Source: Algoriphagus aquaeductus (GTDB taxonomy: Bacteria; Bacteroidota; Bacteroidia; Cytophagales; Cyclobacteriaceae). From it: 64,000 bases of DNA. The DNA lies in the NCBI RefSeq assembly GCF_003253485.1, contig NZ_QKTX01000005.1:186001-250000 (forward strand), given 5' to 3'. Made by a program: the position numbers and the translations under genes. Below the pieces are notes generated by a model. It saw nothing but the letters and a program-made list of their open reading frames with translations. It was not told the DNA's origin and did not search any database. Below are positions 1 to 64,000 of the stretch, in pieces (the stretch's first letter is position 1; every line of letters begins with the position of its first letter).

Positions 1-237
1 TTTCCAAATCAATCCGGCCAACAAAAAAACAAGCGTGGTCAACAACAGGATTCGGATCAAAAGCAACAACCAATTTTCCAGTTTGACCGAACGGCTGGAT
101 TGGGATTCTTTGGGATCCAACCAGGGAAAAGCTGCCCAAGCGATTACTTTGCCCTTTTTTCCATTCCACAAATGGATCAAAACAGGGATCGACAAACCCA
201 ACATTCCCCAAAGCAAAGTCGGCTGAATCCACTCCAT
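1..237 (-). CDS. BatA-domain membrane protein, N-terminal fragment (cut by window edge)
   Basis: The reading frame opens with ATG at 237 and stays open for 79 codons to the window edge, so only the N-terminus is present. It starts MEWIQPTLLWGMLGLSIPVL and continues with LIHLWNGKK. A hydrophobic helix is followed by a basic stretch and a second helix near residues 58-78. This is the pattern of the BatA N-terminal domain (TIGR02226 type), found at the start of large Bacteroidota membrane proteins that usually carry von Willebrand-type or glutamine-amidotransferase-like domains. Its ATG shares one base with the TGA of the upstream DUF58 gene, so the two are translationally coupled. Gene order moxR, DUF58, batA-domain is the usual one. 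The domain call is from memory of the family; the rest of the protein cannot be seen. Confidence 0.72.
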   Translation of the reverse strand, partial: MEWIQPTLLWGMLGLSIPVLIHLWNGKKGKVIAWAAFPWLDPKESQSSRSVKLENWLLLLIRILLLTTLVFLLAGLIWK

Positions 238-1103
238 CAGGCTAGCTTTTTTCGGTTCAAAATCTGTCGGATCACTCCGGCCAAAGGTTCTTTCATGGAA
301 ACCCGGATCAATTGCACATTCGGGGCCTGGAAAGTTTGATCCAAGTGATCGAGATAGGCCTGAAACCTCTCGCGAAACTGGGTATGCATCGCCCTTGCAT
401 CCTGCACAACTTCCTGTCCGGACTCCAAATCCCGAAAAACAAAGTTCCCCTCCAGCTTGAAGTCCAACTCCTGTTCACCCAAAATCTGAATCAACATCAG
501 CTCTTTTCTGGGATGATTGAAAGCTTTAATGAGGTTTTCCCATTCGGATTCTTTCTGTAAAAAGTCAGACACCCAGATCACCAATTCTCGCTCTTTTCCC
601 TGAAGAAAAGAATCCGAAATCGGCTGCAATGGCCAGGAACCGCCAGCTTTGGCCTGCTCCAAAAACAATAAAATCCTTTGGAAACTTTTGGGTGTTGGCG
701 CTACTTTCTGCTCGATTTTCCCTTCGGACAGGGTAAAATAACTCAAAGCATCCCCCTGCAGAAATCCCAGATAGGCCAAAGAAGCGATCAGGTTTTTGGC
801 ATAATCCAATCTGGAAAAGTCATTTTCCACATAATTCATCGAACCGGAAAGGTCCAGCATCAGACGGATTTGAAGGTTGCTTTCCGTGGTGGATTCTTTG
901 ATCATGTACTTGCCGGACCTGGAAAAATACTTCCAGTCGATCCGTTTGAGATCATCCCCGGGCTGATAATGCCGGTATTGCTCAAACTCGCTGCCGACAC
1001 CCACCCGAATGCCCGAGTGGATCCCCTGCCGCAGCTGCTGACTGATCAATCGGGCAGCAAGGCGCAGGTCGTTGAGCTTGATGATCTCCAGATTACTTGG
1101 CAT
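237..1103 (-). CDS. DUF58 domain-containing protein
   Basis: A soluble protein of 288 residues from the ATG at 1103, whose start overlaps the moxR stop by 11 bases. An earlier in-frame start at 1169 would overlap moxR by 77 bases and adds no family-like sequence, so it is rejected. The DUF58 signature is visible: a GDDLKRIDWKYFSRSGK stretch, then a VWA-like metal-site motif DLSGS in LMLDLSGSMNY. DUF58 proteins are nearly always partners of MoxR-type AAA+ ATPases and are thought to act in assembly or maturation of envelope or metal-dependent complexes. The exact substrate is unknown. It sits in one operon between moxR and a BatA-domain gene. Confidence 0.88.
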   Translation of the reverse strand: MPSNLEIIKLNDLRLAARLISQQLRQGIHSGIRVGVGSEFEQYRHYQPGDDLKRIDWKYFSRSGKYMIKESTTESNLQIRLMLDLSGSMNYVENDFSRLDYAKNLIASLAYLGFLQGDALSYFTLSEGKIEQKVAPTPKSFQRILLFLEQAKAGGSWPLQPISDSFLQGKERELVIWVSDFLQKESEWENLIKAFNHPRKELMLIQILGEQELDFKLEGNFVFRDLESGQEVVQDARAMHTQFRERFQAYLDHLDQTFQAPNVQLIRVSMKEPLAGVIRQILNRKKLA

Positions 1104-2085
1104 GAACAGGAACTTGCTCGAGGATCTTTTTGATGATAAAATCGGTATCCAACTGCTCGGCTTCCGCACGGAAATGCAGGGAAATCCGATGCCTCAAGAC
1201 CGGATAGATCAGGTGCTGAATATCCTCCGGAATCACGGAAAAACGGCCTTTGACAATTGCCCTGGCTTTGGCACAAAGGACCAAAGCCTGTCCGGCACGG
1301 GTACCTGCACCCCACTCCACGTAGTTTTTCACTTCGGCAACTGAAGTAGTTTCTAATCTCGTCGCCCGGATCAGGCGATTGATATAGGCCAATAGTGCCG
1401 AATCAAGGTGAACTTGTCTGGTGAGTTCCTGGAGCTGCTTGACTTCAGATCCGCTGAGTACTTTTTGGGGATTTGCTTTATAGGTTCCGGTGGTTTTTTG
1501 AAGCACTTCCAATTCCTCATGCTCGGAAGGGTAGCCCAACTTGATGTACAAAAGGAATCGGTCCAGCTGTGCCTCGGGAAGCGGATAGGTTCCGCTTTGC
1601 TCAATGGGATTTTGGGTGGCGATGATCAAAAAAGGATCAGGAAGCGGATAATTTTTGCCTGCATAGGTCACCAGTTTTTCCTGCATGGCTTCCAGCAAAG
1701 CTGCCTGAGTTTTGGGAGGAGTTCGGTTGATCTCATCGGCCAAAACCATATTGGCGAAGATCGGCCCTTGGTTAAACTGGAAAAATTTCTTTCCCGTACT
1801 GTGGTCTTCCTCGAGGATTTCTGTCCCGATGATGTCACCGGGCATCAGGTCAGGTGTAAACTGAATCCGCTTAAAACTCAGCTCCATCACTTCGGAGATG
1901 GTTTTGACCATCAGGGTTTTTGCCAAACCGGGAACACCTTCGAGCAAACAATGACCTCCAGCCAAAAGCGTGATGATCACCTCATCCAGAACTTCCTCCT
2001 GTCCGACAATGACCTTGGCAATTTCTTTTTTCAGCTGGGGAATCTTCTCCACGAGCTGTTGGTATTTGATGAGTTCGGTTTCCAA
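1093..2085 (-). CDS. MoxR family AAA+ ATPase
   Basis: A 330-residue AAA+ ATPase of the MoxR class. Walker A is GVPGLAKT at residues 50-57 and Walker B is VLADE near 114-118, followed by the MoxR-typical NRTPPKTQAALLEAMQE. A sensor-like region with ATQNPIEQSGTYPLPEAQLDRF follows. These ATPases act as chaperones for VWA/DUF58 partners, here the next two genes. The start is a TTG at 2085: an in-frame TAA lies three codons upstream and there is no nearby ATG, so the non-ATG start is well supported. The sequence TTAACCTAAAC sits just before it. Confidence 0.93.
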   Translation of the reverse strand: METELIKYQQLVEKIPQLKKEIAKVIVGQEEVLDEVIITLLAGGHCLLEGVPGLAKTLMVKTISEVMELSFKRIQFTPDLMPGDIIGTEILEEDHSTGKKFFQFNQGPIFANMVLADEINRTPPKTQAALLEAMQEKLVTYAGKNYPLPDPFLIIATQNPIEQSGTYPLPEAQLDRFLLYIKLGYPSEHEELEVLQKTTGTYKANPQKVLSGSEVKQLQELTRQVHLDSALLAYINRLIRATRLETTSVAEVKNYVEWGAGTRAGQALVLCAKARAIVKGRFSVIPEDIQHLIYPVLRHRISLHFRAEAEQLDTDFIIKKILEQVPVHAK

Positions 2086-2153
2086 GTTGGTTTAGGTTAA
2101 TGACTTTTGGATTGTTTCACGAATAAATAAAATTTGAATTCATTTCGAGGTTT

Positions 2154-2187
2154 AAATCCCCCTAACCCCCTTGATAAGGGGGAATTT
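2154..2187. repeat. Palindromic intergenic element (CCCCCTT-GAT-AAGGGGG)
   Basis: Between moxR and the DUF4159 gene there is a perfect 7-bp inverted repeat, CCCCCTT at 2166-2172 and AAGGGGG at 2176-2182. It is embedded in a longer C-rich then G-rich stretch flanked by AAAT and ATTT. This type of element is common between genes in several bacterial groups. It could form a hairpin in the transcript, but no T-tract follows on either strand, so it is not called a terminator. Confidence 0.6.
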
Positions 2188-2250
2188 GGCAAAATCCAGC
2201 ATCAAACTTTTAAATCCTTTGGTTGAGCGAAAGTTTTGGGATACATAGAT

Positions 2251-2865
2251 TTAGGTTAATGCGTAGACGACAATATTGACCCCGAATCGGGTATTGTCGA
2301 TTTTGTTAAAGCGCTTATTTCTGAAATCGTAATCCCATTCGCAGCCATAGTCTTTATTGCTGTACAGGACACCGATCCGTCCGTTGATCTGAATTGCTTT
2401 GAGGTAGTCGTGCACCAAGTCATCTCCCCAGCCGTTGAGCTCGAAGGAAGTGGTAGGCGGACCGTCTTCAAACTCAAAAAAGCATCGGTAAAGCCAGTGG
2501 TCGTTTGGGATTTTTTGCAAAGCTTCAGGGCCAAAGGTTCGGGCCATTTCTTTTTCAAAGGATTTGGCGAAAAGTCCGTCAATGTCATGATTGCAGTCAT
2601 CGACAAAGACAAAACCTCCCCGCTCCACATAGGTTTTGAAGATCTGCCGCTCCTGTTGGGTAAACTCCACGAGCTTGTGTCCACTGAGGTAGCAAAAGGG
2701 ACTTTTGTAAATCTCCTCACTGCTCAACTCGATCACGCGCTCCTTTTCGTCCACCGGAATCGTGGTGTACTCCACCAGGCTGTGCAGGATATTGGACGGC
2801 ATGCGCTGATCCGTATCCCAATTGCCTGAGGTGTATTTGATGCGAGTGAAGAAAAATGTGGACAT
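2251..2865 (-). CDS. DUF4159 domain-containing protein
   Basis: A 204-residue protein without signal peptide, opening MSTFFFTRIKYTSGNWDTDQ. It contains the motifs expected of DUF4159: FYLSGH-like CYLSGHKL near residue 58, then GGFVFVDDCNHDIDG, a DHWLYRCFFEF segment and a C-terminal GVLYSNKDYGCEW...R..VNIVVYALT. The domain is related to glutamine-amidotransferase-like folds and recurs beside MoxR, DUF58 and TldD/PmbA genes in Bacteroidota. Its function is unknown. It lies between tldE and moxR in the same orientation and is probably co-transcribed with them. Confidence 0.82.
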   Translation of the reverse strand: MSTFFFTRIKYTSGNWDTDQRMPSNILHSLVEYTTIPVDEKERVIELSSEEIYKSPFCYLSGHKLVEFTQQERQIFKTYVERGGFVFVDDCNHDIDGLFAKSFEKEMARTFGPEALQKIPNDHWLYRCFFEFEDGPPTTSFELNGWGDDLVHDYLKAIQINGRIGVLYSNKDYGCEWDYDFRNKRFNKIDNTRFGVNIVVYALT

Positions 2866-2893
2866 GATGGAAGTGGATTTGTGTACCTCCTTT

Positions 2894-2953
2894 GTAAGTA
2901 GTAAGTGGTAAACAGTAAGTTTAACTACTCACAACTTACCACTCACCACTTAC
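2894..2953. repeat. Imperfect inverted repeat, tldE-DUF4159 intergenic
   Basis: The arms at 2894-2911 and 2936-2953 are 18 bases each and pair with two mismatches. Both are built from variants of GTAAGT(A/G)GTAA. It lies between the tldE stop and the DUF4159 start. Such short low-complexity inverted repeats occur in many intergenic spacers of this group. No T-tract is adjacent. Confidence 0.55.
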
Positions 2954-2978
2954 ATTAGAGATAAACAATCTATATAAA

Positions 2979-4295
2979 TCAAACAGCGTCCGACAATGAG
3001 GTAAAGGTGAAGTCCCTGATCTTCATCGGGGGCACCATGTTTCCACCGGTTCGCTCGGGCTTGCCCATTGCTTCAATGTTGTTGAGCATGATGATGGGGC
3101 TTTCGTTGAATCGGAAGTTTTTCACCGGGAATTTGATCTGACCGTTTTCGATGTAGAATGTACCGTCACGGGTCAAGCCTGTGTAGAGCAAAGTCTGAGG
3201 ATCTACAGCACGGATATACCAGAAACGGGTAACCAAAATTCCTCTTTCGGTATTTCGGATCATGTCCGCCAAAGACTGATCGCCTCCGGCAAAGATGAAT
3301 CCCTGAGGTCTTGGCACCACGTTTACCCCTTGCTTCTGTGCCCAATAGCGGGAATAAAACATGTTTTTTACCACGCCATTTTCCACCCAGGTGGTCTTTT
3401 CCAAAGGAAATCCTTCTCCTGACCAAGGTGCAGCCGGAATATCCGGATGATTCGGATCGGAATAAATCGTCACCCGTTCGTCAAATAGCTTTTCGCCCAA
3501 CTTGGTACCTCCGCCTTTTTTGCTCAGAAAGCTTCGGCCTTCGTCTGCACTTCTCGCATCCATTCCTGAAGCCAAAAGTCTAAGGAGATCATTGGCAGCC
3601 ATGGGTTCAAGGATTACCGTGTATTTTCCAGGTTCGATGGCTTGGGCATTGACGGAAGCCATGGCCTTTTGCGCAGCGATATTGGTAACCTGACTAGCAT
3701 TCAGAAGTGATGCGTCGTTAAAATCTTTTCCTGCATAGCCCGAACCTGTACCATCTGCCGATCTGACGGTAATGGTGAATTCCACAGAAGTGCTTTGATT
3801 GTAACCAAAGAGCCCCTTACTGTTTCCCGTCGCCACAAAGCCTGTAAAATCCTCCAAATATCCGGCAGCGGTCAGGTTATTGTCCACGCAGGGCTTGATG
3901 CTGTCTACTGCCAATTGTGCCCGATATTCGGGATTGATCGCATCGGTAGCTTTTGCAAAAGTTTTGGAAGCCGCATAATTCTGCGGACCCAACATCGGCA
4001 TGTATTCCGGATTTTCCGGTGCCAACGCGGCAATTTCTTCAGCCCGGGCAACCGTTCTTTTCAATGACTCATCATCAAATTCATTGATGGTGGCAGAGCC
4101 TGATTTTTTCCCATAGACCGAAGTGACGCTGAGGCTGAGCTCGTTTGTTTCACCACTGGTATTGACCGTGTTTCTGGCATAGCGGATGTTTCCGGTACGG
4201 CCACCGCTGATGGTCACCTCGGTTTCATCGGCTTTAGCATAAGACAACACCTTATCTATGATCGCTTTAGCTTGTTCTTGAGTTAGTATAGCCAT
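2979..4295 (-). CDS. tldE: TldE/PmbA-like subunit of TldD/TldE protease
   Basis: A 438-residue protein of the TldD/PmbA family, corresponding to the non-catalytic TldE (PmbA) subunit. It has no HExxxH motif. It carries family features such as GGRTGNIRYARN at the N-terminus, PWSGEGFPLEKTTWVENGVVKN in the middle and the C-terminal ENGQIKFPVKNFRFNESPI. The partner gene tldD ends 14 bases upstream, so the two are an operon. In the characterised E. coli pair, TldE and TldD form a heterodimeric zinc protease that degrades unfolded or natural peptides such as microcin B17 precursor. No signal peptide is visible, in contrast to its partner. Confidence 0.85.
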   Translation of the reverse strand: MAILTQEQAKAIIDKVLSYAKADETEVTISGGRTGNIRYARNTVNTSGETNELSLSVTSVYGKKSGSATINEFDDESLKRTVARAEEIAALAPENPEYMPMLGPQNYAASKTFAKATDAINPEYRAQLAVDSIKPCVDNNLTAAGYLEDFTGFVATGNSKGLFGYNQSTSVEFTITVRSADGTGSGYAGKDFNDASLLNASQVTNIAAQKAMASVNAQAIEPGKYTVILEPMAANDLLRLLASGMDARSADEGRSFLSKKGGGTKLGEKLFDERVTIYSDPNHPDIPAAPWSGEGFPLEKTTWVENGVVKNMFYSRYWAQKQGVNVVPRPQGFIFAGGDQSLADMIRNTERGILVTRFWYIRAVDPQTLLYTGLTRDGTFYIENGQIKFPVKNFRFNESPIIMLNNIEAMGKPERTGGNMVPPMKIRDFTFTSLSDAV

Positions 4296-4309
4296 AGTAA
4301 TATTCAGGA

Positions 4310-5953
4310 TTAAATAGATCTACCGGTGTTGATGACATTGACTCCGTCAAAACGGGTGGTAGGACTTCCGTGGGAAACTGCAGAAACTTGAGAAGGCTGG
4401 CCTTTTCCGTCGAAGAAAGAACCGAACAAGCGGTAATCGTCTTTGTCGCAAAGGGCCGAGCAGCTGTTCCAAAACTCCTGGGTATTGGACTGATAGGCAA
4501 CGTCCTCGAGCATTCCGGCGATTTGGCCGTTTTTGATTTCGTAGAAAAGCTGACCCCCAAACTGGAAGTTGTAGCGCTGCTGATCGATGGAATAAGATCC
4601 ACGACCTAGGATGTAAATTCCTTTCTCGATGTCTATGATCATATCGTGAGGACTCATCTTGGCCTCACCCGGCTTCAGAGACACGTTTGGCATACGCTGA
4701 AACTGCACTGAACTCCAATTATCGGCAAAGCAGCAACCGTGAGATTCCGGTTCGTTGATGATTTTGGCCTGATCGCGGATGGCTTGGTAGTTCACCAACA
4801 CCCCATTTTTGATCAAATCCCATTCTTTGGCTTGCACGCCTTCGTCGTCCCATCCTACATTTCCCAGGGAATTGGGCTGGACTTTATCTGCAACGATGTT
4901 GACCAAATCCGAACCGTACTTGAAATTTTTGGTCTCCCACTTGTCAAGCGTGGCGAAGCTTGTTCCGGCATAGTTGGCTTCATAACCCAAGACACGATCC
5001 AACTCCAAGGGGTGACCCACTGACTCGTGAATGGTCAATCCCAAATGGTCCGGATCAAGCATCAAATCATACTTGCCTGGAAGAACAGACTTGGCAGTCA
5101 ATTTCTCTTTTGCATGCTTGGCAGCGGTGACGGCATCTTCCACCATGTCATAGCTGTTGCGATAGCTGTTGAATCCGGCCGGATTCATGAATTTCTCGGA
5201 ATCCAAACCATCCAAATATTCGTAACCCATGCCCATCGGTGCGCTCAGTGCCTGACGGGAACGGAACACGCCTTCCTGACGGTTGACCGCAGTCACGGTG
5301 AAATTGGGCCAAATGCGGTGAATGTCCTGATCAATGTAAGAACCGTCAGTGGAAGCGAAATACTTCTGCTCGTTGATCATGAAAAGCGCAGAATTGACAA
5401 AGGCAGCACCATTGTCCAAGGCAGCGTTGTTGACCGAAAGCAACAAGTCGATTTTGTCCTTGACCGGTACTTCCATCGCGTTTTTCTGGATGGGTGTTTT
5501 CCAGCTGACTTCGCCATAAGCCTTGACAGGGGCAAGCACTACGGGTTCTTTTTGGAGTTTGGAGTTGGCTTTGGCGATGGCCACAGCTGTTTCCGCACAC
5601 TTTTTAATCCCGTCAGGAGTCACATCGGAAGTAGCCGAAAATCCCCAGGTACCGTTGGCGATTACCCGGATTCCCACTCCGAAAGACTCGGCATTGGTGA
5701 TTCCCTGTACGTTTTTCTCACGGGTAAACAGGTATTGCTGAAGGTAGCGGCCGATACGGACGTCGGTGTAGGTTGCACCCAGACTTTTGGTCGTATTGAG
5801 TGCCACATCAGCCAAGAGCTTTTTGGCGGCAGCATCCATGCCGGGAGCGATGAGATGCTCTGCCGCGACAGGTTTGCTGAAAGCCACCAAACTTGGGACC
5901 ATCATTGCCCCCAAACCAAGCCCTGAATAATGTAGAAAGTCTCTTCTTTTCAA
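4310..5953 (-). CDS. tldD: TldD-like zinc metalloprotease with twin-arginine signal
   Basis: A 547-residue member of the TldD family, the catalytic subunit of the pair. The zinc motif HExxxH is HESVGH at residues 309-314. The C-terminal part holds the family block SHGCCFADN...RMPNVSLKPG that supplies the cysteine-type third ligand. The N-terminus MKRRDFLHYSGLGLGAMMVP is a twin-arginine export signal (RRDFL, then a hydrophobic stretch). That is unusual, since the classic enzyme is cytoplasmic. The start is a TTG at 5953, forced by an in-frame TAG three codons upstream. It is the first gene of a minus-strand run through tldE, DUF4159, moxR, DUF58 and a batA-domain gene. Confidence 0.88.
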   Translation of the reverse strand: MKRRDFLHYSGLGLGAMMVPSLVAFSKPVAAEHLIAPGMDAAAKKLLADVALNTTKSLGATYTDVRIGRYLQQYLFTREKNVQGITNAESFGVGIRVIANGTWGFSATSDVTPDGIKKCAETAVAIAKANSKLQKEPVVLAPVKAYGEVSWKTPIQKNAMEVPVKDKIDLLLSVNNAALDNGAAFVNSALFMINEQKYFASTDGSYIDQDIHRIWPNFTVTAVNRQEGVFRSRQALSAPMGMGYEYLDGLDSEKFMNPAGFNSYRNSYDMVEDAVTAAKHAKEKLTAKSVLPGKYDLMLDPDHLGLTIHESVGHPLELDRVLGYEANYAGTSFATLDKWETKNFKYGSDLVNIVADKVQPNSLGNVGWDDEGVQAKEWDLIKNGVLVNYQAIRDQAKIINEPESHGCCFADNWSSVQFQRMPNVSLKPGEAKMSPHDMIIDIEKGIYILGRGSYSIDQQRYNFQFGGQLFYEIKNGQIAGMLEDVAYQSNTQEFWNSCSALCDKDDYRLFGSFFDGKGQPSQVSAVSHGSPTTRFDGVNVINTGRSI

Positions 5954-6388
5954 TGGTCTCTAGTTTTAATGGTTAGTTTATATTCTTGAAATTAAATGTA
6001 ATCCCTTTATCCACTCATTTCAACAGGAATGTTATAATGGCGGTAACAGGGATTAATCGGTGGGGAAAATTCAATTTAAGCCGTGAAAGCGAAGATTATT
6101 TGAATTTTTGTAATTCTGATGCCTGGTATTTTCCAGACGATATTTAAGTCCATCATTTTTCAATACCGAAGGGTAAAAATCAAAGCAGTCAATGAAGAAG
6201 GAAAACCCAAAAGAAAAAAATCAGACCATAGCTGAGAAAAGGCCTTTTTCCTACTCGGAATAAAAAGAAAAACCCTTTGGAAATCAGATTTTCATCCCAT
6301 TCCCAAAGGGTAACAACCGGTAATTGGCTCTTCCCTTTTTCCAATAATAAGCCCAAGGAAAAAGTGGAACTCCAATAGTGAAAAGGAT
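5954..6388. other. Intergenic region upstream of tldD
   Basis: 435 bases without a supportable gene. It should hold the tldD promoter on the minus strand, but no clear Bacteroidota -7/-33 pair was identified. Its distal end holds the terminator of the neighbouring outer-membrane protein gene (6262-6311). Confidence 0.5.
6262..6311 (-). terminator. Rho-independent terminator after the 6389-7081 gene
   Basis: On the minus strand a 9-bp perfect stem, ACCCTTTGG at 6311-6303 pairing with CCAAAGGGT at 6280-6272, with a 22-base loop, is followed at once by a T-rich run (TTTTTCTTTTTA). It lies about 80 bases past the stop codon of the upstream gene. Confidence 0.65.
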
Positions 6389-7081
6389 TTATTTCAAGGT
6401 ATAACGAATGGCAAGGCTTCCATCTACGAAATTCCCACGATAATGCTGGAAGTAGAAATAGGGAATCAAATCCAAGCCGATTGTAATTGGAGCATCTTTA
6501 AACTTATACTCAAGTCCGCCTATCCCAACAATTCCAATGGCAGCGAAATTCCTGTCACCCCAATAGGCCGGACACTTTGGATTTCTTGGATCATTGCAAG
6601 GGCCCCGGAAACCGTCATAATAATACCGACCATCATAAAATCCGATTCTGGCTCCTACCCCATAAACCCAACTCAACTCAGGTACTTCCAAGGCGTTTTT
6701 TTTGTGCCACTCATAAATTCCAGTGATAGAGGTTCCTCTCCACCTGCTTGCACCCAATATCAACTCCAATGCGGCCTTGTTATTTACAAAGTGTTTTAAT
6801 GTGACACCTGTGGTATAGCCACCTCGAACACCTATTGCGGTCGTATATCCAGAAGGACCTGCGGGCATGTCAAATCGGTCCATGGACACCAATACGGAAT
6901 GATTGGCTAGTTTTTCAGCAAGAGGACTTCTCTTCTCCCAATGATTGGACAGTAAAGCATCATTCCTTTCTAAAGCCATCGTGCAAGAGCAATCCTCCGC
7001 GAGGCTTTCTGTTTCATTTTGGGCTACAATTTCTCCGATAAAGAATAATGCAACCACGCAACTTGTAAATAACTTTTTCAT
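6389..7081 (-). CDS. Exported putative outer-membrane beta-barrel protein
   Basis: A 230-residue protein of unknown function. Residues 1-20 (MKKLFTSCVVALFFIGEIVA) form a signal peptide with cleavage before QNE. The mature part has alternating hydrophobic and polar residues with many G, Y and F, for example AIGVRGGYTTGVTLKHF, AALELILGAS, SWVYGVGARIGFYDGRYYYDG and AAIGIVGIGGLEYKF. It ends in GSLAIRYTLK. This is the look of an eight-to-ten-strand outer-membrane beta-barrel of the type common in Bacteroidota. Two cysteines lie in a CNDPRNPKC loop and could form a disulfide. It appears to be a single-gene unit with its own terminator. Confidence 0.7.
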   Translation of the reverse strand: MKKLFTSCVVALFFIGEIVAQNETESLAEDCSCTMALERNDALLSNHWEKRSPLAEKLANHSVLVSMDRFDMPAGPSGYTTAIGVRGGYTTGVTLKHFVNNKAALELILGASRWRGTSITGIYEWHKKNALEVPELSWVYGVGARIGFYDGRYYYDGFRGPCNDPRNPKCPAYWGDRNFAAIGIVGIGGLEYKFKDAPITIGLDLIPYFYFQHYRGNFVDGSLAIRYTLK

Positions 7082-7204
7082 GGTCAGGAATAATTAAAAG
7101 ATTCTAATAAAATGGATCCAACGAAAGTACAACATCTTTCGGCAATACTACTTCAAACTGCGTACCCAAAAAAAGCTTTCTAAATCTCTCTGAAGGGCAA
7201 CATC

Positions 7205-7228
7205 AACCCTTCGAATTCGCTCAGGGTT
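7205..7228. repeat. REP-like palindrome (AACCCT...AGGGTT)
   Basis: AACCCTTCGAATTCGCTCAGGGTT forms a short hairpin and resembles the widespread CCCTTCGACnnnGCTCAGGG intergenic palindrome. Half-copies of the same family appear at 22624-22642 and 29041-29057. It lies downstream of the symporter gene. Confidence 0.5.
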
Positions 7229-7347
7229 AAAAAAATCAGTTAGCGATACCTCCTCTTTTTCCTCAAACCGGAATTGGTATTAGAATTCCCGATTCAAAGT
7301 AAAATGCTTCGAGACTGGCCACTACGGACCCTAATTCAACATCCGGT

Positions 7348-8616
7348 TTAAACCAGCACTTTTTCCTCCACAGCAGGAAGCGGCTCTGACTCTAACTCAC
7401 CCTCCCACTTGGAAACTGCCGCGGTGGCCAGTCCATTTCCCAGGACATTGGTAGCACTTCGGAACATATCACAAAAATGATCAATCGGCAAAATCAAGGC
7501 AATTCCCTCAACCGGTACACCAAACATCCCACAGGTAGCTGCTACCACCACCAAACTCGCTCTGGGAACTCCAGCCACTCCTTTGCTACTCAACATCAAA
7601 ACCAAAAGCATGGTCAATTGTGTGCCCAAATCAAGCTCGATTCCATAAACCTGCGCTATAAAAATACTGGCAAAGGTCATGTACATCATACTTCCGTCCA
7701 AATTGAAGGAATAGCCTAAAGGAAGGATAAAGGAAACAATACGGTCTTTGCATCCAAATCGCTCCAGTTCTTCGGTCAATTTGGGAAATACCGCCTCAGA
7801 ACTGGTGGTGCTAAAGGCAATTACCATCGAGCCAAACAATCGCTTAAGCAAGCTGCCCAGCCTTTTGCCTAAAATCATATAACCCACCAGCAGCAAAATC
7901 ACCCAAAGCACGGCTATCCCCGCGATAAATGCTCCAAAATATTTGGCATAGGTCAACAGGATATCCAACCCTCTGGTGGCGATCACGGCCGAAATGGCTC
8001 CAAAAACACCCAATGGGGCAGTCTTCATCACATACCCTACCATTTTCAACACGACGTGGGAGACTACGTCCAAAGCTTTGATCAGGGAATTACCTTTGGA
8101 CCCCAATCCTGCAAGAGCAATCCCGAAGAAGATCGAAAAGACCACCAATTGTAGAATTTCGTTTGTGGCCATGGCTTCAATCACACTTTTGGGAACGATA
8201 TGCTCCACAAAATTTTGAAGGGAAAAATTTTGGGTTTTTCCTGTCACATCCGCAACTCCGGAAGCATCGGATATACTTAAATTCATTCCTACTCCGGGTT
8301 CAAAAAAATTGACCATCACCAAACCGATCATCAGGGAGATCAAGGAAGCCGAGAAAAACCAGATCAAGGCTTTGGAACCTACTCGACTGACGGCATGAAT
8401 ATCACCGAGCTTTGCGATCCCCACCACCAAAGTACTGAATACCAAAGGGGCAATAATCATCTGAACCAGTCGGATGAAAATCGTAGCGAGGAGTTTGATA
8501 TTCTTACTGTAGCTGTCGATGAGCTCCTGATTGCCGGATTGGTGAATCGAATAGCCCACAATCAGACCGAGGAACATGGCTACCAAAATGGCAACCGTAA
8601 GACCGTTTTTTTTCAT
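7348..8616 (-). CDS. Dicarboxylate/amino acid:cation symporter (DAACS/SDF family)
   Basis: A 422-residue inner-membrane secondary transporter that couples uptake of dicarboxylates or acidic amino acids to Na+ or H+. The start at 8616 (MKKNGLTVAILVAMFLG) begins directly before the first membrane helix; an earlier TTG-type start adds 19 residues with no family character. Hallmarks are the serine-rich loop AFSTTSSEAVFPKL, the helix motif GYSFNLDGSMMYMTFASIF, and the C-terminal SKGVAGVPRASLVVVAA and DHFCDMFRSATNVLGNG. These are the substrate- and cation-binding segments of the GltPh/DctA fold. Substrate (glutamate, aspartate, succinate) cannot be settled by reading. It stands alone. Confidence 0.93.
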   Translation of the reverse strand: MKKNGLTVAILVAMFLGLIVGYSIHQSGNQELIDSYSKNIKLLATIFIRLVQMIIAPLVFSTLVVGIAKLGDIHAVSRVGSKALIWFFSASLISLMIGLVMVNFFEPGVGMNLSISDASGVADVTGKTQNFSLQNFVEHIVPKSVIEAMATNEILQLVVFSIFFGIALAGLGSKGNSLIKALDVVSHVVLKMVGYVMKTAPLGVFGAISAVIATRGLDILLTYAKYFGAFIAGIAVLWVILLLVGYMILGKRLGSLLKRLFGSMVIAFSTTSSEAVFPKLTEELERFGCKDRIVSFILPLGYSFNLDGSMMYMTFASIFIAQVYGIELDLGTQLTMLLVLMLSSKGVAGVPRASLVVVAATCGMFGVPVEGIALILPIDHFCDMFRSATNVLGNGLATAAVSKWEGELESEPLPAVEEKVLV

Positions 8617-9146
8617 AAATGGGAAATGCTGCAAACAGCATAACCTCAAATGTAGATCAAGAAAAATCCTCAAAAAACAGCACTTGGATGAAGGAAAAAG
8701 AGATTTTTTATGACCAAATTAAGTTTGGTAAATACCCATCGAAAAGGTCCGGATTTTCTCTTTGTTTTTTATTCCAAATTTCTACAAAACAACTGTTATT
8801 CAGATAATTATAAAACACTGAATATTCCCATTATTCCAATCATGAAATCAAATGAATTCTTTCCAAAAGAAAATTCTGTGATTTTTTTTCAAGCTTCTAT
8901 TGCTCAAAATTCACACTTGAAAGGCCGCTTTACCATTTCGTTTGAAGTTCAGGTTTTCTAAAAGCTTAAACCAGTAACGCTGCGCATAAATCTCTTAGTC
9001 TAAGATTACCTGATTGATAAATTCCAAGGCCTTGGTTTCATAGTATACTTGGAGAATAACTGCTGTTTTGTCAGCAAGCGAATGGATGAGTTTAAAATCT
9101 TGTATAGTCAGTGCTTACCATAGGATTTCTTTCATTTTTGGGATTC

Positions 9147-9192
9147 GGGGTAGTTGAGGTTGATCATTTGGGGTAACTCGGGTTCATGCAAA
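9147..9192. repeat. Two degenerate 23-bp direct repeats (possible IS-end remnant)
   Basis: Unit 1 at 9147-9169 begins GGGGTAGTTGAGGTTGATCA and unit 2 at 9170-9192 begins GGGGTAACTCGGGTTCATGC. They match at 13 of 23 positions with the shared core GGGGTA....GGTT.AT. Tandem imperfect repeats of about this length at one end are characteristic of IS21-family termini. No transposase gene remains nearby. Confidence 0.4.
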
Positions 9193-9207
9193 CCTGCAAC
9201 TGAGGTC

Positions 9208-9268
9208 TGCAATTCGTCACCAAAGACGCCGGAGAGAGGTTTACGTCAAAGCGGCAGACAGAATTGCA
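9208..9268. repeat. Inverted repeat TGCAATTC / GAATTGCA
   Basis: An 8-bp perfect inverted repeat at 9208-9215 and 9261-9268, with partly complementary flanks (GTC inside the left arm, GAC inside the right arm). The spacer between the arms is GC-richer than its surroundings. Its function is unclear. Confidence 0.4.
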
Positions 9269-9285
9269 AATAATCAACCATGGAA

Positions 9286-10512
9286 TTACAACCCGGTCAC
9301 ATATACCATCGCTTGGGATTTGGAATTCAGATTACCCTGTCTTTGACCATTTCGGTATCCTTGTCCCACTCTCAACAGACCACCACTTTCAAAATTGATC
9401 GCTTCCAGATTAAGAACCTCTTTGTAATATCCCATATCAAAGTTGGGACCCAGTACTTTCCCTTTGATATGGTGCCAAATCTCCACTTCAATATCCACCT
9501 CCGGATTATTCAAATCTTGACTAGAAATGGTAAAATCCCGGATATATTCAGGTGTGTTTGGTAAATCTACCCGGTAATCATATCGGGAATCTCTTGAAAA
9601 AGGATTGGATTCGGTCCGATCAAAGTAATTCGCCGATTTATTTCCAAAAGGTCGGATCTCCTCTCTTCCACCGGAGGTAACCCGATACATTCTGACTCCC
9701 GCAAACCCATAAATCTCCGGATTTCTATGGCTCGGTATTTCCTGTGCCAGGATTGACCCCAGTCTAACGGTGATTTTTTTGGTGGCCGAGGCGATAACCG
9801 GAGCCGTTACGGCTCTATTGGATTTGACGATTTTATTTCCCGACCATGCAGGAGATTCTGTCATTTCTGGATTCCATCCCCATTTTCCTTGAAATTCATT
9901 TCCAGAAAATGCAAATTCCAGGTACCCGGTGCGGCCATTGTTGGTGAAGGTTCCTTTCAGGATTTTCTTCCCTTTGTCAAAGGTGGCATCAATATCTCCC
10001 AGGCTCCCATACTTGCCCGTGACTCGATTTCCTACCTGCTGTAAGTCAAGCTCGGCAAAATTGGTTTTCCACTTTCCCGACCAAACTCCTGTTTCCAGAT
10101 TGCTCACTTTACTGGTGGACGTGCGTTTCCCATTCCAATTGAATTGAGTATTTCCGGTTTGAAAATCAGAGATAAAGTAAACTCCCTTGCCTCGTAAATC
10201 TTGGAGTGAAATGGAATTATCGTAAGCAAAGTGTCCGCTAAATCCCTGAGCTTGAAGATCTGCTCCTGATCTCCACAGAAATTTTCCCCGGGCATTGCCA
10301 TTGAAAAACACCCCGTGTAGTTCATGGTCCCGGTTGAAGTACTCAAAAGCCAAAATGGTCCCATTTCCGGCATAATCCCCGTAGTAGATTCCGTTTTCGT
10401 AAACCAGTTTCACGGGACCATATTGGGTTTGATAGGTCCCTTCCCACATTTGGGCATAGGTGACTCCTGAGAGGAGAAAAAAAAGCAAACTTAAAATTCG
10501 ATGGATATACAT
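9286..10512 (-). CDS. Exported protein of unknown function with two lipocalin-like repeats
   Basis: A 408-residue exported protein. The start at 10512 (MYIHRILSLLFFLLSGVTYA) gives a clean signal peptide ending AQ; a start ten codons earlier only adds a tail. Two similar segments follow: one near residues 21-110 (MWEGTYQTQYGPVKL..NGIYYGDY) and one near 140-225 (VWSGKWKTNFAELDL..GNRVTGKYG), both with W.G.Y/W.T...G...G.Y. This pattern suggests small beta-barrel or lipocalin-like domains. The C-terminal part (about 245-400) is different and ends in a beta-rich segment. It is the last gene of a four-gene exported-protein cluster starting with an OmpA-like protein. No family name is recognised. Confidence 0.72.
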   Translation of the reverse strand: MYIHRILSLLFFLLSGVTYAQMWEGTYQTQYGPVKLVYENGIYYGDYAGNGTILAFEYFNRDHELHGVFFNGNARGKFLWRSGADLQAQGFSGHFAYDNSISLQDLRGKGVYFISDFQTGNTQFNWNGKRTSTSKVSNLETGVWSGKWKTNFAELDLQQVGNRVTGKYGSLGDIDATFDKGKKILKGTFTNNGRTGYLEFAFSGNEFQGKWGWNPEMTESPAWSGNKIVKSNRAVTAPVIASATKKITVRLGSILAQEIPSHRNPEIYGFAGVRMYRVTSGGREEIRPFGNKSANYFDRTESNPFSRDSRYDYRVDLPNTPEYIRDFTISSQDLNNPEVDIEVEIWHHIKGKVLGPNFDMGYYKEVLNLEAINFESGGLLRVGQGYRNGQRQGNLNSKSQAMVYVTGL

Positions 10513-10599
10513 AAGAGTTAAAATTCTGTGAAATGAAATCAAAATTTTCTATACAAAATTCAATTGCATGGTTTACAGTACCTTACCATATCAGGTTGC

Positions 10600-11004
10600 T
10601 CATTGGGATGCCGTTCTGTTCACAAAGAAATCTTCAATTACCTTGCTAGGCCTCGAATCCTTGTAGCGTATAGTGGTTTTGATATAGCCATCATAGGCTT
10701 GGGCATCACGGGAAAAGCTATAGAAAACCTCATAAGTTCGGCGAGCCAGCTTATCCTCCCGGGAAACTGTCATTTTATACCGATTGATGCGATCCTCATC
10801 GTTGAAAAACTGCGGAACTTGATTCCAAGTCTGCATCAACACCTGCTTCCCCCCCACCATGTGGTAAAGTGTGGTTTGATTGTTCTTGACCTCAAATCGT
10901 GGGATATTTTGGGTAGCATTGATATTGACAAAGTTGAGATTTTGGGCTTTGGCGGAAAAAACCATCGCACAAAGCAAGAGTAGAACGAAATGAAGATTTT
11001 TCAT
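10600..11004 (-). CDS. Small exported protein of unknown function
   Basis: A 134-residue protein with a signal peptide (MKNLHFVLLLLCAMVFSAKA, cleavage before QNL). The mature protein is polar, about 113 residues, and has no motif that I recognise. It lies 40 bases after the lipoprotein gene and 87 bases before the 9286-10512 gene on the same strand, so it is probably part of the OmpA-like operon. Its size and predicted beta-strand pattern would suit a small periplasmic domain. Confidence 0.68.
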   Translation of the reverse strand: MKNLHFVLLLLCAMVFSAKAQNLNFVNINATQNIPRFEVKNNQTTLYHMVGGKQVLMQTWNQVPQFFNDEDRINRYKMTVSREDKLARRTYEVFYSFSRDAQAYDGYIKTTIRYKDSRPSKVIEDFFVNRTASQ

Positions 11005-11044
11005 TTTGAAAGAAGTTTATGGAAAAGAAGAATAATGCGATGAG

Positions 11045-11749
11045 TTATAGTTTGTTCAGAATCTGGTCGGCCAGTAGGATAAGCTTTTGCTTGAGGACCG
11101 AAGATTCCCCTGCTTGATTGATCGTCAGCCGAAACATAAAGCCATCCTGATAAACATAGAGTGAAGCGTCCTCAGGCATCCACGTGGCAGCCTCCCCGAC
11201 TTCTGTCACCTGTTCGCGGGTCTGGTTTCCAGCCAGTCCCGCACCGAATCCACCTGCCAAATCTGCTTGATCCTGCGTGATTTCTCCCTTACTCACCCGG
11301 TCTTGGAGTGCGTCCTTCATCAATTGATTGGATTGTTGAACCTCCTCGGGAGACAGGACCCGATATTGAAATTCAAAATCCTTCTTGCTGATTTTCTGAA
11401 TACCACTAAGTTCAAGTCGATCCAAGTCAGGCACCTGTACCGTCATATTCCCTACGGTCATTGGGCGGGTTCGACCTCGGTCCCACGTGTAATTGAGCGC
11501 ATGAAAAGATGGGTTGGAAAGGGTGGTATTGTAATCCACATCAGCCTCTTGCGCAGGAAAACCCATTGTATTTGCCGCCATTTCCAGCGTGAGCAGTTCA
11601 TTCAGTTTGCCTTCATAGGCTTTTGCTGCTTCAAACAATCCTTTGGACTCGGCCAATTTCACAGCCTCTTCGAGGGCATTGGAATTGCCTTTTTCTCCAC
11701 AGGAAACCATTCCCAGAAGAATCAGCACGTAGAAAATCTGAGTTTTCAT
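11045..11749 (-). CDS. Lipoprotein of unknown function
   Basis: A 234-residue predicted lipoprotein. The signal MKTQIFYVLILLGMVSCG has a lipobox with the acylated Cys at residue 17. The mature sequence is mixed alpha/beta with charged helices (for example EEAVKLAESKGLFEAAKAYEGKLNELL) and no catalytic motif. The gene starts three bases past the stop codon of the OmpA-like gene, so the two are very likely co-transcribed and the products may work together at the outer membrane. Function is unknown. Confidence 0.75.
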   Translation of the reverse strand: MKTQIFYVLILLGMVSCGEKGNSNALEEAVKLAESKGLFEAAKAYEGKLNELLTLEMAANTMGFPAQEADVDYNTTLSNPSFHALNYTWDRGRTRPMTVGNMTVQVPDLDRLELSGIQKISKKDFEFQYRVLSPEEVQQSNQLMKDALQDRVSKGEITQDQADLAGGFGAGLAGNQTREQVTEVGEAATWMPEDASLYVYQDGFMFRLTINQAGESSVLKQKLILLADQILNKL

Positions 11750-11752
11750 CGC

Positions 11753-13081
11753 TTACTTTTTGATGAATTCCACCCGACGATTTTGCGCTTTACCATCCGA
11801 GCTCCCATTATCAGCTATAGGCTCGGATTCCCCTTTTCCCTCTGTACTCATACGGGCCTCATCAATGCCAAATTGACCCGAAAGCGCTGATTTGACCGCT
11901 TCAGCTCGCTTTTGAGAAAGGGTTTGATTTAGGCTAAGGTCTCCATCACTGTCTGTATGACCGATGATATGTACATTCACAGATTGGTTTTCTGTAAGGA
12001 CTCCGGCGATTTCTTTTAGAATTCCATAGGATTCCGGCTTGATTGTGGCCGAACCAGAATCAAACACGATCCCTTGCGTGATCAACTTGCCTTCGGTGAT
12101 CAACTTGGATCTGGTATCGGGCTGCCCCACTGCAAACCGGAGATTAGAAAGCAAAAACTCTCTGTTTTCCACGAAAAATGTTGCGGTCCCAAGAACAAAC
12201 CGATACTTACCTTCCGACTGAAAAGCCCTGGGAATATCCCATACCTTGGATTCATTGAGGTAAACCCTAAGCCTTGATTTTTGCTTCCAGATTGACACTT
12301 TGACAAAGGCATATTCCTCTCCATTGGGAATAAAAAATTGCTTTTGAGGCTTTACGTTTTCGACTACTGCATCCCCGTTGATATTATAGGAGAAAATTGC
12401 CGTGTTTCCAGTGTTAGGTTCGAGCTCAATAATCGTGGCATTCGCAGTACCAAAATCCAGAATGTTAGCGCTGTGATTTTCATCAATAAAGGCCAATTTG
12501 GTCAACACTGCATTTTCTTTGATTACTGCGAGGTCAAACTCGATGGTACAGTTCTCAGGAAGTGCCCCTACAAATTCAGGATAAAGTACGCCCTCGTCAG
12601 AAAAAACCAACCATTTGCCTTCAAGCCCTTCGATCGTTACCACTTCACCGGAAGAATTGGTATTCCACCGAGCCGGAAAATCACCGACTGCATCCTGAGA
12701 AAAGTCCTCAAAAGCAATCACCCGCTCACCGGGTATAAAGTCAAAGTTGGAATAAGCCTGGATTTTCGCAGATGCATTCCCATCCGTCTCAATTACCTGA
12801 GATGGTGAAGAGCTCCTTCCATTTTCATCATAGCTTTGGGTTTCGGCCTCCGACTCCTCGTCCCCTTCTCCTGATTTATCCGCTTTACCCTTTTTTTTGA
12901 AAAGATTATTGACCCCTTCTTCCATTTTATTGAAGGCCTTGTCAACCGTTTCCGAAGTTTTGTTTTCTACTTTTCCTTCGGTTTGGGATTTGGTATTGAT
13001 TACAATTCTCCTACCCAGATTTTGGGCATGCCCCTGAACCACAATTCCGATGCAAAGTCCCAGGATTAAAAATTTTTTCAT
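11753..13081 (-). CDS. OmpA family protein with central carbohydrate-like fold
   Basis: A 442-residue exported protein. A signal peptide (MKKFLILGLCIGIVVQGHA) is followed by an acidic, low-complexity linker (about 40-110). A beta-rich middle domain (about 115-320: AFEDFSQDAVGDFPARWNT onward) looks like a concanavalin/LamG-type fold. The C-terminus (about 335-442) is an OmpA/MotB peptidoglycan-binding domain with HIIGHTDSDGD, LSQKRAEAVKSAL and NRRVEF, including the Asp and Arg that contact diaminopimelate. It would anchor an outer-membrane or periplasmic complex to the cell wall. It is the first of four minus-strand genes for exported proteins and is divergent from the ECF sigma gene at 13379, with about 300 bases between. 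Confidence 0.88.
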   Translation of the reverse strand: MKKFLILGLCIGIVVQGHAQNLGRRIVINTKSQTEGKVENKTSETVDKAFNKMEEGVNNLFKKKGKADKSGEGDEESEAETQSYDENGRSSSPSQVIETDGNASAKIQAYSNFDFIPGERVIAFEDFSQDAVGDFPARWNTNSSGEVVTIEGLEGKWLVFSDEGVLYPEFVGALPENCTIEFDLAVIKENAVLTKLAFIDENHSANILDFGTANATIIELEPNTGNTAIFSYNINGDAVVENVKPQKQFFIPNGEEYAFVKVSIWKQKSRLRVYLNESKVWDIPRAFQSEGKYRFVLGTATFFVENREFLLSNLRFAVGQPDTRSKLITEGKLITQGIVFDSGSATIKPESYGILKEIAGVLTENQSVNVHIIGHTDSDGDLSLNQTLSQKRAEAVKSALSGQFGIDEARMSTEGKGESEPIADNGSSDGKAQNRRVEFIKK

Positions 13082-13253
13082 GATGCGATGAGGTTAAATT
13101 CCTCTGTTAGTGCATCAGCGATGGAGAAGTAAACATACCATTGAGATTTTTTTGCGCTTTTATATCATACCCATTTATCAAAGTGAAAAAAGTTGAGTAG
13201 TCAAGAATAAGACTTTGTCCAGCTAGATAGGTTTCCCCATAATAGCCTATTGG

Positions 13254-13298
13254 ATCTTGATTCCTGTGTCTCGCTTCTTGCATCTTATGTCTCCAGTC
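13254..13298. repeat. Degenerate TCTTG/TGTCTC simple repeat in the sigma-ompA spacer
   Basis: This stretch is made of overlapping variants of (A)TCTTG..TGTCTC..TCTTGCATCT.ATGTCTC. Such short degenerate tandem motifs are common in Bacteroidota intergenic regions. Reading it as protein on the minus strand gives a repetitive Q/R/H-rich peptide, which I take as a translation of the repeat and not as a gene. The rest of the spacer 13082-13378 should hold the divergent promoters. Confidence 0.5.
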
Positions 13299-13378
13299 CA
13301 TTGTCTAACCTCTTAAATCATATCTTTTGCTTCTTATCCGAAAAAATCTATGTTTACTTTTCCATACTTTTTGAACCA

Positions 13379-13918
13379 ATGGATGTGAAAGAAAAGCAGC
13401 TGGAACTGCTGAAAGCAGGTGATCGGGAAACCTTAAAACAAATCTATCTCTCGCATAAAAAAGGCTTCAGGCTCTTTGCGAAACGCTATACCTCAGATGA
13501 TGACCTGATTGACAATGCCTATCAGGATGCCATCATTGTGTTGGCAGAAAATGCTCAAAAAGGAAAAATTCAAACGCTCAATTCCAGTATCGGAACCTAT
13601 TTGTATTCTGTTGGAAAATTTATCCTGTTTAAAAGCCTGAAAAAGAATCACCTGACCAGTGAACTGACAGAAGAGGTCAAGGAAGAACTGATATCGGAAA
13701 GCTTTGAGGAAGAAACCAAGGATGAAATGATCCTCAGACTTCGCCAAAAACTCGAAAATCTTGGACCAAAATGCCGGGAGATTCTCCGACTCTTTTACTA
13801 TCAAGCCAAATCCCTCGATGAAATATGCCAAATCATGGGATATGATTCCAAAGAGGTCCTGAAGAGTACTAAATCCCGATGCCTGAAAAGCCTCAAAGAC
13901 ACCTTGAACCAAACCTAA
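13379..13918 (+). CDS. ECF-type RNA polymerase sigma factor
   Basis: A 179-residue sigma-70 family factor from the ATG at 13379 (MDVKEKQLELLKAGDRETLK). The frame is open further upstream, but there it encodes repeat-derived sequence without family character. Region 2 spans about residues 18-90 (FRLFAKRYTSDDDLIDNAYQDAI) and region 4 spans about 115-175, with a helix-turn-helix in KSLDEICQIMGYDSKEVLKS. There is no region 3, as in ECF factors. The stop codon is one base before the start of the next gene, which encodes a membrane protein with the layout of an anti-sigma factor. The target promoters are unknown; the divergent OmpA-like operon is a reasonable candidate. Confidence 0.9.
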   Translation: MDVKEKQLELLKAGDRETLKQIYLSHKKGFRLFAKRYTSDDDLIDNAYQDAIIVLAENAQKGKIQTLNSSIGTYLYSVGKFILFKSLKKNHLTSELTEEVKEELISESFEEETKDEMILRLRQKLENLGPKCREILRLFYYQAKSLDEICQIMGYDSKEVLKSTKSRCLKSLKDTLNQT

Positions 13919-13919
13919 T

Positions 13920-14654
13920 ATGGACCAGGAAGAACTTATCAACGCCTATCTTGAAGGAACACTCAGTCCTGAAGACCAAGAACTGTTCGAAAAATTACTT
14001 GAAGAGCAACCTGAATATAAAAAGTTGCTTGAGGAGCATAAAAAGGTCAAAATTGCTGTAACCTTACAGGAAAGAAACGACCTCAAAGCCATTTTGAAAG
14101 AAATTGATCAAGAGGAAAAAGACCGCCAAAAGCCCTCAAGCCCTGTCAAGTCATGGCTCTTTTCAGGAATTGCCGCCTGTCTGATAGTTATAACCGGCTT
14201 TTTCCTTTGGATCAACTTGAGTATGAATCCGGGGGAAAAATTATTCAAGAGCTATTATGAAACTTATCCCAATCTGGTAGCACCCACAGTAAGAGGTGAT
14301 CAAGAATCAACTCTAAAATCAGATGCCTTTCTGGCTTTTGACAATGGCGACTTTGAAAATGCAGCCAGCCTGTTTGACCGGCTACAGAATGAAGCAGGGG
14401 GTGATTATGCCGCATTTTATTCGGGGATTTGCCAATTGGAACTAGGTAGACCGGAAAAAGCCATTCCCTTATTTCAGAAAGTTAATGAAAATGCCTCCCA
14501 ACCCGACAAAATCACCGCAATTTGGTTTGAGGCCTTGGGATACTTCTTGCTCAATAAGCTTCCCGAAGGAAAATCACTCATGACAAAAGTGGCTGCTTCC
14601 CCAGGGCACCCTCTCCAGAACCGTGCTCAGGAAATTCTGGAAAAACTAAAGTGA
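13920..14654 (+). CDS. Putative anti-sigma factor, single TM helix with periplasmic TPR domain
   Basis: A 244-residue predicted membrane protein, called an anti-sigma factor from context and layout. Residues 1-76 are charged and helical, starting MDQEELINAYLEGTLSPEDQ, a pattern common to anti-sigma cytoplasmic domains (inferred; no zinc-binding HxxxCxxC is present). One hydrophobic helix lies at 79-100. The region 101-244 is predicted periplasmic and contains TPR-like helices (AFLAFDNGDFENAASLFDRL, then YSGICQLELGRPEKAIPLFQKV). It starts one base after the sigma stop codon, so it is translationally coupled. Its last nine bases overlap the 3' end of the convergent CHAT gene. Confidence 0.78.
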   Translation: MDQEELINAYLEGTLSPEDQELFEKLLEEQPEYKKLLEEHKKVKIAVTLQERNDLKAILKEIDQEEKDRQKPSSPVKSWLFSGIAACLIVITGFFLWINLSMNPGEKLFKSYYETYPNLVAPTVRGDQESTLKSDAFLAFDNGDFENAASLFDRLQNEAGGDYAAFYSGICQLELGRPEKAIPLFQKVNENASQPDKITAIWFEALGYFLLNKLPEGKSLMTKVAASPGHPLQNRAQEILEKLK

Positions 14655-17531
14655 ACCAGGTCTTTTTCTGGACTTTCGGAGAAAAATAATCCATCCCAAC
14701 ACTAATCCAAGGCATCCGAAAACCATGGCAAATTTCGCCTCTTTGGACCACCAAGAGGAAGACAGCGGGTCTGTTTTGCCATTGAGAACAAATCCTGACC
14801 AAAAAAGCGGATGATTTTTTAAAGGGTTTTCCTGAATAAACTGCCTCTTCGCATGGATTAAGGCGATGTGCTTTGGTTTTCCCGCTTTGATGCCTCTGTA
14901 AAAATTGAGCATAACCTCGGCCGTTTCCTTATCGGGGATCGCCCAAAGACTGTAAACGGTACTTTTGACGCCTGCCAAATTCAAGGCCTTGGAAAGGCTC
15001 ATTAGCCCCTCTCCAGGCATCAGTTTGCCCATTCCTGTTTGGCATGCGCTAAGGACCACAAGTTCGGAGGGGAAATTTACCTGATATAGGTCTCTCAGGA
15101 GTAGCTTATCTCCCCCTGAAAAAATCAAGGCAGACTCCTCATAGTTTACCGGATTTTGCTCTGCATGCATAGCCAGATGGTGTATCTGATAATCTGTTAG
15201 GCTGTTGATAAAAGCAGTCTTATTGGCATGTTGACCAATCATAGCCTTACCGTCCACCAATCCCGTCAAGTTGACTACCTCCTCGAGATTGTTTTTAATA
15301 GCCTGATAGCCAGTACCCTGATAGTCTGGCGCAAAAGCTACCAAGAAATCAGCCCCAAAACGATCATTTTTTGGACTTTCATAGGCCATCTCTCGAAAAG
15401 ATTGCTGGTAAGACATGAAATGATTCTGAACCAAAAAATCTCCTTTTTCATCTATCAGCGCCTCAAAAGGTATCCCATGCAGCCGATCGTCAGGAAGAAT
15501 ATAAATCTCTTCCCTCAGAGATTCGGCAAAAGGAGAAACCAGCAGTCGGTAAAGTGTGGCAGCAGGAGATCGGTAACTATCATCCAAGCGAACCATGGAA
15601 TTTCGAAACTCCTCCACCCAGGAATTGACCATCTCCACCGGGGCCAAGGAATAAACCTGAAGATCGTTCTGATGAATCAATAAAGCGAAAATTTGCTTTT
15701 CGGTCACCAGGTATTTCAACACTGACAAATTTGGAGGTAGGTCCCTTTGAAATGATAGAATGTCAAAAGGCCTGTTATAGAAACGGTAAGCTTCCTCTTC
15801 CTGAATCCTTTTTTCTATTTGGTGAAGTTCTTCACGGAGACTCTTTTCCCTGCCTTGGGATAACTGACCTTGATTCAGCTCTATGGTTTTTAGATTAAGC
15901 TCTTTTAAAAATTCAGAAGTAGAACCAAGGAACTCCTCATTTTTGCTTAGAAATTTTTTCCAGCCCTGTTGCGAATCATTTCGCTCCACTAACTCCAATA
16001 GGCGGATCTTCTTTTCAGAGGTGAGCAGCCCATTTTCATTCCAAAGCGAAAAAATGCCTTCCTGAATCTGTTTGTTTATCTCTTCCAAGGATTGGGTGTA
16101 ACTTCCCTTCAGGTAATATTCCTGAAACATCTCCCCTGCCACCTGAAACAAATTCAGAGAAGAACTCAAATCTTGAAGATTAGAATTTTTCTTGCCCATC
16201 CGCATTAAAATCTGACCGGATTTGATCAAGATGGTGAGGTACCGTTCATTATTCAACTGCTTAAAATCCGAATAGGTAAGTTCTGCAATCCCTTTACGAT
16301 TAATGGGCTTTTGGAGGAGATCACTCAACATTTTTTCCAACATCTCCATGGATTTTCCTTCCTCTCCGAGACGATTCAAAAGATCCGCCTGTAAAACTTG
16401 TAATGAAAAACCACTTGAACCTCCAAATCCGTATCGTTCCAGGAGGCTTAAGCTTTTTTGCGCATAGTCGAGCGATTTTTGATTTTCACCTGCATCATAA
16501 TATACTATGGCCTGGTTGGCAAGATATTTCATCTGAAAAAATCCCGAAAGAGGAAGGGATTTCATTCGTTCGTAGTAGCCTACTGCCGCTTGGAAGTTTT
16601 TCATCTCCTTTTGGAGAAAACCTGCTTCTTCATAAATCGCGGCCATTACTCCCCATTGTTCCTCAAAAAAATCCCGAGGTGCATGTCGGATTATCGCCTC
16701 AGCTTGAATTAATATCCGATCCAATTGCCGGTCATTTTTTGTGGCTCCATAAAACCTGGAAAAGTTCAATAGAAGCTTCATTTCAAGATCTAATTCCTCG
16801 ATTTCAGATAATCCAAAGGACTTTTTGGTCTCAGTCACATACCTTTGAAAAAAGGCCAAGAGCTCCTCGGCTGCCGTATAGTTGCCATATTCTATTTCAG
16901 CAAATATCAGGTTATTCAGTACAGTTGAAATATTCGAAAATTCATCCAAGTGACTCGTTTTCCATATTTCAAATGCTCGGTAATAACTTTGCTTTGAGCG
17001 GTTCTGAAAACCAAGGATATCCTGAACATAGCCCAGGTTGTTATGACAAAGGGCCAGTTCGGAAAAATTGGGCTTGGCTTGAAGTTCATAAAGTTGGATT
17101 GCACGCGCATAATTGCGACTGGATTCCAGCATTTTTTCCTGGTAGAGATAAATGTCTCCTTTCTGAAAGTAAATGCTGGCCCAAGCCTCCTCAGGCAGAG
17201 TCTTATATTCAGGAATATTTTGAAGTGAGTCCGCAAGCAAGAGACCTTTGTCGCCTTCTCCATTGGAGTTGAAATAGGCCATTTTGATGGCTGCAAAACG
17301 AATATTTTCAGGAAGAGAAAAGGTGATTTTCCGATTCAAAAGCGCTTCATCTACTTGCTGAAGTTGCGAAAGGAGTTGTTCTGGCGAATTTTCAAACTGT
17401 TGTTTTTCCAATCTGCGCAAAAGTGAATCATTGTTCTGAGCCCAGGATAAGATTGGAAACAAAAGGAATCCGAACAAAACAAGTAAATATCCAATAATCA
17501 GAGAAAAGTTACCTTTTGACTTAGCGATCAT
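14646..17531 (-). CDS. Exported TPR-CHAT protease-like protein with C-terminal TM anchor
   Basis: A 961-residue protein. Residues 1-32 form a signal peptide or N-terminal anchor. A long region, about 40-560, consists of TPR-type helical repeats (for example FQKGDIYLYQEKMLESSRNY and ALCHNNLGYVQDILGFQNRS). A CHAT domain (caspase-like, clan CD) fills about 590-920, with the catalytic His789 in HLAMHAE and Cys830 in LVVLSACQTG, plus SLWAIPDKETAEVMLNFY. A helix at about 934-950 followed by LRKSRKR would anchor the C-terminus, placing TPR and CHAT in the periplasm. Both catalytic residues are present, so it is probably an active peptidase. It converges with, and overlaps by nine bases, the anti-sigma gene. 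Confidence 0.87.
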   Translation of the reverse strand: MIAKSKGNFSLIIGYLLVLFGFLLFPILSWAQNNDSLLRRLEKQQFENSPEQLLSQLQQVDEALLNRKITFSLPENIRFAAIKMAYFNSNGEGDKGLLLADSLQNIPEYKTLPEEAWASIYFQKGDIYLYQEKMLESSRNYARAIQLYELQAKPNFSELALCHNNLGYVQDILGFQNRSKQSYYRAFEIWKTSHLDEFSNISTVLNNLIFAEIEYGNYTAAEELLAFFQRYVTETKKSFGLSEIEELDLEMKLLLNFSRFYGATKNDRQLDRILIQAEAIIRHAPRDFFEEQWGVMAAIYEEAGFLQKEMKNFQAAVGYYERMKSLPLSGFFQMKYLANQAIVYYDAGENQKSLDYAQKSLSLLERYGFGGSSGFSLQVLQADLLNRLGEEGKSMEMLEKMLSDLLQKPINRKGIAELTYSDFKQLNNERYLTILIKSGQILMRMGKKNSNLQDLSSSLNLFQVAGEMFQEYYLKGSYTQSLEEINKQIQEGIFSLWNENGLLTSEKKIRLLELVERNDSQQGWKKFLSKNEEFLGSTSEFLKELNLKTIELNQGQLSQGREKSLREELHQIEKRIQEEEAYRFYNRPFDILSFQRDLPPNLSVLKYLVTEKQIFALLIHQNDLQVYSLAPVEMVNSWVEEFRNSMVRLDDSYRSPAATLYRLLVSPFAESLREEIYILPDDRLHGIPFEALIDEKGDFLVQNHFMSYQQSFREMAYESPKNDRFGADFLVAFAPDYQGTGYQAIKNNLEEVVNLTGLVDGKAMIGQHANKTAFINSLTDYQIHHLAMHAEQNPVNYEESALIFSGGDKLLLRDLYQVNFPSELVVLSACQTGMGKLMPGEGLMSLSKALNLAGVKSTVYSLWAIPDKETAEVMLNFYRGIKAGKPKHIALIHAKRQFIQENPLKNHPLFWSGFVLNGKTDPLSSSWWSKEAKFAMVFGCLGLVLGWIIFLRKSRKRPGSL

Positions 17532-17647
17532 ATTGAAAAATGATGAAGATTTTCTTTGAAAAATAAGGTGGAGTTACCGATTTTCTACTCAGAGGTATGG
17601 TTTGAGATCTTGAATGATATCATATCCCCATAAAGATGATGAAGGGT

Positions 17648-17675
17648 AAAAACCCTCCAGAATTTCTCCGGAGGG
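17648..17675 (-). terminator. Terminator downstream of the Gfo/Idh/MocA gene
   Basis: On the minus strand, CCCTCC (17675-17670) pairs with GGAGGG (17658-17653) across an 11-base loop and is followed by TTTTT. It lies about 35 bases past the stop codon at 17709. Confidence 0.55.
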
Positions 17676-17708
17676 CAATTTCAAACTTCAAATTTCTAAT
17701 TTCAAATC

Positions 17709-19052
17709 TTACACCTTCGGCACATTCCAGCCATTATGGTACTGTGCTTTCATCAGTGCATTGGCATCCGCATCAGTAAACTGATTTTTTCCCGCATCCC
17801 AATAGACTTTCTTGCCGGTTTTGTAAGCGATATTTCCCATTTGGGCGTTGATCGCAGCCACCGAACCGGTTTGGATACCGCACTTCAGCTTACTGGCATC
17901 ATTGGCTGTCATGGCCTCCACAAAGTTGACCGCATGCAGGTCCAAAGCACTTGGCCCGGCAGGACGGGTATGAGGGACTTCTTCCACTTTTGGTTTGCGC
18001 TGACCGTCCACGTTTTCGGTTTCGGGGATCACTTTCCAACCACCCCGGTTGACGACCAAGGTGGCATTGTTTCCGATAAAGGCAATACCTTCCGTAGTGC
18101 CGTAGTTTCCACCATCGATTCCCGTGGCGTGTTCCCAAAGCATATTGAAGCCATCGTATTCATATACGGTTTGCAAAGTGTCCGGAGTCTCTGAGGCATC
18201 ATCCGGATAGGCAAATTTACCCCCGGAAGCCATCACTGACTTAGGTGCACTGACACCCATGGCATACAGTGCGATATCGATCTCATGTACGCCCCAGTCG
18301 GTCATCAAGCCACCCGCGTAATCCCAAAACCAACGGAAATTGAAATGGAATCGATTGGCGTTGAATTCTCTTTTCGGTGCAGGACCTAACCACATATCGT
18401 AATCCACCCCAGCAGGCACAGGGCCATTTGGCACGACAGGAACCGGCTTCATCCAACCTTGGTAAGCCCAGCATTTCACCAGACGAATTTGGCCCAGTTT
18501 GCCTGATTTGACGTATTGGATTGCCTCATCGTACTGAGAACCCGAACGCTGCCATTGTCCTACTTGGACGATTTTGCCGTAGCGCTCTTGGGCCTTGACC
18601 ATAATTTGGCACTCTTCGATGGTATTGGCAATGGGTTTCTCCACATAGACATGCTTACCGGCTGATACCGCATCTACCATATTCAGGCAGTGCCAATGAT
18701 CCGGTGTACCGACAATGACGACATCAATATTCTTGTCCTCCAGCATTTTGCGATAGTCCTTGTATTGCTTGGGACGGGTTCCTCGTAGTTTGAATACATC
18801 TTCACTACGCTGATCGAGTACACTTTGATCGATATCACAGATCGCCACACAGTTGACTTGAGGAATCTTGAGGTGGGCATTCATATTGGACCAGCCCATT
18901 CCTTTGCAGCCAATCAAACCATAATTGATCTGATCATTCGGGCCAATAGTACGGGTGAATTTCCCGAAATCAGCAGCAGTCAGTATGGACGGCATGCTAA
19001 GTCCAGCCCCGAGGAGCATGGTGTTTTGTATAAATCGTCTTCTTGAGGACAT
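17709..19052 (-). CDS. Tat-exported Gfo/Idh/MocA family oxidoreductase
   Basis: A 447-residue NAD(P)-dependent oxidoreductase. The N-terminus MSSRRRFIQNTMLLGAGLSM is a twin-arginine signal, so the folded, cofactor-loaded enzyme should be exported. The Rossmann part has NYGLIGCKGMGWSNM. The family motif EKPIA (HVYVEKPIANTIEEC) marks the catalytic Lys, followed by RWFWDYAGGLMTDWGVHEIDIALYAMG in the substrate domain. Relatives with a Tat signal and this size are often annotated as glucose-fructose oxidoreductase-like, acting on sugars or glycosides. It precedes a DUF1080 gene in Bacteroidota loci for oxidising glycosides to 3-keto forms; here a DUF1080 gene lies directly beside it. Confidence 0.9.
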   Translation of the reverse strand: MSSRRRFIQNTMLLGAGLSMPSILTAADFGKFTRTIGPNDQINYGLIGCKGMGWSNMNAHLKIPQVNCVAICDIDQSVLDQRSEDVFKLRGTRPKQYKDYRKMLEDKNIDVVIVGTPDHWHCLNMVDAVSAGKHVYVEKPIANTIEECQIMVKAQERYGKIVQVGQWQRSGSQYDEAIQYVKSGKLGQIRLVKCWAYQGWMKPVPVVPNGPVPAGVDYDMWLGPAPKREFNANRFHFNFRWFWDYAGGLMTDWGVHEIDIALYAMGVSAPKSVMASGGKFAYPDDASETPDTLQTVYEYDGFNMLWEHATGIDGGNYGTTEGIAFIGNNATLVVNRGGWKVIPETENVDGQRKPKVEEVPHTRPAGPSALDLHAVNFVEAMTANDASKLKCGIQTGSVAAINAQMGNIAYKTGKKVYWDAGKNQFTDADANALMKAQYHNGWNVPKV

Positions 19053-19090
19053 GATGGTTATTGGATTAATGGTTATTGGGAGAAAAGTGA

Positions 19091-19153
19091 AATTTCGGAT
19101 TTGGGATTTCGGACGTCGGAAGACCCGAAATCAACCATCCGAAATCCGAAATC
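19091..19153. repeat. Inverted repeat of GATTTCGGA units between two glycoside genes
   Basis: Left part 19091-19113 (AATTTCGGATTTGGGATTTC with GGA following) and right part 19138-19153 (TCCGAAATCCGAAATC) are complementary, with a further CCGAAATC at 19125-19132. It abuts the stop codon of the DUF1080 gene. It could fold into a long hairpin in the transcript of the operon. Confidence 0.5.
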
Positions 19154-19919
19154 ACAACGGTCTTACCCAAATATTTCTGAATCTCACCGGGTTGCCATGG
19201 TCTTGTAACTTGATCGGTAGGGCTTCAGCATGGGCTTTGTAATTAGGAATACCGATGTACTCGGTTGGGCCTTTGAGAATTACATTGTTTTGTACCACCA
19301 CTCCGTTAATCAAAACAGTCACGGTAGCCGGAGAAGTCAAATGTCCGTTTTTGTCAAAACGTGGAGCCTTGAAAATGATGTCGTAGTAGTTCCACTCTCC
19401 CGGAGCCCTCAGCGGATTGACCAAGGGTGGATACTGCTTGTATATCGAACCAGCCTGACCATTGGTGTAGGTTTTGCTTTCGTAGCTATCGAGGATTTGA
19501 ACCTCGTACATTCCCATCAGGAAAAATCCTGAATTGCCTCGGCCCTGACCTTCACCGACGATCTCGGTTGGAGCAGACCACTCGACATGGTATTGGGCAT
19601 CTCCAAAAGGAAGCTTCGACTGGATATCTCCTTTTCCGCGAACCACCACCAATTCTCCATTTTCGATCTTCCACTCAGCCGGTGCATTTCCATCTTTGGC
19701 AGAGACGAAATTGTTGAGACTGGTTCCGTCAAATAGGACGATGGCGTCTGAAGGAGGAAGATTGTTTTGGGCACCGGGGCTAATCTTCGGAACAACAGGG
19801 GTGTAAAACTCTGTAGCCTGAGGAGGCAATGGCGGAGGAGTTGGGTTTTGCTGGGCAATAGATAATTGGCTAAGGCTCATGCCACTTCCAATCAAAGCCA
19901 GGGTCAATAGTTTCTTCAT
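19152..19919 (-). CDS. DUF1080 / 3-keto-disaccharide hydrolase domain protein
   Basis: A 255-residue exported protein with signal peptide MKKLLTLALIGSGMSLSQLSIA. The domain begins with AIVLFDGTSLNNFVSAKDG.APAEWKIENGELVV, the standard opening of DUF1080 (3-keto-disaccharide hydrolase, concanavalin-like fold). It continues with NSGFFLMGMYEVQILDSYESKTYTNGQAGSIYKQYPP and the closing IKLQDHGNPVRFRNIWVRPL. Family members act on 3-keto-glycosides made by a Gfo/Idh/MocA oxidoreductase. The oxidoreductase gene is the next one downstream on this strand, with a short repeat between, so the two should act in sequence on an unknown periplasmic sugar. Confidence 0.92.
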   Translation of the reverse strand: MKKLLTLALIGSGMSLSQLSIAQQNPTPPPLPPQATEFYTPVVPKISPGAQNNLPPSDAIVLFDGTSLNNFVSAKDGNAPAEWKIENGELVVVRGKGDIQSKLPFGDAQYHVEWSAPTEIVGEGQGRGNSGFFLMGMYEVQILDSYESKTYTNGQAGSIYKQYPPLVNPLRAPGEWNYYDIIFKAPRFDKNGHLTSPATVTVLINGVVVQNNVILKGPTEYIGIPNYKAHAEALPIKLQDHGNPVRFRNIWVRPL

Positions 19920-20054
19920 AGTACAATAGATTATTTTAGGAATTAGTACTCTGCCAATAAATTACAGGAAAAAAGGCGTGAAACGGAAAGCCGTTGATGG
20001 ATTTTTGATGGATTTACCCAAATCCTTTTCTACTTTTCCAAAAAAACTATCGAA

Positions 20055-22598
20055 ATGAAAAGACCTTTACTCGGATTGATTTTCGGCCTTATCCTGACCT
20101 TACAAGCCTTTGCCCAGGAGGAATACTATTTCCCCGGAGAAAAATTTGATCCTGCAATCCCCTCTCCCTCCCAGTTTTTGGGTTACCCGATCGGAGATTG
20201 GCACACACGCTATGACCTGATCGTGAAGTATTTCGAAAAACTCGACCAACTCATCGAGACCGCCCAACTCCAAACCATCGGCTACACCCATGAGCATAGG
20301 CCCAAGGTCATTTTGACGATTGCCTCCGCTAAAAACATGGGGAATCTGGATCAAATCCGCCAAAAGCAGCTTCAACTGGCCGATCCATCTCAGCCAAAGC
20401 CTGCTGTAGCCGATATGCCCTCCATCATTCACCTGGGGTATGGCGTACACGGAAATGAACCTTCCTCTGCCGAAGCAGCCATGCTGACCGCCTATTGGCT
20501 GATGGCTTCGCAGTCGGATTTGGCCAAAAATCTCAGAGAAAATTCCGTTGTACACATCGACCCGACTCTGAATCCAGACGGACGTGACCGACATAGCCTT
20601 TGGGCTAACTCCAACAAAGGCTTCCCTCCCGTTGCTGATCCATTGGATCGTGAGCACAACGAAGCTTGGCCCAATGGACGAACCAATCACTACTGGTTTG
20701 ACCTCAATCGGGATTGGTTGCCTTTAGCTCATCCCGAATCAAAAGTAAAAGTGGAATGGTACCATCAGTGGTATCCCAACGTGACCACGGATTTCCATGA
20801 AATGGGCACCAACAGCACCTATTTCTTCGAACCCACCAAGCCCTACGGTTCCGAAAACCCGGTGGTACCGAGAAAAAATTACGACGATATCAATCCCCGC
20901 TTCGCCAAATATTTCGCCAAATACATGGACGAGATCGGAAGTCTCTATTGGACCAAAGAAGTTTTTGACAATAGCTACCCAGGTTATGGATCAACCTATC
21001 CGGACATTCATGGTGGACTGGGTTTGGTGTTTGAAACTGCCAGCAGCCGAGGGCATGTGCAAAGCAGCCAAAGAGGAGATATCACGTTTGCCTTTACTAT
21101 CCGAAATCATGTAGTCAATTCCTTGGCCACCATGGAAGCCGCTTTGGACAACCGGGAATACATGCATGAGTACCTCAGAGAGTTTTTCCAAACTGCGGTG
21201 GCGGAAGGAGCCAAAGACCCTGCGAAAAACTATGTGTTCGGAGACGAATTTGATGAAAGCAGAAACCGACTTTTTGTCCAATTCCTTTTAGACCACAAGA
21301 TCAAAGTCTATGAAAACACAGCCGACTTAACTGCCTCTGGCCAGTCGTTTAAAAAAGGAAAATCCTGGGTGGTTCCTACCAATCAACCTCAATACCGCAT
21401 GGTGAGAACCATGTTTGAATATGTGAAAGAGTTTGCGGACTCGGTATTTTACGATGCTTCAGCCTGGACCATGGCTGCGGCTTATGGGATGCCTTTTTCG
21501 GCAGCGCCAACGGTAAAAACTGGTAGCCAAATTTCTGAGGTTAAAGCTCCTGTTTTTTCTTTCCCTGAAGGAAAAGCCTACGCTTACCTGATCGATTGGT
21601 CGGACTATTATGCTCCCAAAATGCTCTATGATCTGCAAAAAGCAGGAATCCATGTGGAATCGATTCACCGGCCTTTTTCCTCCCAAACCCAAGACGGAAA
21701 AGTGGACTTTCCGGCGGGTACCCTGATGATTCCTATGGGCTTTCAAAAGCTTAAAGCCGAGGAAGTCAGTGCAAAAATCAAAGAATTGGCAGCCAAAAAT
21801 GCACAGAAAGTCTATGCTGTACAGACCGGATTAAACCTCAGCGGCATTGATTTGGGGTCTAATTTGGTTTCAGCCGTGCAGCAGCCAAAAGTGATCATGA
21901 TGGTAGGTTTGGGTATCAACGCCACCGAAGCCGGAGAAATCTGGAATTTGCTGGACCAGCATTTTGGTATGCCGATTACCAAAGTGAATATGGAACAATT
22001 TGGGCGTGTCAACCTTCACCAATACAACACGCTGATCCTTCCTTCCGGGAACTACAATTCGCTTTCCGAAGGACAAGTCAATCACCTCAAAGACTGGGTG
22101 AATCGAGGCGGCACCATCATTTCCATGAAGAGCGCCTCACTTTGGCTCAATCAAAAAGGAATCACCAAAGAAGAAGCCGTGAAACTCGAAAAAGAGGAAC
22201 AAGAGCCTGCCGCTCTTCCATTCAGTGTCAGAAATGACTTCGAAGGAGCAAAAGAAGTAGGCGGAAGTATCTATCTGGCAGAAATGGATTTGACGCATCC
22301 GATCGCTTATGGCTATCACCGAAAAAATCTGCCGGTGTACAGAAATACGGACATCTTCATCAAACCATCAGCAGACAAATACCTGACTCCGATCAAATAC
22401 ACTTCAAATCCTCACTTAGGAGGCTACATTTCAAAAACGAATCTGGAAAAGCTCAAGCAAAGTGCCGGAGTGGTGATCTCTCCTGCCGGACAAGGCCGTG
22501 TGGTACATTTCTTCGACAGTCCCAACTTCCGTGGAACTTGGTATGGCACCAACAAGCTCTTTTTGAATGCTATTTTCCATGGGGAAAATATGGATTAG
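20055..22598 (+). CDS. Exported M14 family zinc carboxypeptidase
   Basis: An 847-residue exported metallopeptidase. The signal peptide is MKRPLLGLIFGLILTLQAFA. Zinc ligands of the M14 fold are visible: His132 and Glu135 in GVHGNEPSSAE and His248 in TTDFHEMG. The general-base Glu is likely Glu327 in GLGLVFETASS. After the catalytic domain (about 40-390) there is a long C-terminal part. A class-I amidotransferase-like segment, about 610-800, includes KVIMMVGLGINATEAGEIWN and LILPSGNYNSLSEGQVNHL. This two-domain layout is frequent in Bacteroidota M14 peptidases. It probably trims peptides or peptidoglycan stems in the periplasm. It is transcribed alone, with a terminator downstream at 22652. Confidence 0.9.
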   Translation: MKRPLLGLIFGLILTLQAFAQEEYYFPGEKFDPAIPSPSQFLGYPIGDWHTRYDLIVKYFEKLDQLIETAQLQTIGYTHEHRPKVILTIASAKNMGNLDQIRQKQLQLADPSQPKPAVADMPSIIHLGYGVHGNEPSSAEAAMLTAYWLMASQSDLAKNLRENSVVHIDPTLNPDGRDRHSLWANSNKGFPPVADPLDREHNEAWPNGRTNHYWFDLNRDWLPLAHPESKVKVEWYHQWYPNVTTDFHEMGTNSTYFFEPTKPYGSENPVVPRKNYDDINPRFAKYFAKYMDEIGSLYWTKEVFDNSYPGYGSTYPDIHGGLGLVFETASSRGHVQSSQRGDITFAFTIRNHVVNSLATMEAALDNREYMHEYLREFFQTAVAEGAKDPAKNYVFGDEFDESRNRLFVQFLLDHKIKVYENTADLTASGQSFKKGKSWVVPTNQPQYRMVRTMFEYVKEFADSVFYDASAWTMAAAYGMPFSAAPTVKTGSQISEVKAPVFSFPEGKAYAYLIDWSDYYAPKMLYDLQKAGIHVESIHRPFSSQTQDGKVDFPAGTLMIPMGFQKLKAEEVSAKIKELAAKNAQKVYAVQTGLNLSGIDLGSNLVSAVQQPKVIMMVGLGINATEAGEIWNLLDQHFGMPITKVNMEQFGRVNLHQYNTLILPSGNYNSLSEGQVNHLKDWVNRGGTIISMKSASLWLNQKGITKEEAVKLEKEEQEPAALPFSVRNDFEGAKEVGGSIYLAEMDLTHPIAYGYHRKNLPVYRNTDIFIKPSADKYLTPIKYTSNPHLGGYISKTNLEKLKQSAGVVISPAGQGRVVHFFDSPNFRGTWYGTNKLFLNAIFHGENMD

Positions 22599-22623
22599 GA
22601 AATTTGAGATTGGAAATTTGATG

Positions 22624-22642
22624 CTTCGACTAAGCTCAGCAC
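22624..22642. repeat. REP-like half palindrome CTTCGACTAAGCTCAGCAC
   Basis: A variant of the common intergenic sequence CTTCGACnnAGCTCAG. Related copies lie at 7205-7228 and, inverted, at 29041-29057. Confidence 0.45.
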
Positions 22643-22651
22643 AAGAATTTG

Positions 22652-22689
22652 AAAAAAAGCCCCTGAATAACTCATTCAGCGGCTTTTTT
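22652..22689 (+). terminator. Bidirectional Rho-independent terminator
   Basis: AAAAAGCC.CTGAAT pairs with ATTCAG.GGCTTTTTT (one C/C mismatch) around a short AACTC loop, with A and T runs on the two sides. It ends the M14 gene on the plus strand and can also stop minus-strand transcription coming from the TonB-domain gene. Confidence 0.8.
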
Positions 22690-22913
22690 GCTTTTCTACC
22701 AACAATTCAAATCTTTACTGATTTTGCACCATGATTTGTCCAGGTTGGGGGTAATCTAGGGAATGAAATAACGTATCAATTCAAGCTGCCGACAGATTGG
22801 AGTCGAGGGTTCGAAGACCTTTCGATTTCGAGACCCTAATCTTCCCGGCTCTCATTGCAGCCACGATACTCTCTTTGGCAGCAAAATAAGTTGGTCTAGT
22901 TCCCAAAAGCCTA

Positions 22914-23417
22914 TCAGCTCAATTTAAATCGAACAGGCAACTTCATTCTGGAATTTACTTTTCTATCCTTTTGCTGAGCAGGTTCCCAGTTAGCAGAATT
23001 TTGAACAACACGAATAGCCTCTTCATCACAGCCACCCCCAATGCCTCTAAGAATAGTGGGGTTGGAAATTGAACCGTCTGAATTGATCACAAAATCTACG
23101 ATCACGGTGCCTTCAATACCAAGTTTTTTAGCTTCAGAAGGATACTTCAAGTTGGCTAATAAATACGAGTTCCATCCTTCCAAACCTCCAGGAGGTACTG
23201 GCTGTACTTCAGTGACGTCGAAAATTTCTTTTCCGTCCTTGCCTACATCCGTAATACGTGCGGCAATGTTGGTGGGAGCCATGCTGGGTTTGGCGGCCAC
23301 TTGTGTAGGCCCTTCGATTTCCTCTGCCTGATCGATTTGGCAGGAAGAAAAGGTGACTCCAAGCCCTAACACGGAGATTAGAGCCATGTGCTTGATTTTC
23401 ATGAGATTGTTTTTCAT
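22914..23417 (-). CDS. Lipoprotein with TonB C-terminal domain
   Basis: A 167-residue predicted lipoprotein. The lipobox Cys is residue 26 in VTFSSC (counted from the first ATG; a second ATG five codons later would serve equally). The C-terminal 85 residues are a TonB C-terminal domain: LLANLKYPSEAKKLGIEGTV, then the GTVIVDFVINSDGSI turn and LRGIGGGCDEEAIRVV. The protein lacks the N-terminal membrane helix and proline-rich linker of a true energy transducer, so it is not a classic TonB. It is the third TonB-domain gene in a row downstream of a BlaI/BlaR1 pair. TTAACCTAAAC occurs at 23429-23439, just before the start. Confidence 0.82.
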   Translation of the reverse strand: MKNNLMKIKHMALISVLGLGVTFSSCQIDQAEEIEGPTQVAAKPSMAPTNIAARITDVGKDGKEIFDVTEVQPVPPGGLEGWNSYLLANLKYPSEAKKLGIEGTVIVDFVINSDGSISNPTILRGIGGGCDEEAIRVVQNSANWEPAQQKDRKVNSRMKLPVRFKLS

Positions 23418-23508
23418 GGATTTATAGAGTTTAGGTTAAATTTTGAACATACTACCCCCAGTCCATCCATTTTTATGGATGGAAATTGGGCATCAAACTG
23501 GTTTCAGA

Positions 23509-24291
23509 TTACTTAGTAGAAGAAGGAGAAGAATAACCGACCACGACAAAATGCCTTCCGTATGCTTCCGACACAGCTTTTTCCTTTATCCATTTGTCGA
23601 TGTCTTCTTGCTTGTCCGAATCCACCCGAAAGAGTATAGGCACACGCATTCTTGATTGAACGGGCTTGCCATCCTGTTTGGCAGGAATCCAATCTGGACT
23701 GGCAGAAATTACCCGAATCACTTCTTGGTCACATTCGCCTCCTATTCCTCTCAACAATTCGACATCCTGTACTTTTCCTTCCGAGGTAACATTGAAGACT
23801 GCCAACACCACTCCTTGGATTCCAGATTTCCTGTCATTCGCCGGATACACAATATTTTTGGCGATGTATTTATGCCACTCTTCCCGACCCCCAATGGGCT
23901 GAGGGATTTCGTCAGTCTGGTCAATGGCCTGGTAAATTGGCTCTGGTTCAGTTGGAGACGGATTTGTTTTTTGGGTTTGGGTTAGCTTTACTTTGACCGT
24001 TCCATCAGCTTCATTCACCTGGACTTCTTGGGTATCATATCCGATATAAGACACCAACAACACGATAGGCAAAGAAGGAACATCCAGTGAAAAGTTACCG
24101 GAAAGATCGGTAACGGTTCCGGTAGTGCTTTGCTTGATTAGGATGGCCGCACCTTTGATGATTTCATCTTGCTCATTGACCACAGAACCGATGATTCTGA
24201 TTGAATTGGACTGGGAAAAGACAGGGAAAACACAAGCAAAATTTAGAAATACAAATAGTATCCCAAATTGAATAAGTCGATTCGATTTCAT
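23509..24291 (-). CDS. Exported protein: carboxypeptidase-regulatory-like plus TonB C-terminal domain
   Basis: A 260-residue exported protein. A signal peptide (MKSNRLIQFGILFVFLNFAC with VFPVFS following) precedes a carboxypeptidase-D regulatory-like beta-sandwich at about 30-105 (IRIIGSVVNEQDEIIKGAAI, TGTVTDLSGNFSLDVPSLP, VSYIGYDTQEVQV). This module is usually found at the N-terminus of SusC-type receptors. A TonB C-terminal domain follows at about 135-225 (KYIAKNIVYPANDRKSGIQG, LLRGIGGECDQEVIRV). The domain combination suggests a periplasmic adaptor. It lies between the BlaR1-type protease gene and another TonB-domain gene. TTAACCTAAAC lies at 24300-24310, eight bases before the start. Confidence 0.85.
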   Translation of the reverse strand: MKSNRLIQFGILFVFLNFACVFPVFSQSNSIRIIGSVVNEQDEIIKGAAILIKQSTTGTVTDLSGNFSLDVPSLPIVLLVSYIGYDTQEVQVNEADGTVKVKLTQTQKTNPSPTEPEPIYQAIDQTDEIPQPIGGREEWHKYIAKNIVYPANDRKSGIQGVVLAVFNVTSEGKVQDVELLRGIGGECDQEVIRVISASPDWIPAKQDGKPVQSRMRVPILFRVDSDKQEDIDKWIKEKAVSEAYGRHFVVVGYSSPSSTK

Positions 24292-24375
24292 AGCTTATAG
24301 TTTAGGTTAATTATGGTATGTTAATTAAGTAGGAAAGATCAAATCTATTTTGGTTAGAGAGATGGATGATATTTC

Positions 24376-25797
24376 CTATTTAGATTGGTAGGCTGTGACA
24401 ACCAACCCACTTTGCTGATTGACTTTTGGAAGTGGAATTTCGGATACAGGGATTTTGACGGGAAAGGCAACAGGCTTTTCGATTTTAAATCGAATCGGTA
24501 ATCTCATTCGGGTTTTTACGGCTCTACCTCTTTGCCTTCCAGGTTCCCAACGTGGCGCACTACTTACGACACGTACAGCCTCTTCATCGGCTCCCCCTCC
24601 TATTCCGCGTAGAATCTCAACATTATGAATAGAACCATCCGTGTGAATTTCGAACACAACAATGACCGTTCCCTCGATTCCTTTTTCCCTGGCCGAAAGG
24701 GGATATTTAAGGTTTTTCGCTAAATACTCATTCCAGCCTTTCATTCCTCCTTCTGGATTAGGCTGTTGCTCCACTACATCAAAAACCTCATCGGCTACTT
24801 CCGTGATGATTACAGGATTGATTTTTTGAACTTCATCCTTGGGCAAATCAGCAAATGAAGGAGCGGGTTGATCTGTCAAAGGTACTTCTACGATTTCGGT
24901 GAATTCTTCTTTCAAATCGGAGACTTTTGGAAGCAATTCCTCTTTTTCGCATGAAAACATAAACATCAAAATACCAAGGACAGGAATCAGTGCAAAAAAT
25001 CGGAATCTCTGCAGGCGAGATGATTTTCCTTTCGCCATCATGAGAATCCTTTTCTTGGTCTGAAACTGATTGAAGTTATTCATGAATTGCCAGCCTGGTT
25101 TGCCTGAGATCAACCTCAGAAGAAGCATGGCATACTCTTTCGGTGAATAATAAGAAGTAACCCCTTGATCAGCCTGATATTCGTGAACTTCCCTCAAAGA
25201 CCTTTCGAAAAGGTAAATCAATGGATTAAACCAAAAGATCACCTTGGCAAAATTTACCAATAGCAAATCCCAAGAATGCCGGTAGGTCACATGCATGGAT
25301 TCGTGAAGAATAATTTGCTTTTGGGAGGGATCTTCCGGCTCAAAACTTGGCATCAGGATGTATCCAAAAAACGAAGCCGGAACAAAATCAGGGTGCAAGG
25401 CAATCAAATGATTTTCATGCCTGACTTTCTGCGCTTGACCGATAAGCCGTTGGGAAATCATAAAGCCAAAAATCAATCTTCCAGCCATCACCAACGCCCC
25501 AATTAAATAACCTACTAAGAGTATGGAAGGCCATTTAGGGGCTTGATAAGCCGGCAAAGTTTCTTGTTCACCTACTTGAAATACCGGGAGGGTCATTTCT
25601 CTCACTACATTGCCTCCACCAATTCCCATAAAATCAATGGAAAGTAGAGGAATCGTAAAAGAACTTACCAACAGTACCAATAAAATCGCCCGATTTAGGG
25701 AAAAAAAAGTCAATTCGCTTAGCGCAAACCTATATATCAACAAGGTCAGACCCAAACAAACCGAAACTTCAAGTAGGTAAACAAGTACTGATTCCAT
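24376..25797 (-). CDS. BlaR1/M56 family metalloprotease with fused TonB C-terminal domain
   Basis: A 473-residue membrane protein. The N-terminal part has membrane helices at about 5-25, 35-55 and 90-115. A zinc protease site follows, HESMH at 165-169, with a downstream EVHEYQAD that supplies the third ligand. A further helix lies near 266-283. This is the M56 (BlaR1/MecR1) peptidase fold, which in staphylococci cleaves or triggers cleavage of a BlaI/MecI repressor on sensing a ligand. The penicillin-binding sensor domain is absent. In its place residues about 350-440 form a TonB C-terminal domain (LRGIGGGADEEAVRVV). The start overlaps the blaI stop by one base. Confidence 0.88.
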   Translation of the reverse strand: MESVLVYLLEVSVCLGLTLLIYRFALSELTFFSLNRAILLVLLVSSFTIPLLSIDFMGIGGGNVVREMTLPVFQVGEQETLPAYQAPKWPSILLVGYLIGALVMAGRLIFGFMISQRLIGQAQKVRHENHLIALHPDFVPASFFGYILMPSFEPEDPSQKQIILHESMHVTYRHSWDLLLVNFAKVIFWFNPLIYLFERSLREVHEYQADQGVTSYYSPKEYAMLLLRLISGKPGWQFMNNFNQFQTKKRILMMAKGKSSRLQRFRFFALIPVLGILMFMFSCEKEELLPKVSDLKEEFTEIVEVPLTDQPAPSFADLPKDEVQKINPVIITEVADEVFDVVEQQPNPEGGMKGWNEYLAKNLKYPLSAREKGIEGTVIVVFEIHTDGSIHNVEILRGIGGGADEEAVRVVSSAPRWEPGRQRGRAVKTRMRLPIRFKIEKPVAFPVKIPVSEIPLPKVNQQSGLVVTAYQSK

Positions 25798-26177
25798 TAT
25801 TCGGAGGGTTTATCCATTTTATCGATCAAATCCTGCAATTCATTAATTTCTTTCTCAGAGATGTTTTTCTCCTTAACCATAAAGGAGAGAAAATTCCCAA
25901 CCGATCCTCCAAAGAATGTGGAAACCAATCTGTTGATGCTTCTTTTGCTGTATGCTTCCTGATTGATGATAGGCTTGTAAATATTCACAGTACCATACAT
26001 GCGGTGACTTAGGTATCCTTTGCGCTCTAGATTACGAATAGTTGATGCCAAGGTCGTGTAAGGTGGCTTGGGATCCTCCAACTGATCCAATACATCTCGG
26101 ATCAAGAGTTCTCCCTGTTTCCAAAACAGGCTCATGATTTCTTCTTCGTGCTGATTTAACTCTTCCATAGGTGACAT
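25797..26177 (-). CDS. blaI: BlaI/MecI/CopY family transcriptional repressor
   Basis: A 126-residue winged-helix repressor of the BlaI/MecI family. The recognition region is PYTTLASTIRNLERKGYLSHRMYGTVNIYKP, and the C-terminal helices serve dimerisation. A second possible ATG lies three codons in (26168). It heads an operon with the BlaR1-type protease, which presumably inactivates it by proteolysis. A near-perfect palindrome at 26200-26214 upstream is the likely operator. The regulon probably includes the two TonB-domain genes downstream. No beta-lactamase gene is present in the neighbourhood, so the signal is unlikely to be simply a beta-lactam. Confidence 0.9.
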   Translation of the reverse strand: MSPMEELNQHEEEIMSLFWKQGELLIRDVLDQLEDPKPPYTTLASTIRNLERKGYLSHRMYGTVNIYKPIINQEAYSKRSINRLVSTFFGGSVGNFLSFMVKEKNISEKEINELQDLIDKMDKPSE

Positions 26178-26199
26178 TTTAAGTGGTTTTTCTTGGTGC

Positions 26200-26214
26200 T
26201 ACTAATATTTAGTA
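26200..26214. promoter_or_regulatory. Palindromic operator candidate for BlaI
   Basis: TACTAATATTTAGTA, with TACTAA and TTAGTA as perfect 6-bp arms around a 3-base centre. It lies 22 bases upstream of the blaI start. BlaI/MecI operators are palindromes rich in TACTA/TAGTA, so autoregulation fits. Position and shape are seen; binding is inferred. Confidence 0.55.
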
Positions 26215-26283
26215 ATTCTACGTTTTTGACTTGTTAATTGCAAGAAGAAGAATCAAAAAAAATTGAATCTTTTCTTACCTAAA

Positions 26284-26311
26284 GAAAAAAACCGGTCTTT
26301 GAGCCGGTTTT
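26284..26311 (-). terminator. Terminator of the arsenic operon
   Basis: AAAACCGG (26311-26304 on the minus strand) pairs with CCGGTTTT (26295-26288) around an 8-base loop and is followed on the minus strand by a run of seven T. It is 28 bases past the stop codon of the ACR3 gene. Confidence 0.8.
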
Positions 26312-26338
26312 GAAATAAAAATAGAAGCGTGTGTCTTC

Positions 26339-27379
26339 TTAATTTGAATAGTATTTAGCTCTCAACCAGAAAGCAACCCTGACCAATAAGATCAAGGCCG
26401 GAACTTCTACCAAAGGACCAATTACCCCGGTAAATGCCTGACCTGAACTCAAGCCAAAAACTGCAATTGCCACTGCAATTGCCAATTCGAAATTGTTTCC
26501 CGCTGCGGTAAAAGAAATCGCAGCATTTTGAACATAGGGAGCTCCCATCACTTTACTGAAAAAGAAGCCCAATACAAACATTATCAAGAAATAAACTAGC
26601 AACGGAAGGGCGATTCGAAGTACATCGCCTGGGATTTCTACAATCAATTCTCCTTTAAGTGAAAACATAATTACAATGGTGAACAGTAAGGCTATCAGGG
26701 TGATCGGGGCAATTCTTGGCAAAAACTTTTCTTTATACCAGGCTTCACCTTTGATGTTTGGCAAAATCAAGCGGCTTAAAAGTCCGGCCAAGAAAGGTAT
26801 ACCCAGGTAGATGGCAACACTTTCAGCTATAGTACCTATGGAAACATCAATGATGGCGCCTTCAAAACCTAATAAGGGAGGAAGTTTGGTAATGAAAAAC
26901 CAGGCATAAAAGCTGTACCCAAACACTTGAAAAATACTGTTGAGTGCAACAAGCCCTGCTCCATACTCCGAGCTACCCTCCGCCAAATCATTCCACACCA
27001 AGACCATGGCAATACACCTCGCCAATCCGATCAAGATCAACCCTACCATGTACTCCGGGTAATCCCTGAGGAAAACAATGGCCAAGACAAACATCAACAT
27101 AGGCCCCACTATCCAATTTAGAATTAAGGAAATGCTGAGAATTCTGACGTTTTTGAAGACTTTGGGCATAAGTCTATAATCCACTTTGGCCAAGGGAGGA
27201 TACATCATCAAGATTAAACCAAGGGCTATGGGAATATTGGTCGTACCCCGGCTCATGGCTTCTACCCTGTCGGCAAATGATGGCAAGAAGTACCCCAAAG
27301 CCACGCCAAGAATCATCGCAAGGAAGATCCAAAGCGTCAAATTTTTATCCAAGAATCCCAATCTCCTTGGTGCGCTCAT
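26339..27379 (-). CDS. acr3: ACR3 family arsenite efflux transporter
   Basis: A 346-residue inner-membrane protein with about ten hydrophobic helices. It carries the ACR3 signature: the conserved Cys in [15 protein letters not shown], the [13 protein letters not shown] stretch, and the Glu in [19 protein letters not shown]3 exports arsenite (and sometimes antimonite) using the proton gradient. The gene overlaps the upstream phosphatase gene by four bases (ATGA), so arsenate reduction and arsenite export are coupled. It ends at a strong terminator. Confidence 0.95.
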
Positions 27380-27999
27380 CGTCTTTCACTTACTTTTTGA
27401 AAAACCAAAAACAACTCTGCCCCGATCTGATGGGAGCGTTCGGTATACATCTTCTCCTCCAAGTCTGTCCCATCAAAGGCTTTGGGATCTTCAAACCTTA
27501 AAGGGATTCTGGCTTCTGCACCGGGAATAAACGGACAATTCTCATCAGCATGATCACAAGTCATCACCGCAGCGAAACCTTTCTGTGCATTGATGACATC
27601 ATCATATACTTTCGAAAACGTCGTGATAGGCTCGGAATCTTCCCCATGAAAAACAAAATAGGTAGGATTGCCTTCTCCTTTTTGGATCACTTTGAATCCA
27701 TCACGACGGATCGCAGCTACGGCCCGTTCATTGAAAGCCGTCACCTCCACTCCACCGGAATAGCAAAAAGCTTCGATACCAAAATAATCCGCCGCAGTCT
27801 GTGCCCAAATCTGGGAAAACTGACTTCTTCGGCTATTGTGCGTACAGATAAAATTCAGTCGCACTTCCTCTCTGTTTTTGATTTTGCCTAAAATATACTC
27901 AACCAGGGATTCAATGACCGGCATTCTTTCTTCAGGAATCTGACGGATTGGCAAGGAGTCAATAGTCCTCTGGAGGACTGGATAAATTGTATTTTTCAT
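27376..27999 (-). CDS. Arsenate reductase-like low-molecular-weight phosphatase
   Basis: A 207-residue enzyme from the ATG at 27999 ([20 protein letters not shown]); an earlier TTG adds only six residues. The active-site P-loop is CTHNSRRS at residues 52-59, the CX5R motif of arsenate reductases and low-molecular-weight phosphatases. It is followed by the [20 protein letters not shown] segment that carries further cysteines of the thioredoxin-coupled ArsC type. It should reduce arsenate to arsenite for export by the ACR3 protein encoded next. The length is longer than classic ArsC because of an N-terminal helical extension typical of the Bacteroidota version. Confidence 0.88.
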
Positions 28000-28017
28000 A
28001 AAAAGGAAAATCAACAA

Positions 28018-28491
28018 TTAACAACACCCGGAGTTGGGAGTACAACAACCTGCTGAAGCGGCCTGCAACTCAGAGAGACGTACTTTTGGTTTTTGAGCAG
28101 GTATTCCGCATTTGTCTTTTGCGAGGCAATCGGTCATTTTCTTAGTCAGCACAAAAGCTGCTCCGTTAAATTCCAGTCCATATTTCCCGATGGTATCCCC
28201 TTGGTATTCCACCTCCACTTCCAGATCCTCCAAGCCTAAAACTCGCTCTGAAAGCTCAATGATGTCCAAAAGTTTTTTGGCACCCAACCGGTGATCGTAA
28301 TCTCCATCTTCCCAAAGCTGGAAATTGATGGATTTTTCATCTCGGATGGTCCCTCCGCAATCAATAAATTTCTTGTTTACCTGACCGATTTCAGTGATGT
28401 GAAAATGCGCAGGTACTGAAGTTCCATCCGGCAAAAGGAAGGTCAGTTGACTTAGGGATGGAAGCTGGGATTTGATTTCTGATAAGTACAT
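28018..28491 (-). CDS. DUF6428 family protein of the arsenic operon, cysteine-rich tail
   Basis: A 157-residue soluble protein of the DUF6428 type, a family found almost only in Bacteroidota arsenic operons. It begins MYLSEIKSQLPSLSQLTFLL and has HFHITEIGQV near residue 30, IDCGGTIRDEKSINFQLWEDG in the middle and KKMTDCLAKDKCGIP near 120. The C-terminus is SAGCCTPNSGCC, two vicinal Cys pairs suited to binding arsenite. A role as arsenic-binding or delivery protein is inferred. It begins a transcription unit with the phosphatase and acr3, behind an ArsR-type operator at 28504-28520. Confidence 0.85.
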   Translation of the reverse strand: MYLSEIKSQLPSLSQLTFLLPDGTSVPAHFHITEIGQVNKKFIDCGGTIRDEKSINFQLWEDGDYDHRLGAKKLLDIIELSERVLGLEDLEVEVEYQGDTIGKYGLEFNGAAFVLTKKMTDCLAKDKCGIPAQKPKVRLSELQAASAGCCTPNSGCC

Positions 28492-28503
28492 AAAGATTGG
28501 ATT

Positions 28504-28520
28504 ATTGCAATATTACGATT
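28504..28520. promoter_or_regulatory. ArsR operator candidate, copy 1
   Basis: The 17-base sequence ATTGCAATATTACGATT lies 12 bases upstream of the DUF6428 start. An identical 17-mer lies before arsR at 28884-28900. The core ATTGCAATATTACGAT contains a TTGCAA and CGTAA/T dyad as in ArsR/SmtB operators. Confidence 0.7.
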
Positions 28521-28538
28521 GATTAAGATAAATTTTTT

Positions 28539-28877
28539 TTAACAACAATCTCCTGATGAACAAGACTGGGTCAGTTGATCAAAAAGACCATTAAACAAAG
28601 CACTGACTCGCTCCCATTTTTCTTCATTGAGACAATAATTGACTGAGACACCCTCGATGGACCCTTTTATTAGTCCCAATTCTTTCAATTCTCTCAAATG
28701 CTGAGAAATAGTAGCTTGGGCAAGCCCTAGCTCCTGAACCAAGGTTCCGTTGATGCAAGACTTGGTCTTGGCCAAATACTGCAGAATGGCAATCCTCGCG
28801 GGATGCGCAAAGGCCTTTGCCAATTGAGCCAGTTCGTTTTGCTCAGTGCTGAAGAGATCTGTTTTCGTGATTCCCAT
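28539..28877 (-). CDS. arsR: ArsR/SmtB family arsenic-responsive repressor
   Basis: A 112-residue winged-helix repressor. The recognition helix region is LVQELGLAQATISQHLRELKELGLI. Arsenite-sensing cysteines are probably those in the C-terminal CSSGDCC, plus the Cys in KSCINGTL at the beginning of the DNA-binding helix-turn-helix. The classic ELCVCDL motif is not present. It is a separate unit upstream of the DUF6428-phosphatase-acr3 operon, with its own copy of the 17-base operator six bases before its start, so it should repress itself and the operon until arsenite binds. Confidence 0.92.
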   Translation of the reverse strand: MGITKTDLFSTEQNELAQLAKAFAHPARIAILQYLAKTKSCINGTLVQELGLAQATISQHLRELKELGLIKGSIEGVSVNYCLNEEKWERVSALFNGLFDQLTQSCSSGDCC

Positions 28878-28883
28878 AATTAC

Positions 28884-28900
28884 ATTGCAATATTACGATT
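28884..28900. promoter_or_regulatory. ArsR operator candidate, copy 2
   Basis: ATTGCAATATTACGATT, identical over 17 bases to the copy at 28504-28520, located six bases upstream of the arsR start codon. Two identical sites before two divergently timed units of the same regulon strongly suggest an operator. Confidence 0.72.
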
Positions 28901-29040
28901 AATAAAATTTCTCAGACAAACATTTGCGAATATTTTTTGAAAAAAATTTTCGGATACTGGCAATCAGCCTCCCTGTAAGACGGCTTAGCAGGCATTGGGA
29001 ATTTCCCGAAAAGGTTGAAATACAAATCCTCCGGTCGTTT

Positions 29041-29057
29041 GTACTGAGCTTGTCGAA
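29041..29057. repeat. REP-like half palindrome (TTCGACAAGCTCAGTAC, inverted)
   Basis: GTACTGAGCTTGTCGAA is the reverse complement of the widespread TTCGACAAGCTCAGTAC intergenic repeat. It lies in the 240-base spacer between arsR and the DUF4249 gene. Confidence 0.5.
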
Positions 29058-29153
29058 ATATCGGTTGCCCGTGCCGAACACACTCGATGTACCCACCTCG
29101 TGAATCAATGAGGATTTGGAATGTTACAAGTGCGGACAATTATTAAAAATAAA

Positions 29154-29990
29154 TCAGTCGTATTTGGCCTGAATCAGGACGGTTCGGCTCAAAATGGGTG
29201 AAACCGTGAAAAATCCAAGAGCGGGGGTATTACCTTTCACTGCTTTAATGTTCGACTCAGGATTTTGAGGCGGAGGACTGAATAATCCCCCGTCATTGAA
29301 AAGCAAATTGACCAGCTGATTAAGGTACTCAAACGCGTCCCGATTGAGACGGTATAGTTCAAGTCGCACCCGGTCATTCTCTTTAAATGAATAACCCAAT
29401 TCCAAGCCTTTTTCAAAAAACTGAAGACCAAAAGTATCGTCAAACAACAGGTAATCCTCCCGTTGATTTTTGAGGGTATCATTTTCTATCACCCGGATGC
29501 GGTAATTGTTGTCCGCTGTGAAAGGGATTTTTCCATATACTTTAATGTAGAAACCTTCTTCTCTAAAAAGTCTTTTTTCTTCAAATTTCCAGGTGACGCT
29601 GTCTACAATCGGTGCAGCCAGCATCATTCCTGAGGCTTGATATGCTTTATCATTCCACACCACATTGAGCTCATAGGTTTCTCCTACCCGCGCCCGCTCT
29701 GATGGATGGGGGCGGTAAGAATTGGAAGCAGTGATGAAATTAAATGGAATCACTCTTCCGGAACTTTTGACCCGGATGAAAACCTGCGCATCTCTGATGA
29801 TCTCCAAATCCATCGAATCATAATAGTTTTTGGAAAGGGACATTTTGACTTCATTATAGACCCCCTGATCGGTCCAAAGCGCCTCGATGACCGGAAGTCT
29901 CTCCTCGTTTTGATCCAAAACCAAAAACACCTCCTCTTGACAGGACATTAAAGTCAGACTCAAAAGAAATATGACGGCGTATCTTATCAT
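29154..29990 (-). CDS. DUF4249 family outer-membrane lipoprotein
   Basis: A 278-residue lipoprotein; lipobox Cys at residue 17 in SLTLMSC. DUF4249 features include PVIEALWTDQG near residue 33, the beta-rich RVIPFNFITASNSYRPHPSE, ASGMMLAAPIVDSVTW and the C-terminal NIKAVKGNTPALGFFTVSP. DUF4249 lipoproteins are the regular partners of TonB-dependent receptors of unknown substrate, in the position of SusD in other pairs. Its ATG overlaps the stop codon of the receptor gene by one base, so the two are coupled. Confidence 0.88.
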   Translation of the reverse strand: MIRYAVIFLLSLTLMSCQEEVFLVLDQNEERLPVIEALWTDQGVYNEVKMSLSKNYYDSMDLEIIRDAQVFIRVKSSGRVIPFNFITASNSYRPHPSERARVGETYELNVVWNDKAYQASGMMLAAPIVDSVTWKFEEKRLFREEGFYIKVYGKIPFTADNNYRIRVIENDTLKNQREDYLLFDDTFGLQFFEKGLELGYSFKENDRVRLELYRLNRDAFEYLNQLVNLLFNDGGLFSPPPQNPESNIKAVKGNTPALGFFTVSPILSRTVLIQAKYD

Positions 29991-32377
29991 CAGAACTGAA
30001 AATTATAAGTAAGTGAAGGTAAGAAAGTAAACAGGTAAGTCATCACTACACCAGGCCTTGCAGAGACCACCTCGCCGTCCGAAAAGGAGAAGTTGATGTC
30101 ATTGTTGAATATGGTCCTAAACTCGTATGCAAACGGATTTTTTCTTCCATAGAGGTTGTACACACTGAAATTCCAGCTTCCTCGCCACTTTCTACCTTTG
30201 TCGGGATTTTTCCAGGTAATGGATGCATCCATCCGATGATAATCCGGAAAACGGTTGGTATTCCGAAAATCCGAATAAAGCGGCACAATCTGATTGTCGA
30301 CCACATAAGAACCAACAGGAAAAGATACGGCCTGACCGGTGGTATACAAGAAAGTCAACCCTGCTGTCCAGGATGCGGAAAACTCATGATTGAGCACCAA
30401 AGTCACATCATGAGGCCGATCAAAACGTGGATTGTAGGGTTGATTTCTGCTGATTCCTTCGATTTGCCTCCATGCCCGTGACCAGGTATACGCCAGCCAT
30501 CCGGTTGTCTTCCCTGTATTTTTTCGAAGCAAAAATTCTGTTCCGTAAGACCAGCCATTCCCGCTGAGAATTTCTGTTTCCACCCGATCTGTAAAAAGCA
30601 CTTGTGCTCCATTTCGCAAGTCAATCACATTTCGCAAGTCTTTATAATACCCTTCCAATGAAACCTCCCAGCGATTTTGATCAAAATTATGAAACAACCC
30701 CAACGAAATCTGATCGCTTCGGACCGGTCGCACATATCTTCCTGCCAAGATCCACCGATCAATCGGCAGACCGGCAGAACTGTTGGTTGCAATCTGTGCG
30801 TACTGAAAATTTCTATTGAATGCGGCTTTTACCGAAAACTCAGGATTGATCAGGTAGCGAAAGGCAAGTCTTGGCTCGAGTCCTTGGTAAAACTTCATTT
30901 TTTCAAGTGTCCCAAAGGAAACCGAATCGGAAGGGTCAATATTTCGGTCAGGAATTCCATCGGGATACAGATATTGAACTCCTTTTCCCACCTGTTGGTA
31001 AACTCCCCATCGAATACCTGCCTCGGTACTGAGTTGAGGTGAAATTTCATGGGCTATTCCTCCAAATAAATTCAGCAATACTCCCTGAACGGATTGAGTA
31101 GCGATAGGGCTGATCGCGCTTTCGGGGGCCGGGATCAAATCGATCGGCGCAAATGAATAAAGCTGATGGTGCGTGCCCCAATTTATTGTAGTAGATTTTT
31201 TAAATATTCGAGTCCAATTGGCCTTAATTCCTGACTCGGAAAGCGCGTTTTTCCATAAAAATCCATTTTCCCGATCCTCAAAATCTACCCGGTATTTATA
31301 TCGCGAATGATAGGCCTGCAAATCGAAAAAAGAGGATTCTGAGTTCACCCTATTCCAATTGACCGAGCTCACCCAATTGGTCCAGCCAAGGCCAAACTGA
31401 TTGTCCAAACCCAAAAAATCGCTTCCCTGATAAGTACTCAAAGACAGCTTGTCTTTTTCCCCCAATACAAAAGAAAACTTTCCGCTCAAGTCATGGAAAT
31501 TGAGCTTGTTGTTATTGATATTGGGATCAGAAGAAAGTTTCAAAAACAAATCCGCATAGGTTCTCCGGGCGCTGAGAATAAAGCTTGAATTTTTCCCAAA
31601 CAGTGGACCATCCAAGGTTAATCTGGACGAAATACTGCCTATCCCTCCTTCCCCGTGGATTTTATCCCTACCTCCTTCTCTCAGGCTGACATCGATCAAC
31701 GAGGAAGCTCTTCCTCCAAATTGGGAGGGCATGTTTCCTTTGTAAAGGTCTACTTTTTTCAGCGCATCAGGATTGAACACTGAAAAGACTCCAAAAAAAT
31801 GAGAAGCATTGTAGACAGGTGCTCCGTCCAATTGCACGAGGTTTTGATCCGCGGAACCTCCTCTTACAAAAAGCCCGGTGGTTCCTTCACCCGCAGTCTG
31901 TACCCCAGGCAGTAATTGAAGGCTTCGCAGCAAATCCACCTCACCAAATAGTGCCGGAATATTTTTGATGGTTTCAATAGGAACCGAGGCTTTCCCGATT
32001 TCCAGATTTTTGATTTGCTCGTCCGGTCTTCGCTCTTGGATGATGACTTCTTGAAGGGAAAGTTCCTCCGGTTTGAGATAAAACTTCAACAGTTTATCCG
32101 TTTCTCGTTCATGGATCACCCGGATGGACCTTTCAAAACCCACGTAAGAAATGATCAGTTTGGCAGGTAGGGATATGACAGACAGCTGAAATCTTCCATC
32201 CAGATCAGTAATGGTTCCTTGGGAAGTATATCCTTCCCAAAAAACACTTGCCCCTATTAAAGGCCCTGAATTGCTGACGTCCATGACCTGTCCATTCAAA
32301 GTCTTTACCGCTTGGGAATATGCCTGAGTGCCAAAGAAAAACAAGTAAACCAAGGTAAGAACTCGCAAAAAAGGCAT
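29990..32377 (-). CDS. TonB-dependent receptor with carboxypeptidase-regulatory-like N-terminal domain
   Basis: A 795-residue outer-membrane receptor. After a signal peptide (MPFLRVLTLVYLFFFGTQAY) there is a carboxypeptidase-D regulatory-like domain (about 25-110: LNGQVMDVSNSGPLIGASVF, DLDGRFQLSVISLPAKL, ISYVGFERSIRVI). The plug domain follows (about 120-235: LQLLPGVQTAGEGTTGLFVRGGS, then GMNMPSQFGG-like KGNMPSQFGGRASSLIDV), then a 22-strand barrel ending LTYNFQF. Energy for transport comes from TonB/ExbB/ExbD elsewhere. It forms an operon with the DUF4249 lipoprotein. The substrate cannot be predicted. Confidence 0.93.
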   Translation of the reverse strand: MPFLRVLTLVYLFFFGTQAYSQAVKTLNGQVMDVSNSGPLIGASVFWEGYTSQGTITDLDGRFQLSVISLPAKLIISYVGFERSIRVIHERETDKLLKFYLKPEELSLQEVIIQERRPDEQIKNLEIGKASVPIETIKNIPALFGEVDLLRSLQLLPGVQTAGEGTTGLFVRGGSADQNLVQLDGAPVYNASHFFGVFSVFNPDALKKVDLYKGNMPSQFGGRASSLIDVSLREGGRDKIHGEGGIGSISSRLTLDGPLFGKNSSFILSARRTYADLFLKLSSDPNINNNKLNFHDLSGKFSFVLGEKDKLSLSTYQGSDFLGLDNQFGLGWTNWVSSVNWNRVNSESSFFDLQAYHSRYKYRVDFEDRENGFLWKNALSESGIKANWTRIFKKSTTINWGTHHQLYSFAPIDLIPAPESAISPIATQSVQGVLLNLFGGIAHEISPQLSTEAGIRWGVYQQVGKGVQYLYPDGIPDRNIDPSDSVSFGTLEKMKFYQGLEPRLAFRYLINPEFSVKAAFNRNFQYAQIATNSSAGLPIDRWILAGRYVRPVRSDQISLGLFHNFDQNRWEVSLEGYYKDLRNVIDLRNGAQVLFTDRVETEILSGNGWSYGTEFLLRKNTGKTTGWLAYTWSRAWRQIEGISRNQPYNPRFDRPHDVTLVLNHEFSASWTAGLTFLYTTGQAVSFPVGSYVVDNQIVPLYSDFRNTNRFPDYHRMDASITWKNPDKGRKWRGSWNFSVYNLYGRKNPFAYEFRTIFNNDINFSFSDGEVVSARPGVVMTYLFTFLPSLTYNFQF

Positions 32378-32519
32378 GAATGGGAAGATTAATAAGTCAC
32401 AGAAGGCGAACGGTCAGAGAAAATTAATGTTTGTTAATTCTGCCATTTCTTTTGCTTCTCATAAGCGCCTTTGCAGAATTGAGTCTTTCAAAGTTAGGTT
32501 TATTTCCTAATTTCAGGCC

Positions 32520-33485
32520 ATGATTTGGGCATACCCTGACCTCAAACTCACCCTTTTGTTTGCCGGGATATTTATCCTGCTATACCTGCTTTACATCACC
32601 CGCTTTTGGGCAATCAATCGCCGCCTCAAGGTTGAAAAGCAGCGTCTATTCACCAAACTGATCGTGAGGACGAGTTATTTCATTCTATTTCTGATCGCCT
32701 TTGCAGGCCCATCCATCGGCAATTCCTTCAAGGAAGTAAAAGAAGAAGGAAAGGATATTTTTATTGCGATCGATCTTTCGCAGTCTATGGTAGCGACGGA
32801 TGTAGCCCCCAATCGACTGAGGAGAATTCAGTTTGAACTCAAAGAACTGCTCAAGTCTTTTCCTTCAGACCGAATCGGATTAATCATCTTTTCAACCGAG
32901 GCTTTCCTGCAGCTGCCATTGACCTATGACCAGGCAGTGGCCAACTTATACATCGATGGGCTCAACATCGGTTTGGTCCCGAACATGGGAACGGACCTGA
33001 CTACTCCCTTAAAAATGGCCCTGGATCGATTTCAAAATGACCAAAGTCCTGAACTGAAATCCAAATCAGTGATTCTTATTTCTGATGGAGAGCACTTTGG
33101 AGACAATCTGGGCAGTATTTCTGAGGAGCTTTATGACAACGGCATCAAAGTATTTTCCATTGGCGTAGGCACTACCAAAGGAGGCCAAATGCCAAGGGGC
33201 AATGGCGTGGTGATCGACCCGCAAACCGGGCAGCCTGCGCTCACAAAACTGAACCCCGATCCACTGCGATATGTGGCAAATGAAACCGGGGGGCAATATT
33301 TCGAGATCTCCGATCAAGCTCAAGAAATGGGCAGCCTGATCTCTGCCATAGAAAATCTCGAAGGCGGTGTGGCCAATACCCGGGTGGTGGAAGCCAGCTC
33401 CAACAAGTATTTCTATTTCCTGTTGGCAGCGTTAGGTTTGGCATTGCTGGATATGATTTTACCGATCAAAACCATCAAAATCTAA
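32520..33485 (+). CDS. VWA domain membrane protein (BatA/BatB-like)
   Basis: A 321-residue membrane protein with one or two helices at the N-terminus (about 10-28 and 50-66), a von Willebrand factor A domain (about 78-285) and a C-terminal helix (about 296-318). The metal site is intact: DLSQS at residues 85-89 (DxSxS) and TDLTTP later for the conserved Thr. This matches BatA/BatB, Bacteroides aerotolerance-type proteins. The stop codon overlaps the start of the next gene by one base. It is divergent from the TonB receptor. Confidence 0.88.
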   Translation: MIWAYPDLKLTLLFAGIFILLYLLYITRFWAINRRLKVEKQRLFTKLIVRTSYFILFLIAFAGPSIGNSFKEVKEEGKDIFIAIDLSQSMVATDVAPNRLRRIQFELKELLKSFPSDRIGLIIFSTEAFLQLPLTYDQAVANLYIDGLNIGLVPNMGTDLTTPLKMALDRFQNDQSPELKSKSVILISDGEHFGDNLGSISEELYDNGIKVFSIGVGTTKGGQMPRGNGVVIDPQTGQPALTKLNPDPLRYVANETGGQYFEISDQAQEMGSLISAIENLEGGVANTRVVEASSNKYFYFLLAALGLALLDMILPIKTIKI

Positions 33486-34129
33486 TGGGCTGGAATAAAC
33501 TGATCATTGCGGCTTTACTTGTTATCCCTTCTTCGTGGACCAAGGTGACCAGGCTGAATAATGCCATCCAAACTGCGGAAAAAAGCTATGCAGAAGCCCG
33601 ATACGAAGATGCGATCCGAGACCATCAGCTATTGATCGATGAGTTTCAGTATAGCTCCTTTGCCTTGGATTTTGACCTTGGCCTGAGTAATCACTATGCT
33701 GGAAAAACAGACGAGGCGATGGCTTTCTATGATCAGGCCACACAGAGTAAGGATAAAAATCTGGCCTCCTTTTCCTTCAATCAGGCAGGGATCATCCTGG
33801 GAAATAAAAAAGAATACCAAGCGGCTTTGAGTAAATTTCAATCCGCCTTGATTCAAAATCCACTCAATGAGCAAGCCCGATACAACTATGAACTACTAGC
33901 CAGATGGCTTAAAAGAGACGAAGAGCGAAAGCAACAGGAACAAAACAAGCCCGAACCTTCGGAATTTGCCAAAAGGAAAAAGGCAGAAGCAGACCGATTG
34001 GTGGAACAATTCCGCTTCAAAGATGCTTTGAAAATTATGGAGGAAGCTTTGGCACAGGATTCAACCGTGGCAGCATATCAGGATTTTATGACAACACTCA
34101 AAGACGTGGTAGAAATCGATGAAAAATAA
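33485..34129 (+). CDS. TPR protein of Bat operon
   Basis: A 214-residue exported or membrane-anchored TPR protein. It begins MGWNKLIIAALLVIPSSWTK, a hydrophobic leader. TPR-like units follow: KSYAEARYEDAIRDHQLLID, SNHYAGKTDEAMAFYDQATQ and GNKKEYQAALSKFQSALIQNP. The C-terminal half is charged (KRDEERKQQEQNKPEPSEFA). It overlaps the next gene by 11 bases. In Bat operons, TPR genes follow the VWA genes, and the products are thought to act together at the membrane. The exact role is unknown. Confidence 0.82.
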   Translation: MGWNKLIIAALLVIPSSWTKVTRLNNAIQTAEKSYAEARYEDAIRDHQLLIDEFQYSSFALDFDLGLSNHYAGKTDEAMAFYDQATQSKDKNLASFSFNQAGIILGNKKEYQAALSKFQSALIQNPLNEQARYNYELLARWLKRDEERKQQEQNKPEPSEFAKRKKAEADRLVEQFRFKDALKIMEEALAQDSTVAAYQDFMTTLKDVVEIDEK

Positions 34130-34727
34130 AACTCTTGGATTGGTATTCGTTTTGGCGTTTATATTTTCGGAATATGCCATCGCTCAAAGTGCCGGAGACT
34201 TTTTCAACCGGGCGGCACGCTCCTATGTAAAAACCGAAAAGGAACAGGCACTCCGGGAAGTCAATGATGGTTTGACCAAATTCCCCAATGACGCCAAGCT
34301 TAAGGCACTAAAGGAAAAACTGGAAAAAGAACAGGAGGAAGAACAACAGCAAAATCCTCAAGATCAGCAGCAGCAAAACCAGCAGAACCAAAGTCAAAAA
34401 AGCGAAGGCGAACAGGGAGACTCCAAATCTGAGCAAAAAGACGGAGAGCAAACCAACGAAGACAAAGCCAAAGAAGGCCAGAAGGGAGAAAATCCATCCC
34501 AACAAAGTGAAGAGGCCGGAGAAAATGCCAATGACCAAATGGACGCCAATCTAGCCGATCGTCAAAAGAAGTTGGAAGAGATGAGGGAAAAATTGAAGTC
34601 TATGAACCTGACTCCCGAACAGGCAGCGCAGATTCTGGAGTCGCTGAACGCCGCCGAACTTCGCTATATCCAGGAAAACAAAAAGAAGCCGACTCAGCGA
34701 CCTAAAAAAGGATTGCCGGATTGGTAA
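34119..34727 (+). CDS. Q/E-rich exported TPR-like protein (BatC-like)
   Basis: A 202-residue protein. A signal peptide (MKNKTLGLVFVLAFIFSEYA) is followed by one TPR-like helix pair (GDFFNRAARSYVKTEKEQALREVNDGL), then a strongly biased Q/E/K/N stretch (about 66-145) and a C-terminal helical segment EEMREKLKSMNLTPEQAAQILESLNAAELRYIQ. This mixture recurs in BatC-type proteins. The biased stretch is an uninterrupted low-complexity linker. The C-terminal segment suggests a binding module. It is the last gene of the three-gene Bat-like operon. Confidence 0.8.
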   Translation: MKNKTLGLVFVLAFIFSEYAIAQSAGDFFNRAARSYVKTEKEQALREVNDGLTKFPNDAKLKALKEKLEKEQEEEQQQNPQDQQQQNQQNQSQKSEGEQGDSKSEQKDGEQTNEDKAKEGQKGENPSQQSEEAGENANDQMDANLADRQKKLEEMREKLKSMNLTPEQAAQILESLNAAELRYIQENKKKPTQRPKKGLPDW

Positions 34728-34740
34728 AAAAATCGCCCGA

Positions 34741-34800
34741 TGACCGATGCTCGATGTCAGCTGAATCATCGGTCACCGGACATCAGACATCAAGCATCAA
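34741..34800. repeat. GATGTC/GACATC palindromic spacer before thiolase
   Basis: TGACCGATG at 34741-34749 pairs perfectly with CATCGGTCA at 34767-34775. Further GATGTC and GACATC/CATCA units fill the rest up to 34800. This is a typical intergenic repeat of this group. It may fold as a hairpin ahead of the thiolase start. Confidence 0.5.
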
Positions 34801-34818
34801 CTAAACCCAAATAGTAAC

Positions 34819-36000
34819 ATGAACAAGGAAGTATTTATCGTCTCCGCAGTCAGAACTCCCCTGGGAAGTTTTGGAGGCAAGCTCTCCGGAATGACTGCCA
34901 TAGAACTGGGAAGCATTGCCATCCGTGGCGCTTTGACCAAATCCGGAGTCAAATCCGAAGACGTAAATGAAGTATTTATGGGCAATGTGATCTCTGCCAA
35001 TCTGGGTCAGGCTCCTGCCCGTCAGGCTGCCATCGGAGCGGGAATCGGATACCATGTGCCTTGCACCACCGTGAATAAAGTATGTGCATCCGGAATGAAA
35101 GCCGTGATGCTCGCAGCGCAATCGATCATGCTGGGCATCAATGACGTGGTGGTAGCCGGTGGTATGGAAAGCATGTCCAATGTGCCCTATTATGTCCCAA
35201 AGGCAAGATTTGGGTACAAATACGGAAACGCCGAACTGATCGACGGATTGGTAAAAGACGGACTTTTTGAAGTGTACTATAAATTCCCAATGGGAAACTG
35301 TGCGGAAAATACCGCCAAAGAAATGAACATCACCCGCGAGCAGCAGGATGAATATGCCATCCAATCCTACAAAAGAGCCGCTGCGGCTTGGGAAGCAGGC
35401 ATGTTTAAGGATGAAATCGTACCGGTGGAAATGACCGGCCGAAAGGGAGAAACGATCCTGATGGAAGAAGACGAGGAATTCAGAAATGTGATGTTTGACA
35501 AAATCCCTTCCCTGAAGCCTGTATTTGACAAAAACGGAACCGTAACAGCTGCCAATGCATCTACCATGAATGACGGCGCTTCGGCCTTGGTTTTGATGAG
35601 TAAAGAAAAAATGGAGGAGCTTGGGCTGACTCCAGTTGCCAAAATCAGAGGATTTGCAGATGCGGCTACCGATCCGCTTTGGTTTACCACAGCTCCGGCT
35701 TTGGCCATTCCAAAGGCCTTGAAACATGCCGAAGTTTCTTCAGACGAGGTTTCCTATTACGAAATCAACGAAGCTTTTGCAGCGGTAGCGATCGCCAATC
35801 AGCGTCAACTTCACTTGGACAATGACCGCCTGAATGTATTTGGAGGGGCTGTTTCTCTCGGTCACCCACTTGGAGCATCAGGCGCCAGAATCATCACGAC
35901 GCTCAACTCTGTCCTTCACAAAAAATCCGGTAACATCGGAGTAGCAGGCATCTGCAACGGGGGTGGCGGCGCTTCAGCGATTGTGATTGAGAAGGTTTGA
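34819..36000 (+). CDS. Acetyl-CoA C-acetyltransferase (thiolase)
   Basis: A 393-residue thiolase that joins two acetyl-CoA or splits acetoacetyl-CoA/longer 3-keto-acyl-CoA. The nucleophile is Cys89 in TTVNKVCASGMKAVM. The second half has NEAFAAVAIANQRQ, the His motif SLGHPLGASGARI, and the second catalytic Cys in GICNGGGGASAIVIE. The length matches the short-chain type II thiolases. The genes around it are unrelated, and it ends at a terminator. Choice between biosynthetic and degradative role cannot be made from sequence. Confidence 0.95.
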   Translation: MNKEVFIVSAVRTPLGSFGGKLSGMTAIELGSIAIRGALTKSGVKSEDVNEVFMGNVISANLGQAPARQAAIGAGIGYHVPCTTVNKVCASGMKAVMLAAQSIMLGINDVVVAGGMESMSNVPYYVPKARFGYKYGNAELIDGLVKDGLFEVYYKFPMGNCAENTAKEMNITREQQDEYAIQSYKRAAAAWEAGMFKDEIVPVEMTGRKGETILMEEDEEFRNVMFDKIPSLKPVFDKNGTVTAANASTMNDGASALVLMSKEKMEELGLTPVAKIRGFADAATDPLWFTTAPALAIPKALKHAEVSSDEVSYYEINEAFAAVAIANQRQLHLDNDRLNVFGGAVSLGHPLGASGARIITTLNSVLHKKSGNIGVAGICNGGGGASAIVIEKV

Positions 36001-36066
36001 AGATTGGGATAGAAACAGATTTTAACCAACAGTAAAGTTCTAATCTTCGATAAATAATAAGAAACA

Positions 36067-36100
36067 GAGGTCGCATCAAACAAATATGCGGCCTCTTTTT
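36067..36100 (+). terminator. Terminator of thiolase gene, overlapping convergent stop codon
   Basis: GAGGTCGCAT (36067-36076) pairs with ATGCGGCCTC (36086-36095) with one G-T pair, followed by TTTTT. The T run includes the first bases of the stop codon of the convergent lipoprotein gene at 36099-36101. Confidence 0.75.
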
Positions 36101-36842
36101 AATTCAAGTTGATTCCAATGGTTAAACCCAACCAGGGCTTATTTTGATAGATCCAAAACGACCGGTTGGAATCCAGAAGATTATCCCAACCAATAGCTAA
36201 GCCCAAAGTAAATTTGTTCACGGCAAAAATGGCTGCAATGCCTTTTGAAAGAACTATTCCCTGATAGTCAATTGGAACAATTCCTGCCGTCAGGAATTCA
36301 TTGACATCAGAATTGCCGATTCCTAAAAACCCACCAAAAGAAACCCCAAAATGGTCGGTGGTCAAGTTTACCTTTCCGAGGGGAGAAGTGGCACTCCCGT
36401 CTAATTGATAGTAGTCAAGACGGTACCCAAGATACGCAGCGGCATTTAAGACGCTGTTGATTTGAGAAGGAACAACAGATTGAGCAGGTCTATACTTTAT
36501 AGGTATGGTGATCAGATCCAAATCAAAAGATTTCTTTGTCAGATGAAGCTGGTTGGCAAATTCAGGGTTCGTTTTATCGATAACAAGCAAAGGAGATTTA
36601 CCATCGGGAACTACCCATTTTCCGTCTTTCCGTTCTACCTCATAAAATTCCAAGACCTCCCCTTGCTCCTCAAGGTACAGTTGCTGAGAATTTCCTTCAT
36701 CAATTTTTGATAAATACACCTCTTCTCCTAGCCCATATTTCGGAGAATTTTTGATAGAGGAACATGACGTCCCAACAAGGAGCACTCCTGCCAAAGTTTG
36801 ATAAAAGGCTGAACAATGATTTTTCTTTGTAAAAGCCATCAT
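36099..36842 (-). CDS. Lipoprotein of unknown function with beta-barrel-like C-terminus
   Basis: A 247-residue predicted lipoprotein with a long N-region; the lipobox Cys is residue 27 in LLVGTSC. The mature part has a small N-terminal domain (about 35-120) and then alternating beta-strand segments rich in G, Y and L: AAAYLGYRLDYYQLDG, DHFGVSFGGFLGIG, AAIFAVNKFTLGLAIGWD and PWLGLTIGINLN at the end. That resembles an outer-membrane barrel. I do not recognise a family. The gene is convergent with thiolase and co-directional with apbE. Confidence 0.65.
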   Translation of the reverse strand: MMAFTKKNHCSAFYQTLAGVLLVGTSCSSIKNSPKYGLGEEVYLSKIDEGNSQQLYLEEQGEVLEFYEVERKDGKWVVPDGKSPLLVIDKTNPEFANQLHLTKKSFDLDLITIPIKYRPAQSVVPSQINSVLNAAAYLGYRLDYYQLDGSATSPLGKVNLTTDHFGVSFGGFLGIGNSDVNEFLTAGIVPIDYQGIVLSKGIAAIFAVNKFTLGLAIGWDNLLDSNRSFWIYQNKPWLGLTIGINLN

Positions 36843-36867
36843 TTCAGAGATTTGGAAGCGATTGAAT

Positions 36868-37875
36868 CTAGTTTGCTGGATCTCTTGGAAAACCTGAGGT
36901 AAAGTCCAGTTCCAGCTTTTCTTTTCCGCCGATCACAAACATGGCTTCCACACCGGGAAGCTTCTCAGCCAAGGCTTTGGCCCGCTCAGATCCCATTGCC
37001 ATAAAGGCTGTAGCCAAAGCATCTGCTTCTGTGGCAGAAGGAGCCAGCACGGAGACCGAAACCATCGAATGACTCACCGGAAACCCGGTAAACGGATCGA
37101 TCAGATGGGGACGCCTGTTTCCTTCCTCGTCGACGTAAAACTTTCGATAATTCCCTGAACTGCTGATCGCCCTCCCGTCCAGTTCTACTTTGGTCAGCAT
37201 GGTGCTGCTTATACCCAATTCTGCCTGCTGAGGATCTTCTACGCCTATGGTCCAGACCGTTCCCCGTGGGTTTTTGCCTTTAGCCTTCATTTCTCCACCG
37301 ATTTCGACCATATAGTTTTCCACTCCGGCCCCTTCCAATACCGCTACAAGCTTGTCGATGGCATATCCCTCCCCTATTCCGGTAATATCCAGTTTGACTC
37401 CATCCTCTGCTGCCACATAACCAGAATCAGAAACGACAACTTTGGATTCAAAACCCACCAGTTTTCTGAGTTGGTCCACTTTCATCGAATCCATTTTTTC
37501 TCTTTGTTCAAAAGAAAAACCCCATGCCTTCAGCAACGGAAAAAGCGTAGGCTCATAAAAACCTTGACTCAACCGATGGTATTTCATCGAAGAATCCATC
37601 ATGTCCTGGAAGGTGAAAGAAGGCTGAGTCAATTTTCCGGTGTTGTTGAAATCCGAGACCTCAGAGTCTTGAATATAAGAGTTGGAGGCTTTGTTGATCA
37701 ATGCGAAAACCGAATCAAACTGGGGCTGAAAATCTCTTTCGGGATCACCGACCTGAATTCGGTAGTAAGTCCCAAAAATCTCCCCCTCATACATTTTGAA
37801 TTCGAGCGCTTTTTCCTGAGTGCATGAAAAAATAAAAATCAGGCTAAGTAGTAAATAAGTCGGTTTAGATGACAT
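36868..37875 (-). CDS. apbE: FAD:protein FMN transferase (ApbE)
   Basis: A 335-residue lipoprotein from the ATG at 37875 (MSSKPTYLLLSLIFIFSC, acylated Cys18). The frame is open upstream, but there it only overlaps the divergent MORN gene in antisense and lacks homology. ApbE covalently attaches FMN to Thr residues of flavoproteins such as Na+-NQR subunits. Family landmarks are GTYYRIQVG early, VKLDITGIGEGYAIDKL, the EIGGEMKAKGKNPRGTVWTIGVE block, and the C-terminal HLIDPFTGFPVSHSM with VLAPSATEADALATAFMAMG. The Thr/Asp Mg2+ site in the last block is present. Confidence 0.93.
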   Translation of the reverse strand: MSSKPTYLLLSLIFIFSCTQEKALEFKMYEGEIFGTYYRIQVGDPERDFQPQFDSVFALINKASNSYIQDSEVSDFNNTGKLTQPSFTFQDMMDSSMKYHRLSQGFYEPTLFPLLKAWGFSFEQREKMDSMKVDQLRKLVGFESKVVVSDSGYVAAEDGVKLDITGIGEGYAIDKLVAVLEGAGVENYMVEIGGEMKAKGKNPRGTVWTIGVEDPQQAELGISSTMLTKVELDGRAISSSGNYRKFYVDEEGNRRPHLIDPFTGFPVSHSMVSVSVLAPSATEADALATAFMAMGSERAKALAEKLPGVEAMFVIGGKEKLELDFTSGFPRDPAN

Positions 37876-37989
37876 ACGGAATGGAGTTTGGCAAACCCTG
37901 AAAAATAAGGTTTGGATAATTTTTGCCCAAAAATAGTCAATTTGACTCCCTTGCTCGTTAATTTTCCAAAATCTTACCAACGCCTTGAT

Positions 37990-39117
37990 ATGGTTTTGTT
38001 TCTTCGGGTCAGCCAACATGTTAACAAAAAATTCAAATTCCTGACACTCCTGATGCTGTCCGGAGTTTTTATGTCTCATTCTTTCTCTCAAGATACCATC
38101 CGTACCTATTATGATGAAGGTGAAACCCGAATCAAGGAGGTCCTGACCAAAATCAATGGAAAAGCAGAAGGACCTGTGTGGCTGTATGACATCGACGGAA
38201 AGCTGATTTTGATCGGAAATCTCAAAAATGACAAGCGAAACGGGGCTTTTTATGATTTGGATCCGGAGACGGGAGATACCCTCCGAATCGTCACTTTTCG
38301 GGATAATCAGCGGGAAGGGAAATCGATCAGTTACTTTCCCGGAGGCAAAATCAGTCAAGAATCCACCTTTGTCAACAATCAACTCGAGGGGGAAGTCATT
38401 TCCTATTTTGAAGATGGAAAAATTCAGGATAAAACCACCTTCAAAAACAACAAGCCGGATGGTCTTTCTCTTTCCTACTATCCAAATGGTGCAGTCAAAT
38501 CAAGGATTAATTTTCAGGCAGGCCAATATCACGGCACTTTTGAGGAATGGGATGAATCAGGCAATCTATTTTACAAAGCCATTTACAGTAAAGGCGTTTT
38601 GAACGGTCCCGAAATCAGTTACTATTCAGAGGGGCAAATCAAGTCTCAAAGGCAATTTGTGATGGGAGCTCTGGACGGAGCCTATCTCAACAACTACCCG
38701 GATGGAAAACCGGAGCGGAAAGGAATATTCAAAAAAGGCATTCCGGAAGGCGAGCTGATCGAATATTTCCCTGACGGGACCCTTAAAATGAAGGCGGTTT
38801 ATTCCAAGGGGATTCCCACCCAGCCTATCCTCTATTTTCATGAAAATGAAAACCTCCGACAGCGTGTCACATTTGATTCCAAGGGCGGAAAAGAAAAAGA
38901 GGAAAATTTCTACGCTTCAGGCAAGCCTTATTCCATCGTCCAATTTATCAACGGAGTGGAAGAAGGTGAAGTGAAAATTTATTACGAAAACGGCAATCCT
39001 CAGGAAATCAGAAATTACTCCAAAGGAAGACTTCATGGCAAGCGGGAATACTTCAATGAAAATGGGGAGTTAGTCCGCTCGGAAACCTATGAATTCGGAA
39101 ATATTATCAATAAATAA
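37990..39117 (+). CDS. Exported MORN-repeat (YwqK-type) protein
   Basis: A 375-residue exported protein from ATG 37990. The leader runs through KKFKFLTLLMLSGVFMSHSF to a cleavage after SFS. The rest is roughly a dozen MORN_2/YwqK-type repeats of about 23 residues with the pattern G....YY..G.(I/L)(K)........G...G, such as GKSISYFPGGKISQESTF, GEVISYFEDGKIQDKTTF and GLSLSYYPNGAVKSRINF. Proteins with this repeat are often labelled YwqK-family antitoxins on weak grounds; nothing else here supports a toxin-antitoxin pair. It is divergent from apbE with 114 bases between. Confidence 0.85.
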   Translation: MVLFLRVSQHVNKKFKFLTLLMLSGVFMSHSFSQDTIRTYYDEGETRIKEVLTKINGKAEGPVWLYDIDGKLILIGNLKNDKRNGAFYDLDPETGDTLRIVTFRDNQREGKSISYFPGGKISQESTFVNNQLEGEVISYFEDGKIQDKTTFKNNKPDGLSLSYYPNGAVKSRINFQAGQYHGTFEEWDESGNLFYKAIYSKGVLNGPEISYYSEGQIKSQRQFVMGALDGAYLNNYPDGKPERKGIFKKGIPEGELIEYFPDGTLKMKAVYSKGIPTQPILYFHENENLRQRVTFDSKGGKEKEENFYASGKPYSIVQFINGVEEGEVKIYYENGNPQEIRNYSKGRLHGKREYFNENGELVRSETYEFGNIINK

Positions 39118-39151
39118 AACACCAGTCTGAGGCTGGGGAAATAGGTTTTTC

Positions 39152-39159
39152 TATTTTTG
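39152..39159 (+). promoter_or_regulatory. Possible -7 element before purC
   Basis: TATTTTTG fits the Bacteroidota -7 consensus TAnnTTTG, 16 bases before the purC start. No good -33 TTTG was seen upstream, so the call is weak. Confidence 0.35.
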
Positions 39160-39175
39160 CCCAAACGTATTTCAA

Positions 39176-40117
39176 ATGAGCAATGCCATCAAAGAAACCC
39201 ACTTTACCTTCCCGGGACAGGTGGGATTTTATAAAGGAAAAGTAAGAGACGTATATATTTTCGAAGAAGAACTGGTGGTGGTCGCATCCGACAGGATCTC
39301 GGCATTTGATGTGGTCCTTCCCCGGCCGATTCCTTTCAAGGGTCAAGTGCTCAATCAGATCGCAGCGGGATTTTTGAAAGCCACCGCTGACATCGTACCC
39401 AACTGGGTGACATCCACTCCCGATCCGAATGTCACGATAGGCAAGCGATGTGAACCATTCAAAGTGGAAATGGTCATAAGAGGATATCTGGCAGGACATG
39501 CCGCGAGAGAATACAAGGCTGGAAAGCGGGTCCTTTGCGGGGTCAACATGCCGGAAGGTTTGAGAGAAAATGATCCTTTCCCTGAACCCATCATCACTCC
39601 TACCACCAAAGCTTCCGAGGGGCATGACGAAGACATTTCCAGAGAAGACATTCTCTCTAAGGGAATTGTCAGCGAGGCAGATTATGTGATTTTGGAGAAA
39701 TACACCAGAGCCTTATTCAAAAAAGGTCAGGAAATGGCCCGGGAAAAGGGCTTGATCCTCGTGGACACCAAGTATGAGTTTGGAAAATTCGGAGATCAAA
39801 TCCTGCTCATCGATGAGATCCACACCCCGGACTCTTCCCGATATTTCTACGCTGAAGGCTACGAAGAAAATCAGGAAAAAGGCTTGCCTCAAAAGCAATT
39901 GTCCAAGGAATTTGTCCGACAATGGCTGATCTCCAATGGATTTCAGGGAAAAGAAGGGCAGACCGTACCGGAAATGACCGATGAAATTGTAGAAAGCATC
40001 TCTGATCGCTATATTGAGCTTTTCGAAAACATCACCGGAGAAAAGTTCGTCAAAGCAGACACGAACAACATCCAATCAAGAATAGAAAAAGCAATTACGA
40101 ACCATTTGACCAACTAA
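39176..40117 (+). CDS. purC: Phosphoribosylaminoimidazole-succinocarboxamide synthase
   Basis: A 313-residue SAICAR synthase, the purine-pathway enzyme that ligates aspartate to CAIR with ATP. Visible motifs: [25 protein letters not shown] at the N-terminus (ATP site), [20 protein letters not shown], and the [18 protein letters not shown] block that binds nucleotide and substrate, then [29 protein letters not shown]. The length of about 310 is that of the longer form found in Bacteroidota and eukaryotes. Confidence 0.96.
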
Positions 40118-40134
40118 TAAGAACCCCACCAAAT

Positions 40135-40512
40135 ATGAAATACACCATCGATAAAAAAGAGCAGTATGTAGTTTTCTCCCCTATGGAGGAAAAGATCGAT
40201 TCCTTGCTGGCTCCAAAACTGAAGTCAGAGCTGTTGACCATCCATGCAGAAGGATACGCCAATATTGTATTGGACATGAGTGCGGTAAAATATGTGGACT
40301 CCAGCGGATTGAGTGCACTGCTTGTAGGAGATCGCGAATTCGGCCGAAACGGGGGTATTTTCTTGATCTCAGGAGTGCAGGAGCATGTCATGAAGCTGTT
40401 GAAAATCTCCATGCTGGACAAAAAACTAAATTTGGTCAACAGTCTTGAAGAGGCAGGAGAAGCCGTATTCATGCACGAAATCGACGGAGGCGAAGACGAG
40501 GAGGAGGCTTGA
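40135..40512 (+). CDS. STAS domain protein (anti-sigma antagonist-like)
   Basis: A 125-residue single-domain STAS protein. The phospho-acceptor region is DSSGLSALLVG, with Ser56/Ser57 as possible targets. It ends in a strongly acidic tail (EIDGGEDEEEA). In other bacteria such proteins antagonise anti-sigma kinases. No RsbW-type kinase gene lies nearby, so its partner is unknown. Its last codons form the GAGGAGG that serves as ribosome-binding site for the next gene, whose start overlaps its stop. Confidence 0.85.
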   Translation: MKYTIDKKEQYVVFSPMEEKIDSLLAPKLKSELLTIHAEGYANIVLDMSAVKYVDSSGLSALLVGDREFGRNGGIFLISGVQEHVMKLLKISMLDKKLNLVNSLEEAGEAVFMHEIDGGEDEEEA

Positions 40513-41441
40513 TCCCTGAATTTGAAGTCACCATTTTAGGAAACACTTCTTCCATCCCTGTGCATGGAAGAAATCACACTGCCCAAGTCGTCAGATTTGG
40601 GCAGGAGTGTTTATTGCTGGACTGTGGTGAGGCTACTCAAATCCAAATGAGGAAGTATAAGATCAAGTCTTCCAAGATTTCACACATTTTCATCTCCCAC
40701 CTTCACGGAGATCATTACTTGGGCTTGATCGGAGTGTTGTCCAGTTACCATCTTTCGAAACGAACCCAGCCATTGACTATTTTTGGTCCGCAAGGCCTGG
40801 ATGAAATTATTACCACCCATTTCCGCTGGAGTAACACGCGTCTTTCCTATCCCATCGAATTTGTACAAACCAAGGCTGATAGCCTAAATCTACTGGTAGA
40901 CCTTCCCAGATTTGCTGTTTACAGTTTCCCATTGCTTCACCGCATACCTACCACTGGATTTTTGATCAGGGAAAAAAAAGGACTCAGAAGCCTGATCAAA
41001 GAAAAACTTCAAGAAAAGAAAATTCCATTGGAGGCCATTCACGAACTCCGTCAAGGCAGGGATTACAGGGATTCGGACGGTCAGGATTACCGGGCAGAAG
41101 ACTATGCTTATCCCCTGCCTCCTTTGAGGAGTTATGCTTTTTGTTCCGATACGATTTTCCATCCCGAAATCTCCGGATTTATTCAAGGGGTAGATTTACT
41201 CTACCATGAATCCACCTTTATGGAAGTTGATTCAAAGCGTGCAAAAGACACTTTCCACTGCACTGCCATACAAGCTGCCGAAATCGCACGACTAAGCGGC
41301 GTAAAAAGATTGCTGTTGGGTCATTTTTCATCCCGATATGCGGACTTAAATGATATGCTGACCGAAGCCCAAACCGTTTTTCCCCATTCTGTTTTAAGCG
41401 AAGAAGGCAGCACTTACCCTATCCTTTCTAATTATGAATGA
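40509..41441 (+). CDS. rnz: Ribonuclease Z
   Basis: A 310-residue metallo-beta-lactamase-fold tRNA 3' processing endonuclease. The zinc motif HLHGDH is at residues 64-69 in HIFISHLHGDHYLG. Further ligands are in the AFCSDT and HESTF regions and in the late LLGHFSSRY. The start is a TTG at 40509, four bases overlapping the STAS stop, with GAGGAGG ideally placed upstream; no better ATG exists near. The enzyme cuts the 3' trailer from tRNA precursors lacking CCA. Confidence 0.93.
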   Translation: MIPEFEVTILGNTSSIPVHGRNHTAQVVRFGQECLLLDCGEATQIQMRKYKIKSSKISHIFISHLHGDHYLGLIGVLSSYHLSKRTQPLTIFGPQGLDEIITTHFRWSNTRLSYPIEFVQTKADSLNLLVDLPRFAVYSFPLLHRIPTTGFLIREKKGLRSLIKEKLQEKKIPLEAIHELRQGRDYRDSDGQDYRAEDYAYPLPPLRSYAFCSDTIFHPEISGFIQGVDLLYHESTFMEVDSKRAKDTFHCTAIQAAEIARLSGVKRLLLGHFSSRYADLNDMLTEAQTVFPHSVLSEEGSTYPILSNYE

Positions 41442-42225
41442 AATTCAACAAAGCAGAAAAACGAACCTGTTTATCATTCTGGGATCCATCTTTTTGACCA
41501 ATGCCATCCTCGCCGAAATCATCGGAGTCAAGATATTTTCCGGAGAAAAAACACTGGGATTTGAGCCGGTCAACTGGACTTTTTTCGGAGAATATGTCTT
41601 GGATTTCAATCTGACCGCAGGAGCCGTCATTTGGCCTATCGTTTTTATTACCACAGATATCATCAATGAATACTTTGGAAAAAAAGGAGTCCGAAAGATC
41701 AGCTTCATTACAGCAGGATTGATCGCTTACGTTTTTGTAATCATCAGCTTAGTCACAGTTTTAGTGCCCGCAGATTTCTGGTTGGAAGTCAATGCCCAGA
41801 CTCCGGATGGTTCTGGCTTCAATATTGACTATGCCTTCAATACGATTTTCAGACAAGGTCTGGGAATCATCATCGGCTCATTAACCGCATTTCTATTGGG
41901 TCAGTTGATCGACGTATTTGTGTTCCAAAAACTCAGAGCTGTCACGGGTCCAAAAATGATTTGGCTTCGAGCCACAGGTTCTACCTTGGTTTCCCAGTTT
42001 ATTGACTCATTTGTGGTGCTTGGCATTGCTTTTTATGTCTTTGGCAACTGGAGCATCAGTCAGATCATCGCCGTAGGCATGATCAATTACATCTACAAAT
42101 TTACCGTGGCAGTTTTGTTGACACCTCTTTTGTATGTGGGACATGGCATGATTGACCGTTATTTGGGTAAGGATCTTGCAGAAAAAATGGCAAAGGAGGC
42201 TTCGGCAGACAGGTCGTTTTTATAA
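41434..42225 (+). CDS. Queuosine precursor transporter (YhhQ/VUT family)
   Basis: A 263-residue inner-membrane protein with about seven hydrophobic helices, overlapping rnz by eight bases. It matches the YhhQ-type vitamin-uptake-like family. Signatures are NAILAEIIGVKIF near residue 25, TTDIINEYFGKKGVR in the first third and WLRATGSTLVSQFIDSFVV later. These proteins import queuosine precursors such as preQ0/preQ1 for the wobble base of tRNA, fitting the location next to tRNA-processing RNase Z. Confidence 0.9.
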   Translation: MNEIQQSRKTNLFIILGSIFLTNAILAEIIGVKIFSGEKTLGFEPVNWTFFGEYVLDFNLTAGAVIWPIVFITTDIINEYFGKKGVRKISFITAGLIAYVFVIISLVTVLVPADFWLEVNAQTPDGSGFNIDYAFNTIFRQGLGIIIGSLTAFLLGQLIDVFVFQKLRAVTGPKMIWLRATGSTLVSQFIDSFVVLGIAFYVFGNWSISQIIAVGMINYIYKFTVAVLLTPLLYVGHGMIDRYLGKDLAEKMAKEASADRSFL

Positions 42226-42337
42226 TAGTTTGGAGATAAAAACAGAAAATTTAAAAGATTCAAAAAAAGGAAAACCAAATATATTTCGCTTTAAACCTCT
42301 GATTTTTACAGAATATTCTAAAAACTTTTGAAGTGGG

Positions 42338-42369
42338 TTTGGTTTTCGGAATTTTTCATCCTACTTTTG
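42338..42369 (+). promoter_or_regulatory. Bacteroidota-type promoter of the DEAD-box helicase gene
   Basis: TTTG at 42338-42341 (-33 element) and TACTTTTG at 42362-42369 (consensus TAnnTTTG, -7 element) with 20 bases between. The spacing agrees with the group consensus. Transcription would start near 42376, giving a 5' leader of about 70-95 bases. Confidence 0.6.
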
Positions 42370-42469
42370 CATCGTCAATTTTGACACAGCTATTTTTCGA
42401 GCCGTGAATCCTTACTGTCGCTTGTCTGGGATTTAGGAGTACATGGCAAGAAAAAGTAAGGAAACATTC

Positions 42470-44278
42470 ATGGAAAACACAATCAAATTCTCAGACCTGG
42501 GGATTTCAGAAGAAATCTTGCGGGCCGTGGAAGAGATGGGTTACACTCAACCTTCCCCCATTCAATCACAAGCTATTCCTTTCGTACTGGAAGGTCGCGA
42601 TGTCATCGGTCAGGCGCAAACCGGAACCGGAAAGACTGCAGCATTTGCCATTCCAATTATCGATTTGGTAGATCCTGAATTCAACAGACCTCAGGCCATC
42701 ATCCTTTGCCCTACCCGTGAACTCGCGGTGCAGGTAGAAGGAGAAATCCAGAAATTGGCGAAGTATCACAAAAAAATCAGTTCTGTGGCTATCTATGGTG
42801 GCGAATCTATCGACAAGCAGATTCGTACCCTGAAGAAAGGCGTTCAGATCGTGGTAGGTACTCCAGGCCGTATTCAAGATCACATGGATCGTGGTACGCT
42901 TAGATTGGAAGACGCCGGTATCATTGTCCTTGACGAGGCAGATGAAATGCTGGATATGGGCTTCAGAGATGATATCGAGGCGATCCTTCAGGAAATGCCG
43001 GAAGAAAGACAGACCGTCTTCTTCTCAGCTACGATGGCCAAGCCAATCATGGACTTGACCAGAAAGTACCAGACCAACCCGGAAATCATCAAGGTTGCTA
43101 AAAATGAGCTTACCGTATCCAAAATCGAGCAGGTTTACTATGAAGTGAAGCCTTCTTTGAAAATGGAATTGATGGTTCGTCTGATGAATATCAACAACTA
43201 CGCCCTCAGCGTGGTCTTCTGTAACACCAAGCGCATGACCGATGAGGTAACTGAGGCATTGGGTGCCAGAGGAATCCTAGCAGAAGCACTTCATGGTGAC
43301 CTTTCTCAGGCTCAGCGTGACAAGGTGATGGGCAAGTTCAGAAAAGGACTTTGCACCGTTTTGGTAGCAACTGACGTGGCCGCCAGAGGTATTGACGTGG
43401 ACAATGTGGAAGCTGTTTTCAACTTCGACATTCCATTGGACGAAGAGTACTACGTACACCGAATCGGTAGAACAGGCCGTGCCGGCAAATCCGGAACAGC
43501 GATCACCTTTATTACGGGTCGTAGAGAAACCATGAAATTGAGAGACTTGGAGCGTTACACCAAGGCTTCTATCAATAAAATGACTCCTCCATCAGTTACA
43601 GAACTGGTCGAGTTGAAAAAAGCTCAATTGGTGAAAGACGTACACCGCGTATTGAGCAAGGAAGAAAACAACGAAATCTTCGAATCTACCATCAGTCAAA
43701 TGGTTAAAGAAGGTTTGACTCCAGAGCAAATTTCTCTTGGCCTATTGAAAATGGTGATGGGAGATGCCGTGAAAGAACTGAAGGATCAGGACTTTGGCAT
43801 CGAAACAGCCTACGGAGACCGAAGAAGAGAAGGCGGACGTGACGGAGGTCGTGAAAGCAGATTCGGAGACCGAAGAGAAGGTGGAAGAGGAGATCGATTT
43901 GGACGTAGCGAAGGAAGAGGAGACCGTTTTGAAAGAGGTCCAAGAAGTGGTGGAGATCGTTTCGAAAGAGGAAGCCGTTTTGGTGACAAAAAAGAAGGCG
44001 GAAGAGACTTCGCTCCAAGAACAGAGCGTACACGGGATGCTAACATGACGCGTCTATTCCTCAACTTAGGAAACAAAGATAGAATCCGTCCGAATGATAT
44101 TGTAGGAGCCATCGCCGGAGAAACTGGCGTACCTGGAAAAAGCATCGGCGGCATTGACATTTTTGACAACTTCTCCTTTGTGGATGTGCCTCAGAAAGAC
44201 GCTGAGCACGTAATCCGAGTGATGAAAAACAACACCATCAAAGGAAAGACCGTCAACATGGAAATTTCAAAAGGTTAA
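42470..44278 (+). CDS. DEAD-box RNA helicase with RGG-rich linker and DbpA-like RNA-binding domain
   Basis: A 602-residue helicase. Walker A AQTGTGKT is at residues 49-56, followed by the PTRELA motif, DEAD in VLDEADEMLDMGF, SAT (FFSATMAKP) and the C-terminal HRIGRTGRAGKSG. A basic RGG/GDR-rich linker (about 445-535) joins it to a DbpA-type RRM (about 535-602: MTRLFLNLGNKDRIRPNDIVG to KGKTVNMEISKG). This is the layout of CsdA/DeaD-like cold-adaptation and ribosome-assembly helicases. The ATG at 42470 gives the usual family N-terminus (MENTIKFSDLG); a second ATG at 42443 with AGGAG just before it would add nine residues. Confidence 0.94.
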   Translation: MENTIKFSDLGISEEILRAVEEMGYTQPSPIQSQAIPFVLEGRDVIGQAQTGTGKTAAFAIPIIDLVDPEFNRPQAIILCPTRELAVQVEGEIQKLAKYHKKISSVAIYGGESIDKQIRTLKKGVQIVVGTPGRIQDHMDRGTLRLEDAGIIVLDEADEMLDMGFRDDIEAILQEMPEERQTVFFSATMAKPIMDLTRKYQTNPEIIKVAKNELTVSKIEQVYYEVKPSLKMELMVRLMNINNYALSVVFCNTKRMTDEVTEALGARGILAEALHGDLSQAQRDKVMGKFRKGLCTVLVATDVAARGIDVDNVEAVFNFDIPLDEEYYVHRIGRTGRAGKSGTAITFITGRRETMKLRDLERYTKASINKMTPPSVTELVELKKAQLVKDVHRVLSKEENNEIFESTISQMVKEGLTPEQISLGLLKMVMGDAVKELKDQDFGIETAYGDRRREGGRDGGRESRFGDRREGGRGDRFGRSEGRGDRFERGPRSGGDRFERGSRFGDKKEGGRDFAPRTERTRDANMTRLFLNLGNKDRIRPNDIVGAIAGETGVPGKSIGGIDIFDNFSFVDVPQKDAEHVIRVMKNNTIKGKTVNMEISKG

Positions 44279-44302
44279 TTTGGTTATAGGTTAATTTGGT
44301 TT

Positions 44303-44337
44303 AAAAGCACATTTCTGATAGGAATGTGCTTTTTTTG
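44303..44337 (+). terminator. Terminator of helicase gene
   Basis: AAAAGCACATT pairs with AATGTGCTTTT around a loop TCTGATAGG and is followed by a T run. It lies about 25 bases past the helicase stop and overlaps no coding region when rsmE starts at 44358. Confidence 0.8.
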
Positions 44338-44357
44338 TGTCCACATCCCATCAGGTT

Positions 44358-45062
44358 ATGCAGCTGTTTTTTCAAGACCAGGTTACCGAACCCATTTCCA
44401 CGCTCACAGAAGAAGAATCCAAGCATTTGATCCGTGTGCTTCGCAAAAAGCAGGGAGATGTCATCTCACTGACTGATGGAAAAGGTATGGTCTATGAATC
44501 GGTGATTTTGGAAGCCAATCCCAAAAAAGCCAGTCTGAAAATCCTGAGCAAGAAAGTAGCCCAAGAAGACCTTTTTTACATCCACCTGGCCATTGCTCCT
44601 ACCAAAAGCCCGGATCGGATGGAATGGATGGTGGAAAAAATTACTGAAATCGGATTCCATGAATTGACTCTCATCGAAACGATAAATTCAGAGCGTTCCT
44701 ATCTCAAAACCGATCGCCTCCAGAAAAAAATCATTTCGGCCTGCAAGCAAAGTATCAAGTTTAGAACTCCCATTCTCAACTCTATCACCAAGTTCGATGA
44801 TTTAATCAAGAGAGATGAATTCAATGATTTCCAGAGATTTATCGCTTATGTGGATGAAAACCCTCCACATCATTTGATGGATTTGGCCCAGGCTGGAAAA
44901 AAATACCTGGTCCTAATCGGTCCTGAGGGCGATTTTGATCCCAAGGAAATCCAACAGGCTTTTGACTCGGGATTTGAGGCAGTTTCATTGGGTAAAAGTA
45001 GACTCAGAACCGAGACAGCCGGACTATCAGCTGTTCAAATCCTGCAGGTATTAAACAGATAA
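44358..45062 (+). CDS. rsmE: 16S rRNA (uracil-1498-N3)-methyltransferase
   Basis: A 234-residue SPOUT-class methyltransferase from ATG 44358 (MQLFFQDQVTEPISTL). A GTG 21 bases upstream would add seven residues inside the terminator T run and is not preferred. The SAM-binding knot region is LIGPEGDFDPKEIQ and SLGKSRLRTETAGLSAVQ. The N-terminal PUA-like domain has HLIRVLRKKQGD. The enzyme methylates U1498 of 16S rRNA in the decoding region. Confidence 0.93.
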   Translation: MQLFFQDQVTEPISTLTEEESKHLIRVLRKKQGDVISLTDGKGMVYESVILEANPKKASLKILSKKVAQEDLFYIHLAIAPTKSPDRMEWMVEKITEIGFHELTLIETINSERSYLKTDRLQKKIISACKQSIKFRTPILNSITKFDDLIKRDEFNDFQRFIAYVDENPPHHLMDLAQAGKKYLVLIGPEGDFDPKEIQQAFDSGFEAVSLGKSRLRTETAGLSAVQILQVLNR

Positions 45063-45190
45063 AATCAAGTTTTTACAAGCATTGCTTGAAGTAAAAATTG
45101 AAGAGACGTACGATTTTCTTATTTTAGAACGTTTTTAAAACTCACCTGAGCGTGGGTAAATTTCCAATTCCATTTTAAATAATTCCTGCT

Positions 45191-45544
45191 GTGCCTTACA
45201 AAGAGCGAGAAATAGAAAAAAAATACTATTCCATCGGTGAAGTAGCTGACATGTTCAAAGTAGCCGCCTCTCTGATTCGCTATTGGGAAGGAGAATTTGA
45301 CATCATCCGGCCAAAGAAGGACAAAAAAGGCAATCGTCGGTACACCAAGGATGACATCCAGAAAATCCGATATGTCTACCATCTGGTCAAGGAAAAAGGA
45401 TATACGCTTCAAGGTGCTCAAGAAGTAATCGCCTCTGGTAAGCAACAAGGATTTGACAAGGTTGCTGCGGTACAGAAACTTCAGGAAATCAAGGACTTTT
45501 TAATCAATCTGAAGCATGAACTTACTTCCAGATCCGGATCATGA
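45191..45544 (+). CDS. MerR family transcriptional regulator
   Basis: A 117-residue regulator with a MerR-type DNA-binding domain at the N-terminus: YSIGEVADMFKVAASLIRYWE (recognition) and wing segment GNRRYTKDDIQKIRYVYHLVK. A short C-terminal helix follows, without an obvious metal- or drug-binding site. It starts with GTG at 45191 (no ATG fits the family N-terminus). The next gene, dprA, starts 29 bases before its stop codon. Targets are not known. Confidence 0.88.
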   Translation: MPYKEREIEKKYYSIGEVADMFKVAASLIRYWEGEFDIIRPKKDKKGNRRYTKDDIQKIRYVYHLVKEKGYTLQGAQEVIASGKQQGFDKVAAVQKLQEIKDFLINLKHELTSRSGS

Positions 45545-46643
45545 GCAACTCCGATATCATTTAGCACTTGCGATTGCCCCAAAGGTTGGGCCTTCACTTT
45601 TTAAAGCCATCGTATCTTACAGCGGCTCTCCGAAGGATTTTTTCAGACTGACCAAAGGCAAAGCCTTAAAAATACCCCGAGTTGGAGAAAAGCTTCTCGA
45701 AATCCAAAAACAGGAATCCTCCCTGATTAAGGCCGCTGACGAAGTCATCGAAAGTTGTTCAAAAAAGGGCTTCCAAATTCATTTTTCCACTTCATCCCAA
45801 TTTCCACAAGCACTTAAATCCATCGAAGATGCTCCCGTCATCTTATTCTCTCAAGGTAAGGGAGATTTGAATCCCGAGCGGGCAATCGGAATCGTAGGTA
45901 CTAGAAGTGCCACCTCTTATGGAAAAGCCATCACCAAAAAAATCGTAGAGGATCTTCTCCCCTATCAACCGACCATCATTTCAGGATTGGCCTATGGAAT
46001 CGATATTGAAGCCCATCGGGCTGCACTCCAAGTCGGACTGCCTACCCTAGCGATCATGGGCTCTCCTTTGGATTATATCTATCCTGCCGCACATCGAAAG
46101 ACCGCCGAGCAACTTCAGGAAACCGGTCTTTTGCTTTCCGAATATGCACCCGGAAGCAAGATGGTTCCCGGAAATTTTCCGGCTAGGAACCGGATAATAG
46201 CCGGGCTTTCGGATGCCTTGATCGTGGTGGAAGCAGCCGAGAAAGGCGGGGCCTTGATCACGGCTGAGATTGCCTACAGCTATGATAAGGATGTCTTTGC
46301 CGTACCCGGAAACCTCCAATCAACTTTTTCGGAAGGCTGCAATCAGCTGATCAAAAAAATGAAGGCTTCTATCTACACCGGCCCGGGAGACATTGCCGAG
46401 GCTTTATTTTGGAGCAAACCGGGAGAGGAAAAGATCAAAAAACCAACATTGGATCTATCTGGAAGAGATGAGGAAGAAAAAGCCATTTTATCGCATTTGC
46501 AGACAAAAGGCGAATCGGAAATCGACCTGATCTCCTATGCTACGGAGATACCGCTGGGAATTCTTTCCTCCAAATTGCTTTCTTTGGAGTTTGAAGGAGT
46601 CGTCAAATCACTACCGGGAAAAAAGTTTAAACTTTTGGTTTAA
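45516..46643 (+). CDS. dprA: DNA-processing protein DprA
   Basis: A 375-residue single-strand DNA-binding protein that loads RecA on incoming DNA in transformation. The Rossmann-like core shows GIVGTRSATSYGKAI, SGLAYGIDIEAHRAAL, IYPAAHRKTAEQL and FPARNRIIAGLSDALIVVEA with SEGCNQLI. An N-terminal helical domain and a C-terminal winged-helix-like domain (about 310-375) complete the usual layout. It overlaps merR by 29 bases in another frame. No com pilus genes are in the window. Confidence 0.94.
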   Translation: MNLLPDPDHEQLRYHLALAIAPKVGPSLFKAIVSYSGSPKDFFRLTKGKALKIPRVGEKLLEIQKQESSLIKAADEVIESCSKKGFQIHFSTSSQFPQALKSIEDAPVILFSQGKGDLNPERAIGIVGTRSATSYGKAITKKIVEDLLPYQPTIISGLAYGIDIEAHRAALQVGLPTLAIMGSPLDYIYPAAHRKTAEQLQETGLLLSEYAPGSKMVPGNFPARNRIIAGLSDALIVVEAAEKGGALITAEIAYSYDKDVFAVPGNLQSTFSEGCNQLIKKMKASIYTGPGDIAEALFWSKPGEEKIKKPTLDLSGRDEEEKAILSHLQTKGESEIDLISYATEIPLGILSSKLLSLEFEGVVKSLPGKKFKLLV

Positions 46644-46650
46644 TTCGGAT

Positions 46651-47253
46651 TTATCCTTCAAAAATCTCTTCCAAATTGAGGCTAAAACCCGCTATACAAG
46701 AAGATTGGACTACATCACCTGAAACAAATAATCGTGAGGGATGATAGTGCCCTTCCTTGAGCGTATAGATCAATAAAGTCTGTTCATTGGGATGAATCAC
46801 CCAATATTCTTTGACACCTGCTTCTTCGTAGACTTCGTATTTATTTTTTAGCTCACGTTTGTTATTGCCGGGTGAAAGAATTTCTACTACCAAATCTGGA
46901 GCTCCTAAGCATCCAGCCTCGTCAAGTTTTTTTATGTCGCAAACAATACACAAATCGGGCTGAACTACCGTGTCTATATCCTGATTTCTCTTTGATTTTA
47001 CTGGTAATCTGACATCAAACGGGGCATGAAACACTTGGCAGGATTTTCCCTGCAAGAAATTAAAAAATACCGAAGTCAAACGAACAGAAACCTTTTGGTG
47101 AGACATCCTGGGTGCAGCAGCATCTCGTTTAAACACCTTTCCTTTGATCAACTCGACCATCTCATCCATTTGCCAAGTGAGGTAGTCGGCATAGGAATAT
47201 CGGCCGTATTCAATATCGGGCTCATTTACCGTAGGAAGCTTATCATTTTCCAT
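46651..47253 (-). CDS. Uma2 family putative endonuclease
   Basis: A 200-residue protein of the Uma2 (DUF820) family, with a PD-(D/E)XK nuclease-like fold. Key positions are visible: VELIKGKVF near residue 34, VVQPDLCIVCD near 96, APDLVVEILSPGNNKRELKNKY, and EYWVIHP. The active-site Asp/Glu/Lys set is therefore intact. Most members are uncharacterised, and they are especially abundant in cyanobacteria. The gene is convergent with dprA, only eight bases apart, with no clear terminator between. Confidence 0.88.
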   Translation of the reverse strand: MENDKLPTVNEPDIEYGRYSYADYLTWQMDEMVELIKGKVFKRDAAAPRMSHQKVSVRLTSVFFNFLQGKSCQVFHAPFDVRLPVKSKRNQDIDTVVQPDLCIVCDIKKLDEAGCLGAPDLVVEILSPGNNKRELKNKYEVYEEAGVKEYWVIHPNEQTLLIYTLKEGHYHPSRLFVSGDVVQSSCIAGFSLNLEEIFEG

Positions 47254-47295
47254 AGTGGAATTTAATACAAAGTAAAATTAGAAGGAAAAATGAAG

Positions 47296-47847
47296 CTATT
47301 TCCCTTTCAACTTTCTCACCACCTTAGGATAATACCATAAGTAAAAACCACTAATCGCCAGAAAGATCAATCCGATCGAAATCAAAGTCGAATAGGTCAG
47401 CTTAGCACCTTCATCCCCTGTGGTATAAAAGTCGATAATACTTCCATCGTGAACTTTTTCGATCCAGTCCGAATGGCGTGTGTCCACCGAAAGGACTTCG
47501 CCCGAGAATCCATCCACCTGTACTTCAGTAAAATGAGTTTTAAAGGTCACTTTGGCGGTTCCTTTGTCAGGACGAATATCAATGCGGTCCACTTCCGGAT
47601 TTCTGCCTAGTCTTTTCATCTCTTCCTCCCCGATCTTCACCATTTCTGAAGGTAAGATCCAAGTACCGTTTTCTACTCGGGTAGAAAGCGTCGGTGGAAG
47701 CAATTCCACTTTCTTTTTCCAAGCCAATAAAATGGAAGTAATTCCGATCACGAGAAAGAAAATGATCAAGGGTACACCAAGCAATTTATGGATTCTTCTA
47801 AACCCGCGTAAGGCAATTACTTTACTTTGAACGTGCTGCTCAGCCAT
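47296..47847 (-). CDS. PepSY domain membrane protein
   Basis: A 183-residue membrane protein with ATG at 47847. A helix at about 22-43 (LGVPLIIFFLVIGITSILLAW), a periplasmic PepSY-like domain (about 50-150) and a C-terminal helix (about 155-175: YSTLISIGLIFLAISGFYLW) are visible. This two-helix PepSY architecture is related to the PepSY-TM iron-uptake reductases, but it is a shorter version. Its stop/start junction with the HMG-CoA lyase gene upstream is separated by only three bases, so it shares an operon. Confidence 0.8.
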   Translation of the reverse strand: MAEQHVQSKVIALRGFRRIHKLLGVPLIIFFLVIGITSILLAWKKKVELLPPTLSTRVENGTWILPSEMVKIGEEEMKRLGRNPEVDRIDIRPDKGTAKVTFKTHFTEVQVDGFSGEVLSVDTRHSDWIEKVHDGSIIDFYTTGDEGAKLTYSTLISIGLIFLAISGFYLWYYPKVVRKLKGK

Positions 47848-47850
47848 CAA

Positions 47851-48702
47851 TCAAGAATTAAAGACAAACCTTGCAAGCTTCAATGATTCAGCGAGTTCTG
47901 ATTTATCCAAATTCAGCTCAAATCCTTGACTTTCCAAAGTCTCAATCATCACTTCTGTGGCCATATTTCCCACCAGTTCGTCCTTGGCCATCGGGCATCC
48001 TCCAAAGCCATAGAGCGCTCCATCAAATCGACGGCACCCTCCTTGCAAGGCAGCCAATACTTTTTCCCCAATCGATTCGGGCCTGCTGTGCAAATGTGCA
48101 CCAAACCGGATCTGCGGAAATGCCTGCGTTTGCACCTCAAAAAGCTGGGTGATCAGCCCTGGCGTTGCGACGCCAATGGTATCAGAAAGTGAAATGGTCT
48201 CCATTTGGAGTTGGGCCAATTTCTCCACAAACTCTGCAATCAATTCCGGGGAATAGGGATCTCCATAAGGATTTCCAAACCCCATACTGAGGTACACCAC
48301 CTGCTTTTTTCCTTTGGCTTCACACAGGTTTTGAATCGCTTCTACGGTCTTCAGCGCATCTGCAATACTGGCATTGGTATTTCGCTGCTGAAACGTCTCC
48401 GAAACAGACAGCGGGAAACCCAAAAAGTCGATTTCAGGAAACTGAAGAGCATCTTCAGCTCCTCTAACATTTGCTACTATGGCCAGTAGTTTGGATTTGG
48501 ACTTGTGTAGGTCCAGCATGTCCAACACCTCGGCCGTATCCCGCATTTGCGGAATGGCTTTGGGACTGACAAAACTCCCAAAATCAAGGGTATGAAACCC
48601 AACCTCCAGCAACTGATTGATATATGCGGCCTTGATGGCGGTATCTATAAAATCCGGGATTCCCTGCATAGCATCCCGGGGACATTCGATCAACTGAATC
48701 AT
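47851..48702 (-). CDS. Hydroxymethylglutaryl-CoA lyase
   Basis: A 283-residue enzyme that splits HMG-CoA to acetyl-CoA and acetoacetate in leucine degradation. The ATG at 48702 (MIQLIECPRDAMQGIPDFI) fits the family N-terminus (ECPRD..Q); earlier starts give sequence unlike the family. TIM-barrel motifs are SDTIGVATPGLITQLFE, the metal-binding GAHLHSRPESIGEK, and the catalytic Cys in GALYGFGGCPMAKDELVGN. The family is homologous to HMGL-like aldolases. Confidence 0.92.
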   Translation of the reverse strand: MIQLIECPRDAMQGIPDFIDTAIKAAYINQLLEVGFHTLDFGSFVSPKAIPQMRDTAEVLDMLDLHKSKSKLLAIVANVRGAEDALQFPEIDFLGFPLSVSETFQQRNTNASIADALKTVEAIQNLCEAKGKKQVVYLSMGFGNPYGDPYSPELIAEFVEKLAQLQMETISLSDTIGVATPGLITQLFEVQTQAFPQIRFGAHLHSRPESIGEKVLAALQGGCRRFDGALYGFGGCPMAKDELVGNMATEVMIETLESQGFELNLDKSELAESLKLARFVFNS

Positions 48703-48802
48703 GCCCGAAGATAGGCAGATTCGAGGATAGGAAGGAAAAAATAGGAGGAGTGGTTCAATCCTCTGATGTTTCAAAAACCCCAAAGGTTTGATTAACAAAG
48801 GA

Positions 48803-48833
48803 AACCTTCGAGGTCTTGAAGACCTCAAAGGTT
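48803..48833. repeat. 15-bp palindrome between metF and HMG-CoA lyase genes
   Basis: Arms 48803-48817 and 48819-48833 are complementary at 14 of 15 positions with a 1-base centre (AACCTTCGAGGTCTT / AAGACCTCAAAGGTT). No T-tract follows on the minus strand, so it looks like a mobile palindromic repeat and not a typical terminator. It begins only two bases past the metF stop codon. Confidence 0.6.
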
Positions 48834-48834
48834 A

Positions 48835-49788
48835 TCAAAACACCTCTTTTGCAATTTTGTAAGTAGCATCCGCCTTACTCATTGTATAGAAATGAAGACT
48901 TGGCACATTGGCAGCCACTAATTCCTTGCACTGCCCGATCGCCCAAGCGATTCCCACTTCTTTCACTTCTGCATTGGTTTTGCACTTTTCCAATTCATCG
49001 GTCAAGGCATCCGGAAGATCCAGGAAAAAAGTACGAGGCAACATGGTAATCTGACCCAAAGTAGTGATCGGCTTAATCCCAGGAATAATCGGAACCTCAA
49101 TTCCTGCCTCTCTAACTTTTCTCACATACTCGAAATATTTCTGGTTGTCAAAAAACATCTGAGTCACGATGTACTCGGCACCCCGGTCCACTTTTTCTTT
49201 CAGATACTTGAGATCAAACTTCATACTCGGTGCCTCAAAATGCTTCTCCGGATAACCTGCTACGCCGACACAAAAGTCCGTATGAAAGCTGTTTTCCGTC
49301 TCCTCGTGAAGGTATTTCCCCTGATTCATCCGCACAATCTGCTCCACCAATTCGGTGGCAAACTGATGACCTTCTGGTTCAGGAATAAATCTCCCTTCTG
49401 TTTTGGGGGCATCACCCCGTAGGGCCAGCACATTGTCCACCCCGATAAAATTGAGGTCGATCAGGGCATTTTCCGTCTCCTCTTTCGTAAATCCCCCACA
49501 AAGCAAATGCGGGACTGCATCCACATGATACCGGTTCATAATCGCAGCACAGATACCCACCGTTCCCGGACGCTTTTTGGTGCTCACTTTTTCCAAAAGT
49601 CCATTGGGATGCTTTTTGTAAATAAACTCTTCCCGGTGATAGGTCACATCGACAAAAGGCGGCTTGAACTCCATCAAAGGCTCAATTCCTTCTAAAAGTT
49701 CTTTCAAACTTTGACCTTTGAGGGGAGGTAAAATTTCAAATGAAAAAAGCGTGGATTTCGCATTTTTCAGGTGTTCGGTTATCTTCAT
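48835..49788 (-). CDS. metF: Methylenetetrahydrofolate reductase
   Basis: A 317-residue flavoprotein that reduces 5,10-methylene-THF to 5-methyl-THF, the methyl donor for MetH. Visible landmarks: [11 protein letters not shown] at the N-terminus, [39 protein letters not shown] and [13 protein letters not shown]. The start overlaps the metH C-terminal gene by four bases (ATGA), so methyl donor supply and methyl transfer are made from one mRNA. Confidence 0.95.
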
Positions 49789-52484
49789 ACAGTTTGATTC
49801 GCTAATAGGTTGGAAGGCGTGTAAGCCAGATTGGGTGAAAGCAATCGCTCAGCCTGCTCGATCGAAATTCCCTTTCGCATCGCATAGCTGGCCACTTGGT
49901 CTTCGGCAATTTTGCCTAGACCGAAGTATTTTGACTCGGGGTGTCCAAAGTAAAATCCGGAAACTGAACTCGTCGGATACATTGCAAAGCTGGATGTGAG
50001 CGTGATTCCGACCGTATTTTCCAAATCCAAGATCCGGGCGATGGTTTCTTTTTCAGAATGCTCCGGACAGGCCGGATAGCCCGGTGCTGGTCTGATCCCG
50101 AGATATTCTTCCCGGATCAGAGAATCATTATCCAGACTTTCCGTTGTTGAATAGCCCCAATACTCTTTTCGTACTAATTCATGCACATATTCCGCAGCCG
50201 CTTCAGCCAATCGGTCTGCCAAAGCCTTGAATAAAATATCATTGTAATCGTCTCCTGCTGCTTGAAATTCAGCCAATTTCACCTCCATCCCCAAGCCTGA
50301 AGTCACCGCAAAACACCCCAGGTAATCGGTCTTTTCCGGATGGAGATAGTCCGCTAAGGATCGATTAGGCACTCCTTTTCCTTTTTTTCCTTGTTGACGC
50401 AAAAAGTGGAACTGGCCAATCACATTTTCAGTATTGGGCTCAAAGACCACCGCGTCATCCGCATTTCGCTGAACAGGAAGTAGGGAAAAAACCGCCTTGG
50501 CAGAAAGCCATTTTTCGTCAATAAGCTGATCTAGCATATTCTGTGCATCAGCAAAAAGACGCTTGGCTTCCTCTCCCACGATCGGATCTTCCAGGATTTT
50601 GGGATACTTCCCACTCAGCATCCAAGTACTGAAAAACGGGGTCCAGTCGATGTATTTTCTCAAAACGGAAAGATCCAAATCCTCCAAAACTGTCCTTCCA
50701 AGCACTTTCGGCTTTACAGGCTCATAGGTGCTCCAATCGATTTCAACCGGATTGCCTTTAGCTTCCTCATAAGAAACCATCTGCTTGACCGATTGCTTGG
50801 CTTCATGTTCTTCCCGAAGCTGACGATAGGTCTCCTTGATTTGTCTGTGGTAGGCTTCTTTGGTTTCCTCAGAAATAGCCTCTCCGGCAATAGGAACAGA
50901 TTTACTTGCATCCGTCACGTGAACCACCGTACCTGAATAAACCGGGTCAATCTTCACCGCAGTATGAATCCTAGAGGTGGTCGCTCCACCGATCAGTAAA
51001 GGGATCTTCAATCCCTGTCGTTCCATTTCAGAAGCAACATTGACCATTTCATCCAGTGAAGGCGTAATCAATCCGCTCAAACCGATGATATCCACCTTGT
51101 TTTTGATCGCTTCGTCGATGATTTTTTGAGCATCGACCATCACGCCAAGATCAATGATCTGGTAGCTGTTGCAGGCCAAGACCACGCCGACGATATTTTT
51201 TCCAATGTCATGCACGTCGCCTTTTACCGTGGCGAGCAAGATTTTTTTCAAGGAGGAAGCTTCTTGACCTTCTTCTGGAAGGGGCATAAAGGGCTCCAAA
51301 TACGCCACAGCTTTCTTCATCACCCGGGCGGACTTGACCACCTGAGGAAGAAACATTTTTCCTTCTCCAAAAAGGTCTCCTACAACATTCATCCCATCCA
51401 TCAATGGACCTTCAATCACCTTCAGGGGATTGACCAATTCGAGTCGGGCCGCTTCGGTATCTTCTACAATAAAGTCCAAAATCCCTTTGACCAGCGCATG
51501 CTCAATCCGCTTAGCCACGGGATCTGATCGCCACGCTTCATTGACTATTTCCTTTTTGTCAGCTGCTTTGACGGTCTCTGCAAATTCCAGCAAGCGCTCC
51601 GTTGCATCCGATCTTCGATCAAAAAGCACATCCTCTACCCGCTCCAAAAGGTCCTTTGGAATATCGTCATATACTTCGAGCATGGTAGGATTGACGATGC
51701 CCATATCCATCCCATGGTGGATGGCATGGTAGAGAAAAGCCGCATGCATGGCCTCTCTCACCCGATCATTTCCACGAAAAGAGAAGGACACATTGCTGAC
51801 ACCTCCACTGACTTTGGCACCGGGAAGGTTTTCCTTGATCCACTTGGTCGCCAAAAAGAAGTCCAAGGCATTGCGTCGATGCTCTTCCATCCCGGTTGCT
51901 ACCGGGAAGATATTGGGATCAAAAATGATATCCTGGGGATTGAACTTCACCCGATCTACTAAAACGCGATAGCTGCGCTCGCAAATCTCAATTCTGCGCT
52001 CATAGGTATCGGCTTGGCCTTTTTCATCAAAAGCCATCACCACTACTGCTGCTCCAAATTTCTTGATTGTTTTGGCCTGTTGGATAAATTCCTCTTCCCC
52101 GTTTTTTAAGGAAATCGAATTTACGATGCCTTTTCCCTGAACACATTTCAATCCAGCCAGAATGATGCTCCACTTGGAGCTGTCGATCATGATCGGAATC
52201 CGACTGATTTCAGGTTCGGAAGCGATCAGGTTAAGGAATCGCCTCATCGCAAATTCCCCATCAAGCATGCCTTCATCCATGCAGACATCCAGCACTTGTG
52301 CTCCACCCCTGACTTGATCCAGGGCGATTTCCAGCGCGTCGTCGTATTTTCCACCCAAAATCAACCGGGCAAATTTCTTGGATCCAGTGATATTGGTTCG
52401 TTCTCCGATATTGACAAAGTTGATGTTGGGGGTGAACACCAAAGGTTCCAGCCCCGACAGTTTCATGTAGTTCTGCTTAGGCAT
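49785..52484 (-). CDS. metH: Methionine synthase, cobalamin- and folate-binding part (split MetH)
   Basis: An 899-residue protein holding the MetH modules after the homocysteine domain: pterin (methyl-THF) binding domain about 1-290 ([31 protein letters not shown]), the cap plus cobalamin-binding domain about 330-560 with [19 protein letters not shown] (DxHxxG, the Co-ligating His) and [14 protein letters not shown], then the AdoMet activation domain about 560-899 including GYPACPEH. The homocysteine domain is a separate gene, whose end overlaps this start by eight bases. Together they equal full MetH. Confidence 0.95.
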
Positions 52485-53532
52485 TGTTTTCCTCCTCCTC
52501 TAGTTCTGCTTCAATTTTTCGGGGCTGAAATTCCGCCGTCATTTTGGCCAGGGCACGGATGTGATCCGGTGTGGTACCGCAGCATCCCCCCAAAATATTC
52601 AACATCCCTTCTTTCAAGAAATCCCTCACCTGATCTGCCATTTCATTGGCTCCCTGATCATAAGCTCCAAATTCATTGGGCAAACCGGCATTGGGATAAG
52701 CGGATACATAAAAGGGTGCATTTTGGGACAGCACCTTCAAATAAGGTCTCAATTCCTTGGCTCCCAAAGCACAATTGAGTCCTACAGAAAGCAAGGGGAC
52801 ATGCGAAACCGAAATCAAGAAAGCCTCTGTAGTCTGTCCTGAAAGTGTACGGCCCGATGCATCGGTGATCGTTCCCGAAATCATAATCGGAATTCCTCCC
52901 TCTTTTGGGTCCAAGGGGATTCCTCGCTCTTCATATACTTCCTGCACCGCATAGAGTGCAGCTTTGGCATTGAGTGTGTCAAAAATGGTTTCGATCAAAA
53001 TAATATCCGAACCTCCATCCAATAACCCTCTGACTTGCTCTGCATAGGCTTCGGCAAGTTGATCAAACGTGATGGCCCGATAGCCTGGGTCATTCACATC
53101 CGGAGAAATGGAAGCAGTACGATTGGTTGGGCCGATTGCACCCGCCACAAACCGGGGTTTGGAGGGATCTTTCGCGGTAAATTCATCAGCAACCTCCCGG
53201 GCAAGTTGGGCTGACTCCAAATTGATCCGATACGCCAAATGAGACAAAGCATAATCTTCCTGAGCGATAGTAGTCCCCGAGAAAGTATTCGTCTCGATGA
53301 TATCTGCACCTGCCTCCAGGTATTCCCGATGTATGGCTTTAATGATATCCGGTCTGCTCAGCGAAAGCAGGTCATTGTTTCCTTTGAGCGGTTTGGGGTG
53401 ATGTTGAAGCTCAGGAGTTCTGAAGTCCCCTTCTTCCAACTTATAGCGCTGAATCATGGTGCCCATGGCTCCGTCAAGAATGAGTATGCGCTGTTGAATC
53501 GCTTGGAGTAGGGTTTCCGTTCTGTTTTGCAT
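52477..53532 (-). CDS. metH: Homocysteine S-methyltransferase, N-terminal part of split MetH
   Basis: A 351-residue protein from ATG 53532 ([20 protein letters not shown]). It corresponds to residues about 1-350 of canonical MetH, the homocysteine-binding barrel. Zinc ligands are the Cys in [10 protein letters not shown] and the pair in [12 protein letters not shown]. The partner with folate, cobalamin and activation domains follows with an eight-base overlap. Splitting MetH after this domain is recurrent in the Bacteroidota. A SAM-I riboswitch lies 70 bases upstream. Confidence 0.93.
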
Positions 53533-53602
53533 CTTTTTATAATTCAATTCAAAAAGCCAATCGAGCAAAACACGGAGAAAAGTACTTGAGGTAATCTCTT
53601 CC

Positions 53603-53700
53603 GCTCATCTTTTTCCGGCATTTCCGGAACGGGAGTTAGCACCTTGTGATCAGGTTGCTAAGACGTCGCAGGGCCCTTCCCTCGGTCTTTCTCGATAAGC
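53603..53700 (-). ncRNA. SAM-I (S-box) riboswitch
   Basis: Read on the minus strand, the element starts with GCTTATC (53700-53694), then GAGAAAGACCGAGGGA, GGGCCCTGCGACGTCTTAGC, AACCTGATCACAAGGTGCTA and a closing GATGAGC (53609-53603) that pairs with the 5' GCTTATC (one G-T pair). The strings GAGGGA.GGGCCC, GCAACCT, AAGGTGCTAA.TCC and AAAGATGAG are the conserved core of SAM-I. It precedes the split metH operon by 70 bases, where SAM binding should reduce methionine synthesis. The expression platform is not obvious; no T-tract hairpin was found, so translational control is possible. Confidence 0.9.
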
Positions 53701-53797
53701 AGTTCAAATGTAAGATCAAATTTTCAATAAATCACCTTTCCCATTATGGAGGTGAAGATCAATTGGTCGTTTTTTTTGACTTTCTTGAAAAATACAA

Positions 53798-55114
53798 TTA
53801 AGGCCTTACTCCTACTCCGAACATCAGAAATGGTCCGGACATGTATTCACTCATCGAAATTTCCCCTAAAGAATAGGAAGGAAAGGCTAGCTCATAGCCG
53901 GCAGAGGCAGAAAACACCAAATCAAAAAACTTTCTTTTTGTCATAGGCAATCCGTATTCTACCAAGGCCTCAGGTTTGAACATGACTCCCGAACTTCTCA
54001 AATACCCGTCAAAATACCTTTCCTCAAATAACTCGGGGAAATCAGGCTTATTTTTGGAAGAAAGGGTATATCGAAGGTTTCCGAATCCAACACCACCCAT
54101 GGCTCCCAAAGCGAAATTTTTATATTGAAAAAACTTATGCCCCACGTTCCCATAGACCCGCACACTGTTTAGGCTATGATCTTGGGAATTGCTTGCACGC
54201 CCTTTCATTGCCAAGTTGAATACATCCACACCATACAGCAAGCCATCCGTTTCACCAAGAATTCTAACTCCCCAATTGGAAGGTTTACCTTCCAGTGGCT
54301 GATACCCGTAATCTTCCAGAACAGAATTGAATTTCTCGGGACTTTTGAAATGTACTCCCCGAATCAGGGAAATTCCGATTGTCGCATCTTTATAGAAAAA
54401 ATTCCTGTCAGGAAGCGAAATTCCTGCCCCAACTCTGAAAAAAGCGCCTGCCTGGGCATTGTCAAAAGCAATACCGTTCAGAGACCAACTTCCCTCAAAC
54501 GGGCTGAAAGAATAGCCGACTTTGGCTAAAATTTCCAGGGATTCTTTCCGTCCGGGCAAATCAAAGTCATAGCTCGCCTGAAAACCTATTTCAGTCAAAA
54601 AATCACCAAATCGACTCGTGCCTTTATGAATATCGTTTTTCCTGAGAATAAAACCTTCTTTGGGATCCAAGAGAAACAACTCGAGATTTTTCTCCTGATT
54701 TTGAGGAAGCATCTGAAAATTCAAATAACCCATTCCCAAAGACATGTAATGAATCAATTGAAATTTGCCTTCTTCGGTGAGGGAATAACCCACATTGATC
54801 AATGCTCTGGAGGTCCGGTATTTGATTTGGAAATCGTCAAAATCACTGGTTTTACTTTGATGCTGTGAAAGTTCAAATCCGATTAAAAAATCATTGATTC
54901 GGGACTGATATCCCAACCCATACGAACGATACCTATTTCGGATAGGGGAAAGTCCTCTTTCTTCAAGCAAGGAATTGAATTGGCGGATATTAGCACCAGA
55001 AGTACCGGTAAACCCATAAAATGATGATCTTTTCTCAATGAGTCCTTGGGCACCAACCACAACGGTGATCAAAGTCAGGCAAAAAATGAAGAGAATTCTT
55101 TTGAAGTGAATCAT
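53798..55114 (-). CDS. Exported outer-membrane protein with internal duplication
   Basis: A 438-residue exported protein; signal peptide MIHFKRILFIFCLTLITVVV with cleavage after VVGA. The mature chain is made of many amphipathic beta-strands and ends FLMFGVGVRP, like an outer-membrane barrel. It is internally duplicated. An early block with FNSLLEERGLSPIRNRYRSY, then NDFLIGFELS, ALINVGYSL and SLGMGYLNFQM matches a later block with FNSVLEDYGYQPLEGKPSNW, then GLLYGVDVFN, VYGNVGHKF and GAMGGVGFGNLRYT. No family name is recognised, and it is transcribed alone. Confidence 0.75.
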   Translation of the reverse strand: MIHFKRILFIFCLTLITVVVGAQGLIEKRSSFYGFTGTSGANIRQFNSLLEERGLSPIRNRYRSYGLGYQSRINDFLIGFELSQHQSKTSDFDDFQIKYRTSRALINVGYSLTEEGKFQLIHYMSLGMGYLNFQMLPQNQEKNLELFLLDPKEGFILRKNDIHKGTSRFGDFLTEIGFQASYDFDLPGRKESLEILAKVGYSFSPFEGSWSLNGIAFDNAQAGAFFRVGAGISLPDRNFFYKDATIGISLIRGVHFKSPEKFNSVLEDYGYQPLEGKPSNWGVRILGETDGLLYGVDVFNLAMKGRASNSQDHSLNSVRVYGNVGHKFFQYKNFALGAMGGVGFGNLRYTLSSKNKPDFPELFEERYFDGYLRSSGVMFKPEALVEYGLPMTKRKFFDLVFSASAGYELAFPSYSLGEISMSEYMSGPFLMFGVGVRP

Positions 55115-55170
55115 GGGTTAAATTTTGGACTGAATACCAGCTTGGCAGCATCCCCTCGGCAAAATTAGTG

Positions 55171-58100
55171 CTAAACCACAATTTCATCAGGATCTTTTGG
55201 ATTCAGAACCTTAATAATTTTTTCATACAGCACTTCGGGAGAAAAAGGCTTAGGAATAAAATCATCGATGCCAGAAAGAATCAAATCCTCCTTTACCTCT
55301 TGATAAGAGGCCGCGGTCAACGCAAGTATGGGAACTTGAGCTTTTTCCCTGTCCAAATTTGCCCTGATTTTCACAGCTACTTCAAACCCATCCAATTCCG
55401 GCATCTGAAGATCCAACAAGACCAAGTCAAAGGATTCATGCTCAAACATTTCCAGTGCCTCTTTCCCATCTCCTGCAATCACCAATTTGCCTGCGTTCCA
55501 TTTGGTCAAAAACTTCCGAATCAAAATCTGATTGACCACATTATCCTCAGCCACCAAGATCGAGGCCTTTTCCAGGGACTTTGAGACAGTTTGGGCAGCC
55601 CGTTCTGCTTCAAGGGCTTTTTGATCAATGAATTCAAAAGGAAGAGTAAACTCAAACACACTCCCTCCTGATTTCCGGTTGTAAAGCTCAATCTCCCCAC
55701 CGTATAATTCCACCAGGCGCTTGACTATAGCCAAGCCTAATCCCGTCCCTCCGTATTTTCTACTGGTGGACGATGATGCCTGGGTAAATGCCTCAAAAAT
55801 GGTCTTCTTCTTTGAATCAGGGATTCCTATCCCTGAATCTTCAAAGAGAAATCGAATATCGGTGATGCCGTTTCGGGTATATTCTCGGGATAGGGAAATT
55901 CGCACAAAGCCCTTGTCTGTAAATTTCACCGCATTGGACACCAGATTGTTGACTACCTGTCCCAAACGGAGCGAATCTCCAATCAGCGTTTCAGGAATTG
56001 CCTCGTCTATTTCGCAACTTAGCCTTAGATTCTTTTCATTGGCTTGGAAACTATGGGAATGGACGATACGATGCACCACATTTCGGATATCAAAAGGCGC
56101 CTTTTCCAATTCTACTTTTCCCGAATCAATCTTATTGTAATCCAAGATATCGTTGATCAGCGCCATCAGGTTTTCAGCTGAAAACTGAAGTGTTTTCAGG
56201 TTTTCCAACTGATCAGGCCGTGGATTTTCTTCCATGAGAAAATGGGCAAGACCAATCACTGCATTCATGGGCGTCCGGATCTCATGGCTCATTACGGACA
56301 AAAACTGAGACTTAACCAAAGAGGCCTGTTCTGCTTTTTCCTTCGCAATTCTCAGTTCGGTTTCAGCCTCCTTCAATTTGGAAATATCCCTGGCCACTCC
56401 GGTGTAATACCGATGAATTCCCTGTTTATCCTGAATCATTTTCCTATTGGAACTGAACACTTTAAAGGTCCCGTCCTTGTGCCGGAGCCTAAACTCCAAA
56501 AACTGGGTGGTAGACAAAATATCCTTTTTCTCTCCCATCATGATTCGGAATTGATCCAAATCGTCCGGATTCAAAAACTCAAAAATGCTTCTACCGATCA
56601 CTTCCTCGGAGTCATAACCTAAAAACTGCTTGACATTGGGCGACACATAATGAAGCAGGAAGGTTTCGGTCAGGGAGAAAATGATCTCCGTGGATTCCTC
56701 GACCAAGCGTCTGTACTTTTCCTCCGAATTGATCAAATCCTGTTTTGCCTGGTATTCTTCCTGAATATCTCTCACAATACTCAGTGCATACTCCACCTGA
56801 TCATTTTCAATAATGGGCCTGATGATCCGGTGATATTGGCGACCATTGATCGAAAACTCGGTTTCGACAATTTCTCTGTCCTGATACACCCGATCCAAGA
56901 TGGCATTGACCTCCTCATACGTTGTCAACTGAAAATCCCGAAGGTGCTTCCCTTCAAAATCTTCTCTTTTGAGGCCCCAAATATCAAAATTGGTTCCTTC
57001 GGCCAAAATGTATCTCCTCTGAGAATCCAGGAGAAAAATATTGGTTCGGGGAATATTGGAAGCCAACACCCGGTATTGCTTATCCCTTTCTTTTTGAATG
57101 TTTTCCAGTCTTTTTCGATCAGAAATATCCTGAAAAAGGCCCTCATGGAGGATGACCTGCCCCTCCTCATTTTCCACGTCGGAGGTTTTATCCTCCACCC
57201 AAACATAGGAACCATCCGTTTTACGGATGCGGTATTCTCCGGAAAAAGACCGAATCCCCCCGGATCCGGTATTCTTTTTCGCCAAATCCAATATCACTTC
57301 CTTGTCCTCAGGATGGAGCAACTCCAAAAATGGAGTTTCATTTTGCATGAGCGTGGAGGCATCATATCCAAACCTGTTGATATTTTCGGATATGTATTTG
57401 ATTCGATATTGATCACTGGGATTCACACTAAAGAGGATAACCGGGCTATTCTCAACGATCAGCTTGGCTCTTCTGGAGACCAACTCAGAATGATATTTCT
57501 CCGCCAAACTGTGGAGTATCAGAGAATATCCGATTTTCTCCTCCCCCTCTGCCAGAATAGGTTGCAGGGTCACCTCAAATGGCGAGGATTGGGTATGCCT
57601 CGTATGGATAAACCGCTCGGACTTCCAAATCTGCCCCACAGCCAGTTTCTCAGCGATTTCCTTTAGATTTTCATTTTCACTCCATCGGATCGAGACCAAC
57701 CCCTCCAAATAACCTTTGAAATTCCTCGCTGTCTGTGGGCAACAAAGCTGAATAGCTGATTCATTGAGATATATTACCTCCAGTGCCAAATTGGTCACTA
57801 AGATCGGATCACTCACCTGCGCCAGGATCTGAGACTGTAATCTCAAATACCCATCGGTCGCCCTCTTGTGGGTGATATCGGCACAAAACCCATAAATCTC
57901 CAGACCTTGACTTAAAAAGTCCTTTCTTCCCTCAATCTCGTAACTGATATAGCGAACCCCTTTCTCCTCATCTGTAATGGTAAATTCCCCGGATGTTCGA
58001 CTTAGATGGAGCGAAGCTTCCTTGAGATTTTTGATGAATTCGGCCCGATGTTCTTTGTCAATTTTATAAATCAACGAAGCAAAATCGGCTACAATCGGCT

Positions 58101-59496
58101 GCATGCCCATGCCCAAAATCTTGGACAATCCGCCGGAAAAGTGAAATCTGTTTTGATGGGAGCCAAATCTCCAAGAGCCGGAATTGGACAGCAATTCAGT
58201 ACTGGCTAGCAGGTTCTCATTACGCTGAAGGCGACTCATCATCTGACTGCCCAAATAAGCCCCTGCCAGAATGTCTCCCAACTGCTTGAAAACCTGAATC
58301 TCCTTTTCGGAATAAGTAAACTTATCCGGCAAAAAATCGAATTGGATTATTCCCAGGAGCTTTTTTCCCGAAATCAAAGGAATCATCAAAAGCCTTGCTT
58401 CCGAATGGAGTTTTCCCATAGGCATGGTTTTGATCGGGATCAAAGCCTGCTTTACTTTCCCTTTTTCCAGGTCTTTTCTACTGGTATTGATGACAGCGAA
58501 ATATCGGGGACTATATTCCAATCCAAACCCGGATTGTTCATCATTGGTCCAGCTGTTCAGCACCTCCAACTCTCTGGTATCCCGGTTGATAATGAGAATT
58601 TTGGAGCTCTCCGCACCCAGCATTTTTCCCAATTGGATCAAGGCTTTATCGAATTCATCCTCCAAATTGGACCACTTTCCATTGATCAGTTGGGCAGAAA
58701 TCAGATTGACCAGATTTTCTATTTCATAGCGCTTTTGCAAAGACTGGGAAGTCTGGATAAAATCGGTGATATCCCGGGAACTAAAGAGAATACCTTGAAT
58801 CTGAGGGTGATCGAGGAGATTTTTGGCAAAACTTTCCAAGTAAATGCGTTTGCCGTTGGGAAGGTTGACCCAAAAATCAAGCGCCACTTCCTCTTTTGAG
58901 CTCAATATCTCTTCAAAGCTTCCTTTGACGATTTCAAATATTCCCGAATCCAAAAATTCTCTGAAATTTCTTCCAAGCAACTCTGAAACCGGAATCCCGA
59001 TTTTTGCTTCTACCGATTTACTGACAAACTGATAGTTCCCTGCTTTGTCCAAGATGACTATGAGGTCATGGCTATTGTTGAGAATGCTTTGCATGTAGCG
59101 AAGCTCCTCGGTCATCACCCCCTTTTGCCTCAGCTCGGCTTCTTGTTCTTGATCAAAATCGGTCTTGATACGGTTGCCCTTGACGATCAAAAACCGATCG
59201 GTATAGCTGGAAGGAAGATTGATAAACACCCATTCGAAGCCGTGTTTTTCACCGTCCAGGCCCTTAATTGACTTCACCAGCCGGGATGAAGGAAGATCTC
59301 CCGTCTTAAAAAACCGAATCAACTCCTGCTGAAGCTCCTCGAGGTCCAAAAAAGACTTCCATTTATCACCGGGCAATTCAAAATTCTCACGGAAATATTG
59401 ATTGAAGAAAATAATCTCTTCCGAATCCATCAGAAACAAGGGTTCCTGAATTTCATTGAGAAAATCAGAAATATCGAATTGCTGAAACTGATTCAT
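55171..59496 (-). CDS. Hybrid sensor histidine kinase with multiple PAS and a GAF domain
   Basis: A 1441-residue sensor kinase without a membrane segment, hence probably cytoplasmic. It has several PAS/PAC domains: about 135-250, 430-540, 540-650, 680-800, 805-920 and 930-1050. A GAF domain lies at about 265-420. The kinase core has the H-box SVMSHEIRTPMNAVIG with His1071, N-box GQVVNNLVSNAVKF, and G-boxes EDSGIGIPDS and KYGGTGLGLAIVKRL. A receiver domain follows (about 1320-1435) with Asp1362 in LLDLQMPELDGFE. No response-regulator gene with an output domain is adjacent. Exact PAS borders are approximate. Confidence 0.93.
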   Translation of the reverse strand: MNQFQQFDISDFLNEIQEPLFLMDSEEIIFFNQYFRENFELPGDKWKSFLDLEELQQELIRFFKTGDLPSSRLVKSIKGLDGEKHGFEWVFINLPSSYTDRFLIVKGNRIKTDFDQEQEAELRQKGVMTEELRYMQSILNNSHDLIVILDKAGNYQFVSKSVEAKIGIPVSELLGRNFREFLDSGIFEIVKGSFEEILSSKEEVALDFWVNLPNGKRIYLESFAKNLLDHPQIQGILFSSRDITDFIQTSQSLQKRYEIENLVNLISAQLINGKWSNLEDEFDKALIQLGKMLGAESSKILIINRDTRELEVLNSWTNDEQSGFGLEYSPRYFAVINTSRKDLEKGKVKQALIPIKTMPMGKLHSEARLLMIPLISGKKLLGIIQFDFLPDKFTYSEKEIQVFKQLGDILAGAYLGSQMMSRLQRNENLLASTELLSNSGSWRFGSHQNRFHFSGGLSKILGMGMQPIVADFASLIYKIDKEHRAEFIKNLKEASLHLSRTSGEFTITDEEKGVRYISYEIEGRKDFLSQGLEIYGFCADITHKRATDGYLRLQSQILAQVSDPILVTNLALEVIYLNESAIQLCCPQTARNFKGYLEGLVSIRWSENENLKEIAEKLAVGQIWKSERFIHTRHTQSSPFEVTLQPILAEGEEKIGYSLILHSLAEKYHSELVSRRAKLIVENSPVILFSVNPSDQYRIKYISENINRFGYDASTLMQNETPFLELLHPEDKEVILDLAKKNTGSGGIRSFSGEYRIRKTDGSYVWVEDKTSDVENEEGQVILHEGLFQDISDRKRLENIQKERDKQYRVLASNIPRTNIFLLDSQRRYILAEGTNFDIWGLKREDFEGKHLRDFQLTTYEEVNAILDRVYQDREIVETEFSINGRQYHRIIRPIIENDQVEYALSIVRDIQEEYQAKQDLINSEEKYRRLVEESTEIIFSLTETFLLHYVSPNVKQFLGYDSEEVIGRSIFEFLNPDDLDQFRIMMGEKKDILSTTQFLEFRLRHKDGTFKVFSSNRKMIQDKQGIHRYYTGVARDISKLKEAETELRIAKEKAEQASLVKSQFLSVMSHEIRTPMNAVIGLAHFLMEENPRPDQLENLKTLQFSAENLMALINDILDYNKIDSGKVELEKAPFDIRNVVHRIVHSHSFQANEKNLRLSCEIDEAIPETLIGDSLRLGQVVNNLVSNAVKFTDKGFVRISLSREYTRNGITDIRFLFEDSGIGIPDSKKKTIFEAFTQASSSTSRKYGGTGLGLAIVKRLVELYGGEIELYNRKSGGSVFEFTLPFEFIDQKALEAERAAQTVSKSLEKASILVAEDNVVNQILIRKFLTKWNAGKLVIAGDGKEALEMFEHESFDLVLLDLQMPELDGFEVAVKIRANLDREKAQVPILALTAASYQEVKEDLILSGIDDFIPKPFSPEVLYEKIIKVLNPKDPDEIVV

Positions 59497-59713
59497 AGGT
59501 CTTTTTGGGTGTCTCTGAAAAATAACACTATCCCATTTGGGAACCGACTAATATTTAAAAAGAATTCAGGAATCACAACGGGTTTCCATCATTTTGTAAA
59601 AGAATGACCTGTATCGAGACTTAGGGCCCAATAATTACCTGTTTCCGGAAAACTTCTTTCCGTCAAATACGTGGTGAAAGCCTAAATTAGATTTCAATTT
59701 CAAATCCAAAACT

Positions 59714-60034
59714 ATGATCATCACAACCACAAACAATCTGGAAGGGTATACCATCGACCAATACCTGGGTATTGTATCCGGAGAAACCATCATCGGAGCC
59801 AACATCTTCAAAGATTTTTTTGCCAGCATCACCGACATCGTCGGGGGAAGATCCTCTGCCTACGAACAAGTCTTGAGAGAAGCCAAAGCCACAGCCATTG
59901 CAGAAATGGAAATGCAGGCCAGGCAGTTTGGAGCCAATGCGATCATTGGTATCGACCTGGACTATGAGACCATCCGTGATGGGATGCTGATGGTGACGGT
60001 GAGTGGCACAGCGGTAAAAACCACAAAAATCTAA
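59714..60034 (+). CDS. YbjQ/UPF0145 family protein
   Basis: A 106-residue protein of the YbjQ family (heavy-metal-binding-like fold, pentamer). Hallmarks are the opening [20 protein letters not shown], the [22 protein letters not shown] segment and [17 protein letters not shown]. The function is unproven; older notes call it a metal-binding protein. It is a single gene ending at a terminator hairpin that overlaps the convergent ferredoxin gene. Confidence 0.9.
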
Positions 60035-60039
60035 CTATG

Positions 60040-60065
60040 AAGCCCTGATTTTCAGGGCTTTTTTA
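60040..60065 (+). terminator. Terminator shared by convergent ybjQ-like and ferredoxin genes
   Basis: AAGCCCTGA (60040-60048) and TCAGGGCTT (60052-60060) form a perfect 9-bp stem with a 3-base loop, followed by TTTT. The TGA stop codon of the ferredoxin gene on the minus strand lies at 60054-60052, inside the stem, so the last codons (KKP) are encoded by the hairpin. Confidence 0.82.
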
Positions 60066-60312
60066 ATTGATTAAGGACTTTTTCAGAAGTAGTCTTTTTG
60101 CAAAAATGATCACCCACAATGACTACCGGAGCAGATTTGCACATGTCCATACACTTCGTCTGGATTAGTTTGACCTTTCCTTTGAGGTCACCTTCCTGCA
60201 AAGACTCCTTCAACTCTTTGCGAATCAATTTGGCACCGGATTTTTTACAATCTGATCCAGCACAACAAAAAACCAATTTTCGCGAATGTTTCATCACATG
60301 CCGGATATCCAT
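60052..60312 (-). CDS. (2Fe-2S) ferredoxin domain protein
   Basis: An 86-residue protein of the thioredoxin-like [2Fe-2S] ferredoxin type. The cysteines fit the pattern C-x4-C ... C-x3-C: CAGSDC near residue 17 and CMDMC near residue 54. Two starts are possible: ATG 60312 or ATG 60294; the latter overlaps the stop codon of the DUF819 gene by one base, so either way the two genes are coupled. It may pass electrons in a redox system that cannot be named from sequence. Confidence 0.85.
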   Translation of the reverse strand: MDIRHVMKHSRKLVFCCAGSDCKKSGAKLIRKELKESLQEGDLKGKVKLIQTKCMDMCKSAPVVIVGDHFCKKTTSEKVLNQLKKP

Positions 60313-61550
60313 TGCATCATCAACCCACTCAGATAAGCTCCATAAGTACCTACCGCATACCCCAATACTGCCAGCAATACACCGACGGGAGCCAAGGAAG
60401 CATCGAATGCGGATGCCACAATCGGAGCCGACGCCGCACCTCCCACATTAGCCTGAGATCCCACTGCCACATAGAAGAAAGGAGCTTTGATAATCCACGC
60501 CACCAAGATCATGATCAGAACATGAAAAATCATCCAAACGATCCCGATCAGAAAAAGTATCGGATTGTCCAACACGGCTCCCAAATCCATTTGCATCCCT
60601 ATCGTGGCTACCAAGACATAGAGCAAAACTGAACCCATTCTGGACGCCCCTGCCCCTTCCAAATCCCTCGCCCGGGTAAACGAAAGAAGCAAACCAGCCG
60701 TGGTGGCGATCACTACAATCCAGAAAAATGCGGAGTTGAGCGAATACTGATCCAACTCGGGAAAATTTGTCCCAAACCATGGTGCAAGAAAATCCGCACC
60801 CCAATGGGCTATGCCCGTGACTCCAAATCCAACTCCGAAAATAAGCATGGAATCCTTGAGACTGGGAATCTTCATGATCCCTTCTCTAAACTTGGCAATC
60901 CGATCTCTCAACTCATAAATGGCAGAGGTGTCAGACTTTAAAAGTTTATCCAATTTCTCCGGCTTAGCAGCCCAATACAACAGGAAAGCCATCCAAAGAT
61001 TGGCCACCAGCACATCCACCGCAATCATCTGCCCAAAAAGCACCGGACTGGCCCCAAACACCTCCAGCATGGCCGTTTGGTTGGCACCTCCTCCAATCCA
61101 ACTTCCGGCAATCGTTGAGAGACCTCTCCAGATTTCATCCGGACCTGAACCGGAATAAATATCCGGATACACGAATCCTACTGTCAATAAAGCAAGTGGA
61201 CCACCCAGCATAATTCCCAAAGTCCCCGCCAAAAACATGGTCAATGCTTTGGGGCCCAATCTTAAGATTCCTTTCAAATCGATACTAATCGTGAACAACA
61301 CCAACGAGGCAGGCAAAAGATAGCGGGAGGCTACTTTATACAAACTGGAAGATTCTCCGGAAATCAAGCCCAAAGAATTGAATACAGCCGGAATAAAATA
61401 ACACAGCAAAACCGTAGGCACATACGTGTAAAATCTGACCCAAAAAGGATGCTTGCTGGCAGAAGTGGCGAATACAAATGCCAAAGTTGCCATCAACAGT
61501 CCAAACACGACTGCATCATTGGTCAATAAAGGGGTGTTTTCTTCCATCAT
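60294..61550 (-). CDS. DUF819 family integral membrane protein
   Basis: A 418-residue membrane protein of about ten helices. DUF819 features are SWIGGGANQTAMLEVFGASP (a conserved GGxxN signature), an AAKPEKLDKLLKS cytoplasmic loop and the C-terminal VAVGSQANVGGAASAPIVASAF. The repeated GG..NQ/N and discontinuous-helix-like segments suggest a two-fold-related transporter of the elevator kind. The substrate is unknown. It is encoded together with the ferredoxin downstream. Confidence 0.88.
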   Translation of the reverse strand: MMEENTPLLTNDAVVFGLLMATLAFVFATSASKHPFWVRFYTYVPTVLLCYFIPAVFNSLGLISGESSSLYKVASRYLLPASLVLFTISIDLKGILRLGPKALTMFLAGTLGIMLGGPLALLTVGFVYPDIYSGSGPDEIWRGLSTIAGSWIGGGANQTAMLEVFGASPVLFGQMIAVDVLVANLWMAFLLYWAAKPEKLDKLLKSDTSAIYELRDRIAKFREGIMKIPSLKDSMLIFGVGFGVTGIAHWGADFLAPWFGTNFPELDQYSLNSAFFWIVVIATTAGLLLSFTRARDLEGAGASRMGSVLLYVLVATIGMQMDLGAVLDNPILFLIGIVWMIFHVLIMILVAWIIKAPFFYVAVGSQANVGGAASAPIVASAFDASLAPVGVLLAVLGYAVGTYGAYLSGLMMQWISGM

Positions 61551-61605
61551 TTGGGTCTTCTATTCTGATACAACAATACCAACAATTGCCCAAAAAGACG
61601 AATGA

Positions 61606-62244
61606 TTAATGGTCCTTGCTTTCCAAAAGTAAAAGCAGTTCGCTTAGAATCATCGCCGTGGCCCCCCAGACGATTTCTCCGGAAATGTCAAAATAGGGTG
61701 TATTCAACCGAATTCCTTCCCCGACCGACAGCTCGGTATGTTTGATTTTTTCAGGCGCTGTCAAGGAGTAAATCGCCGTGGAAATAATTTTAGCCACCTC
61801 CTTTTGTTCGGGTACAAATCTGGGTTTGTCGGAGATCAAACCAATCACCGGAGTGACCAAAAAATTACTGGTTGGGATATACAAATCTGAAAGTTTGCCC
61901 AAAACCTCAACCTTCCCGGCATCTATTCCAATTTCTTCCTCTGCTTCCCTCAAGGCCGTAAAGGTGACATCCGGATCTCCCGGTTCCATTTTACCCCCGG
62001 GAAGGGCGATTTGCCCACTGTGCACACCGGCATAGACAGGTCGCTTGATCAAAGGGAAAAAGCCGATTCCCTTTTCGGGATAAATGAGCAGTAAAACCCC
62101 ACTTTTTCGATGAGTCTCGGGGATATGCAAAGTAAACCTCCTCCAATCGACCGGTTGGGGAGACATTCTAAGGTGAGCCTCTTTTCCGGGTAGAGGTTTT
62201 CGCAAAGCGGCTAATAGTTGGGGAACTAAGCGATCAATTTCCAT
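61606..62244 (-). CDS. Nudix hydrolase, CoA pyrophosphatase type
   Basis: A 212-residue Nudix hydrolase. The Nudix box starts at residue 83: GGKMEPGD..., then TALREAEEEIGI. Just before it is LIKRPVYAGVHSGQIALPGG, the LLxKR...HxGQIAFPGG signature of CoA pyrophosphatases (NudL/UPF0035). It should cleave CoA to 3',5'-ADP and phosphopantetheine. The start overlaps the stop of the upstream lipoprotein gene by 11 bases. Confidence 0.93.
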   Translation of the reverse strand: MEIDRLVPQLLAALRKPLPGKEAHLRMSPQPVDWRRFTLHIPETHRKSGVLLLIYPEKGIGFFPLIKRPVYAGVHSGQIALPGGKMEPGDPDVTFTALREAEEEIGIDAGKVEVLGKLSDLYIPTSNFLVTPVIGLISDKPRFVPEQKEVAKIISTAIYSLTAPEKIKHTELSVGEGIRLNTPYFDISGEIVWGATAMILSELLLLLESKDH

Positions 62245-62920
62245 TGGATGCCAAATCCACGGATTTTAGTTTTTTATCCAGATAGGAAGCTGGAAGATAT
62301 TTCTCGGTGGTTTTGTTGAGTTTAAACTGACTCAATTGATGCTTCTCGGTATTGATCATCCAAACCATCGGACGAAATCCCTCATCTTCTTCAAAATAAC
62401 CCAATACCAAAAATTCTACCGGGCTCAACCATAATCCTTCTTCAAACATTCCCGATGGACCTATAAAAAGCAGGCGCTCTTTCATCCCATCCGATCGATA
62501 CCAAATCACCTCAGAATCCGGATTAAGGAAGGGTCTGTCCAATCCTTCCTGAGCTTCTACTTTATAAGAGTAAATATCCATCACTCCGTCACCTTCAGGA
62601 TGGGCAATCTGGTAGGGGCGCAAAGGATCTTTCTCCAAAATCGGGTTTTTCTCAGGCATCTCCATGGGATCTATGGAATCAGTAAATACCCATATAAAAT
62701 CCGATTCATCGAATCCTCCCAAAGAACCTGCCCAATGGTTAAGCCAATTGTTTTTTTGAACAAGAGCCAATGAAATCTGATTCTTGAGTGTTCCCAATTG
62801 ATTTTCGCTCGCAACTGGCTGAATGGCCTCTTCTTGCTTGGAATCAGATCCAGAATCACAAGCCCAGACTAACACCAAGGCGCAGAAAAATCCAAAAGAA
62901 CGTAGCCGATATTGCTTCAT
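62234..62920 (-). CDS. Lipoprotein of unknown function
   Basis: A 228-residue predicted lipoprotein with the acylated Cys at residue 21 (VLVWAC). The mature part is mixed alpha/beta with YPDSD-like features such as NPDSEVIWYRSDG and RPMVWMINTEKHQLSQFKL. No motif that I recognise is present. It overlaps the Nudix gene by 11 bases, so it is in the same operon, though the two functions have no evident link. Confidence 0.78.
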   Translation of the reverse strand: MKQYRLRSFGFFCALVLVWACDSGSDSKQEEAIQPVASENQLGTLKNQISLALVQKNNWLNHWAGSLGGFDESDFIWVFTDSIDPMEMPEKNPILEKDPLRPYQIAHPEGDGVMDIYSYKVEAQEGLDRPFLNPDSEVIWYRSDGMKERLLFIGPSGMFEEGLWLSPVEFLVLGYFEEDEGFRPMVWMINTEKHQLSQFKLNKTTEKYLPASYLDKKLKSVDLASNGN

Positions 62921-63016
62921 ATTTTAAAATTAGAACCTTAAGCTAAGTGAAGAATGGGGACAAAAACAAATCTGATCATCGATTTACCTCGTCAAAAAGA
63001 GCTGCTTCAGATCATG

Positions 63017-63997
63017 TCAAGCGGCTTTACTTACCTTATTGTATTTCATTCGGTATTCTAAAGGAGTGAGGCCGGTGATTTTCTGAAAGACTTTTCTGAA
63101 GGCTTTGGCATCGGTATATCCAACCTCCCACATAACCTCATTGCAGTTTTTTATGCTGGATTCAAATATGCGCTTAGCCGCTTCAATTTTGACGCGCTGG
63201 ACATATTCCAAAACCGAGTTTCCGGTCAGTTTCTTGAATCTGCGCTCGAAACTCCTTCTTCCCAAATGAACTTGCTCAGCAAGTAGATCCACGGTCAAAC
63301 CTTTGGCAAAATTTTTCTCGATGATTTCCTGGGCTTGTAGGATTTGTTTGTCCGGGTGATCTTTTTGACCCTTGAAAATCGAAAAGGAAGCCTGAGATTC
63401 CCGATCGATGTCAATAGCAAAGTATTTGGACAACAATATGGCCATCTCTCGCCCTGCGTATTTTTCCACCAAATGCAGCAGCAGGTTCCAATAAGAATTG
63501 GCTCCTCCACTTGAATAAATCCCCGATTCCTCTGTCACGATACTCCCGTCCTGAACCTTCACTCCGGGAAACATAGCCTTAAACTGATCCACAAAACCCC
63601 AATGGGTGGAGCAATGCTTCCCTTCGATCAGGCCTGTAGCTGCCAAAAAAAATGCTCCCACACACAAGGATGCTACTTCTGCACCTGACTCATACTGCGC
63701 TCTGATCCAAGGTAAAAACTTCGAATTGGAAGAGATCGCTTCAGAAAAATCACCCAGAAGTGGGGGAATAATAATCAAGTCACCCTGAAAGGAATTTTCA
63801 ATCAAAACATCCGGCTGTAGTCGAAAGCCTGGAAAACCGGGGTTCACTTCCTCATAAAGCCCGACCAAATGAACTTCAAACAGGGGGGATTGTCCTTGTT
63901 GCTGCAGGAAAAAATTCACCGTCTGGAAACAATATTGAGCCCCGGCAATGGCCTGGACTACCGATTGCTCCATGGCTAAAATCAAGATCTTCTTCAT
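63017..63997 (-). CDS. GlxA family transcriptional regulator (DJ-1/PfpI + AraC)
   Basis: A 326-residue regulator with two parts. Residues 1-185 are a DJ-1/PfpI-like amidotransferase fold with a Cys at 112 in the nucleophile-elbow position SLCVGAFFLAA. Residues about 220-320 form the AraC-type double helix-turn-helix: LTVDLLAEQVHLGRRSFERRFKKLTG and EVMWEVGYTDAKAFRKVFQKITG. This is the GlxA arrangement, whose members sense small amines or metabolites. The gene starts only three bases inside the window edge, so its promoter is not seen. Confidence 0.93.
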   Translation of the reverse strand: MKKILILAMEQSVVQAIAGAQYCFQTVNFFLQQQGQSPLFEVHLVGLYEEVNPGFPGFRLQPDVLIENSFQGDLIIIPPLLGDFSEAISSNSKFLPWIRAQYESGAEVASLCVGAFFLAATGLIEGKHCSTHWGFVDQFKAMFPGVKVQDGSIVTEESGIYSSGGANSYWNLLLHLVEKYAGREMAILLSKYFAIDIDRESQASFSIFKGQKDHPDKQILQAQEIIEKNFAKGLTVDLLAEQVHLGRRSFERRFKKLTGNSVLEYVQRVKIEAAKRIFESSIKNCNEVMWEVGYTDAKAFRKVFQKITGLTPLEYRMKYNKVSKAA

Positions 63998-64000
63998 AGG

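Follow-up and report, generated by a model that had tools for sequence, protein, structure and literature searches.

This locus raises the question of what an apparently exported CHAT protease does beside a sigma factor and its predicted inhibitor, and whether the one acts on the other. To our knowledge, the substrates of CHAT proteins are mostly unknown. The window (the whole 64,000-nucleotide stretch of Algoriphagus aquaeductus DNA that was analysed) contains the three genes at the positions of the original prediction. An ECF sigma factor gene (13379–13918, forward strand, 179 aa) is followed by a gene for a predicted membrane anti-sigma factor (13920–14654, forward, 244 aa), whose end overlaps tail to tail by nine bases with a TPR-CHAT gene (14646–17531, reverse, 961 aa). 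TIGR02937 covers residues 18–175 of the 179 residues of the sigma factor and exceeds its cut-off (E 1.6e-16), while in Pfam region 4 matches slightly under the cut-off and region 2 gives no separate match. PADLOC was used to search for a defence system, which was rejected, as neither the CHAT nor the anti-sigma protein gave a match; the sigma factor obtained a single weak match (E 0.0042).

The 244-residue protein is predicted to be a membrane anti-sigma factor from its layout and the adjoining sigma gene. A helical N-terminal part (residues 1–70) is followed by a membrane helix (79–100; 14154–14219, forward), a loop (113–131) and a TPR domain (132–243). The AlphaFold2 model (mean pLDDT 89.9) has helices at 3–12, 17–29, 31–70 and 79–100, so that, as originally proposed, one helix lies at the expected membrane site, with the TPR helices at 132–243. 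Hydropathy gives a single helix in 123 of 126 relatives. Structural matching with Foldseek returned TPR domains as best matches, whereas zf-HC2 (E 0.0017) and TPR_19 (E 2.7e-5) were both under the Pfam cut-off; PRK13920 (E 5.4e-5) and NF052375 (E 9.5e-4) were further sub-threshold matches.

The CHAT domain of the third protein (residues 656–918; 14778–15566, reverse) matches PF12770 with E 1.2e-47 and 163 bits, compared to a cut-off of 24 bits. His789 (codon 15165–15167) and Cys830 (15042–15044, both reverse) are intact as first noted; they are invariant across 40 aligned CHATs and in 76/76 CHATs paired with a classified anti-sigma factor. By its domain and His-Cys dyad the protein is a member of the CHAT peptidase family. 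With its AlphaFold2 model (mean pLDDT 85.9), Foldseek ranked Craspase TPR-CHAT/Csx29 chains first (7y84_C, 8eex_B, 8d9f_A and 8gu6_D as the four best, structurally aligned at about 12% identity) and separase next. According to hydropathy the protein is apparently exported and membrane-anchored. A stretch at residues 10–28 (17448–17504, reverse) is a likely export signal, found at the threshold used in 65 of 82 adjacent CHATs, and the end of the CHAT domain adjoins the protein's own predicted membrane helix (933–951; 14679–14735, reverse). Such a C-terminal helix begins 1–18 residues past the domain in 78 of the 82, and in 68 of these 78 the positive charge is greater after the helix than before it. 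This predicted topology agrees with the claim that the CHAT part lies on the same side of the membrane as the TPR domain of the anti-sigma factor.

Conservation of the CHAT gene beside the pair in relatives had been set beforehand as one refuting test of the original prediction, and it was found in both directions. Of 126 anti-sigma relatives (121 loci), 83 have a CHAT gene no more than 3 kb away. This is not an unbiased rate, because the loci were selected by match to the anti-sigma protein or to the CHAT-rich alignment A1, in which 21 of the 24 rows have a neighbouring CHAT. In the reverse count, an anti-sigma gene was present within 6 kb of 43 of the 80 CHAT matches listed (the first 80 places, at most five candidates scored per genome), compared to about 0.4 expected. 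Since it was found again in many genomes, the trio is a recurring unit and no chance neighbourhood. The distance is 50 bp or less in 54 of the 83 modules, and a sigma gene lies within 300 bp of the anti-sigma gene in 81. CHAT and anti-sigma genes occur in four arrangements. The suggestion that the nine-base convergent overlap keeps the genes linked had to be abandoned, as linkage also exists on the same strand (45/83) and with CHAT upstream (21/83), which rules out the overlap alone as its cause.

New here is a conserved Arg (R125 in the window) which, in the aligned sequences, sits in a loop some 25 residues beyond the membrane helix. Residues 112–126, YYETYPNLVAPTVRG (14253–14297, forward), form a candidate segment for recognition and cleavage by CHAT, with a putative scissile bond after Arg125 (codon 14292–14294, forward). 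In the model, confidence is low in the loop (pLDDT 59 for residues 121–130) and high on either side of it. All 83 CHAT-adjacent anti-sigma factors fit a lax rule for the loop (Arg 44, Met/Leu 39) and 77 of 83 fit a strict one; among the 39 anti-sigma factors without CHAT in the locus, 24 fit the lax and 19 the strict rule, these 39 including one probable TPR false match by eye (L209, 17994–18683), one with no Met in its loop that the lax DPG rule nevertheless counts as Met class (L115) and five whose flanking DNA is shorter than 3 kb on one side, all kept in the counts. The Arg is located 18–37 residues past the hydropathy helix (n=44), and the next residue is Gly (21), Ser (16), Asn (4), Ala (2) or Leu (1). 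In one derived clade Arg is replaced by Met, mostly as Met-Ser (33/39), and the CHATs of this clade are altered at otherwise near-invariant positions. Glu751 (codon 15279–15281, reverse, in the window), Leu/Ile745 and Asp867 are found in 42, 43 and 42 of 44 Arg-class CHATs, compared to Thr/Leu/Ala751, Gln745 and Glu867 in 38, 37 and 37 of 38 Met-clade CHATs. Wherever the alignment has a residue at position 751, Arg-class CHATs carry an acid, and no Met-class CHAT does. As six genomes hold both classes and the split at 751 is clean, no mix-ups between the classes are seen. In four Chitinophagaceae loci from outside the sample, found with a CHAT query, CHAT was adjacent in 4/4 and all belonged to the Met class. 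Glu751 may take part in Arg recognition in the S1 pocket; in separase, D2151 is said to read the P1 Arg in the relevant passage of PMC9729208.

The weight of this match has to be seen against the shared history of the genes. On the tree, Arg gave way to Met in what is essentially a single event. Within genomes of the Arg class, the TPR part of the anti-sigma factor co-varies with its own neighbouring CHAT (6 of 999 permutations as good); in the Met class, with one informative genome, this was not seen (357/999). Adjacent genes share history anyway, which counts against co-variation as support. The joint loss of Arg and CHAT was set aside as independent proof (Fisher p 4e-9), since the test corrected for relatedness was not significant with 3 independent pairs. 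A CHAT gene elsewhere in the genome does not explain the Arg-bearing orphans either, as it is present in 18/18 genomes with Arg-bearing and 9/11 with residue-less CHAT-less anti-sigma factors, which does not discriminate.

In eight loci, among them that of the window, the promoter-like motif TGTTTAC-N17/18-ACYAA is present at both the sigma gene and an OmpA-family gene. One copy (TGTTTAC-N17-ACCAA, 13351–13379, forward) touches the sigma start; the other (TGTTTAC-N17-ACTAA, 13107–13135, reverse) lies 26 bp before the divergent OmpA-family gene (11753–13081, reverse; PF00691, E 2e-22), a predicted sigma target. Across 2.26 Mb the motif was matched 21 times and its reversed control twice. For 20 of the 21 motif copies the start of a called gene is no more than 60 bp away, and the last copy is the one touching the sigma start in the window. 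The window's own genome has 4 matches (reversed control 1), of which 2 are in the window and the others at L214, where the motif precedes no gene start on the same strand, and L227. Homologues of the OmpA-family gene occur at L064, L073, L074, L076, L077, L078, L157 and L158, all CHAT-adjacent, and weaker ones at L162 and L210. PADLOC models for ZorB match this gene over its C-terminal OmpA region.

Three further reverse-strand genes follow: 11045–11749, lipoprotein-like by eye (homologues at L064, 42%, and L157, 29%); 10600–11004, a small gene with a signal peptide by eye (L064, 43%; L157, 56% over 87 aa); and 9286–10542, with uncertain start codon (L157, in two pieces, and L162, one genome). 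By sequence, the run 9286–13081 headed by the OmpA-family gene is likely the output of the sigma pathway. It had been overlooked in the original prediction.

Taken together, we consider that CHAT most likely acts as site-1 protease in a sigma pathway that responds to the envelope, and give regulated proteolysis with a cut after Arg125, a subsequent M50 step and release of the sigma factor a probability of roughly 60%. Backed by the data are the repeated occurrence of the trio, conservation of the loop residue, an intact dyad, the predicted topology and the motif. Cleavage, with its site and direction, we infer from two observations: the loop is suitable and has Arg or Met conserved in it, and the CHAT clade shows a matching change. 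The sigma factor would be held at the inner membrane by the anti-sigma factor, and the exported protease would be tethered to the same membrane through its C-terminal helix. An envelope signal might be sensed by the TPR array of CHAT, the TPR domain of the anti-sigma factor, or both. A cut by CHAT after Arg125 in the loop would then remove the TPR domain; the remaining anti-sigma factor, with only a short stub in the periplasm, would become a substrate for intramembrane cleavage by an RseP-type M50 protease. The genome holds two PF02163 (M50) matches as candidate site-2 proteases (best E 2.2e-71); this is no specific support, since M50 was found in 14/14 control genomes. The freed sigma factor would bind TGTTTAC-N17-ACYAA promoters and transcribe its own gene and the OmpA-family run.

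CHAT could instead be an output of the pathway, with the sigma factor controlling or monitoring it as a protease of the envelope or as an executioner of cell death with other substrates. CHAT often directly follows the anti-sigma gene in same-strand modules (13 same-strand overlaps recorded as −3), an order that may mean co-transcription with sigma, and a TPR-CHAT protease elsewhere cuts a gasdermin, as stated in a passage of PMC9729208. We regard this as improbable, because CHAT is convergent with the sigma operon in the window and in 29 other Arg-class loci, a pattern search found no motif before the CHAT gene of the window, and the loop residue and the clade switch are left unexplained. Unlikely to a similar degree is a docking or structural role of the loop, in which the TPR domains of CHAT and the anti-sigma factor bind each other, CHAT is inhibited or positioned by the anti-sigma factor, and Arg125 is no cleavage site. 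Several anti-sigma factors without Arg retain the aromatic and the YPN-like part of the motif, and Csx30 binds Cas7-11-Csx29 whether the protease is active or inactive (section of PMC10028731). Against docking, the Arg sits in the low-confidence loop and a small residue (Gly, Ser, Asn, Ala) follows it in 43/44. Less probable still is another envelope site-1 protease, such as one of DegS/HtrA type, with CHAT as modulator or unrelated neighbour: 27 of the 39 anti-sigma factors without CHAT in the locus do have a sigma gene within 300 bp, but in nine loci that lack a close CHAT, ten neighbours were scanned and none was a clear protease (one weak metallopeptidase-type match, PF07737, 19.3 bits compared to a 27.4 cut-off), and CHAT linkage far exceeds chance.

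The proposed cleavage by CHAT resembles known pathways in part. RseA, which controls sigma E, is cleaved by DegS and RseP, and RsiW-type pathways are similarly known. Both are also named in a part of PMC10028731. Shared with DegS-RseP are the membrane anti-sigma factor, the expected cut outside the membrane near the helix and an M50 homologue; the proposed site-1 enzyme, however, belongs to the CHAT/separase family of cysteine proteases and has its gene next to that of its presumed substrate. In the type III-E CRISPR Craspase, consisting of Csx29 (TPR-CHAT), Csx30 and CASP-sigma (sections of PMC10028731 and PMC9729208), a TPR-CHAT protease is likewise encoded near an ECF sigma factor and its inhibitor. 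In contrast, the window protease is predicted to be exported and membrane-anchored, not cytoplasmic, and the inhibitor is a one-helix membrane protein. No PF03787 (RAMPs) match indicative of Cas7-11/gRAMP was obtained in the genome at E 0.001, the same search being positive in 4/14 controls, and no CRISPR-like direct repeat was found in positions 1–40000 of the window. CHAT-domain proteins are also reported in the genetic context of ECF54, which the passage in PMC8999054 describes under sigma factors without anti-sigma, whereas here an anti-sigma gene adjoins the sigma gene. Separase, which cuts after Arg in ExxR (passage of PMC9729208), shares helical repeats and the CHAT-type protease fold; the window CHAT differs in being bacterial and predicted to be envelope-located, with the motif YPNxxxPxxR[GS].

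With up to 39 CHAT genes per genome (in one of 31 genomes examined), the proposal names, for some of these proteins, what they may cut, at which residue and with what output. More tentatively, and with somewhat less than even odds, the modules may form a Bacteroidota-wide class of envelope signalling, in which membrane-tethered, separase-like CHATs outside the inner membrane would be dedicated site-1 proteases for paralogous sigma/anti-sigma pairs, enzyme specificity and cut site (Arg or Met) would have changed together, and Csx29-Csx30-sigma would be a variant of an older and wider protease-sigma partnership. If true, the enzymes that free sigma factors by site-1 cleavage would come to include the separase family, and the CRISPR Craspase circuit would be placed in a wider family of protease-controlled transcription.

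Gene calls and domain searches confirmed the three genes at 13379-17531 as coding for an ECF sigma factor, an anti-sigma factor and a TPR-CHAT protein, as described in the original prediction. The sigma gene ends at 13918 with the anti-sigma start directly behind it at 13920, and the TPR-CHAT gene lies on the strand opposite to the anti-sigma gene, with which it shares a tail-to-tail overlap of nine bases. The same genome holds a second such set (G000:C10:93831-96997, locus L123), in which anti-sigma and CHAT are about 1.1 kb apart and the loop reads IPLMRS.

Protein searches of 145 related genomes revealed CHAT and anti-sigma matches repeatedly as neighbours. Sixty loci around anti-sigma matches and 60 from a class-wide search with the anti-sigma alignment A1 gave, together with the window, 121 loci from 83 genomes with 126 anti-sigma relatives. 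A CHAT gene within 3 kb was found for 83/126 anti-sigmas, a biased rate since the sample was picked by anti-sigma similarity and 21/24 A1 rows are CHAT-adjacent. These 83 are spread over 64 genomes. Farther away in the locus a CHAT gene occurred in 4 cases, and it was absent from the locus in 39, 5 of them with less than 3 kb of sequence to one side. The reverse count, made on the first 80 CHAT places listed, gave an anti-sigma match within 6 kb in 43/80, compared to about 0.43 expected for random placement in 5-Mb genomes. The conserved neighbourhood looked for on the basis of the original prediction is thus borne out from both sides. In 81/83 modules sigma lies no more than 300 bp from the anti-sigma, and in 54/83 CHAT is within 50 bp. 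CHAT is found downstream on the same (32) or opposite strand (30) as well as upstream on the same (13) or opposite strand (8); because gene order varies in this way, the linkage of the three genes outlasts rearrangement. Further, a Met-class CHAT query (classes defined below) matched seven loci, three in genomes sampled before and four in Chitinophagaceae outside the sample, and sigma, anti-sigma and CHAT occur together in 7/7; in two of the four Chitinophagaceae loci (L224, L225) the CHAT reading frame is in broken pieces.

Two side observations concern module composition. A double CHAT stands beside a single anti-sigma in L073, as two tandem genes, and in L074 and L078, as a single open frame some 2,070 residues long. 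A member of one gene cluster recurs in or near the module in 14/82 CHAT-adjacent loci (L088, L094, L096, L098, L100, L104, L106, L110, L116, L119, L159, L166, L168, L197); the L159 representative, the one member scanned, belongs to the beta-lactamase family (PF00144, E 2.6e-54).

Topology was predicted from hydropathy. Among 82 distinct adjacent CHATs, some of which end early at contig ends, a hydropathy helix begins 1-18 residues past the CHAT domain in 78, and in 68/78 the tail after this helix is more positive than the stretch preceding it. An N-terminal hydrophobic stretch was seen in 65/82 at the chosen threshold. The 126 anti-sigmas have one hydropathy helix in 123 cases, none in two and two in one. 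The AlphaFold2 model of the window's anti-sigma (mean pLDDT 89.9) exhibits N-terminal helices at 3-12, 17-29 and 31-70 and a membrane helix at 79-100, followed by a short helix (104-112), a loop (113-131) and TPR helices. Residues 121-130 average a pLDDT of only 59, and Arg125 lies in the segment YYETYPNLVAPTVRG (residues 112-126).

Anti-sigma relatives carry this Arg or, in one clade with DPGLxxxMS, Met instead; anti-sigmas and their paired CHATs were sorted accordingly into an Arg and a Met class. Two patterns were used for scoring. The strict rule captured 77/83 anti-sigmas adjacent to CHAT (38 Arg, 39 Met/Leu) compared to 19/39 without CHAT, and the lax uniform rule 83/83 (44 Arg, 39 Met/Leu) compared to 24/39. 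Among the six strict misses, Arg precedes Gly, Ser or Asn in four (L086, L111, L122, L123), Arg-Ala occurs in L168, and L175 is a doubtful case with Arg-Leu at a different spacing. The four distant-CHAT anti-sigmas gave one strict and two lax fits. The Arg comes 18-37 residues past the hydropathy helix, with Gly (21), Ser (16), Asn (4), Ala (2) or Leu (1) directly behind it. The Met clade has Met-Ser in 33/39, 20-33 residues from the helix save for one row with a mislocated position. An 11-residue stretch of the TPR part would contain an Arg by chance with a probability of 0.30. Fisher's test for 83/83 against 24/39 gives p 4e-9. In a tree from which the motif columns were left out, well-supported branches provide only 3 independent pairs (mean 1.1 the same way, 0 opposite, 1.9 no difference); with relatedness taken into account, the contrast is therefore not significant. 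A CHAT elsewhere in the genome does not discriminate, as it occurs in 18/18 genomes for residue-keeping anti-sigmas without CHAT in the locus and in 9/11 for residue-less ones (exceptions G034, G114).

Five relatives of the anti-sigma from the window's genus (L065, L066, L067, L069, L070) sit in loci with neither sigma nor CHAT. They have no Arg at the usual spacing; L070 scored as Arg under the lax rule because of an Arg at a different spacing. By eye, they adjoin iron-type ABC transporter-like genes, and four have a shorter cytoplasmic part. They are possibly repurposed membrane TPR proteins.

The enzyme differs between the classes as well. Arg-class CHATs carry Glu751 in 42/44 (plus one Asp and one gap), Leu/Ile745 in 43/44 and Asp867 in 42/44; Met-class CHATs carry Thr/Leu/Ala751 in 38/38, Gln745 in 37/38 and Glu867 in 37/38. 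Comparison CHATs have Glu751 in 31/33, the exceptions L020 and L025 sitting in Met-class modules, but many of the 33 come from the same modules and are not an independent control. The class label changes twice on the anti-sigma tree, once at the doubtful row L115. Together with the loop Met, the class-linked residues point towards a change of both enzyme and putative substrate in the Met class, essentially once. In the CHAT model, positions 745 and 751 fall in the predicted loop and helix following strand 728-735; position 867 opens the predicted helix behind strand 857-861. In clan CD proteases such loops line the S1 pocket. Separase D2151 is reported to recognise P1 Arg, and Craspase to have Lys670 instead (PMC9729208).

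Both classes are present in six genomes (G071, G019, G070, G399, G509, G052), and no class mix-ups between anti-sigma and CHAT were seen. Within genomes, the TPR part of an Arg-class anti-sigma co-varies more with the CHAT beside it than with that of a paralogue (6/999 permutations did as well; 10 genomes hold more than one). For the Met class, with one such genome, this was not seen (357/999); pooling both classes gave 0/999. Physical linkage alone can be sufficient for such congruence.

As possible output signal, TGTTTAC-N17/18-ACYAA had 21 matches in the 2.26 Mb of locus sequence compared to 2 for the reversed control pattern (own genome: 4 and 1). It precedes the sigma gene in the window (13351-13379) and in L064, L073, L074, L077, L078, L157 and L158, and in the same eight loci also an OmpA-family gene, in the window at 13107-13135, 26 bp ahead of it. 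In the window, L064, L157 and L158, sigma and the OmpA-family gene are divergently oriented. In L073, L074, L077 and L078 it lies at the module's far side, and the divergent motif-bearing gene is DUF4412 (by Pfam in L073 and L077, by sequence similarity in L074 and L078). L157 has an additional match ahead of a lipoprotein-like gene. The OmpA-family gene run at 9286-13081 has homologues for 4/4 genes in L157, which comes from a genome of another taxonomic order, and for three in L064. The motif touches the annotated sigma start codon in the window, L064 and L157; either the true start is more internal or this is no simple -35/-10 pair. The eight loci all belong to the Arg class, and the exact motif is absent from the other Arg-class loci sampled. 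For the Met class, 12/39 regions ahead of sigma genes hold a possible promoter motif of a different kind, TTGGG-spacer-GTAT; across five shuffles no comparable pair exceeded 5.

With the window's CHAT model (AlphaFold2, mean pLDDT 85.9), Foldseek ranks the Craspase TPR-CHAT/Csx29 chains 7y84_C, 8eex_B, 8d9f_A and 8gu6_D ahead of human separase, and a sequence-profile search of solved structures has TPR proteins among the best 60. Ranks six and seven for CHAT model m84af7bbdcfdf are DdvA, a transmembrane anti-sigma factor, a match that probably arises via helical repeats; a literature search for DdvA by name found no paper. In type III-E CRISPR, Csx29 is reported to cut Csx30, which inhibits an ECF sigma (PMC10028731, PMC9729208). 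In contrast, a profile search gave no RAMP-family match in the own genome, and window positions 1-40000 contain no CRISPR-like direct repeats. ECF54 is reported to have CHAT proteins in its genetic context and is described as lacking an anti-sigma (PMC8999054). Among the papers listed by full-text searches, for the most part the best matches and judged from listings and selected passages, none dealt with a CHAT protease of the envelope that pairs with an anti-sigma in the membrane.

The data back the occurrence of the three genes together, the residue in the loop, the promoter-like motif, the catalytic dyad and the topology prediction; cleavage, signal and order of events are inferred. M50 homologues number two in the own genome and are also present in 14/14 control genomes. 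In the simplest reading, the membrane-tethered CHAT protease would cut the anti-sigma after Arg125 as the site-1 step, an M50 protease would then make the intramembrane cut, and the sigma factor set free would induce envelope genes.
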